From Nitrospirota bacterium (GTDB taxonomy: Bacteria; Nitrospirota; UBA9217): a stretch of DNA of 39,748 nt. The position numbers and the translations under genes are program-made. The DNA lies in contig JAKAHZ010000017.1 in the NCBI GenBank assembly GCA_021814615.1, positions 1-39,748 of the forward strand, in the 5' to 3' direction. The notes beneath the pieces were generated by a model. The model was given only the letters and a program-made list of their open reading frames with translations, was not told the origin of the DNA and did not search any database. This document shows positions 1 to 39,748 of this stretch, one piece after another; positions within the stretch are counted from its first letter, which is position 1; every line of letters starts with the position of its first letter.

Positions 1-653
1 AAGTCGAAGGCAGCCTCGGAGAGGATGTGCGGGGCGATATAAATGAGGTAGATCGCTGATCCGAAGATTGCGGCAAGGAGCAATGCGATGGCGATCAGGA
101 TGATGGCGTCGTCGTCGATATCGAAAAGTCCCGAAAAGAAATTACCGCCGGTGCCTCCTGAGCCTGAAGAGGGAACCGATGAACTCTGCGGGGGGACAAA
201 AGCCTGGACGTTTGCTGGCTGGCTGCCGAAGCTCGCCGATGCCCCGCTGCCTCCGCTTCCGCCCCCGCCAACTTTGAAAGAGGGCGGCTCAACAGTGTGT
301 TCGGAAACGCTGAAGGAAATATCCGGGAGGTCGAGAAGAGAACTTCTGTTGCTTTCCCTTGCGCTGAACTCATCAAAAGCGTGGGATGCTCTCAGGTATG
401 CCAGCCAGAGTTTCACGAAGAGAAAGAATGCCAGATAGGAGAAGAGGACGGTGAGAGGATAGCGGATGACGATGTTCTTCATGCCGAGGAGGAGCAGCAG
501 CTTCGAACCCAGCAGGCCGGAGAGCGCGGTTGCGAGGAGGATCAGCGACATATGAAAGCGCAGGAAGAAACGGTTCTTGATCTTCTGCGTGAAGGAGCGG
601 AGCCTTGAATCGGATTGCCGGTCTTCCGATGAAGTCGTCGTTGTTTTCTTCAT
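1..653 (-). CDS. Membrane protein, truncated by the window edge: basic N-terminus, two adjacent hydrophobic segments, Gly/Ser-rich linker (GGGGSGGSGASAS), C-terminal TM segment
   Basis: Open frame read by eye on the minus strand from ATG (653-651) to base 1: MKKTTTTSSEDRQSDSRLRSFTQKIKNRFFLRFHMSLILLATALSGLLGSKLLLLLG...FDIDDDAIILIAIALLLAAIFGSAIYLIYIAPHILSEAAFD. Not in the ORF track because it has no stop inside the window. Confidence 0.75.
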   Translation of the reverse strand, partial: MKKTTTTSSEDRQSDSRLRSFTQKIKNRFFLRFHMSLILLATALSGLLGSKLLLLLGMKNIVIRYPLTVLFSYLAFFLFVKLWLAYLRASHAFDEFSARESNRSSLLDLPDISFSVSEHTVEPPSFKVGGGGSGGSGASASFGSQPANVQAFVPPQSSSVPSSGSGGTGGNFFSGLFDIDDDAIILIAIALLLAAIFGSAIYLIYIAPHILSEAAFD

Positions 654-819
654 GCGGCAACTATAGCAAATCTGTAAAACACCTGTGCGGAAAAACCGGC
701 ACCAAGTACCTCGATGCCGGCTTCTTGCACTTTTGCGGGAGAGGACAGGTAGGGGACTTTGCATTCCCTTAGTCAGTTGGCAGCAGACCCATTGCATGTT
801 TCATGTTATAATCTGTCCC

Positions 820-2091
820 ATGCCGTTCGTGGCCGACCTCCATATCCATTCGAAATATTCCCGCGCAACGAGCCGTGAGATGTCGCCCGAAAGTCTCTGG
901 AAATGGGCGCAGCTCAAGGGGATTTCCGTGATCGCGACGGGAGACATCACCCATCCTGCGTGGCTCACAGAGCTTGCCGGGAAACTGGAACCCGCAGGGA
1001 ACGGATTGTTCATGCTCCGCGATCTCTATGCGACCGGCGATGTGCCCTCCTCCTGCCGTTCCGAGGTATTCTTCATGCTCTCGGGCGAGATCAGCTGCAT
1101 CTACAAAAAGAACGGCAGAACCCGGAAGATCCACGCCCTGGTCCTGATGCCGGATATTGTCTCGGTGGAACGGCTGAATGCCAGCCTCGAGAAGATCGGG
1201 AACATCCGGTCCGACGGCAGGCCGATCCTGGGACTCGATGCGAAAAAGCTGCTCTCCCTGGCGCTCGATGCCTCTCCCGACGCCTTGTTCATTCCCGCCC
1301 ATGCCTGGACGCCGCACTTTTCCGTTTTCGGCGCTGAGTCAGGCTTCGATTCCCTGGAGGAATGCTTCGAAGAATTGACCCCGCATATTCATGCCATCGA
1401 GACCGGCCTCTCGTCCGACCCTGCCATGAACTGGCGGCTGTCGGCGCTGGACGGCATCACGCTCGTCTCGAATTCCGACGCCCATTCAGCGGCAAAGATC
1501 GGCAGGGAAGCGAATATTCTCGATACGGACCGCACCTATGCCGGGATCAGCAGGGCGATCAGGACCGGCGGGGGATTCGCCGGCACCTACGAATTCTTTC
1601 CCGAGGAAGGCAAGTACCACACCGACGGCCATCGGGCATGCAAGGTGAGCCTCACGCCGAAGGAGACGATCCGTCATAACTACCGCTGCCCGGTCTGCGG
1701 CGGGAAGCTGACGGTGGGGGTGCTGCACCGCGTGGAGAAGCTCGCCGATCGGGACGAAGGTCAGCGGCCGCAACGGGCGCAGGCGTTCCAGTCTCTCATT
1801 CCGCTTCCGGAACTGATCGCCGAGTCGCTCAAGGCCGGCGTGAATACCAAGAAAGTGGACCGCCAGTATCACGCGCTGCTGGAGCAACTGGGCCAGGAGT
1901 TTTTCATCTTGACCAAGGCCGATCCGGGCGATATCGAAGCGGCGTCATCGCCCGTTATCGCCGAAGCGGTCAACAGGATGCGGCAGGGAAGGGTGCATAT
2001 CGATCCCGGCTACGACGGCGAATATGGAACAATCAGCATCTTCGAGAACGACGAGCGGGAAGCGCTGCAGACCACATTGTCGCTGCGGTAA
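820..2091 (+). CDS. Endonuclease Q-like / PHP-domain protein
   Basis: MPFVADLHIHSKYSRATSREMSPESLWKWAQLKGISVIATGDITHP... PHP metal-binding motif DLHIHSKYS, NSDAHS motif, Cys pair CPVCGGKL; resembles the archaeal/bacterial EndoQ family. Internal ATG at 820 preferred over the 685 ORF start. Confidence 0.8.
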   Translation: MPFVADLHIHSKYSRATSREMSPESLWKWAQLKGISVIATGDITHPAWLTELAGKLEPAGNGLFMLRDLYATGDVPSSCRSEVFFMLSGEISCIYKKNGRTRKIHALVLMPDIVSVERLNASLEKIGNIRSDGRPILGLDAKKLLSLALDASPDALFIPAHAWTPHFSVFGAESGFDSLEECFEELTPHIHAIETGLSSDPAMNWRLSALDGITLVSNSDAHSAAKIGREANILDTDRTYAGISRAIRTGGGFAGTYEFFPEEGKYHTDGHRACKVSLTPKETIRHNYRCPVCGGKLTVGVLHRVEKLADRDEGQRPQRAQAFQSLIPLPELIAESLKAGVNTKKVDRQYHALLEQLGQEFFILTKADPGDIEAASSPVIAEAVNRMRQGRVHIDPGYDGEYGTISIFENDEREALQTTLSLR

Positions 2092-2114
2092 GGGCCGACA
2101 GAGGGAGGATGCCC

Positions 2115-3170
2115 ATGGCGTCGATCATCTTCGACCGGTTCGAGTCGTTGTTCAGGATCCTGAATCCCTTCAACGAATTCGCGGAAGAGGAACACCGCGT
2201 CGAAGTGCGCAAGGACCCGCTGCTGCACGACACGAGCATTTACAATCCCTTCCTCAAGGACAAGGCAAAGGCCTTCTTCGGCCAGAACGACGGCGAACTG
2301 CTGGACAAGCTTGCCCGGGAGACCGCCGAGGGCTGCATCTTCTGCGGCGACTTCGTTCGCACCAAAACAGCGCGCTACCCCGACGCAGTCATGCCCGGTG
2401 GCAGGATGGAGCTTGGCGAGGCGGTCCTCTTCGCAAATCTCTTCTCTCTCGCGCCTCATCATCCCGTGATCGTTCTCTCGAACAGCCATTTCCTGAAACC
2501 CCGGGAGATCAAAGCGGATCTGCTGGCCGACGGATTCCAGCTCAGCCGGACTTATCTCAAGGATATCTACGAACGCGACGCTGCCATGGCTTTTGCCACG
2601 GTGAACGCAAATTATCTCCTTCCCGCCGGCGCCAGCCTCGTGCACCCGCACATGCAGATGCTCATCTCCGATCTGCCCTATACCTACCACGGCAGGCTCC
2701 TCGACGGAGCAGCAGAGTACCAGTCCCGAAGCGGCACCTCCTATTTCGCTGATCTGATATCCGTTGAGAAGACGCGGAAGGAACGGTACATCTGCCGCTC
2801 GGGCAACTGGCACTGGATGGCAGCCTATTCTCCCATGGGCAGCAACGAGATCGTTGCGCTCCATGACGAAGAAAGCGATCTGGGCAGGATCACAGTCAAG
2901 GACCTGCGCGATCTCTCCGACGGAATCACTCATGTGCTTGCGCTCTACGAGGAACTCGGTCACCTGAGTTTCAATTTCACGCTCTATTCCGCCCGGGGAG
3001 GGGACTCCGTCGGCTTTCGCTGCCTTTTTAAGATCGTGAACCGGCAGAATCTCTATCCCAACTACCGGAACGACGATTACTTCCTGCAGAAGATGCTCCA
3101 GACCGATCTGATCCTGAACCTTCCTGAGGATCTCGCTGCAAAAGCGCGGAAGTTCTTCGGAACGGCATGA
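2115..3170 (+). CDS. HIT-superfamily / galactose-1-phosphate uridylyltransferase-like protein
   Basis: GCIFCGDF Cys pair and NANYLLPAGASLVHPHMQMLISD (HPHxQ HIT-like motif). GGGAGG is well spaced for ATG 2115; ATG 2109 is the alternative start. Confidence 0.7.
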   Translation: MASIIFDRFESLFRILNPFNEFAEEEHRVEVRKDPLLHDTSIYNPFLKDKAKAFFGQNDGELLDKLARETAEGCIFCGDFVRTKTARYPDAVMPGGRMELGEAVLFANLFSLAPHHPVIVLSNSHFLKPREIKADLLADGFQLSRTYLKDIYERDAAMAFATVNANYLLPAGASLVHPHMQMLISDLPYTYHGRLLDGAAEYQSRSGTSYFADLISVEKTRKERYICRSGNWHWMAAYSPMGSNEIVALHDEESDLGRITVKDLRDLSDGITHVLALYEELGHLSFNFTLYSARGGDSVGFRCLFKIVNRQNLYPNYRNDDYFLQKMLQTDLILNLPEDLAAKARKFFGTA

Positions 3171-3171
3171 G

Positions 3172-3987
3172 ATGCTGAGAACGACGCGGCATGAACTCCT
3201 GCGGCCCTTCGTGCTGATCGGCGCGCTGATGCTCTGCTCTCAGGGCTGCGCTGCCCTGCACGCTGCTCTTGACCCGACATCGGGCTTTCTTTCGTACGAA
3301 GACCGGCGTGTCCGCTACGAGCCCGGTGCAGAGGCGCTTGCCCGCCAGACGGCCGATGCGCTTCCGGGAGCCATTGCAACTGTGGAGCAGAGCCTGGGCA
3401 GCCCTTTTCCCGATCCTGTCGAAATCTATGTAGCAGCATCGGAAGAACGCTATGCAGAACTGGCTAATGCTCCTGAGGATACGCGCGGCGCAGTGACCCG
3501 GAAGCTGTTCATCTCTCCGCGCGTCCTGCGTCCCGCGTTTACCGGAACGCTTCCCGCCGTGCTCAGCCATGAGCTGAGCCATCTCCATCTGCAGCAGCAT
3601 TTGGGGTATCAGGGACGGCGAGGCCGTCTTCCCGCATGGTTCGATGAAGGCCTGGCTGAGGCGGTATCGGGCGGGTGCGGAGGCTCAACGGTTAGCGTCA
3701 CCGCGGCAACAGAGGCTATTGCCAACGGAGTCAAGCTTAAACCCAACGATTCGGGAAGCGTATTCCGGTATCAGGATGAGCGCACCTATGGACTTGAACG
3801 GGGAATGTTCTACCGCCAGAGCGGCATGTTCGTGGAATTTCTTCGGGACCGGGACCGGCAGGTATTCAGCATGTTCCTGAAGCGCATCGAGGCGGGAGGG
3901 ACCTTTGCCCGTGAGTTCAGGCAGTCTTTCGGCATGACCGTCGAAGATGCCTGGGGAAAATTCGAGAAACCAATTAAAACTCTATGA
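3172..3987 (+). CDS. Peptidase MA-like (gluzincin) lipoprotein
   Basis: Signal peptide with lipobox-like LMLCSQGC; HELSH (HExxH) followed by LPAWFDEGLAE, as in MA-clan gluzincins. Confidence 0.75.
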   Translation: MLRTTRHELLRPFVLIGALMLCSQGCAALHAALDPTSGFLSYEDRRVRYEPGAEALARQTADALPGAIATVEQSLGSPFPDPVEIYVAASEERYAELANAPEDTRGAVTRKLFISPRVLRPAFTGTLPAVLSHELSHLHLQQHLGYQGRRGRLPAWFDEGLAEAVSGGCGGSTVSVTAATEAIANGVKLKPNDSGSVFRYQDERTYGLERGMFYRQSGMFVEFLRDRDRQVFSMFLKRIEAGGTFAREFRQSFGMTVEDAWGKFEKPIKTL

Positions 3988-4028
3988 TTCTTACAAGAGC
4001 GGAAGATTGAATACCTGAAAGGATACTC

Positions 4029-4490
4029 ATGATCGTCACCGACCTTGAACACATGGAAAAGCAGCTCCCTGCCACGCCTTCCTTCCGCAAGGCGATGGCT
4101 TTCCTCAGACGGAAAGACCTGAATACGCTCGCCGACGGAAGGGTGGAGATCGACGGCGATCGCGTCTTCGCTTTGCCGCAGCGCTATGAAACGCTTGCTC
4201 CCGGCGCGCCGAAGCTGGAATATCACCGCAAGTACATCGATATCCAGTTCATTGTCTCAGGCGACGAAACGATGGGTTGGGCAACCGTCGATCGCATGCA
4301 GATCAGCGAACCCTATGACGAGAAGAAGGACGCTGCCTTCGGCTTTGCCGACGAAGGTATATTGACACTGACCCGTCTTGTAGCCGGGCAGCTGGCCGTG
4401 TTCTTCCCCGAAGACGGCCATGCGCCGAGGCTTTCGACACACCGTCCTTCGCCGGTCTACAAGATCGTGATCAAGGTTGCCGTTTCATAA
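4029..4490 (+). CDS. YhcH/YjgK/YiaL family protein
   Basis: EYHRKYIDIQFIVSGDETMGWA and FFPEDGHAPRL are family-typical motifs; SD AAAGGA upstream. Confidence 0.85.
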   Translation: MIVTDLEHMEKQLPATPSFRKAMAFLRRKDLNTLADGRVEIDGDRVFALPQRYETLAPGAPKLEYHRKYIDIQFIVSGDETMGWATVDRMQISEPYDEKKDAAFGFADEGILTLTRLVAGQLAVFFPEDGHAPRLSTHRPSPVYKIVIKVAVS

Positions 4491-4675
4491 CTATTCGGGA
4501 ATCTTTCCCGCCTTCCTGCGTATTACTGTACGACATCACCTTTCAGGACTCTTGGTCATGTCCCCCAGGCGGATATTGTGGGGAAGGTTAGACAGATATG
4601 CTATTCGTCCGACGTTGGAGGCGTTCGCTGGGATCGGAAAGAATGTGAATTAATCTGCGCCATATTCTCTTGTTC

Positions 4676-4706
4676 CTTGACCTTCACCGCTGTCTTCTGC
4701 TAGACT
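4676..4706 (+). promoter_or_regulatory. Sigma70-like promoter for the BamA-like gene
   Basis: TTGACC (4677-4682), 18-nt spacer, TAGACT (4701-4706); argues that the 4670 ORF start is too early. Confidence 0.45.
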
Positions 4707-4732
4707 GCACCTGGTTCGTGCCTCTCAAGCTC

Positions 4733-6064
4733 ATGACCACTTATTACAGACATGTTTGTGCGGGAAGCGATGCGCGCCCCGGCAACCGGAGGTCCCTGCG
4801 ATCCCTGATCGTGATCATTCCGGTCCTCTGCATCCTGCTGATGTCGGCAATGCCCGCGTCGGCCGACGAGTCCTTCCTTCCCGAGCGGCGGCGGAACCAG
4901 TTCCAGAACGACCAGGGCTATTACGTCTTCCCCATGCCCTTCAACATTCCGGGGGTGGGCGGCGGCGTGGGTCTGCTCGGCATCGCCATGAACATGGGCG
5001 GAACCTATGCCGATCTCTTCGGCGTCCTCTTGACCGGCGAGCTGCAGGGCGAGGTCGTTGGCGTCACCGACATCCATATCATCCCGAAGACGCTCATCCT
5101 CGACCTGAATGCGATCAATTTCAACAAGGCCTCGGTGACGAACTACGAGAAACGGGGCATGGAGACGGACAAGCATGACTTCTCCTATCTCCAGTTCAGC
5201 GATTATGGATTCGCCGGCGCGCGGCTCACCGCGACCTTTTTCGACCGCATGTTCGAGGTCTACGGCGGCGGATACAAGATCCGGGGCGAGCTGGACAAGA
5301 TCCTGGACCCGAGCGGGAACACGATCGTGGAGATCCAGAATCCGCCGACCTGGCGGAGTTCGGTCTATGCGCTCGGCGCGCGGGGCGATATGACTGATGA
5401 CTATGCTGATCCCCGGCGCGGCCTGCGGCTCGATGCGAGCAGATGGTGGTCGCCGCCCTTCAGTTCCAGCGACCCCTCGTTCTACCGCATGGAATACAGC
5501 ACTACCGCCTATTTCCCGCTCGGCAGGCACAGCACGTGGGCCTTCAACTATTTCCGTTCCGATGCTCACGTAACCAGGAAAGGGGAAACCGACCCGGCGT
5601 TGGTCGAACAGCACCAGGGATTGAACTGCAGCACCATCACCGATCCGAAGCAAAAAGCGGATTGCGACGAGGTGATCGCCAACATCATCGCCGCGAACAC
5701 CTACGGCACGGCGACAGGCCTGGGCGGCACGAGCAGGCTCCGGTCCTATCCGAACGGCCGGTTCAACGGAGCGCATACCGTCGCTTACGGCACGGAGGTG
5801 CGCTGGACCCTGACGGAAGAAGCCCATCCCTTCGATATCTTCGTTGCTAAGGATGTGCGCACCGGACTGCAGGTTGCGGCATTCTATGAACTTGGCAGCG
5901 TTGCGGACCGGCGGGAGGACCTGGGCGATGTCTATCGCGCATCCTACGGCGCTGGATTTCGCATGGTGACCGCGTCAGGCCTGGTCTTCCGGGGCGACGT
6001 GGCATTGGGCAGGGAAGGTTTCGAAACGACGATCATTGTGGGCTATCCCTGGGAGACGTTCTGA
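4733..6064 (+). CDS. BamA/TamA-family outer-membrane beta-barrel (bacterial surface antigen) protein
   Basis: Signal peptide SLIVIIPVLCILLMSAMPASA; barrel-type C-terminus ending ...GDVALGREGFETTIIVGYPWETF; WSPPFSSSDPSFYRMEYSTTAYFPL segment. Confidence 0.75.
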   Translation: MTTYYRHVCAGSDARPGNRRSLRSLIVIIPVLCILLMSAMPASADESFLPERRRNQFQNDQGYYVFPMPFNIPGVGGGVGLLGIAMNMGGTYADLFGVLLTGELQGEVVGVTDIHIIPKTLILDLNAINFNKASVTNYEKRGMETDKHDFSYLQFSDYGFAGARLTATFFDRMFEVYGGGYKIRGELDKILDPSGNTIVEIQNPPTWRSSVYALGARGDMTDDYADPRRGLRLDASRWWSPPFSSSDPSFYRMEYSTTAYFPLGRHSTWAFNYFRSDAHVTRKGETDPALVEQHQGLNCSTITDPKQKADCDEVIANIIAANTYGTATGLGGTSRLRSYPNGRFNGAHTVAYGTEVRWTLTEEAHPFDIFVAKDVRTGLQVAAFYELGSVADRREDLGDVYRASYGAGFRMVTASGLVFRGDVALGREGFETTIIVGYPWETF

Positions 6065-6296
6065 TATCGTAACGGCTTTTCTTGCATTAAAGTCCTTCCC
6101 ACTTTCCCATCAGTAAGAAATATCATTCAATGCTGATTGACGCTGAGAAATTATGAAGAAGCCGGATACTGCTGTATCAGCGTTTGTCATAGATTTTCTC
6201 ATGGCTTTTTCAGCGTTTAATTGTATCCATCTTTGTTTCGCGAACTTTCCCATCGCAATAATGCGATATTCGCATCTGCAGCAAGTTAGAACACAT

Positions 6297-6373
6297 AAGC
6301 CACGAAGACGCCAAGCACGAAGAACTTCTCCTTTGAAATGTCCTTTTAGTGTCTTCGCGCCTTTGTGGTGAAA
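6297..6373. repeat. Dispersed palindromic intergenic repeat, copy A
   Basis: Left arm aaGCCACGAAGACGCCAAGCACGAAG; right arm GTGTCTTCGCGCCTTTGTGGTG is an imperfect reverse complement. Confidence 0.7.
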
Positions 6374-6539
6374 TATTACCTTCCTTCTTTTTCATACTTA
6401 AGTTTCGGCATCCTTCGGGAATCGTACCTTTACAGATACGAGAGGGAGGGGTATCGTTAAATCAGGTTCAAAGAGCTGCCCGCGCGCTTCTGTTTCAGCG
6501 AACTAGTTGGCGCAGCGGGGAAGCAGGAAGGAGAGGGCA

Positions 6540-7001
6540 ATGAAGCGCATGATCGTCATTCTTCTTCTGGCAAGCGCGGTTATGGGCATGGTACCCTCGA
6601 CAGCTTCCGCCAGATGGGACATCAGCATTTTCGTCCCGCTCCCGGGGTTCCGGTATGAGTACATCGCTCCTCCGCCGGCTCCCTACGGCTATGTTGCTCC
6701 CATCGCCGGCCCGGTCTTCTATGGCGGGTATTGGTACCGGTCGGGGAGAAGCGGATGGTCCATCGCGGTCCAGGCAGGAGGTCCGTGGTATCCCGTAGCA
6801 GTGGAATACGTTCCGGTGCAGGTCATTCAGGCGCCGGCGTACCAGGCTCCTGCATACCAAGCTCCTACATACCAGGCACCTCAGTACAATGCGCCTTCGA
6901 CGCAGGCGCCTGCCTATTCCGGACCGGGCCAGGATGCGGACGGCAGGTATATCCCTCCGCGGCTCTATGACGGGCCCAGGGAACTGGACCCCGACAGGTA
7001 A
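6540..7001 (+). CDS. Secreted Pro/Tyr-rich protein with a short tandem repeat
   Basis: MKRMIVILLLASAVMGMVPSTASA signal peptide; APAYQAPAYQAPTYQAPQYNAPSTQAPAYSGPG; GGAAGGAGAGGGCA SD before ATG 6540. Confidence 0.65.
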   Translation: MKRMIVILLLASAVMGMVPSTASARWDISIFVPLPGFRYEYIAPPPAPYGYVAPIAGPVFYGGYWYRSGRSGWSIAVQAGGPWYPVAVEYVPVQVIQAPAYQAPAYQAPTYQAPQYNAPSTQAPAYSGPGQDADGRYIPPRLYDGPRELDPDR

Positions 7002-7045
7002 TGCCAGGGCGGCAGCGGATTGGTTCGCTGCTGCCGGTTCGTTCT

Positions 7046-10000
7046 TCAGCACATCGCGGTCAGCGCCAGTCTGGCGCTGTCGAGAAAGAGCAGGAATCCT
7101 TCCACGCGCTCCAGCCCGAAGATATCCTTCACCGCTTCGCAGTAGATCCGAACCTGAGGCCGGTAATGGCCGATCCATGCCTCCAGTGCTCCCTCGCTCT
7201 CGACCCTGACGGACTTGTAATCGATCACATATCCCCGGTTCCCGTCCACGATCACGCGGTCGATCACGCCGCTCACGATGTCGTCGCCCTTGCGGAACAG
7301 CACCGGCAGTTCGGAATAGGCGTTCGGCTGCTGTTTGAAGACCCAGCCGAGTTCCGCGTTCCCGAGAAGCGCTGCGAGGGTCTGCCCGCATTCTTCGAGA
7401 AAGCCCTGCCGATCCGCGCCGGACAGGGCCATAATGTCGTCGAATTCTCCGGCAAGTGAGGAAAGATCGAAAGCAACGCCCGCCGCGTGTTCTTCCAGGC
7501 AGCGGTGCAGGAGGCTACCGCGGCTCTGGGCCGAGACGGGCAAAGCGGCTTCTGTTTTATGCGGCGGCTGTTCGAGCTGCCATTCCCTGTCCGTTGAAAG
7601 ATAATCCGTCGCCCGTTTCCAATCCGGCGTTCTCTGCGCAGCTACCGGGGCGAGGTTTGCCAGCACCTTCTTCCCGTCCACAGACACTGCGGGACGGAGC
7701 GAAGCTCCGGTCCTCTCCGGGACAGCCTGTTCCGTTTCGACTTGCCGGAGTTTCCAGTCGGGCCAGGATGATTCGACCGCGCAGGGAGGCTGGATAGCTG
7801 TTTCCGCAAGTGCGGGAAGGGCATCGTGCAGGTATCGCAGCCAGGTGCCGGGCTTCGGTTCCTTCTTGCCTTCCTCCAGGGCTCCGATCATGATCAGGTG
7901 ATCGCAGGCACGCGTCATGGCCACGTAAAGAAGCCGCTGATGCTCCCTCGCCAGTTCGGCTTTTTCTTCTTCCCATAGTTCTTGGTAGACAGGATTTCCC
8001 CGCTCGTTCAGCGCAACGCGGACGCCGTCGTTTCCGGCCACAATGACCCCCGGTCCCTGGGAGACCGAACGGGTCTGCTGGTTCATGCCCGGCAGGAACA
8101 CAACGGGAAATTCGAGCCCCTTTGCCTTGTGCACGGTCATGATGCTGACCGCGCCCTGGACGCCGGGAAGGTTCATGTCCGCCGTCGCCTCGCGCTGCTC
8201 CGACGCCTGAACGTTCCTGACCCATTCCACGAAATCCTGCAGCGTCGTATAACCCCGACGGTCGAACTCCCGGGCCGTGTCGAGCAGCTTGTCGAGATTG
8301 AAGACCGCCTGCTGGTTCAGCCTGCCGAAGCGCACCCAGGCGCCGGAATCGAGGATGATCCGGTGGACGAGCCCGGCAAGCGGTTCGGTGCCCGCATACC
8401 GTTCCCAGTCGGAAAGAAGAGCGCCGGCGCCGGGATGGCGTTCCCGGAGCGCATCGAGCACTGCTCCGCCTTCCAGCGGCAATTCGACGAGATCGCTGTC
8501 CGAGAGGCCGAAGAGCGGCGACTTGAGCGCGGCTGCGAGCGCGTGGCGGTCGTCGCGGTTCCAGAGGAAAAAGAGCACGTTCAGGACCGCCTGGATCTCA
8601 TCCTCCTCGTAGAACCCGATGCCGCCCACAACGCGGAAGGGAATGCCCGTTTCCTGGAGCGCGGCTTCGTATTCCTTGAGCTTCGTCCGTGACTGGATCA
8701 GCACAGCGCAATCCTCGAACCGGGCCGGCCGTTGTTCCCCGGCGTTTCCGGCCCGGACAAAGACCGGGGTTGCGCTGTCGACGACCGTCCGAATCCGGCG
8801 CGCAAGAACTGATGCCTCGGAAGGAAGAAGGGACGTGCCGCCTTCGCCGGGCAAGATCTCGATAAGCCGGACGCTTCCTTCCTGCGTGGTCCGCTCCACC
8901 GCCGAAGGGATGTATGTTTCGCGCCAGAGGGCGGAGAACACCTGATTCACCGCGCCCATGATCTGAGGCGTGGAGCGGTAGTTCCTGTCCAGGGTCCTGA
9001 TCTCCCGGGACGACTCCGGCAGATGGGTCTCCATTCTCCTGCGTACGGTTTCGATCAGACGATAGTTCGCCTCGCGGAACCGGTAGATGGACTGCTTCTC
9101 GTCGCCTACGACAAAGAGGGTCGGCGCGAGCGGCTTTTCCGCTCCCGCGCCCGCAAAGAGTTCTTCAGTCAGCCTTCCGATGATGGCCCATTGAATGTCG
9201 CTGGTGTCCTGGAACTCGTCCACCAGGAAATGCAGGATCTTGCGGTCGAGCCAGTAGAGGATGTCGGGAGCGTCGAGGCTCTTCAGGAGGTGATAGGCAT
9301 GGATCTCCAGGTCGTCGAAATCGAGCACACCTTCCCGGAGCTTGGCATCCTGGTATCGTTCCGCAGCGCGCAGATAGATCGTGAGCAGGCTTTGCGCCTC
9401 GCGTCCGGCCGTTATCCGGGCGCGGAAGTCAAGAAACAGCCGGAGCATTTCCTGGACAGCGGTATAGGCGGCTGCGTAAGCTTCCCGTTCCGATGAGGAA
9501 CCCTTGAAGTCCTTCTTCGCGATGACCGGACGCTTGTAGGGCGTGCCGGCCTTGGTGAAATAGACGGGGATGAGCGCCTGGGCGGGACCGGCGGCGCTGT
9601 CCGCGTTCTTTGCCTCAGCCAGGAGCAGGTGATCGCTGCCGCGGCAGGAATCGTAGGAATCCGGCTGGGACCGGAGGATCTGCTCCATCCCGCGGAGACC
9701 CTCTCTCCAGCGGGAGCCCGCAAGGAGGTCGCCGAGCCCGCTTTCCGCCTGGCCGGCTCCCATGCCTTTTCCGAGCGCGGCAAGAAGTCCCCCGGGCCCG
9801 TCAGCATCGATCTCCATGCGCTTGAGCCGGCTCCTGATCGCAAGGAGCTGGCTGATCGTCGCCACCAGGTCGTCGGCGGAGTGATCGAGAAGCGGCGCCA
9901 TGAGCGCCTGGTCGCGGTCAGAGGCCTCCAGGGCTTCCTCCACGGAACGCTGCACCAGGGACGTCCGGTCGCGTTCGTCGAGCACGCCGAAGTCGGGCGG

Positions 10001-10327
10001 GATCCCGGCCTCGAGGGGATAGCGCTTCAGGAGGTTCATGCAGAAGGAGTGGATCGTGGAGATGCGGAGATCCTCTTTCCCGCGGATGATCTTCTTGAGC
10101 ATGGGCTCGGGCATGCCTTGCATCACCCGTTCCTTGATCTCCGCTGCGGCCTTGTCGGTGAAGGTGATGGCAACCGCCTGGTCGCTGTTCAGACCGCGTC
10201 GCTCCAGGAGGTCCAGGAGCGCGAGGTAGCGCTCCTTGAGCGCGCGGGTTTTGCCCGAACCCGCTGATGCGGACAGGTGCACGGAGCGCGACGTGTCGGG
10301 CAGGGCGTTGTTCCTCCGGATGTCCAT
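7046..10327 (-). CDS. addA: UvrD-family helicase/exonuclease, AddA-type (RecB-like)
   Basis: Walker A SASAGSGKTRAL, AITFTDKAAAEIKERV, DEFQDTSDIQW, VVGDEKQSIYRFR, TVHKAKGLEFPVVFLPG; C-terminal nuclease motif SGVIDRVIVDGNRGYVIDYKS. Start at MDIRRNN. Confidence 0.88.
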   Translation of the reverse strand: MDIRRNNALPDTSRSVHLSASAGSGKTRALKERYLALLDLLERRGLNSDQAVAITFTDKAAAEIKERVMQGMPEPMLKKIIRGKEDLRISTIHSFCMNLLKRYPLEAGIPPDFGVLDERDRTSLVQRSVEEALEASDRDQALMAPLLDHSADDLVATISQLLAIRSRLKRMEIDADGPGGLLAALGKGMGAGQAESGLGDLLAGSRWREGLRGMEQILRSQPDSYDSCRGSDHLLLAEAKNADSAAGPAQALIPVYFTKAGTPYKRPVIAKKDFKGSSSEREAYAAAYTAVQEMLRLFLDFRARITAGREAQSLLTIYLRAAERYQDAKLREGVLDFDDLEIHAYHLLKSLDAPDILYWLDRKILHFLVDEFQDTSDIQWAIIGRLTEELFAGAGAEKPLAPTLFVVGDEKQSIYRFREANYRLIETVRRRMETHLPESSREIRTLDRNYRSTPQIMGAVNQVFSALWRETYIPSAVERTTQEGSVRLIEILPGEGGTSLLPSEASVLARRIRTVVDSATPVFVRAGNAGEQRPARFEDCAVLIQSRTKLKEYEAALQETGIPFRVVGGIGFYEEDEIQAVLNVLFFLWNRDDRHALAAALKSPLFGLSDSDLVELPLEGGAVLDALRERHPGAGALLSDWERYAGTEPLAGLVHRIILDSGAWVRFGRLNQQAVFNLDKLLDTAREFDRRGYTTLQDFVEWVRNVQASEQREATADMNLPGVQGAVSIMTVHKAKGLEFPVVFLPGMNQQTRSVSQGPGVIVAGNDGVRVALNERGNPVYQELWEEEKAELAREHQRLLYVAMTRACDHLIMIGALEEGKKEPKPGTWLRYLHDALPALAETAIQPPCAVESSWPDWKLRQVETEQAVPERTGASLRPAVSVDGKKVLANLAPVAAQRTPDWKRATDYLSTDREWQLEQPPHKTEAALPVSAQSRGSLLHRCLEEHAAGVAFDLSSLAGEFDDIMALSGADRQGFLEECGQTLAALLGNAELGWVFKQQPNAYSELPVLFRKGDDIVSGVIDRVIVDGNRGYVIDYKSVRVESEGALEAWIGHYRPQVRIYCEAVKDIFGLERVEGFLLFLDSARLALTAMC

Positions 10328-10329
10328 GG

Positions 10330-13300
10330 TCAATCCCTGTCCTCCCTCCGGCACATGACGCCGTTCGCACAATTGCGGCAATCGCCCTCCTGCTGCGGCC
10401 GGGGCCGGAAATCGCCGGCGAGGATCCCTTCGATCGCTGCTCTCGCGCGGTCCATGCTCCGTTCGAGGATCGCCGAGAACTCCGCCGCGCTCCTCGGGCT
10501 GGTTTCCGGTTTCCGGGCGGGGTGGTCGTTTCTCGCGTCCTTGTCGTAGAAGACCACGTCGCGGGCATACGGCCCCATTCTGCCCGAAAGGTCGTAATAG
10601 GCAAGGCCGATCGGTTTTCTGAGGCCCCGCGGGACTGCGGCGGTGGAGGATGCGAAGGTTTGTCCGGCCATGACCGCGTAGACCGGCAGCTGGAAGATGA
10701 ACTGGTCGGTCCCTTTCCGGGGCTCGGCGTATTTCCCGGTCTTGTAATCCACGATGATGAAATTCCCGTTCTCATCGACGTCGATGCGGTCGATCTTGGC
10801 GTTCAGCTCCGCCGTGCTTCCGTCGGAGAGCGTGAGCGGGAATCCCTCGATCTTCTGCTCGAGCAGAAGGGGGCGCATGCCCTGTTTCCAGAAATCGATC
10901 TCGGAGCGGAGAAACCGGTCCGCCGTGACGGAGAGGAAGAAGGCCTTTTCTCGCCGGTTCCGGAAGGTGTCCGCATCATAAGCAAAGATTCGTTCCGCAA
11001 GAGATGCCAGCAGATCGAAGGCCTCTTCACGGTTTTCAGCGAGGAGCGGCCGGTCCCAGGAACGGTAAAAGTCGCGAAGGATCGCGTGGACCTTCGTGCC
11101 GCGGTCCAGCGGCGAGATGTCCTCGGAGAGCTCGCCGAGCGGCTCGATGCCCAGAACATGCCTGATGTAGTAATCATAGGGGCAGGCGAGATAGGCATCG
11201 AGCGCGGTCACCCTGAACTCGCGCAGCGTCGGCACGGCAATGGCCGGGAGCATCTCCGCAGGCTCGAAGGCGAGAGCCGCCCGGACGCTGTGGATGCCCG
11301 GCAGGTCCGATCCGAGCACTTCGTCCAGACCGGAAACGGGTCCGGCAAGCCCGATGGCCTTGGCAAGCTCCGGAAGGCTCCTGCTCTCCTCGATGGCAAG
11401 CGGGGGGCCGCCCTGCTCCTCTGTGAGCAGCTTCGCCAAGCGGAGAGGGGCGAGCTCGGCAAGAAACGGCGACGCAACCACCGGTTTGTCGCCTACCGCC
11501 TCGGGGCGGGTGAGCGTCACGCGGGGAGCGGAAAGCAGAAAGCGATAGAAATGGTACGCAGCATTCAAACGGGCATTCTCGAGGGTCCGCACGCCGAGCG
11601 GTTCCAGCGTCGTTTCGGGCAGGAAGATATTCTGCGGCAAACGCTGCGGGAACCTGCCGTCCACCATGCCGCCCAGGTAGACCTCGCGAAAGGCGCGGCC
11701 CGCGCTTTCCTCCAGACCCAGGATCTGGACGCCGCCCTCGTCGTCGGGCGGCACCTGGAAGCGGGTGTGCATGAAGGTTTTCTTGAGCAGGAAGACCCAT
11801 TCGGAGAACGTGGAGCGGTACTCGGGGAAGAGCCTGCCCGCGCGGGCAAGGGAGGCCAGCGTCTCCGTCAGCTTCTTGTAAGCCTGGAGATTGCTGTTCA
11901 AGGGGCCCTTGATCCTGGTCACGCGGCCGGCGAGTCCGGACCAGGCAAAGAGCGCGTCCAGCCGTTCCATCCAGAGCGAGAGCGGGATCGCGCCTGCGTT
12001 TTCGAAAGGAGCGAGCGCTCCGGCAAGATCCTCCAGGGGGCCGAGGAGAAGGCCGAGTTGCGCGTCGTCGGGAGCGTGCCGCCGGGCTGCGTTCAGGATT
12101 TTCTGCCGGCCTCCCGCGATCTTCCGTTCCCGCAGGAGACGGTCGAGGGACGGCGCCAGGGCGGGCTGGTCGGCGAACTTGAGGAAGGGGGAACTGAAGA
12201 CCCGGAGGAGCGACGGCGCGGAGAAATCCTCGCCGCATGTCCTGAGGAGCGACAGGACCGCGGTCGCCGCCGGCGAGGCGCTGAGCTGCCGCCCCAGCGC
12301 CCGGTTGTAAGGGATGCCGAAATCGGTGAAGATCTCCTCGGCAAGCGGGCCGTACTCGTCGAGGGACGGGAATGCCACGAGGATCTCGTCGGCAGGCGTG
12401 CCGCGCAGGAGCGACTGCTTCACCTTCCCGGCAATGGAGGAAACCTCGTCGCGGATATTGACTGCCGTGAGCAGCGTGATCTCCCGGCCCTCCGGAACGG
12501 CTGCAGGCGGATTCGCGGCTGCCTCGGCGAAGGAACGGGGGGAAAAGAGCGCATCGGCGATGAACCGGTCCGGACCGTCGGCGGGCGAGACGCCGTCGAC
12601 GGGAAAGGCCCCGGTCATTGCCAGGAATTCCTTCACCGGCCGGAGGGGGTGATAGTCTCCGGCGCGCAGGATGTGACCCGCCGAGGGAGCTTCGACGAGG
12701 AGCGTGCAGTCGCCGTGCTCAATTACCTTGCGGAGAACGCGGGCCTCAAGCGCAGTGACCTCGTGCGAGACGTCGATGAGGATCGTACGGAAAGGCGCGA
12801 GCCGGGAAGGATCGAATTGTTCCGCAAGGAGGCGGTGCAGGCCTGCGGGATCGACAAGCTCCTTTTCCTGAAGGATCCGCAGGTACGCTTCATAGGCTTC
12901 TATGAGCAGCCGCACCTGGGCGCGGTCCGAGAAATCCGTTTCCGAGACGGCGTTCCTCAGGCGTCCGGGGTCCACGCCGGCCCCGGAAAGCTCCTGGATC
13001 ATGTCGGCGACCGCGGCGGAGAGCGACGGCGCGAGTAGGTCGGGAGCGGCGCCGAAACCCGTTACGCCTGTCAAGCGCTCCTTCACGATACCTTCGAGCA
13101 GGACGAGCCTGCTGTTTTCGTCGATCAGCCGGGGCCCGGGAAGCGAGGAGGCAAGCTGCTGCAGGAACTGGTGCGCCGTCAGGATCTCCGGCGCTGCCAG
13201 GGCATGGCTGCCGGTCTTGCCCTCGACCAGATCGAGGATGAGCCTGCTGTACGTCCTCCGCATGCGGGAGGAGGGGACGAGGATCAGGAGATCGTTGAAC

Positions 13301-13398
13301 AGATAGGGCGGGCCGGGCCTGCGCGAAAGCGTCTCCTCCAGGATGCGCCGCTTTTCGCGCCATCCGGCGGGGCCGAAAGGGATTACGAGGGCGTTCAT
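10330..13398 (-). CDS. addB: AddB-type PD-(D/E)XK nuclease/helicase-like protein with putative 4Fe-4S staple
   Basis: C-terminal AKIDRIDVDENGNFIIVDYKTGKYAE nuclease motif; LDAYLACPYDYY plus CRNCANGVMC Cys spacing as in AddB; 2-nt gap to addA. Confidence 0.82.
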   Translation of the reverse strand: MNALVIPFGPAGWREKRRILEETLSRRPGPPYLFNDLLILVPSSRMRRTYSRLILDLVEGKTGSHALAAPEILTAHQFLQQLASSLPGPRLIDENSRLVLLEGIVKERLTGVTGFGAAPDLLAPSLSAAVADMIQELSGAGVDPGRLRNAVSETDFSDRAQVRLLIEAYEAYLRILQEKELVDPAGLHRLLAEQFDPSRLAPFRTILIDVSHEVTALEARVLRKVIEHGDCTLLVEAPSAGHILRAGDYHPLRPVKEFLAMTGAFPVDGVSPADGPDRFIADALFSPRSFAEAAANPPAAVPEGREITLLTAVNIRDEVSSIAGKVKQSLLRGTPADEILVAFPSLDEYGPLAEEIFTDFGIPYNRALGRQLSASPAATAVLSLLRTCGEDFSAPSLLRVFSSPFLKFADQPALAPSLDRLLRERKIAGGRQKILNAARRHAPDDAQLGLLLGPLEDLAGALAPFENAGAIPLSLWMERLDALFAWSGLAGRVTRIKGPLNSNLQAYKKLTETLASLARAGRLFPEYRSTFSEWVFLLKKTFMHTRFQVPPDDEGGVQILGLEESAGRAFREVYLGGMVDGRFPQRLPQNIFLPETTLEPLGVRTLENARLNAAYHFYRFLLSAPRVTLTRPEAVGDKPVVASPFLAELAPLRLAKLLTEEQGGPPLAIEESRSLPELAKAIGLAGPVSGLDEVLGSDLPGIHSVRAALAFEPAEMLPAIAVPTLREFRVTALDAYLACPYDYYIRHVLGIEPLGELSEDISPLDRGTKVHAILRDFYRSWDRPLLAENREEAFDLLASLAERIFAYDADTFRNRREKAFFLSVTADRFLRSEIDFWKQGMRPLLLEQKIEGFPLTLSDGSTAELNAKIDRIDVDENGNFIIVDYKTGKYAEPRKGTDQFIFQLPVYAVMAGQTFASSTAAVPRGLRKPIGLAYYDLSGRMGPYARDVVFYDKDARNDHPARKPETSPRSAAEFSAILERSMDRARAAIEGILAGDFRPRPQQEGDCRNCANGVMCRREDRD

Positions 13399-13525
13399 TT
13401 GAACAACATTATGCCACAACTGTCACGGTGAAACAATCATCGAGCCGCCCTCAGGAACGATAAAAGTAAAATGCTGTTCTGTGAGCCTTTCTCTCCGTTG
13501 AGAAGAGGCAGAGAGGGGAAAAATA

Positions 13526-13554
13526 TTGACAACCCGGAGAGCGGGGTCTATAAT
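13526..13554 (+). promoter_or_regulatory. Perfect-consensus sigma70 promoter
   Basis: TTGACA (13526-13531), 17-nt spacer, TATAAT (13549-13554). Confidence 0.8.
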
Positions 13555-13570
13555 CCGGAACAGTTGTTCT

Positions 13571-13777
13571 ATGCACGTCGTGAATCAGGAAAAATGCTCC
13601 GGGTGCGGAACCTGCACCGATGTCTGCCCCACTGAAGCAATCCGGATCGAGCAAGGCAAGGCCGTGATCGGGCTGGAATGCGTTGACTGCGGCGCCTGTC
13701 CGAGGGTCTGTCCGGAAGGGGCCATCAGGAAACAGGCGCGGGCGGTCCCCGCAGAAGCAGGCTCATCCCGGGAATAA
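13571..13777 (+). CDS. 2[4Fe-4S] ferredoxin
   Basis: MHVVNQEKCSGCGTCTDVCPTEAI...CVDCGACPRVCPEGAI; two CxxCxxCxxxCP motifs. Confidence 0.9.
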   Translation: MHVVNQEKCSGCGTCTDVCPTEAIRIEQGKAVIGLECVDCGACPRVCPEGAIRKQARAVPAEAGSSRE

Positions 13778-13798
13778 AGTTACATCAAGGAGGACATC

Positions 13799-14119
13799 AT
13801 GGCTGATCCGGTAACGAGCGCAACATGGGAACAGGAAGTGCTGAAGGCGCAGGGACTCGTGCTCATCGATTTCTGGGCGGTCTGGTGCGGACCCTGCCGG
13901 ATGGTCGCTCCGATCGTGGACGAGATCTCGAAGGAATACGCGGGCAAGCTCAAGGTGCTCAAACTGAACACCGATGAGAATCCCGATGTGGCGGGCAAGT
14001 ACCGCATCATGGGCATCCCGACGCTCATGTTCTTCCGGAACGGCCAGACCGTCGATCAGATCGTGGGCGCCGTTCCCAAGTCGCAGCTCAAGACCAAGAT
14101 CGATTCGCTTCTCGCGTAA
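13799..14119 (+). CDS. trxA: Thioredoxin
   Basis: LVLIDFWAVWCGPCRMVAPIVDEI; GIPTLMFFRNGQ. Confidence 0.95.
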   Translation: MADPVTSATWEQEVLKAQGLVLIDFWAVWCGPCRMVAPIVDEISKEYAGKLKVLKLNTDENPDVAGKYRIMGIPTLMFFRNGQTVDQIVGAVPKSQLKTKIDSLLA

Positions 14120-14153
14120 TGCTTCCTGCCCGAGTGTCTCAGACGCTTTCGAC

Positions 14154-14184
14154 CGGCGGTCCCTGCAGAGGGGCCGCCGTTTTA
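14154..14184 (+). terminator. Rho-independent terminator after trxA
   Basis: CGGCGGtCCC-TGCAGA-GGGgCCGCCG followed by TTTTA. Confidence 0.75.
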
Positions 14185-14201
14185 TTTCCGGGAGTTCATT
14201 G

Positions 14202-14336
14202 ATGAAGTCGTAAAAAGTCGATTATCACCACGGAGACACTGAGGACACTGAAAAAGTCATACACTCTACAAATTGCTTTTCTCTGTGTCTCTGTGTCTCT
14301 GCGTTAGATTTTGAATTTTTACGAGTCCATCTTCAT
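14202..14336. repeat. Dispersed palindromic intergenic repeat, copy B
   Basis: ATGAAGTCGTAAAAAGTC...CACCACGGAGACACTGAGGACACTG versus reverse complement of TTTTCTCTGTGTCTCTGTGTCTCTGCG...TTTTTACGAGTCCATCTTCAT. Confidence 0.8.
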
Positions 14337-14353
14337 TCAAGGAGTATTTTTTT

Positions 14354-14875
14354 ATGAAACGGGTCGGTTTTTTTCTGCTGATACTGACGCTTCTCTCCGC
14401 CGCCGGCTGCACGAAGAACGAACAGCAGAAGCAGCAGGGCGGACCGCAGGCCGGGCAGGGCGCTGATTCGCCGATTGCCCCCGATTTCCGGCTGCAGGAC
14501 CTTGCGGGCGGCACGGTGAGGCTTGCCGACCTCAAGGGCAAGGTGGTGCTTCTTGATTTCTGGGCGACCTGGTGCCCGCCCTGCCGCGCGGCGATCCCGG
14601 GCATCGAGCGGCTGCACAAGACTTACGGCCAGAAGGGGCTGGTGGTGCTCGGCGTGTCCGTGGACGAAGGCGGATGGGACGACGTCAAGGCAGTGGGAAA
14701 ACAGCTCGGCATCAGTTACCGCATTCTGAAAGGCGACGAGGATGTGCAGACGAAGTACCTGATCCGCGCCATTCCCACGGTCTACCTGGTGAACAAGGAG
14801 GGCCGGATCACGAGCCTCTTCATGGGCGCCGAGGACGAGCGGACGATCGAGGAAGAAGTGCGGAAACTTTTGTAA
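14354..14875 (+). CDS. TlpA/ResA-family thiol-disulfide oxidoreductase lipoprotein
   Basis: Lipobox LSAAGC; VVLLDFWATWCPPCRAA; SD AAGGAG. Confidence 0.9.
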   Translation: MKRVGFFLLILTLLSAAGCTKNEQQKQQGGPQAGQGADSPIAPDFRLQDLAGGTVRLADLKGKVVLLDFWATWCPPCRAAIPGIERLHKTYGQKGLVVLGVSVDEGGWDDVKAVGKQLGISYRILKGDEDVQTKYLIRAIPTVYLVNKEGRITSLFMGAEDERTIEEEVRKLL

Positions 14876-14892
14876 TCACCGCCGAATTTCCA

Positions 14893-14921
14893 TTGACACT
14901 CGAAAGGGCTGTCCTTATAAT
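14893..14921 (+). promoter_or_regulatory. Perfect-consensus sigma70 promoter for tRNA-Gly
   Basis: TTGACA (14893-14898), 17-nt spacer, TATAAT (14916-14921), 12 nt before the tRNA. Confidence 0.8.
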
Positions 14922-14933
14922 AGCCCATGAAAT

Positions 14934-15008
<75 letters not shown>

Positions 15009-15091
15009 TGACGATCACGACGCGGAAGAACGGTTTCCCGGCAAGGCCCTGCCTTTTTCAGGGAGTCTGAATGACGCGTTGACAAGAGGTT

Positions 15092-15122
15092 CCCCCGCCC
15101 GGTATCCGGGTGGGGGTTTTTT
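15092..15122 (+). terminator. Rho-independent terminator downstream of tRNA-Gly
   Basis: CCCCCGCCCGG-TAT-CCGGGTGGGGG followed by TTTTTT. Confidence 0.85.
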
Positions 15123-15138
15123 GTCTCAGGAGGCTGCT

Positions 15139-15792
15139 ATGCACATGCTGCGCCGTTCCCTGTTCCCGGTCTGTCTCTGGCTGGCCGTTGTCGCCGCAGC
15201 TCCCGCAGACCAGGTCGTTATTGCAGACTTCTCGGGCGGCGCGGATGCCGCAGGCGTGCCGAAAGGATGGCAGCTCAAGGAAAAGTCGGGCAAGGCGGAT
15301 CTTTCCCTGGTAAAGGACGGCGACATGCACGCGGTCCTGTTCCGGAGCAATGACAGCTCCTTCTCGCTGCAGAAGGAAGTGAACATCGACTTGAAGCAGT
15401 ATCCGATCCTTGCCTGGAAGTGGAAGGTCACGAGGCTGCCCGTTGCTGGCGACTTCCGGAAATCGAAGACCGACGACCAGGCTGCACAGCTCTTCGTCGC
15501 CTTCGGCAAGACCAAGGCGATCGTGTATATCTGGGACACCTCCGCTCCCCAGGGGCTCATGGAATCCACGTCGCCCATTCCCTTCATGACCATCCAGGTG
15601 GTTGTCGTGCGCTCCGGCCCGGCGCAGCTCGGAACGTGGGTGGCAGAGACCCGGAACGTGTACGAGGATTACAAAAAACTGTACGGCGCGGAGCCGCCGG
15701 CGGTCCAGGGCATGCGCCTGCAGATCAATTCCCAGCACACCGGAACGTCCGCGGAAAGTTACTTCGGCGACGTGGCATTCAGGAAACCCTAG
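15139..15792 (+). CDS. DUF3047-like secreted protein
   Basis: Signal peptide; YPILAWKWKVTRLPVAGDFRKSKTDDQAAQLFVAF; SYFGDVAFRKP. Start ATG 15139. Confidence 0.75.
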   Translation: MHMLRRSLFPVCLWLAVVAAAPADQVVIADFSGGADAAGVPKGWQLKEKSGKADLSLVKDGDMHAVLFRSNDSSFSLQKEVNIDLKQYPILAWKWKVTRLPVAGDFRKSKTDDQAAQLFVAFGKTKAIVYIWDTSAPQGLMESTSPIPFMTIQVVVVRSGPAQLGTWVAETRNVYEDYKKLYGAEPPAVQGMRLQINSQHTGTSAESYFGDVAFRKP

Positions 15793-15796
15793 GCGA

Positions 15797-16318
15797 ATGC
15801 GGAACAGGATCGTGTTCATCACCGGCGGGGCCCGGTCGGGCAAATCGGGCTTCGCCGAGCGCATGGCGGCCGAGGCGTCCGGCAAGCGGGCCTACCTGGC
15901 CACAGCGCAGGCGCTGGACCAGGAGATGGTGGAGCGGATCGCGCATCACCGGAAGCGGCGGGGCGACGCCTGGGACACCTACGAGGAGCCGCTGGCTGTC
16001 GCGGAGCTGGTCAGGAAACTGGCGGGCCGGTATGACGTGCTGCTGCTCGACTGCCTGACGCTCTGGCTCAGCAACATCATCGCGCGCACCGATCGTGACG
16101 GGGACATCGAGACGAGCGGGGCCGATTTGATCTCCGCGCTGCGTTCCTTTTCCGGCATGGCGATCGTCGTTTCGAACGAGGTGGGCTTCGGCATCGTGCC
16201 GGAGAACGCCCTTGCGCGCCGTTTCCGCGACCTGGCGGGATTCATGAACCAGCAGGTCGCCGCTGCAGCCGACGAGGCCTATCTGCTCGCGGCGGGCATC
16301 CCGGTGAAGATCAAGTAA
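15797..16318 (+). CDS. cobU: Adenosylcobinamide kinase / adenosylcobinamide-phosphate guanylyltransferase
   Basis: FITGGARSGKSGFAERMA; YLATAQALDQEMVERIAHHRKRR; NEVGFGIVPENALARRFRDLAG. Start ATG 15797. Confidence 0.9.
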   Translation: MRNRIVFITGGARSGKSGFAERMAAEASGKRAYLATAQALDQEMVERIAHHRKRRGDAWDTYEEPLAVAELVRKLAGRYDVLLLDCLTLWLSNIIARTDRDGDIETSGADLISALRSFSGMAIVVSNEVGFGIVPENALARRFRDLAGFMNQQVAAAADEAYLLAAGIPVKIK

Positions 16319-16374
16319 TATCGCGGAGCGAAGGAGCCGTACGACAGGGAGGAGGGGGACAGGGTCCCGACACC

Positions 16375-17142
16375 ATGCTGAGGAACTTCATCACCGCACT
16401 CCAGTTTCTGACCATCATCACGATCAAGAAAGACCAGGAGACGAACGAAAGCGATCTCGCCCGCTCCATGGCCTATTTTCCCTTCGTCGGGTTCGTCATC
16501 GGGCTGCTGCTCGTCTGGTGCGACCGTATCGCAACGCAGGTCTTCCCCGATACGATTTCCAACATCTTCGTTGTTCTCGCCGGCGTCGTGCTCACGAGGG
16601 CGCTGCATGTCGACGGGCTGGCGGACAGCATGGACGGACTGATGGGCGGCAAGGACCCCGAGTCGCGCCTGGCCATCATGCGGGACAGCCGCATCGGCAC
16701 GGCGGGAGTGCTCTCCATCGTCTTCGTGCTCCTGATCAAGTATGTGAGCCTGAACAACCTCTTCAGCGACACCAAGACCGCGGCGCTGCTCACCTCGGCG
16801 GCCTTCAGCCGCTGGGCGCAGATGCTCATGATGTACGAGGCGTCCTACGGACGCGAGGAAGGCATGGGAAAGGCTTTTGTCGGACATGTGCGGTCAGGCG
16901 GCCTGATCGCCGCTTCCATCCTGACTGTCGGCATTTCAGCGTTCGTAATCTACCAGTACGATACCCGCACCGCAGTCCTTGCCGTCATGATCCCGCTGGC
17001 TGTAGCCCTCTTCACCGGCCTTTGGCGCTGGCTCATGGTGCGCAAGACCGGCGGAGTGACGGGAGACGCCGTCGGCGCGGTGAGCGAAATGAACGAGGCG
17101 CTGACCCTGCTTGCCTTCGTGTTCCTGATGAGCGAGAGGTGA
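16375..17142 (+). CDS. cobS: Adenosylcobinamide-GDP ribazoletransferase
   Basis: FITALQFLTIITI, ALHVDGLADSMDGLMGGKDPESRLAIMRDSRIGTAG. Confidence 0.95.
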   Translation: MLRNFITALQFLTIITIKKDQETNESDLARSMAYFPFVGFVIGLLLVWCDRIATQVFPDTISNIFVVLAGVVLTRALHVDGLADSMDGLMGGKDPESRLAIMRDSRIGTAGVLSIVFVLLIKYVSLNNLFSDTKTAALLTSAAFSRWAQMLMMYEASYGREEGMGKAFVGHVRSGGLIAASILTVGISAFVIYQYDTRTAVLAVMIPLAVALFTGLWRWLMVRKTGGVTGDAVGAVSEMNEALTLLAFVFLMSER

Positions 17143-17143
17143 G

Positions 17144-17200
17144 AAAGCAGGCGAGCAAGCTGACAAGCGAACAAGCTGGCAGGCTGGCAGGCTGGTAAGC
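17144..17200. repeat. Degenerate short tandem repeat between cobS and cobC
   Basis: gcgagcaagctgacaagcgaacaagctggcaggctggcaggctggtaag. Confidence 0.65.
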
Positions 17201-17210
17201 GGATAGTCTC

Positions 17211-17807
17211 ATGCCCACGAAAGTCTATCTCATGCGCCACGGGGAAGTGGCGAACGGCGGACAGAAACGGTACAACGGCCACATCGACGTGGACATCACC
17301 GATCTGGGCGTCGAGCAGATGCGCCGGCTCGCAGACCGCCTCGCATCCCAGCCCGTAAGCGCCGTCTACTGCAGCGACCTGATCCGTTCGACGAAAGGCG
17401 GCGCCATCATCGCAGGCAGGCTGGGGCTCGATCCTGTTCGTGTACGGTCGCTCCGCGAGCGCAGCGTGGGAGCCTGGGAAGGGCTTACTGCTGAGGAAAT
17501 CCGGGAGAACTATCCCCGGGAATACGACGCCTGGAGGGCGGACCTGCTGAATTTCCGGCCCCCGGGAGGCGAATGCCTCATGGATGTTCACGACCGGATC
17601 ATGCCGGAGTACCAAAGGATCGTGGCCAGCCATCCTGGCCAGGAGATCGCCCTGCTGCTGCACGGCGGTGTGAATCGGGTGATCCTGGCGTCGGTCCTGG
17701 GCCTGCCGCTCCTGAACCTCTTCCGCATCGACCAGGCTTTCGGCGGCCTGAACATCATCGAGCACTACGAGGACGGCATGACGGTGGTGAAACTGGTGAA
17801 CGGGTGA
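17211..17807 (+). CDS. cobC: Alpha-ribazole phosphatase / histidine phosphatase family
   Basis: YLMRHGEVANGG (RHG motif), YCSDLIRSTKGG, ALLLHGGVNRVILAS. Confidence 0.85.
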   Translation: MPTKVYLMRHGEVANGGQKRYNGHIDVDITDLGVEQMRRLADRLASQPVSAVYCSDLIRSTKGGAIIAGRLGLDPVRVRSLRERSVGAWEGLTAEEIRENYPREYDAWRADLLNFRPPGGECLMDVHDRIMPEYQRIVASHPGQEIALLLHGGVNRVILASVLGLPLLNLFRIDQAFGGLNIIEHYEDGMTVVKLVNG

Positions 17808-17935
17808 GCATCGCCGAGAATCCGACGATCACCGACCTGTTGCGCGAAGTAAGCGGCAGGCGGTTCTGCTTCATTTGCTGACGAGGTTCTTCTGCCGCTG
17901 CTGACAAACGACTGCCGACTATCGACTGCATAATG

Positions 17936-18814
17936 CTATTGCAGGTTCAGATTTCTTGCCCAGGAAACTTCTTTTACGAACTGGTCCCGCAGCGCCCTGT
18001 CCCTGATCTTCACGCGGATGTCTTTCGCCTGTTCCCAGAGCCATTCGTCGAAGCTTTTCTTCGGGATCGCCGCGGACTGGATCACCGCAGTTGATTTCCC
18101 CCTCTTGATGACCTTGACCACCTGGTACCCGTCCGGCCATTCGATCACCTCGGGAAGGATCGGCCCTTTCACGTCCTTGTGCGACGCGATCCTTGCGAGG
18201 AGCTCCCGTCCGACCTTCTTTCCCATGGCGTCGACCGGGGGTTTTGACGACTCTTTGCCCGCCGGAACGATGCCGGAATCAGCCGACACGTTGAGAATGA
18301 CGACGGAGATTCCCAGGTCGCGCCCTGCGCTCTCGAAGGAGTCGGGATTCGACGTAACTGCCGACAGGAAAACGGTTGCGGTCTGCTTTCGTTCTGTCTG
18401 TATCTCGGGAGCCATGAGGAATACTTCCCTGTACAGGATGCGCTCGGCGTAGGCAGGCTGGATGAACGTTCGGCGATAGGCAGGCATGTTCTGCTGGTAT
18501 ACCTCCTTGACCTTCTGCAGCAGTTCGGGCGCTTTGGTCTGTTCGTCGATCCGTTTGATTTCCCGGTCAAGTGAATCATCGTCCATGCGAAATCCCTTGG
18601 AACGGAGTACCTCGGCCGCAACGGCGCCCTTGATGAGTTGCGCCAGGCCCACAGAGGGTTTTCCGCTGCCGGGGAAGTATATCTCGGACACCTTGGAGCG
18701 CAGTTCGATGTCACGGTCAGAGATGCCGGTTGAACCGACCCGTGCGGCATCGTTGCTGCAGCCGATGAGGATGAGAAGGATGATCAGGACCGGGAATGCC
18801 GTTCGTATCTCCAT
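17936..18814 (-). CDS. Peptidyl-prolyl isomerase-like (SurA/PrsA-type) lipoprotein
   Basis: Lipobox LILIGC; alpha-helical chaperone-like N-terminal half; VIEWPDGYQVVKVIKR as in parvulin-like proteins. Confidence 0.6.
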   Translation of the reverse strand: MEIRTAFPVLIILLILIGCSNDAARVGSTGISDRDIELRSKVSEIYFPGSGKPSVGLAQLIKGAVAAEVLRSKGFRMDDDSLDREIKRIDEQTKAPELLQKVKEVYQQNMPAYRRTFIQPAYAERILYREVFLMAPEIQTERKQTATVFLSAVTSNPDSFESAGRDLGISVVILNVSADSGIVPAGKESSKPPVDAMGKKVGRELLARIASHKDVKGPILPEVIEWPDGYQVVKVIKRGKSTAVIQSAAIPKKSFDEWLWEQAKDIRVKIRDRALRDQFVKEVSWARNLNLQ

Positions 18815-18859
18815 GGAAGGTCCCTTCAGGTTTGGGATGGAAATGCCGTTTCGGACATT

Positions 18860-18890
18860 CTATAAGAAGAGGAGGAGAGCGTCAATGACA
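18860..18890 (-). promoter_or_regulatory. Sigma70-like promoter for the PPIase-like gene
   Basis: On the minus strand TTGACG, 17-nt spacer, TAGAAT upstream of ATG 18814. Confidence 0.5.
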
Positions 18891-18946
18891 AAACGGGTAC
18901 GGACAGATATGCGGACACAGGCGATCCCGAAACGTAGCATGCGAAG

Positions 18947-21088
18947 CTATTTCGCCGTCTTGCGGATGCTGCTGATGCCGCTTTCGATCCAGTAGATCGA
19001 TATGCCGTCAACGGCGAGCACCGATGGCCTGTTCAGTCCAGACGCTAGCGTCGTAGCGGAACCGCCGGATTTGGAGACCTTGCCGACCGTACCCAGGGCG
19101 TCGTTGATCGTCCAGTACACATTGCCGCCGTCGAGCACGATGCCGTAGGGCGAGCCCATGCCCGATGCGAGCTTCGTCACGGCGCCGCCGTTCACGCCGA
19201 CCTTGTTCACCGATCCGCTGCTTTTTTCCGTCCAGTAGACGTCGTTCCCGTCCACGGCGATCCCCCAGGGACACCCGGAAGTGGTCGCAAGAACGGTGAC
19301 TGCGCCGCCGGTCTTGGCGACCTTGTTTATTGCGCCCTGGGCGCAATCCGCCCAGTAGACCGATGCGGCATCGAGAGCAAGGCCGTATCCTCCGGGAAGG
19401 CCGGAGACGAGCGTCGTAACGTCCCCTCCCGAACGGCTGACCTTGTTCACCGAGCCGTTCGGCCCTGTGCCGATCCAGTAGACGTCGGTCGTATCGGCTG
19501 CGATACCGTACACGGGGTTCGACAGTCCCGATGCGAGCGTCGTTACCGCGCCTCCGGCGGTGCCCGCTTTTTTCACCGCCTTGCCGTCATGCTCACCCCA
19601 GAAAACCTCGCCGCCGCTGATCGAGATCATCCAGGGCTCGTTCAGCCCAAGGGCAATCTGGCCGACAGTCCCGCCCGAGGTGCTCACCGTTTTGATCGAG
19701 CCGGCGCCGGGTACGCTTTCGGAAAAGAGGAGGGTAGAGCCGTCGAGGCCGATGCATCCGGGCGCTTCGAGCCCTGAGACAACGGTCATGATCGTTCCGG
19801 CGGTCGCAGGAACGGCCTGCGCTACCGGAGAAGACTCAATGCTTTCCAGCCCATTCTTGACCGCGGTGATCGTATAGGAGAGGGACGTTCCGTTGGCCAA
19901 GCCGCTGTGCACGAAGGGACTGACGACGTTCGCGATCTTTGTGCCGCTGGCTTTATTTGCCAGCGACGCATCGGTGGACCAGTAGAGGTTATAGGACGTT
20001 GCAATGCTGACGGAGTTCCATGTCACCGTTACCTGGCCGTTTCCGGAGGTGGCCGTTACGCCGGTAGGGGCCGGGAGGATGCTGTTCGTTGAAGCTGCCG
20101 GCGTCGCGGAGACAACGGGAGCGGATTCGCCGCTTTCCCCGGTTCCGGTCAATGCAGTAACAACATAGTAATAGGTCGTGCCGTTGGTAAGGCCGGAATG
20201 GATGAAGGGACTCGTTGCCCCGGGAATCTTCGTTCCGCCGGCCTTGCTCGCCTGCAGAGGATCGGTTGACCAGTATAGGTTATAGGAATTCGCGCCGCTC
20301 ACGGAGCTCCAGGCGATCGTCACCTGGCCGCTCGAAGCGACGGCGGCAACACCTGTGGGTGCAGAACCGTATGCGGGGGACGACGACGGCATGGCCGAGG
20401 CGATCGGCGATGAATCCGCGCTTTCCGTACCAGCGATCACCGCGGTGACCACGTAATAACAGGATGTCCCGTTCGCGAGTCCTGAGTGGATATAGGGGCT
20501 GGAAACGTCCGCGATCTTCGTCCCGTTGATCTTGTTTGCGTTCGGAAGGCCGGTGGCCCAATAGAGATTGTACGATGAAGCGCCGATGACGGCGTTCCAG
20601 ATCACCGTGGTCTGGCCGTTGTCCGGAACGGCGGTCACGCCTGAAGGGACAGAGGGGTCGGAACCGGTGCTGACGGGGTTCATGGTCACGAGCCCGCAGT
20701 CCGTTGTCTGGCCGCCGGATACCTGTATGCCCGAAACCGTGCCTGAGTAAATGACGGTGTAGTCCGCATTGAGACCCTGCAAGGTAATCGTGTAACCGCT
20801 GCCGGCAGGGACATCGGCGATCATGCCGATGCCGAGATAAGTGGTGAAATCCTTCAGGATCGACGGAGCGGAGGGATTGGTAATGACAGCCCTGACCGTG
20901 ACAACGCTCTTCGGAGGCGTCTGACCGGCCGTCGTGCCTTCGACCCACGCGGTTTTATAGGAGATCGACCCCGGACCGCCGGAAGAACCGGAACCGCCGC
21001 CGCTGCAGGAAGAGAGGGAAAGCGGGGAAACGATAATGATCAGAAATACCGACGAAAAAAAAGATGGAAGTAATCTGGCAAGACGCAC
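18947..21088 (-). CDS. Secreted lipoprotein with three fibronectin type III-like repeats and a C-terminal beta-propeller-like repeat region
   Basis: GTG start at 21088 with SD AAAAGGA; VRLARLLPSFFSSVFLIIIVSPLSLSSC lipobox; three SYNLYWSTD...IHSGLTNGTTYYYVVTA units; about six VYW...GSVNKVSKSGGAVTTLASGL...GIAVDG units. Confidence 0.8.
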   Translation of the reverse strand: MRLARLLPSFFSSVFLIIIVSPLSLSSCSGGGSGSSGGPGSISYKTAWVEGTTAGQTPPKSVVTVRAVITNPSAPSILKDFTTYLGIGMIADVPAGSGYTITLQGLNADYTVIYSGTVSGIQVSGGQTTDCGLVTMNPVSTGSDPSVPSGVTAVPDNGQTTVIWNAVIGASSYNLYWATGLPNANKINGTKIADVSSPYIHSGLANGTSCYYVVTAVIAGTESADSSPIASAMPSSSPAYGSAPTGVAAVASSGQVTIAWSSVSGANSYNLYWSTDPLQASKAGGTKIPGATSPFIHSGLTNGTTYYYVVTALTGTGESGESAPVVSATPAASTNSILPAPTGVTATSGNGQVTVTWNSVSIATSYNLYWSTDASLANKASGTKIANVVSPFVHSGLANGTSLSYTITAVKNGLESIESSPVAQAVPATAGTIMTVVSGLEAPGCIGLDGSTLLFSESVPGAGSIKTVSTSGGTVGQIALGLNEPWMISISGGEVFWGEHDGKAVKKAGTAGGAVTTLASGLSNPVYGIAADTTDVYWIGTGPNGSVNKVSRSGGDVTTLVSGLPGGYGLALDAASVYWADCAQGAINKVAKTGGAVTVLATTSGCPWGIAVDGNDVYWTEKSSGSVNKVGVNGGAVTKLASGMGSPYGIVLDGGNVYWTINDALGTVGKVSKSGGSATTLASGLNRPSVLAVDGISIYWIESGISSIRKTAK

Positions 21089-21205
21089 AATAAGTCCTTT
21101 TGACAGAATGGTGCATAATATACCATGACGCATGAAGTGATGAAACAGAAAAAGAAAGGCCAATGAGGTGATATCAATCACCGCTCTTTGTATGGCTAAT
21201 TCCCG

Positions 21206-21234
21206 TTGACAATAGCGGATCGATATCGTATCGT
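21206..21234 (+). promoter_or_regulatory. Sigma70-like promoter upstream of the TPP riboswitch
   Basis: TTGACA (21206-21211), 17-nt spacer, TATCGT (21229-21234). Confidence 0.6.
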
Positions 21235-21245
21235 AACGACACATA

Positions 21246-21330
21246 GCCGGGGGAGCCGTACGGCTGAGAGCCCTTGATCGAGGGCGACCCTTGGAACCTG
21301 ATCCGGGTAGTGCCGGCGTAGGGAAGGCGA
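21246..21330 (+). promoter_or_regulatory. TPP (THI-box) riboswitch
   Basis: GGGGGAGCCGTACGGCTGAGAG...GACCCTTGGAACCTGATCCGGGTAGTGCCGGCGTAGGGAAGGCGA matches the THI-box conserved segments; upstream of thi genes. Confidence 0.95.
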
Positions 21331-21356
21331 GCTTACAAGTCAATGAATGTCACAGG

Positions 21357-21387
21357 AGCCGCATCCTATCCGGATGCGGCTTTTTTT
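21357..21387 (+). terminator. Intrinsic terminator; probable TPP riboswitch expression platform
   Basis: 10-bp perfect stem AGCCGCATCC-TATCC-GGATGCGGCT followed by a T-run. Confidence 0.8.
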
Positions 21388-21413
21388 GTCACAACAAGTA
21401 AAGCAAATCCTGT

Positions 21414-21452
21414 CTCGCGCAGAGCCGCAAAGAACGCAGAGAAAGCAACTGC
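21414..21452. repeat. Half-copy of the dispersed intergenic repeat, copy C
   Basis: cgcgcagagccgcaaagaacgcagagaaagcaact. Confidence 0.5.
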
Positions 21453-21457
21453 ACCAT

Positions 21458-21658
21458 ATGAATATCTTCGTAAACGGCCAACAACGGTCTGTTCCCGACG
21501 GTCTGACGGTGAGCGGCCTGTTGTTGCATCTCGAGATCAAGCCGGAGCGCGTTGCCGTGGAGATCAACGAGGAGATCGTGCGCAAGACGACCTATGCCGA
21601 TGCCCTTGTGAAGGAGAACGACCGGGTCGAGGTGGTGCAGTTCATGGGGGGCGGATAA
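21458..21658 (+). CDS. thiS: Sulfur carrier protein ThiS
   Basis: MNIFVNGQQRSVPDGLTVSGLLLHLEI...VEVVQFMGGG; C-terminal GG. Confidence 0.92.
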   Translation: MNIFVNGQQRSVPDGLTVSGLLLHLEIKPERVAVEINEEIVRKTTYADALVKENDRVEVVQFMGGG

Positions 21659-21728
21659 GGCTGACACGGCGACATGGCGACAAGGTGAGCGGGAAAACCG
21701 TCGTCGTCATTTTTCAGGAGGTGACTGC

Positions 21729-22082
21729 ATGGAGAAAAAAGCGTTCCTGAAACACTGGTCCAAGCTGAAGCCGAATCAGAAGCTCGTTCCAAAACCGGTG
21801 AAGTACACGCACGAAGGCAGCACCTATGCCGAGGACGGGATCAGGATCACGGGCAGCAGGAAGTTCGTGAACAGCGTGTTGTCGCGGCTGAAGGATATGC
21901 TGGCGCACGACAACGACGAGACGCGGCTCCAGGTCGTGTATCAGCGCAGCACGGACCGGGAGAGCGGGAAGACCCTGGCTTCATACAATTGCTACGTCCA
22001 GGTGCATGCACGGGGCGGAGTCAAGAAGACAGACAAGGCGAGCGGGCGACAAGGGGACAAGGTGATAATGAGGCTGCGGTGA
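21729..22082 (+). CDS. Conserved-looking hypothetical protein between thiS and thiG
   Basis: SD AGGAGG before ATG; MEKKAFLKHWSKLKPNQKLVPKPVKYTHEGSTYAEDGIRITGSRKFVNSVLSRLKDMLAHDNDETRLQVVYQRSTDRESGKTLASYNCYVQVHARGG; family not recognised. Confidence 0.7.
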   Translation: MEKKAFLKHWSKLKPNQKLVPKPVKYTHEGSTYAEDGIRITGSRKFVNSVLSRLKDMLAHDNDETRLQVVYQRSTDRESGKTLASYNCYVQVHARGGVKKTDKASGRQGDKVIMRLR

Positions 22083-22241
22083 CGCGGAGACGCGGGGAAA
22101 AAGTCGAACAAGAAACAATCGAAGGAATAACGGCATTCACCGCGAAGGCGCAAAGGAAGCGAAGGAAACAGAATCGGGGCATAGAGGCAACGATATTGCG
22201 AGAGAAGAAGGACGTGGTTTTTTTCGTGCCTTCGTGAGAGA
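22076..22241. repeat. Dispersed intergenic repeat, copy D (composite)
   Basis: gcggtgacgcggagacgcgg and attcaccgcgaaggcgcaaaggaagcgaagg, with distal arm ttttttcgtgccttcgtgag. Confidence 0.55.
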
Positions 22242-22255
22242 AGGGTCTGGAGGTA

Positions 22256-23041
22256 GTGATTATGAATAACGACAAGCTGGTGATCGCGGGCATCGAATTC
22301 CAGTCGCGGCTCTGGGTGGGCACCGGAAAGTACAAGGACTTCGACGAGACCCGGCGGGCCATCGAGGCCTCGGGCACCGACGTGGTGACCGTCGCGGTGC
22401 GGCGGGTGAACATCATCGACAAGGGCAAAGAGAACCTGCTCGATTATATCGATCCGAAGAAATACAAGATCCTGCCGAACACGGCGGGTTGCTTCTCGGC
22501 CAAGGACGCGATCCGCTATGCCATGCTGGCCGCGGAGGCAGGGATCACGAAACTCGTGAAACTCGAGGTCATCGGCGACGAAAAAACGCTCTTTCCGGAC
22601 AATGAGGCGACCCTGGAAGCGGCGAAGGTGCTGCTGAAGGAAGGGCTGATCGTGCTGCCCTACATGAGCGACGACCCGATCATGGCGAAGAAGCTCGTGG
22701 ACATCGGCTGTCCCGCAGTCATGCCGCTCGCCGCGCCGATCGGTTCCGGCCTGGGCATCAGGAATCCCTATAACATCAGGATCATCATGGAATCGGTGAA
22801 GGTGCCGGTAATCGTGGACGCGGGCGTGGGCACGGCATCGGACGTCGCGATCGCCATGGAACTGGGATGCGATGCGGTGCTCCTGAACACGGCGATCTCG
22901 GCCGCAAAGGACCCCATCGCCATGGCTGCGGCCATGAAGCACGGCGTGATCGCCGGCCGCCTGGCGTACAAGGCGGGCAGGATGCCGAAGAAGCTCTATG
23001 CAACCGCCAGCAGCCCGGTGGAAGGGATGATCACGTCATGA
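22256..23041 (+). CDS. thiG: Thiazole synthase ThiG
   Basis: [81 protein letters not shown] at 22262 is also possible. Confidence 0.96.
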
Positions 23042-23045
23042 AGAG

Positions 23046-23137
23046 ACTTTTGACACTGAAAAGTCTATGAGAGGGGCTAAGAGGACACTGACTAATTCTG
23101 CTCTTTAATAGATTCTTCAGTGTCCTCAGTGTCTAAG
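23046..23137. repeat. Dispersed palindromic intergenic repeat, copy E (thiG-thiE)
   Basis: AGGACACTGA (23082-23091) versus TCAGTGTCCT (23117-23126), with extended imperfect arms. Confidence 0.65.
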
Positions 23138-23146
23138 GATTGGTCC

Positions 23147-23791
23147 ATGGCTGTCGATTTCAGGCTCTATCTCATCACCGACCGGAAGATCGCGACGAAG
23201 CCGCTGCCTGAGGCGGTGAGGCTGGCGCTCAACGGGGGCGTGCGGGCGATCCAGCTTCGGGAGAAGGACCTTCCTGTGCGGGACCTCCTGGCCCTGGCGC
23301 GCGAACTGCGGACGATGACACGGGAATTCGGCGCACGATTGTTCGTCAACGACCGTGTGGATGTGGCGATCGCCGCAGATGCAGACGGCGTTCATCTGGC
23401 CCATGCGAGCATGCCGGCGCATGCGGTCCGGAAGATCGTTCCCGACGATTTCCTGATCGGCGTCTCGACGCACGATCTCGAGGAAGCCTGGCAGGCGGAA
23501 GCCGAGGGAGCCGATTTCATCACCTTCGGCCCCGTCTTCGCGACACCTTCAAAAATGTCCTATGGCCTGCCGCCGGGACCGGAAGCGCTCGAAGAGGCTG
23601 TGCGGAAGGTGGCCATCCCGGTCTTCGGACTGGGCGGGATCAGGCAGCGATCGATCGACACGGTCCTGGCTGCCGGCGCCTTCGGCATATCGCTTATATC
23701 GGGAATTCTTGCCGCTGACGATATCCGGCAGGCGGCAGCGGACATGTGCAGGACCATTCAAGGGACCCTGGCCGGGGAACGGCAGGGATAA
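23147..23791 (+). CDS. thiE: Thiamine-phosphate synthase ThiE
   Basis: LYLITDRKI, GGVRAIQLREKDLPVRDLLALA, FVNDRVDVAIAADADGVHL, FGPVFATPSK. Start ATG 23147 (the upstream part of the ORF lies in the repeat). Confidence 0.93.
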   Translation: MAVDFRLYLITDRKIATKPLPEAVRLALNGGVRAIQLREKDLPVRDLLALARELRTMTREFGARLFVNDRVDVAIAADADGVHLAHASMPAHAVRKIVPDDFLIGVSTHDLEEAWQAEAEGADFITFGPVFATPSKMSYGLPPGPEALEEAVRKVAIPVFGLGGIRQRSIDTVLAAGAFGISLISGILAADDIRQAAADMCRTIQGTLAGERQG

Positions 23792-23801
23792 AGAGGACGA
23801 C

Positions 23802-25103
23802 ATGACACAGATACTGGAAGCGCGTAAAGGGAACATCACCCCGGAGATGCAGGCGGTCGCCCGGGCGGAAGGGCTTCGGCCTGAACAGGTCCAGGAGGGG
23901 ATCGCTGACGGCACGATCGTGATCACCCGGAACCGGGTCCATACCTCGATCACGCCGCTCGGCGTGGGCAAGGGCCTCCGGACCAAGATCAACGCCAATA
24001 TCGGCACGTCCAAGGACCGCATGTCCATCGAGAGCGAGATCGAGAAACTCAAGGCCGCGGTGTCTGCCGGCGCAGACGCGGTCATGGACCTCTCGACGGG
24101 CGGCCCTATCGTCGGCATCCGGAAGGAGATCCTGAAGCAATCCACCGTGTCCATCGGGACCGTGCCGATCTATCAGGCAGCGGTCGAGACCGTGGAGAGC
24201 GGCAAATCCATCGTCCAGATGGATCCCGAAGTGCTCTTCCGGGTCATCGAGGAGCAGTGCGCCGAAGGCGTGGATTTCATCACCGTGCACTGCGGCGTCA
24301 CGCGGGAGAGCGTGGAGCGGCTGCGGCGGCAGGGGAGGATCATGGACGTGGTGAGCCGCGGCGGCGCGTTCCACCTCGAATGGATCCTGGTGAACGACAA
24401 GGAAAACCCGCTCTACGCCCAGTACGACCGTCTCGTCGAGATCGCGAAAAAATACGATGTGACGCTGTCCCTGGGCGACGGCATGCGGCCGGGATGCCTT
24501 GCCGACGCTACGGACCGGGCGCAGATCGAGGAGCTGATCACCCTGGGCGAACTCAGGGATGTGGCCGTGGAAGCGGGCGTGCAGGTGATGATCGAGGGGC
24601 CGGGCCACGTGCCGATCAATCAGGTGGAAACGAACATCCGGATCCAGAAGGAACTGTGCAAGGGCGCGCCGTTCTATGTGCTGGGGCCGCTGGTGACCGA
24701 CGTTGCCCCGGGGTACGATCATATCACCTCCGCTATCGGCGGCGCCATTGCCGGGGCTGCGGGCGCCGACTTCCTCTGCTATGTCACGCCGTCGGAGCAC
24801 CTGCGGCTGCCGGACCTGGACGATGTGCGGGAAGGCGTCATCGCGTCGCGCATTGCGGCGCATGCTGCAGACATCGCAAAGGGCGTTAAAGGGGCGATGG
24901 ACTGGGACAAAGAAATGGCACGGCGCAGGAAGGCGCTGGACTGGAAGGGCCAGATCGAGCTGTCCGTCAATCCCGAACGGGCGCGCAAACTGCGCGAATC
25001 GAGCATGCCCAAGGAGTCGGATGTCTGCACCATGTGCGGCGAGTTCTGCTCCATGAAAGGCGTGTCCAAGTATCTTAAGAAGACGGGGGAACGGCAGAAG
25101 TAA
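23802..25103 (+). CDS. thiC: Phosphomethylpyrimidine synthase ThiC
   Basis: LRTKINANIGTSKDR, DAVMDLSTGG, HCGVTRESVERL, C-terminal CTMCGEFCSMK radical-SAM cluster. Confidence 0.97.
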   Translation: MTQILEARKGNITPEMQAVARAEGLRPEQVQEGIADGTIVITRNRVHTSITPLGVGKGLRTKINANIGTSKDRMSIESEIEKLKAAVSAGADAVMDLSTGGPIVGIRKEILKQSTVSIGTVPIYQAAVETVESGKSIVQMDPEVLFRVIEEQCAEGVDFITVHCGVTRESVERLRRQGRIMDVVSRGGAFHLEWILVNDKENPLYAQYDRLVEIAKKYDVTLSLGDGMRPGCLADATDRAQIEELITLGELRDVAVEAGVQVMIEGPGHVPINQVETNIRIQKELCKGAPFYVLGPLVTDVAPGYDHITSAIGGAIAGAAGADFLCYVTPSEHLRLPDLDDVREGVIASRIAAHAADIAKGVKGAMDWDKEMARRRKALDWKGQIELSVNPERARKLRESSMPKESDVCTMCGEFCSMKGVSKYLKKTGERQK

Positions 25104-25191
25104 AATACAGGAGCCAGGGAGTCAGGAGTTCTCTTCTTTCCCTGAACGGTTCTTCGTGGTATAACTACAGACGTCGGTTTTCCGGGGGAGT

Positions 25192-26040
25192 GTGGTGGTG
25201 CGTTATCGAACGATCGTTGTCGAGCTTGTTCTTGCAGTAGCGGTGCTCAGCAGTGTTGCATTCGCCGATCCTTCAGTTATCGTTTCACCGAAGAAGATCG
25301 TGCCCGGCGGGATCATGGTCGTGACCGTCAAGAACGGAGCCGGCACTGTTGAGGGGACCTACAACGGCAAGACCCTGCATTTCAACAAGGCCCACGATAC
25401 CCTTCGGGCGGTCACGGGAATCGATCTGAACGCCGATTCCGGCACCTATCCCCTGGAGCTGAAGATCGACGGAAAGCCTTCCTCGCGCGATGTGACCATC
25501 GCGAAGAAGAAGTACCCGGTCCAGAGACTGACCCTTCCCGATGAAATGGTGATCCTCTCTCCGGAGAACGAGGCTCGCGCGGAGCGGGAACAGAAGCGGA
25601 TGGCAGCCATCTGGCCGGTGGAGAGCGGCCTCTTATGGCAGGGGAGCTTCGCCAATCCGCTTCCGGGCAAGAAGATCAGCACACATTTCGGCGTCCGGCG
25701 CATCATCAACAAGATACCGAAGAACCCCCATTCAGGCGTGGATGTGACCGCCGACGAGGGCGAGCCGGTGCATGCGCCGAATGACGCCGTTGTGGCGCTC
25801 GTGGACGATCAGTTCTTCTCCGGCAAGAGCGTGGTGCTCGACCACGGTCAGGGGATCTACACCATGTTCTTCCACCTGTCGAAGATCAACGTGACGAACG
25901 GCCAGAAGGTGAAGAAAGGCGATGTCGTCGCGCTCGTGGGCGCTACGGGCCGCGCAACGGGAGCGCATTTGCACTGGGGCGTGCGCATCCAGGGCGCAAA
26001 GGTGGATCCCGAGGCATTGATGACGCTGAAGCTGGATTAG
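25192..26040 (+). CDS. M23 (LytM-type) peptidoglycan endopeptidase, secreted
   Basis: THFGVRRIINKIPKNPHSGVDVTADEGEPVHAP...GATGRATGAHLHWGVRI; GTG start. Confidence 0.92.
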   Translation: MVVRYRTIVVELVLAVAVLSSVAFADPSVIVSPKKIVPGGIMVVTVKNGAGTVEGTYNGKTLHFNKAHDTLRAVTGIDLNADSGTYPLELKIDGKPSSRDVTIAKKKYPVQRLTLPDEMVILSPENEARAEREQKRMAAIWPVESGLLWQGSFANPLPGKKISTHFGVRRIINKIPKNPHSGVDVTADEGEPVHAPNDAVVALVDDQFFSGKSVVLDHGQGIYTMFFHLSKINVTNGQKVKKGDVVALVGATGRATGAHLHWGVRIQGAKVDPEALMTLKLD

Positions 26041-26059
26041 GACGAGAGACATCCCCGCC

Positions 26060-26185
26060 TTGACTGCAGATGACTTTTCGATTATAGTTTGTTTGCCGAT
26101 TTGACTCCTAGAGCAACTGCGTCTGAATCCAATCTGACCGAATACCGACTGCCGCACGACTGCTTCATGACTGTTTCGTGACCAT
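26060..26185. repeat. Degenerate GACTG-type short-repeat intergenic sequence
   Basis: ttgactgcagatgac...tctgaccgaataccgactgccgcacgactgcttcatgactg. Confidence 0.4.
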
Positions 26186-26196
26186 TCAAAAAACCT

Positions 26197-26964
26197 ATGA
26201 TCAAAACACTATCCATCGCAGGCTCCGATCCCTCCGGCGGCGCGGGAATCCAGGCTGATCTCAAGGTATTCCAGTCCCTGGGCGCCTTCGGCATGGCCGT
26301 GCCGGCGGCGCTTACGGTCCAGAACAGCCGCGGCGTCTCGGCGACCTACCCGGTCTCGCCGCTGGTCATCAAGGAGCAGTTCGACGCCCTGCTGTCCGAT
26401 GTGCGGCCCGATGCGGTCAAAACCGGCATGCTCCTGACCAGGGAAGCGGTAACCGAGGTAGCCCGCGCCGTGGCCCGCTACCGCGTGAGAAACCTCATCA
26501 TCGATCCCGTGCTGCGATCGAGTTCCGGAAAGATGCTGCTCAAGCCCGAAGCTGTTGCTGCGCTCAAGAAGAACCTCCTGCCCCTGGCCTTGATCGTGAT
26601 GCCGAACATCCCCGAGACGGAGATCCTGTCGGGAAGGACGATCAAGTCGGAAGAGGACATGGATTTCGCGGCAGGCAAGCTGCTTGCCTTCGGCCCCCAG
26701 TACGTGCTGATCAAAGGAGGCCACCGTGCCGGGCCTGCCGTGGATACGCTCTATGGCGGAAAAACGGTTTTTAGCTTTTCCACAAAACGCATGCGCGGCG
26801 AGTTTCACGGCACCGGCTGCGTGCTTTCCGCCGCCATAACCGTGTTTATAGCACAGGGAATGGCTGTGGAAAAGGCTGTGGAAAAGGGAAAACAGGTTGT
26901 GGAAAAAATGTTGAAGAAGACGGCGCGGGTAGGCAGGAGCAGGACGAAGTATTTTCAGTTCTAG
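26197..26964 (+). CDS. thiD: Hydroxymethylpyrimidine/phosphomethylpyrimidine kinase ThiD
   Basis: LSIAGSDPSGGAGIQADLKVFQSLGAFGMAVPAALTVQNS, MPNIPETEIL, FHGTGCVLSAAIT. Confidence 0.95.
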   Translation: MIKTLSIAGSDPSGGAGIQADLKVFQSLGAFGMAVPAALTVQNSRGVSATYPVSPLVIKEQFDALLSDVRPDAVKTGMLLTREAVTEVARAVARYRVRNLIIDPVLRSSSGKMLLKPEAVAALKKNLLPLALIVMPNIPETEILSGRTIKSEEDMDFAAGKLLAFGPQYVLIKGGHRAGPAVDTLYGGKTVFSFSTKRMRGEFHGTGCVLSAAITVFIAQGMAVEKAVEKGKQVVEKMLKKTARVGRSRTKYFQF

Positions 26965-26974
26965 TGCCAATCTG

Positions 26975-27072
26975 CTCTCACGAAACCACGAAGACACGAG
27001 AAAAAGCGCTGAGAATCACCCCTCGCGAAGCTGCGACGAATTACGCTGAGAAGCGTTCCGCGGTGAAATAAT
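26975..27072. repeat. Dispersed intergenic repeat, copy F (left arm clear, right arm eroded)
   Basis: ctctcacgaaaccacgaagacacgagaaaaagcg; distal ttccgcggtgaaataa. Confidence 0.55.
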
Positions 27073-27114
27073 CCATTATGTTTGCAGTGATGCATTTCGA
27101 AAAACGGAGGACCC

Positions 27115-27822
27115 ATGCGGCCTGACGGCAGAAAATCCGATGAGCTACGGAAGCTCAGGATCACCAGGAATTACCTCAAGAACGCCGAAGGCTCGGTCCT
27201 GATCCAGATGGGCGATACCTGGGTCATCTGCTCAGCCACGGTGGAGAACTCGGTCCCCCCGTTCCTGAAGGGCAAAGGGAAAGGGTGGGTCACCGCGGAA
27301 TACGCCATGCTGCCCCGGTCATCGGCCCAGCGCATCCAGCGCGAGCGCGCCAAGATCGGCGGACGGACGCATGAGATCCAGCGACTTATCGGCAGGGCGC
27401 TCCGGTCCGTGGTGGACATGAATGCCCTGGGTGAGCGGTCTGTGCTGATCGACTGCGACGTGGTGCAGGCCGACGGCGGCACGCGCACCGCATCGATCAC
27501 CGGCGCCTACATCGCGCTCGTGGATGCCCTGCGCCACGCCCGGAAACAGGGATTGATAGCGAACGTCCCGGTGCTGGACCACCTTGCCGCGGTGAGCGTG
27601 GGCATCGTTGACGGGAAACCGCTCCTCGACCTTTGTTATACCGAGGATTCGACGGCTGAAGTGGACATGAACCTGGTCATGACCGGCAAGGGCGGCATCG
27701 TCGAGATCCAGGGCACTGCCGAGGGAGAACCTTTTACCAAGGCGCAGCTGGCGAAGATGCTCGCGTTGGGGGAAAAGGGGATCAAGGCGCTCATTGAAAA
27801 GCAGAAAGCCGTGTTGAAATAG
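27115..27822 (+). CDS. rph: Ribonuclease PH
   Basis: [44 protein letters not shown]...[19 protein letters not shown]. Confidence 0.97.
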
Positions 27823-27829
27823 AATAAAA

Positions 27830-28060
27830 ACCTTCACCACGAAGGTCACGAAGCACACGAAGGAATGCTGGCGTGGAGAAAGCAGACTTCTCGTACAGGC
27901 TCATCTGATGAGAATCATCCCGAGTGAAGCGAAGAACCTGATCTGAATCAGTAAGCGAGATTCTTCATTCCCGCAGATTGATAAATATGAGCGATACTTC
28001 GACGTTACACTTCTCTGCCTGATTTCTTCGTGAACTTCGTGGTCTTCGTGGTAAAATTCT
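27830..28060. repeat. Dispersed palindromic intergenic repeat, copy G (long spacer)
   Basis: Left ACCTTCACCACGAAGGTCACGAAGCACACGAAGGA; right GATTTCTTCGTGAACTTCGTGGTCTTCGTGGTAAAATTCT. Confidence 0.75.
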
Positions 28061-28094
28061 GTTTTCCGGCTCTGATTCCATCTCGAACATTCCC

Positions 28095-28661
28095 ATGATC
28101 GCTTTCTGGACCTCCCTTGCATTCGTCGTTCTCGCCGAAATGGGCGACAAGACCCAGCTCCTGGCCATGGCCTTCGCAACGCGCATGCGGTGGCAGACCG
28201 TGATGGGGGGCGTCTTCGTCGCAACGGCGGCGAATCATTTCCTGGCGGTCCTGGCGGGCAATTATCTGACCGCGCTCGTGCCGCTGCTGTACATCAAGAT
28301 CGCCGCCGCGGTTTCCTTCATTCTCTTCGGCCTTTGGACGATCAAGGGGGATACGCTGGATGACGAGGACAAACGGTTCAACTTCAGCCCTTTCTGGACC
28401 GTTACGGTGGCGTTTTTCATCGCAGAGATGGGGGACAAGACCCAGCTTGCTACCGTCGCCCTCGCCGCGGACTTCCATGCCGTCCTCCCCGTCTGGATGG
28501 GCACCACCACGGGCATGCTGATCGCCGACGCCATCGGCATCATCCTGGGCATTGTCCTGCACAAAAGGCTGCCGGAAAAGCAGATCAAGTGGTTTGCTGC
28601 GCTGGTCTTTATCGGATTCGGCGTCTGGGGAATGTACGAGGCGCTGGCGGGGAGGGGATGA
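28095..28661 (+). CDS. TMEM165/GDT1 (UPF0016) family cation transporter
   Basis: Two EMGDKTQ motifs (LAEMGDKTQLLAMAF and IAEMGDKTQLATVAL) in a polytopic membrane protein. Confidence 0.93.
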   Translation: MIAFWTSLAFVVLAEMGDKTQLLAMAFATRMRWQTVMGGVFVATAANHFLAVLAGNYLTALVPLLYIKIAAAVSFILFGLWTIKGDTLDDEDKRFNFSPFWTVTVAFFIAEMGDKTQLATVALAADFHAVLPVWMGTTTGMLIADAIGIILGIVLHKRLPEKQIKWFAALVFIGFGVWGMYEALAGRG

Positions 28662-28715
28662 GGTTTGGCCTGAGGCCGGCCCGGGGCCGCAACAACATCG
28701 AAAACAGGATGACGC

Positions 28716-31190
28716 CTATTTCATCACCGATGCCAGCGTTGATTGCAGGTTCCGGTAATCGAAGGGCTTGATCAGGAATCCCTGGAATCCGCGGCTGGCA
28801 TAGTCTGAGACAACCGCGTTATCCGAATACCCGCTCGTCACAACCGCCACGACCGACGGATCGAACTCACGCAGACGCGTGATCGTTTCCTCGCCGCCCA
28901 TGCCGCCCTTCACCGTCACATCGAGAATGACCACATCAAAGGGCGTTCCGGCCCTTATCGCCGACTGATATTTTCCGATGGCGGCAGCTCCATCGGCAGC
29001 GAATTCCACGTCCTGCCCCATTTCCCGCAGCATCTCTCCCAGGGAATCGAGCACTCCTGCCTCATCATCCATGACCAGGACGCGTCCGGCCCGGAGCGGC
29101 GCGGTATTGCCGCTTGCTACCGACGGCACGAAGGGATTTTCGCTTGCCGGCAGAAGGATCGAGAAGGTGCTTCCCTGTTTCGGCGCGGAGATCACATCGA
29201 TCGATCCGCCGTGGTTTCTCACAATGGAATAGGACGTTGCCAGGCCCAGGCCGCTGCCTGTCTCTTTGGTCGTAAAGTAGGGTTCGAAGATGCGGCCCAG
29301 GCGCTCTTCGGGGATGCCGGCGCCACTGTCCGTGATCGTGATCCTGACCCACCTCCGGCCATCGAGGCCGCTGCCGTAGCCGTCATTCTCGGCCGATATC
29401 TTAATAAGGCCGCCGTTCGGCATGGCCTGGTCGGCGTTCAGGACGATGTTCTGAACGACCTGGCCGATCTGTCCTTCATCGGCTTCGACGGGCAGGAGAT
29501 CGTCCGCAATATCGATACGGCAGTCGGAACGGGAGCCGCTCAGGGCGAAGTGGGCGGCGGTGTCGATGACCGGTCCCAGGGCGATGGTCCGCGTGACCGG
29601 TTTCCCTCCCTTGGAGAAGGTGAGCAGCTGGTTCGTAAGGCTCGCTGCCATGTGGAGCGATTTCTCCGCCTTGTCCAGCATGAACAGCACCCTCTCGGGC
29701 TTGTCGATCTTGAGCCGGGCAACGGTCAGGAACCCGAAGACGACCTGGAGCCAGTTGTTGAAATCATGGGCGATGCCTCCCGCGAGCACGCCGATGGCCT
29801 CGAGCTTCTGCGCCTTCAGCAGCTCCACTTCCGTGCGCAGCCGTTCGGTGATGTCGCGGGCGACTGCGATCACCACGGTGCTGCCGCGGTAGGAGGCGGG
29901 CACGAACCGGATCTCCGACGGAAACGCCTCCCCGCCCGGACGGGCGCCCCAGAAGGTGAGCTGGCTCGGCTCGCCGCCAAAGGCCCGGCGCATCGCGGCG
30001 GAAACGGCGGACGGATCGTTCCTGCCCGGCGCGCCGAGATCGGCAAGGGTTTGCCCGGTTAGCTCCCCGGAGGGCCTTCCGTACATCATCGCCGCGCCCT
30101 TGTTGAGATCGACGATCCTTCCCGAGGCGTCGTGGAGGAAAATGCCGTCGGTGATGCTGTCGATCAGGTTCCGGTAGCCTGCTTCGGACTCGATGAGACG
30201 CTTTTCCGCCTCGTGCCGTTCCGTGATGTCGTGGATGATGGTGAACAGCAGGACGCGGTCCTTGATCGCGATGGGCGAACTGTGGAGTTCCACGGTCCGG
30301 GTCGTGCCGTCCGCGAGTCGGTGAGGCGCGATGAAACGGTTGCGTATGCGCTGAAGAGCCTGCCGCCGCGCATCACGGACCTCCTCTGCCGGACGACTGT
30401 GGAGGTCTCCGGTATTCATGCGGCGCAGCTCTTCGACGCTGTATCCGTAAAACAGGCCGGCCGACGTGTTGGCGTCGACGATATTTCCGGTTTCTGGCTC
30501 GACGAGCAGCATGACGGCGTTGTGTTCTTCGAACATGAGGTGCAGGAGCTCGGCGTTCTTCCGGACGTCGTCAAGCAGTTCGACATTCTCGAATTTGAGC
30601 ATGATCGACGAAATGATCGTTGCATGGTTGGACAACGAGAGGCGCACCAGCGCAATGAGGTAAAACAGGATGAGGATGGAGATGGTGTACTTGATCTCGC
30701 CGCCGTCGAGGAAACAGCGGAGCGCATAGGGAAGCAGGGCCGGGACCATCCAGACCGCCGGGCCGTACCGCAGGGACGAATGAGACACCGTCGTTGCGGC
30801 CGAAAGACTGGCCATCACGAGAATGGAGACCGAAAGGAGGGCGAGGGAATCCGCGGGAAAAATGAGGAACGCCGACATGCCCCAGGCGATGCCCGAGAGG
30901 AGCGTGAGCAGGAGATAGGCGTTCTTCCAGACCTCGCCGGGAAATTGCCCGCCCTCGACTTTCCTGAACAGCCTGTAGAGGATGATCCGGCTGAAAACGA
31001 TCACCAGGATCGAGGACAGCCAGGCCAGGATCGTTTCAACGGGAGCGACGGCCCGCAACAGCCCGGCCAGGATCAGCGCGACGACGAAAGAAGTGAGCTG
31101 CATCGTCGGGAGCTGGCGGAAGGCCAGGCGGACCTGCTCCCGAACCGCTGCAGCAGAGAGGCTGCTCTCGCGCGACAATTCAGCGTCCAT
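28716..31190 (-). CDS. Hybrid sensor histidine kinase: membrane N-terminus, PAS domains, HisKA/HATPase_c, C-terminal receiver
   Basis: N-terminal TM helices; GGIAHDFNNWLQVV; DSGAGIPEERLGRIFEPYFTTKETGSGLGLATSYSIVRNHGG; receiver VLVMDDEAGVLDSL...VVILDVTVKGGMGG. Confidence 0.92.
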   Translation of the reverse strand: MDAELSRESSLSAAAVREQVRLAFRQLPTMQLTSFVVALILAGLLRAVAPVETILAWLSSILVIVFSRIILYRLFRKVEGGQFPGEVWKNAYLLLTLLSGIAWGMSAFLIFPADSLALLSVSILVMASLSAATTVSHSSLRYGPAVWMVPALLPYALRCFLDGGEIKYTISILILFYLIALVRLSLSNHATIISSIMLKFENVELLDDVRKNAELLHLMFEEHNAVMLLVEPETGNIVDANTSAGLFYGYSVEELRRMNTGDLHSRPAEEVRDARRQALQRIRNRFIAPHRLADGTTRTVELHSSPIAIKDRVLLFTIIHDITERHEAEKRLIESEAGYRNLIDSITDGIFLHDASGRIVDLNKGAAMMYGRPSGELTGQTLADLGAPGRNDPSAVSAAMRRAFGGEPSQLTFWGARPGGEAFPSEIRFVPASYRGSTVVIAVARDITERLRTEVELLKAQKLEAIGVLAGGIAHDFNNWLQVVFGFLTVARLKIDKPERVLFMLDKAEKSLHMAASLTNQLLTFSKGGKPVTRTIALGPVIDTAAHFALSGSRSDCRIDIADDLLPVEADEGQIGQVVQNIVLNADQAMPNGGLIKISAENDGYGSGLDGRRWVRITITDSGAGIPEERLGRIFEPYFTTKETGSGLGLATSYSIVRNHGGSIDVISAPKQGSTFSILLPASENPFVPSVASGNTAPLRAGRVLVMDDEAGVLDSLGEMLREMGQDVEFAADGAAAIGKYQSAIRAGTPFDVVILDVTVKGGMGGEETITRLREFDPSVVAVVTSGYSDNAVVSDYASRGFQGFLIKPFDYRNLQSTLASVMK

Positions 31191-31668
31191 GGCGTATCCG
31201 GGAAGCCTTCGCGGGGATCAGCCGCTTCCAGAAGATGTATTCGGCCACGTTTTCGCGGATCAGGCCGTCGATCCGTCCTACGCGGGCATACCCGCATTTC
31301 CGGTAAAACGACTGGGCTTGCCGGTTGAACGCGGAAACGCAGAGAAATAAATGCGGGGAGGTGAGCGCCGTGTTCGTTTCTGCGAACCGCAGGAGTTTTC
31401 TGCCGATTCCCTGTTTCCGTCTGGCCGGAGCGACGCCGATGGCGCGGAGGTAGCCTCCCCGGGCGAAGGCCGGCCCGGCGGCAAAGACGACGAATCCGGC
31501 CACGGACCCGCCGGCGATGCAGACGAAAGCCTCCTTCCGTTTCATCGACGGGGCAAAGTCGATTCCTTCCCGGAGCGTGAGCCAGGGCTCCGACGACGCG
31601 ACAATCTTCGCGCAGTCGGGGAGATGGGACCGCTTCATCGGCACGATCTGAAAGGAAAGGTTTTTCAT
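31180..31668 (-). CDS. GNAT-family N-acetyltransferase
   Basis: LRAIGVAPARRKQGIGRKLLRFAE acetyl-CoA loop; ...FNRQAQSFYRKCGYARVGRI. Start M at 31668. Confidence 0.88.
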   Translation of the reverse strand: MKNLSFQIVPMKRSHLPDCAKIVASSEPWLTLREGIDFAPSMKRKEAFVCIAGGSVAGFVVFAAGPAFARGGYLRAIGVAPARRKQGIGRKLLRFAETNTALTSPHLFLCVSAFNRQAQSFYRKCGYARVGRIDGLIRENVAEYIFWKRLIPAKASRIRHGR

Positions 31669-31717
31669 CGGCGATTCATCATGACGTCGCTGCTCCGGCC
31701 TGAAGATGCTCCGCAGG

Positions 31718-32338
31718 TCACGTTCGCTGCATTGCCTCGATCCGCAGCCGTTCAAAGACCTCGCGCGCCTGGTGCTCCGTCGCTTCACGGGTCCCTCGGT
31801 TGTCGATCACGAAGTTGGCGACGGCCCGCTTCCCGGAGAGCGGCATCTGGCTCCTGATGCGCGCAAGCGCCTGGTCCCGGGTAAAGCGGTCCCGTGCCAT
31901 GAGCCGGTCGAGCTGCTGTTCCTCGTCGGCGGAGACGACCACGACGCGGTCCATTTTCGTGTGATAGCCGGTCTCGATCAGGAGCGCTGCGTCAAGGACG
32001 ACGACGGCGTTCGGATCGCGGTCGCGGATATGCCTGACCTGGTGCTGGTATGCTTCGAAAACGCGGGGATGAATGCAGGCGTTAAGCCACGCCCGCTGGT
32101 CCGGATCGTTGAACACGATGTCGCCGATCTTCCTCCGGTCCAGCGAACCATCGGGCGCCAGGACGGTTGCGCCGAAGCGGGCGGCAACCTCGCGGTACGC
32201 TCCCTGGCCCACGGCGAGGAGCTCATGGACGATCTTGTCGGCGTCGACGATATGGGCGCCCAGATCGCGGAACACGCGGGTGACCAGGCTTTTCCCGCTT
32301 GCAATGCCGCCGGTGAGTCCCACGAGGAGCATGCGCAC
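31718..32338 (-). CDS. coaE: Dephospho-CoA kinase
   Basis: MLLVGLTGGIASGKSLVTRVFRDLGAHIVDADKIVHEL; VVVVSADEEQQLDRLMARDRFTRDQALARI. Confidence 0.95.
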   Translation of the reverse strand: MRMLLVGLTGGIASGKSLVTRVFRDLGAHIVDADKIVHELLAVGQGAYREVAARFGATVLAPDGSLDRRKIGDIVFNDPDQRAWLNACIHPRVFEAYQHQVRHIRDRDPNAVVVLDAALLIETGYHTKMDRVVVVSADEEQQLDRLMARDRFTRDQALARIRSQMPLSGKRAVANFVIDNRGTREATEHQAREVFERLRIEAMQRT

Positions 32339-32351
32339 ACTCCGAGAAAGA

Positions 32352-33026
32352 TTATCGGGCCAGGAATTCGTAGACCATGTGGAATCCCCGGAACGATATG
32401 CTAAGCGACCTCATTATACCACCCGTCAGATAGGAAAGAAATTCCATGTCCCGCGCCAGCAGGACACGGATGAGCAGGGCCGTCAACAGGACGTTGAAAA
32501 GGAAAATCAGCGGATAGGAGAAAAAAGCGCCGTGCTCCTGAATATCCTTCTGGTCCGTGCGGAGGAACAGAGCGGTCAGGACGAGGTGGAAGGCAAAGGA
32601 CGCTCCGGCGGCCAGGACGAGCCAGGGTTCGAGCGACGGAAAGCCGGAAACATGGGCCGCCGCGTAGGCGATCAGCGCCAGCGCGGTATAGAGCGGAAAG
32701 AAGTAAGGCGCCAGCGTGATGAGGACGTTCGATTTGGTCAGCTGCACATGGCCGCCCTTTTCGCTGGCCTGGAAGGCCAGAACCTTGCCGCCGAAGAGGA
32801 CGGCAAAGAGGGCGTGGGTGAGTTCGTGACCGACCACGTAGCTCAGGATCGGCTTCCGGAAGAGGAAGTGGACGACCAGATAGAGCAGTGCCCCGCCGGT
32901 GAACCAGTAGGGGATCAGCGGCTTGTAAACGACGGTGAAAACCGTTGAGCCCAGCTCCCAGAGAAACCCGATGCAGAAGGGCAGGAGCGCGATGCCGATG
33001 AGTATCTTGCCGATTTGCCTGAGCAT
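32352..33026 (-). CDS. Polytopic membrane protein with HELTH motif (M50-like metalloprotease candidate)
   Basis: YVVGHELTHALFAVLFGGKVLAFQASEKGGHVQLTKSN (HExxH in a membrane context). Confidence 0.65.
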   Translation of the reverse strand: MLRQIGKILIGIALLPFCIGFLWELGSTVFTVVYKPLIPYWFTGGALLYLVVHFLFRKPILSYVVGHELTHALFAVLFGGKVLAFQASEKGGHVQLTKSNVLITLAPYFFPLYTALALIAYAAAHVSGFPSLEPWLVLAAGASFAFHLVLTALFLRTDQKDIQEHGAFFSYPLIFLFNVLLTALLIRVLLARDMEFLSYLTGGIMRSLSISFRGFHMVYEFLAR

Positions 33027-33031
33027 GGTTC

Positions 33032-33385
33032 CTAGAGCAGGTTCTTCAGGAGATACTGGGACAGGTCGTCGGGCCCCGAAGGGTCGCGGCGTACGGCGAT
33101 GAATCCCGGGTCAGCCTGGTAGGCGACATCCCGGTAAATGATCGAATCCATGTATGACTCGGCGCCCATCTCCCGGAGCTCTTCTTCCGATCGGATCTCG
33201 CCGGACAGGCCTGCGGGATCGGGCGCGTTGTCCGCGGTCCGTACGATGCGGAAGGCCGGGAGCAGGTCGAAGGCGGGATTGCCGGCGGTCAGCATGGTGA
33301 GAACGCCCTGGTCCACGGAGATCTTGCCGGCCTCCACCATGCTGTCCAGCATGCTCTGGGAGAAGAAGAGCTTTTTCGTGGTCAC
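33032..33385 (-). CDS. Small uncharacterised protein, GTG start
   Basis: GGAGGGACC-GTG; (M)TTKKLFFSQSMLDSMVEAGKISVDQGVLTMLTAGNPAFDLLPAFRIVRTADNAPDPAGLSGEIRSEEELREMGAESYMDSIIYRDVAYQADPGFIAVRRDPSGPDDLSQYLLKNLL. The track start at 33892 runs antiparallel through lptG coding frames. Confidence 0.7.
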   Translation of the reverse strand: MTTKKLFFSQSMLDSMVEAGKISVDQGVLTMLTAGNPAFDLLPAFRIVRTADNAPDPAGLSGEIRSEEELREMGAESYMDSIIYRDVAYQADPGFIAVRRDPSGPDDLSQYLLKNLL

Positions 33386-33396
33386 GGTCCCTCCCG

Positions 33397-34482
33397 TCAA
33401 ACGCTCCGCTGAAGACGGATGATGGCCGCCAGGCTCAGAACGAAAAAGACCACATTGGCGAACCATGCCGCGTACAACGGCGGAATCGTGCCGGAGATGC
33501 CCAGCGCCCTGCCGCCGCTCGTGAGCGCCCAGTAGATGGCGGAGATGAGAACGGCCATGGCGATGCCCCGCGCGGTGCCGCCGCTCCGCACCTGGATGAG
33601 CGAGAAGGGCGTCGCGATCATCACCATCAGGAGGCTGGCGAAGGGATAGGCCAGCTTGCCGTAGAGGTCGACTTCCTGGCGGGTAGCCCGGTACCCGCTG
33701 CTCTTGAGCCTGCGCACGTACTCCCAGAGCTCGGTGAAATTCATCTCCTCCGCGCTCTTGACGATCATGCTCATGTCCGCCGGCTTGTCCACGATGTTGT
33801 AAACCTCGTCGTTCGCCGAGGAGATGGCGATTGTGTCGTTCTGCGGCGTGTATTTCCTGCCGTCCTTCAGGAGCCACCGGTCGCTCTCCCACACCAGCTT
33901 GTGGGCGATGATGCGTTCTTTCACCGTGAAGTCGGGGTTCAGCCGGTAGATGTTCACCCCCAGCATTTCCCGGCGGTCCGGCGCGACCACATCGATGTTG
34001 GCGATGCTGTTATCGGGGCCGCGCAGCCAGAGCTTGCGCTGCTGGAAGATGGCGCGCTGCTGTTTCTTCTCCACCTCGACGTTCTTGACCTGCGTGGCCT
34101 TGGCCGTGTACTGCGGCATGATGACCTCGTTGTTCAGGAAAGCGAACGCCGAAATGAGCAGGCCGCCGATGAACACCGGGGTGATGACGCCGAAGAGGCT
34201 GACGCCGCCCGCGCGCATGGCCGTGATCTCCTGGTGGCGGGAGAGCCCGCCCAGGGAGAGCAGTGTGCCGATGAGCGTGGCGAAGGGCAGCGCCTGGCTG
34301 GCCATGCCAGGGATGCTGTACAGGTAGTACCGTGCGATCTGGAGAAGGCCGGCCTTGTTCTTGATGAAACTGTCGGCCTCTTTGAGGAACGTGACGCTTA
34401 AATAAAGCACGACGATCCCTGCCAGGACGGCGAAGGACAGGCGGATGAACTCCATGAATATGTAGCGGTTGATGAGTTTCAT
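33397..34482 (-). CDS. lptG: LPS export ABC transporter permease LptG
   Basis: MKLINRYIFMEFIRLSFAVLAGIVVLYLSVTFLKEAD; SLGGLSRHQEITAMRAGGVSLF. Confidence 0.92.
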   Translation of the reverse strand: MKLINRYIFMEFIRLSFAVLAGIVVLYLSVTFLKEADSFIKNKAGLLQIARYYLYSIPGMASQALPFATLIGTLLSLGGLSRHQEITAMRAGGVSLFGVITPVFIGGLLISAFAFLNNEVIMPQYTAKATQVKNVEVEKKQQRAIFQQRKLWLRGPDNSIANIDVVAPDRREMLGVNIYRLNPDFTVKERIIAHKLVWESDRWLLKDGRKYTPQNDTIAISSANDEVYNIVDKPADMSMIVKSAEEMNFTELWEYVRRLKSSGYRATRQEVDLYGKLAYPFASLLMVMIATPFSLIQVRSGGTARGIAMAVLISAIYWALTSGGRALGISGTIPPLYAAWFANVVFFVLSLAAIIRLQRSV

Positions 34483-34495
34483 GTATTGAACATCG

Positions 34496-34582
34496 CTTTG
34501 CCGCAAAGACGCCAAGACACGAAGGAACGGACAGGAATAATGCAGATTATACTTCGCGTCTTCGTGACTTCGTGGCGGAATA
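34496..34582. repeat. Dispersed palindromic intergenic repeat, copy H (lptF-lptG)
   Basis: Left CTTTGCCGCAAAGACGCCAAGACACGAAGGA; right TTCGCGTCTTCGTGACTTCGTGGCGGAAT. Confidence 0.75.
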
Positions 34583-34587
34583 TATGT

Positions 34588-35775
34588 CTACAGTTTCGGC
34601 TTCTTCCGGAAAAGGTCCGTTGCCTTCCGCGCAACCTTTGATGCGACGACGCCCAGGCCGAAATAGATCTCATGCCCCTTCTTGACGAGCAGGAAAAGCG
34701 TTCCCGCCGTGATCAGTCCGTTCGGCAGCCAGTATGCGGCCAGAGGGGAGAGCGCCCCGCTCTCGGCAAGGTTCGCCCCCGTGGCCAGAATCATGTAATA
34801 CGCGAGGATCACGCCGATGGCGATGGCGATGCCGGCCGACTTTCCGGAGCGGCTCCTGCGTATGCCCAGCGGCGCGCCGATGAGGCCGAAAATAAGGCAG
34901 GCATAGGAGACGGAAAGCCGCTTGTGCAGCTCGATCTCCATGGCCTTCGTCGGCTTGCCTTCCCGGCGGGCCTCGCGCATGAGCTCGAGGAGCCTGAGAC
35001 TGTCGGTTTCATCGATGTCGCGGGCCGCCGATCCCCTGCGACGGACCACGGAATGGTCGATGTCCAGGTACAGCGCAGCGGCATGGAACGACATGAGCGA
35101 ATAGTTCTCCGTCCCGCGGGGCTGCGGATGGACCGTTCCGTCCTCCAGGGACAGGGTGACGTTGAGCGTGTCGGGATCCGCCGTGAGCTTGCCGTGCCTG
35201 GCGACGATGGAATAGGGCTCCGACGAAGACCGCTCGTCGGAGATGAACACGCCCTCCATGTCGTCGAGGGAGGACATGCGGTCGACATAGATGATCATGC
35301 CGTCGAAGGTGCTGGTGAACACGCCCGGCTCGAGGCCCACCATGGCCTTGGACTTCACCATGTTGAAGAGGTGGCTCTTGAGGGCGAAATTGGACCGGGG
35401 CGCCAGGAGATTGGCGATGACGCCGGTGAACAGGAAAAGGGCGAAGGAGACGTAGAGCACCGGCCGGACCATGGTGTATAGACTGACGCGGGAGGCTTTC
35501 ATGGCCGTGATCTCGGAGTCCGACGAGAGGCGCGTAAAGGCCGTGAGCGTCGCCACGAGCAGCGAGATGGGGAGCGTGACCATCAGGAAGCCCGGGAGGA
35601 TGTAGAGCAGGAGTTTGGCGACCGCTTCCGGCGAGGAACCCTTGGACAGAAGCAGTTCGACGAGACGGAACAGTTTCTGCAGGAACAGCGCGAGGGTGAG
35701 GACGGCGATGCTCAGGAAGAACGGGGGCAGGATCTCGCGGATGATGTACCGGTCCAGAATGCGACCTCTGAGCAT
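34588..35775 (-). CDS. lptF: LPS export ABC transporter permease LptF
   Basis: MLRGRILDRYIIREILPPFFLSIAVLTLALFLQKLFRLVELLL; LSSDSEITAMKASRVSLY. Confidence 0.92.
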   Translation of the reverse strand: MLRGRILDRYIIREILPPFFLSIAVLTLALFLQKLFRLVELLLSKGSSPEAVAKLLLYILPGFLMVTLPISLLVATLTAFTRLSSDSEITAMKASRVSLYTMVRPVLYVSFALFLFTGVIANLLAPRSNFALKSHLFNMVKSKAMVGLEPGVFTSTFDGMIIYVDRMSSLDDMEGVFISDERSSSEPYSIVARHGKLTADPDTLNVTLSLEDGTVHPQPRGTENYSLMSFHAAALYLDIDHSVVRRRGSAARDIDETDSLRLLELMREARREGKPTKAMEIELHKRLSVSYACLIFGLIGAPLGIRRSRSGKSAGIAIAIGVILAYYMILATGANLAESGALSPLAAYWLPNGLITAGTLFLLVKKGHEIYFGLGVVASKVARKATDLFRKKPKL

Positions 35776-35776
35776 G

Positions 35777-37597
35777 TTATTTCCTGAGCTCCTCGAGGAT
35801 GTAGATGTCGATCTGGTTCATGTCGAAATAATCCTTCTCCAATTCCTCCACGTAGAACCGGTCGAGCCCGCTGTTCACGAGGAAGTCCTCGCGTACGCGG
35901 TTGTCGCGGGATACGATGATGTGGGGCAGGAGATTGTTCAGGTAGAACGATTCCTTGCGGATATCGAGGATGATGTCCTCGTAGATGGCATGGGGGATCG
36001 GGCTCCTGATGATCCCCTTGGACTGGATCTCCCGGTTCAGGTCCTGGATAAAGATCTCCTGGTCCTCCTTGGAGTTCAGCTCGGCGTAGATGCTCCGGAA
36101 CCGCGCCTTGATATACCGGTGGATGGTCGTATAGAGCCGCTCCTCGGTGTTCACGCCGGCGATGGCGCCCGCCAGCTCCCGGTATGTCGTATCGCCGGAA
36201 CGGATCTTCTCAAGCCCGTTGTAGAGCGTCTCCACCTTCTTCCGCCCGTAGCGCGTGAGGTAGCGGTTCTCGCGGAGCTCCTGGAAGAAGAGCTCGTGGA
36301 AGAACCCGGGTTTCATCTTGTCGAAGGCGTCCATGCTGCCGTAGAGGCTGCGGATGCTGTCCTCGTTCAGCGTGGAGCGCTCCATGAAGGCAAGGTTGCT
36401 GATCAACGCGGCGGCGCTGTCGTACCGGTCGAAATAGGTCAGTACATAGCTCATGCTCTCCATGATGCTCAGGTCGTTCGTGTCGCGGGCGTGTTCGTCG
36501 CAGGCGCGCACCGTGTCCAGGAGCAGGCTTTCGAACGCGGGGTCGCGCACCGCCATGGACCGCTGCTTGGCCTTCAGGAGCTTGATGAGGTCCTCGGTGG
36601 ACACATGGCCGCGGAGCTCGCCGGTCTTGAGGAAAAATCCCTCGAGGATGGCCCGGGTGTCGCGCATGTGCGCCGGCTCCTCGACTTCGATGATCTGCAT
36701 GTCCTTGAGCAGCAGTTCGTCGAGGGTGTCGAAGAGGTTGTTGGGAATGTTCAGCCGCAGGCTCAGCGTCCGGAGGCGGGAGAGCTTGGCCAGGTCCGAG
36801 GGGTTGACCTCGCCGCTTTCGGAGACGGTGATGAGGATGTCCTTGTATTCGTCCACCACCTTCTTGTTCTCGGGCAGTTTGTACATGCCGTCGATCTTGA
36901 TCCGCTCCTGCTGGTAGGGGGGGATTTCGTGGAGGTCGGCGAGGGCGTTCAGGATCGCGACGTCCTGCTGCGGGAGCTGTTTGTGCTCCGCGTACATGCG
37001 GTGAAAGGTGGTGTAATATTCCTGGGTGTGCGTGTTGACGAGGCGGAAGAGGAAGATGAGCGCCTTGGGCGTATCGAGGGACTCGTATATTTCGCGGCAG
37101 AGCCGGGAATCGTCGGTGACGCCCACCGCCTCGCTGCGCTTGACCTGCTTGCCGATCTTGCGAAGGATCTCGCGCTGCACGTCGCGGATCTCGACCTTCT
37201 GGAAGGTGTCGACGAAGAAGAAGTAGTTGGACACGGCGTTGCCGGTCAGGAAAATGCGGTCGAAGGTCTCTTCGCCGCCCGTCGTGTTGGTGAAGGTGAG
37301 GTTCCCGTTCTTGCTGTCGTAGGCGCCGAACATGACCAGGCGGTTCGACACGTCCTTCCGCAGGAGGTCCTTCAAGGGGAGGTCGACGCCGAACATGTAC
37401 TGGCAGACATGGCCGCCCGTTCCCCGGTAGCGCACGCCGGTCTTGGTGATGACGAACTCGCTTCCGCCGGCGAAAAACCGGTCGCCGTCGGGGATGGATT
37501 CGTAATAGTACCGGTTGCTGAGGTCGGCGCCGGTGATGGTCGCATAGTACTCGACCTTCTCGTTGGCCATGCCCTGCAGATGGATTTCGCGAATCAT
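35777..37597 (-). CDS. Uncharacterised ~606-aa cytosolic-looking protein upstream of lptF
   Basis: Long ORF with coherent composition (MIREIHLQGMANEKVEYYATITGADLSNRYYYESIPDGDRFFAGGSEFVITKTG...); 1 nt separates its stop from the lptF ATG. Possibly TIGR04442 (from memory, unverified). Confidence 0.75.
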   Translation of the reverse strand: MIREIHLQGMANEKVEYYATITGADLSNRYYYESIPDGDRFFAGGSEFVITKTGVRYRGTGGHVCQYMFGVDLPLKDLLRKDVSNRLVMFGAYDSKNGNLTFTNTTGGEETFDRIFLTGNAVSNYFFFVDTFQKVEIRDVQREILRKIGKQVKRSEAVGVTDDSRLCREIYESLDTPKALIFLFRLVNTHTQEYYTTFHRMYAEHKQLPQQDVAILNALADLHEIPPYQQERIKIDGMYKLPENKKVVDEYKDILITVSESGEVNPSDLAKLSRLRTLSLRLNIPNNLFDTLDELLLKDMQIIEVEEPAHMRDTRAILEGFFLKTGELRGHVSTEDLIKLLKAKQRSMAVRDPAFESLLLDTVRACDEHARDTNDLSIMESMSYVLTYFDRYDSAAALISNLAFMERSTLNEDSIRSLYGSMDAFDKMKPGFFHELFFQELRENRYLTRYGRKKVETLYNGLEKIRSGDTTYRELAGAIAGVNTEERLYTTIHRYIKARFRSIYAELNSKEDQEIFIQDLNREIQSKGIIRSPIPHAIYEDIILDIRKESFYLNNLLPHIIVSRDNRVREDFLVNSGLDRFYVEELEKDYFDMNQIDIYILEELRK

Positions 37598-37668
37598 ACG
37601 CTGCAATTATAACAGAGCGATCGTTGATTTTAAACATATTTTGCTTGCCGGAGCTGCGCGGCGGGCGG

Positions 37669-37674
37669 TATAAT
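37669..37674 (+). promoter_or_regulatory. -10 element (TATAAT) for tlpA-like gene 2
   Basis: TTGCCG (37645-37650), 18-nt spacer, TATAAT. Confidence 0.5.
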
Positions 37675-37714
37675 TAGCACCCGTGAGAGGCGCGGCCTCG
37701 GGAAAGGGATAAAG

Positions 37715-38248
37715 ATGAAACGGCATGCTGCAGGTTCGGTTGTGGTCATCCTCCTGGCTGTTCTGGCATTCACCCTGACGGCGGGATGCAAGCGGGACCG
37801 GAGGCCCGTGGTCTTCAAGGAGGGCGATGCCGGTCCGTCGTTCACCCTGCCTGCCCTGGACGGCAAGCCCGTCGACCTGGCCTCTTTCCGCGGCAAGGTC
37901 GTGATGGTTCATTTCTGGGCGACCTGGTGCCCTCCCTGCGTCGAGGAGATTCCGACGCTGCAGAAGCTCTACACCGCTCTGCCGGGGACGGACTTCGCGG
38001 TCCTCGCGGTGAGCGTTGACGAGGGCGGCGCTCCTGCGGTCGGCGCGTTTATGCGTCAGAAGGGTCTGACCTTGCCCATGCTGCTCAATCCCGACCGGTC
38101 GGTGGCCTCGAGCTACGGCACCTTCAAGTTCCCCGAAACCTACATCCTCGACCGCCAGGGGATCATCCGGTACAAGATCATCGGCGCTGCGGACTGGTCG
38201 CGGCCCGAACCGATGAATGCCATCAAGGAGCTGATCGCGCGGAAGTGA
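37715..38248 (+). CDS. TlpA/ResA-family thiol-disulfide oxidoreductase lipoprotein (second copy)
   Basis: Lipobox LTAGC; GKVVMVHFWATWCPPCVEEIPTLQKL. Confidence 0.9.
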   Translation: MKRHAAGSVVVILLAVLAFTLTAGCKRDRRPVVFKEGDAGPSFTLPALDGKPVDLASFRGKVVMVHFWATWCPPCVEEIPTLQKLYTALPGTDFAVLAVSVDEGGAPAVGAFMRQKGLTLPMLLNPDRSVASSYGTFKFPETYILDRQGIIRYKIIGAADWSRPEPMNAIKELIARK

Positions 38249-38269
38249 TCGAAGCGACAGGCCGATGCC

Positions 38270-38365
38270 ATGCTGGACAACGAGTCACTCATTATCATCA
38301 TCGCTGTTCTTGCCCTCATCATCATCGGGGTCATCCGCTACAACCGCGGCATGCGCTGGCTCTGA
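38270..38365 (+). CDS. 31-aa single-pass membrane microprotein
   Basis: MLDNESLIIIIAVLALIIIGVIRYNRGMRWL-stop, read by eye; below the ORF-track length cutoff. Confidence 0.5.
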   Translation: MLDNESLIIIIAVLALIIIGVIRYNRGMRWL

Positions 38366-38440
38366 GACCCGGGCACCGATCCCTCCTGTAGGAGGGACGA
38401 ACCCAAGGATTCGCAGGACGGGAATCGCCCGCGCTAGGCC

Positions 38441-39631
38441 ATGATGAAGAAGCTCAAGGTAGTCCTGCTTGCAGGGTTTGCCGCCCTTGTCTTGATTGTT
38501 CTGCTGCTTGCCGGATGGGTGTTGCTGGACCTCCGCGACCTGCCCGATGTATCCCTGCTCAAACAGTACCGCCCGCCCATCGCCTCCGAAGCCCTCGACC
38601 GGAACGGCCGGCCCCTGGCGCAATTCTACGACGGCAAATACCGCGTCTGGGCGCCCATCGCCGCCATGCCCCCCATCGTCATCCAGGCGGTGGTGATCGC
38701 CGAGGACGACACGTTCTTCGGCCATCAGGGTGTGAACTACCAGGCCGTCTGGGAGGCGCTGAAACACGATGTGCAGCGCAAGCGGTTTGCCCGGGGGGGC
38801 AGCACGATCACGCAGCAGATGATCAAGAACGTGCTCCTGTCCAAGGAAAAGACGATCAAACGGAAGGTGCGAGAATACGTGCTCGCGCGCCGCGCCGAGG
38901 AGCTTCTGACCAAACGCAGGATCCTGGAGATCTACCTGAACGAGGTGGAGTGGGGGGACAACCTGCACGGCATCGAAGCGGCCAGCCGCTACTACTTCGA
39001 CAAGCACGTCGGCGAACTGATGCCGGCCGAGGCCGCGCTCCTGGCCGGCATGCTGCCGAACCCGCGCTATTACAATCCCGTGAAACGGCCGGAGAAGGCC
39101 CTGCAGCGGCGGGAGCAGGTGCTGTTCAACATGCACCAGGCCAAGGTCCTGAGCGACGAGGAGTACGAGCAGGCGAAATCGGCTCCGCTCAAGCTGCGCG
39201 ATCCCTCGTCCCGGCGCTTCGACTTCTCCCGACTGGAGTCCGGATCGCAGCCCTGCCATCTCCGCGTGCTGGAGCAGGCGCTGTCTGGCATCTACGGCGA
39301 CGCGAAGCTGCACCGGACCGGCATGACCATCAGGACGACGCTGGACAAAACGCTCCAGGAACGCATCGCCGGCCTTTCCTCCGCGGCTGCATCCGGCGAG
39401 ACGCCGGAAAGCGTCGTGGCGGTCAAAGAAGGCACGGAGATCCGTGCGCTCGCCTGCGGGGCAAACGAAGAACAGGTTCGCTCGATCGTGAACTCCTACG
39501 ATCCGCCGCTGTCGAACTATGATGTCGTCTCGCTCTCCGTCAGCTCCCTTGACCGGTCGAACATTCTGGTTCCCGAATCATCAGGGAGCGGATCCTCTCC
39601 CTCAGATGCTCCCACATCTTCTCAAAACTGA
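38441..39631 (+). CDS. Glycosyltransferase-51 peptidoglycan transglycosylase, class A PBP-like but lacking an intact transpeptidase domain
   Basis: VIAEDDTFFGHQGVNYQA, ARGGSTITQQMIKNVLLSKEKTIKRKVREYVLARRAE, EIYLNEVEWGDNLHGIEAASRYYFDKH, AAEAALLAGMLPNPRYYNP-type motifs; TIRTTLDKTLQERI then degenerate sequence. Confidence 0.88.
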   Translation: MMKKLKVVLLAGFAALVLIVLLLAGWVLLDLRDLPDVSLLKQYRPPIASEALDRNGRPLAQFYDGKYRVWAPIAAMPPIVIQAVVIAEDDTFFGHQGVNYQAVWEALKHDVQRKRFARGGSTITQQMIKNVLLSKEKTIKRKVREYVLARRAEELLTKRRILEIYLNEVEWGDNLHGIEAASRYYFDKHVGELMPAEAALLAGMLPNPRYYNPVKRPEKALQRREQVLFNMHQAKVLSDEEYEQAKSAPLKLRDPSSRRFDFSRLESGSQPCHLRVLEQALSGIYGDAKLHRTGMTIRTTLDKTLQERIAGLSSAAASGETPESVVAVKEGTEIRALACGANEEQVRSIVNSYDPPLSNYDVVSLSVSSLDRSNILVPESSGSGSSPSDAPTSSQN

Positions 39632-39748
39632 TGTTGTGCAATCTGATGCAGAAATTGCTTTCCCCTCGGCGTATTCAACGTTCTTCTTGACATCCCGGTT
39701 CCATTCCTTTAGAGTTGCACAATTGCTTAATTATTAGCAACAGATCGG

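Follow-up and report, generated by a model that had tools for sequence, protein, structure and literature searches.

Several described repeat systems resemble the elements analyzed here. REP/REPIN sequences with their RAYT genes and the TIR-RAYT elements ("TIRtrons") (Di Nocera et al., 2013, PMC3733652) share with the repeats of the window, i.e., the whole analyzed stretch of 39,748 nucleotides from a Nitrospirota bacterium, a dispersed, intergenic and palindromic nature, a high copy number, and a small ORF that is repeat-flanked in few copies. They differ by the fold of the partner protein (Y1 HUH versus PD-(D/E)XK here); furthermore, the arms of our repeats comprise about three tandem DNA words of 7 letters, and the Y1 genes are not flanked by them. 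The GTAG/CGTC tags defining the two REP superfamilies were not seen by eye at the window copies or at the inspected hairpins of the home genome. Intervening sequences of 23S rRNA with an S23/IVP four-helix-bundle ORF, e.g., in Coxiella (PMC4990558), are reported to be located in rRNA helices. They are selfish inserts of about 0.4–0.5 kb with an ORF of about 120 aa, like the elements studied here, and their four-helix-bundle relatives found in this study also possess inverted arms. However, our elements lie between genes and have a nuclease as partner ORF. The Thiomargarita hupL MITEs linked to YhgA (PD-(D/E)XK_2) genes (PMC4853749) were likewise proposed as MITEs of a parent with a PD-(D/E)XK nuclease, but show a 19-bp inverted repeat, 10-bp direct repeats and another nuclease family, with no tandem-word arms reported. 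Finally, the TAACTGA heptamer repeats of Beggiatoaceae (MacGregor, 2015, PMC4679880) are intergenic tandem words scattered across phyla and adjoining start codons, with a period of 7 as found here for the words at four-helix-bundle genes. They differ in being reported as direct repeats, with almost no inverted partner and no associated gene. No description of an element combining word arms with a GxxExxY gene was found in the open-access PMC literature. Judged from this literature the element appears undescribed so far, and no priority is claimed.

The earlier note on this DNA had proposed a dispersed family of imperfect palindromic repeats at no fewer than eight sites, all of them intergenic (Table 1). 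The family is real and far above chance. Copies were counted by pattern searches of the home genome (G000; 3.49 Mb, 211 contigs) and of 250 kb of its sequence. Using CCACGAAGN{1,3}CACGAAG (CCACGAAG-N1-3-CACGAAG) as pattern, 72 matches were found in the home genome and 0 for the reversed control. The relaxed pattern CCACNRAG-N1-3-CACNRAG, representing two tandem words, yielded 247 matches versus 2 for its reversed form. Within the 250 kb, 204 merged arms were obtained. Neighbouring arms faced inward (+..-) in 52 pairs and outward in 7, with an interior of mostly 28–37 nt for the inward-facing pairs. In gene-less hairpins, complementarity stopped sharply two letters outside the first word. At two places of the home genome hairpins were amplified in tandem: C194:8814-9256 contains four copies spaced by 142 bp, and C118:11222-11809 contains five at a distance of about 114 bp. 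The word string also gave an apparent match to an eDNA study (PMC8438044).

Six of the eight window sites folded better than dinucleotide-shuffled controls and can form a stem (z -2.2 to -5.7; -3.1 for the 14202 copy), compared to -0.24 ± 1.2 for random windows. The remaining two sites did not: the degenerate site at 26975 scored +0.3, and 21414-21452 (z -0.1) is a single partnerless arm directly upstream of thiS. All sites lie between genes as proposed, with a few edges overlapping an ORF end or alternative start by some bases. The flanking genes encode thioredoxin, a redoxin, ThiS, ThiG, ThiE, a ThiD-like kinase, RNase PH, a GDT1-like protein and LptF/LptG-like proteins, with three sites in gaps adjoining thiS, thiG and thiE. 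TGA words were found at 23046 and AG words at all other sites. The arms of the 23046 site are related to those of a GxxExxY element of the GxGF type (L067). Three CRCNRAG words per arm, inverted and with matched spacing, were found at 27830 and 34496; the core of the 14202 copy contains shorter or imperfect words, and 21414 one arm only. No Rfam covariance model matched the repeats; a TPP riboswitch and a tRNA were the only matches in the window. The riboswitch (21239-21342) lies upstream of thiS and is followed by a terminator-like hairpin and the lone word arm before the start codon. Near thiS and thiG, tandem words of the GACAAGG type (21657-21688 and 22026-22065) resemble those forming the arms at one four-helix-bundle locus (L060).

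Table 1. Positions of word-arm repeats and of the TIR-MITE shell in the window (z, folding score relative to dinucleotide-shuffled controls).
Positions	Strand	Feature	Context
6297..6373		Word-arm hairpin, CACGAAG/CGCCAAG words	Gap of two convergent genes, z -3.3
14195..14200	+	Target-site duplication TTCATT, left copy, 6 bp	
14201..14331		TIR-MITE shell, 131 bp, ends GATGAAGTCGTAAAAAGTC / GAATTTTTACGAGTCCATC	Word-arm hairpin core (14228-14303) inside
14228..14251	+	Left three-word arm of 14202 core hairpin, CCACGGAG-A-CACTGAG-GA-CACTGA	
14281..14303	-	Right arm of 14202 core hairpin, CTCTGTG-T-CTCTGTG-T-CTCTGCG	
14332..14337	+	Target-site duplication TTCATT, right copy	
21418..21441	+	Lone three-word arm CGCAGAG-C-CGCAAAG-AA-CGCAGAG	After TPP riboswitch/terminator, ahead of thiS start (21458)
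22076..22241		Degenerate word-arm element	Upstream of thiG, z -2.2
23046..23137		Word-arm hairpin, GACACTGA (TGA) class	Between thiG and thiE, z -2.8
26975..27072		Degenerate word-arm element	Gap of thiD-like kinase and RNase PH genes
27830..28060		Word-arm hairpin, CACGAAG words, period 9	Gap of RNase PH and GDT1-like genes, z -5.7
34496..34582		Word-arm hairpin	Gap separating two LptF/LptG-like genes, z -2.2

Such repeats were presumed to accompany GxxExxY and four-helix-bundle (23S-IVS) genes, and this assumption was then tested. The home genome contains six full GxxExxY genes (PF13366, "PD-(D/E)XK nuclease superfamily"; also TIGR04256), about five PF05635 and five Y1 genes. Its GxxExxY and four-helix-bundle genes sit between inverted word arms, while the Y1 genes do not. 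Next to these, 80 named GxxExxY loci were taken from a scan of GTDB genomes, regardless of their flanks. Inverted arms scoring at least 30 flanked 57 of the 80 loci, versus 0 of 67 with flanks 800 nt further out. The loci belong to more than 10 bacterial phyla (Hydrogenedentota, Desulfobacterota, Verrucomicrobiota, Planctomycetota, Acidobacteriota, Chloroflexota, Elusimicrobiota, Bacteroidota, Pseudomonadota, Cloacimonadota and others). Archaeal GxxExxY loci came from two MAGs (Methanothrix, Altarchaeum). Since many loci derive from MAGs, single taxon assignments may be wrong. For the home phylum, arms scoring at least 28 were found at 20 of 23 loci versus 0 of 22 controls. Arm-bracketed GxxExxY genes were also present in a finished Planctomycetales chromosome, in Thiobacillus and Flavobacterium, and in plasmid records of Gemmatirosa and Bacteroides finegoldii, the latter with a textbook element between radA and the next gene. 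Only eight plasmid records hold the element. Carriage by phages was rejected, as a search of 50,697 phage records gave 0 matches, and none was confirmed in IMG/VR.

Among 50 GxxExxY sequences E73 and K75 were invariant and D63 was conserved in at least 90%. The AlphaFold2 model was confident (pLDDT 95) and gave weak matches in the PDB (best E 0.005), of which the top ones have the PD-(D/E)XK fold or belong to its relatives (Cas4, lambda exonuclease, tRNA-splicing endonuclease, Hjc, R2 endonuclease). The ORF is under purifying selection, with a dN/dS of about 0.13–0.18 for the two pairs with computable dS; the other pairs were saturated. We know of no activity of a GxxExxY protein. The statement of the earlier note that no transposase is linked to the repeats holds true for the window, where none of the eight copies contains a GxxExxY ORF or a detectable remnant, but elsewhere in the genome and across phyla such arms enclose a candidate partner gene, the GxxExxY nuclease. 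Most gene-less hairpins have no interior sequence in common with each other or with GxxExxY. A decayed GxxExxY gene was found exactly between arms in one genome (G028:C44).

The two arms of one element change in step. In elements with CRCNRAG words (n = 60) an arm usually consists of three words 8–10 bp apart, with spacings of 8,8, 8,9, 9,9 or 9,10. The spacing starts identically in both arms of an element in 97% of cases, compared to 55% between elements. Variable word letters agree at 0.857 between the arms of one element versus 0.527 between elements (permutation p = 0.0002). Words also follow the protein. Using a rough and simple word count for class assignment, with two loci fitting neither class, GxGL proteins were found with RCNRAG words in 92 of 92 scored cases and GxGF proteins with GAT/TGA words in 12 of 12. 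On a protein tree of 109 rows the word class switches once, and both classes coexist in the home genome. The tie between clade and word class may in part be due to linked DNA having been inherited together. Mismatches between arms, read on the ORF strand, comprised 41 G.U, 58 A.C and 59 others. As no G.U bias was observed (p = 0.11), there was no sign of the stem being read as sense RNA.

Empty sites exist among the relatives. The gap at 27822-28095 is short and element-free in several of them, and G009 carries there an element with CGCAGAG words. The gap at 26964-27115 contains an arm-bounded insert in most relatives sampled, with different words in each. The GxxExxY element L067 fills one operon gap in G000, G009, G006, G001 and G008, whereas G007 has a decayed copy and G003 none, the latter being either a site that was never filled or the result of a clean loss. 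Some of these genomes have GACACTGAGGACACTGA-like and others GCCACGGAAGAGGCGGATA-like arms, but the arms are paired in each, imperfectly in G006. The association of repeat and gene was analyzed in 118 genomes of the phylum, with at least 8 arm matches defining a hairpin-rich genome. Hairpin-rich were 12 of 17 genomes with GxxExxY versus 4 of 101 without (p about 1e-9). The home family contributed 9 of these 12; after its removal the values were 3 of 8 versus 4 of 101 (p = 0.008). In the four genomes of the latter group no GxxExxY was detected despite at least 8 arm matches. Three genomes possess GxxExxY without CACNRAG arms, and at least some of them have other words. Four-helix-bundle and Y1/RAYT genes showed no association with hairpin-rich genomes in the same sample. 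In two related genomes (L174, L173) the intergenic gap contains a tiny GTAG-like hairpin AGTAGGCGCCTCYAGGCGAGG nested within the first arm word.

The 14202 copy had been described as the most symmetric one, with outer arms. These are indeed inverted; however, they are not part of the word-arm motif and represent terminal inverted repeats (TIRs) flanked by a duplicated target site. The stretch 14201-14331 is a TIR-MITE of 131 bp, because dispersed copies have the common ends GATGRANTCGTAA... (also written GATGRANTCGTAAAAAGTC) and are flanked by 6-bp direct repeats. The TIR GATGRAHTCGTAADAANTC was found at 58 ends in the home genome versus 0 in the control, and at 48 to 88 ends in three relatives. 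The 6-bp duplication was significant for 10 home-genome copies (offset-corrected permutation p = 0.0005). For 17 copies including those of relatives, at least 5 of 6 letters were equal in 14, compared to 7% expected (p = 1e-4). In relatives the shell encloses unrelated hairpins (CATTGCGAGGAGC...GATTGCTTCGCT or CATTCCCG...CGGGTATGAC), therefore shell and word arms are two separate things. At five loci of related genomes (L257, L259, L264, L268, L281) one shell was seen with three unrelated cores, as if hairpins had been swapped or captured.

Genes of the four-helix-bundle family (TIGR02436/PF05635) represent a sister class of the GxxExxY genes. Inverted arms were found at 25 of 28 loci versus 0 of 26 shifted controls, with words such as GGGGCGA, GGTGAAG, CAGCTGT and CGTGAAA. 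At loci L056-L060 and L209-L237 the word differs at nearly every locus. In small, hand-picked sets of arms the word period was mostly 7 for four-helix-bundle genes versus mostly 8–9 for GxxExxY genes. This difference between gene families points to a word period determined by the ORF product. However, four-helix-bundle genes show the same architecture with no known nuclease domain, which weakens the case for the ORF as the mover of the element.

Since the same arms bracket GxxExxY genes elsewhere, we regard it as probable that the window repeats belong, as gene-less members, to a family of small selfish elements with inverted repeats and a GxxExxY nuclease. This reading joins the observed arm-ORF-arm unit, arm covariation, tie of clade and word class, co-occurrence, and presence and absence among relatives with a mechanism of movement that we infer. 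A complete element measures about 0.45–0.55 kb and consists of an arm, the ORF, and the same arm inverted. Each arm contains about three tandem words ([TT]CACC-RCNRAG), 8–10 bp apart, and the ORF of about 120 codons encodes a minimal PD-(D/E)XK nuclease (GxxExxY, TIGR04256/PF13366). The nuclease may recognize the arms of its own element. As these remain paired despite changes of their letters, they would probably be recognized in the form of an extruded hairpin or cruciform. It might then cut at the arms, copying or moving the element, and gene-less hairpins would be moved in trans. At 14201-14331 a word-arm hairpin also forms the core of a distinct TIR-MITE, which generated a 6-bp target duplication and presumably used a DDE-type transposase. 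The proposal of a non-autonomous, MITE-like nature was supported, as gene-less hairpins have the same arms as gene-bearing elements, and TIRs and a 6-bp duplication are present at the 14202 copy.

That all repeats are classical MITEs of a DDE-type transposon, with TIRs, target duplications and a transposase encoded elsewhere, holds for the 14201-14331 copy together with its shell family, but is unlikely for the repeats as a whole. Neither the 72 gene-bearing elements nor the 39 other gene-less hairpins showed as sets a target duplication at a fixed offset, which makes the action of a standard DDE transposase on word-arm elements less likely. Moreover, the TIR shell encloses other cores in relatives, and no autonomous copy with paired shell TIRs 0.6–2.8 kb apart was found among the loci examined. 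Arms kept by selection as RNA or cis-regulatory signals (for termination, processing or translation), with GxxExxY as a passenger, would agree with sites adjoining stop or start codons and lying inside operons, with pairing kept as letters change, and with the translational signals proposed for the Beggiatoaceae heptamer repeats (PMC4679880). Nevertheless, the lacking G.U bias, elements missing or replaced at the same gap in relatives, and the joint occurrence of nuclease clade and word class make this explanation quite improbable.

An ORF-independent process might also make and homogenize inverted tandem-word arms, e.g., by template switching in quasi-palindromes, with small ORFs riding along. 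The very diverse words of four-helix-bundle genes within the same architecture and the orthologous arms of L067, which changed words together, fit this idea. On the other hand, the word period differs by gene family, though in small samples, words track the protein clade with both classes side by side in the home genome, and hairpins co-occur with GxxExxY only; we therefore consider it very unlikely. Even less credence is given to a REP/REPIN nature of the repeats with RAYT (Y1) transposases as movers. High copy number, palindromic structure, intergenic location, distribution across phyla and the presence of five Y1 genes in the genome would be compatible with it. However, the tag was not seen at inspected copies, none of the five Y1 genes is arm-flanked, and Y1 presence does not track the repeats across the 118 genomes (p = 0.39). 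RAYT was consequently rejected as partner gene, and the term "REP-like" of the earlier note is not supported in its strict sense.

Beyond the GxxExxY elements, a broader class spanning both domains is proposed tentatively, with somewhat less than even confidence. In this class a protein of about 120 aa (a PD-(D/E)XK-fold nuclease, or a four-helix bundle in the sister class) would read inverted tandem-word arms, the protein family would set their period, the arms would rewrite each other in step, many anonymous hairpins of environmental genomes would be gene-less offspring, and the class would not have been described before. Environmental genomes contain many small "conserved hypothetical" genes, including those for GxxExxY and four-helix-bundle proteins. 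If these two are the coding part of tiny inverted-repeat elements, this would account for both genes and for large numbers of unexplained intergenic hairpins common to distant phyla. It also raises the question how both arms change words and spacing in step. CAGTTA/TAACTG words resembling the TAACTGA repeats of Beggiatoaceae were found in the arms of one four-helix-bundle locus (L229), so the Beggiatoaceae repeats may be arms of four-helix-bundle elements.
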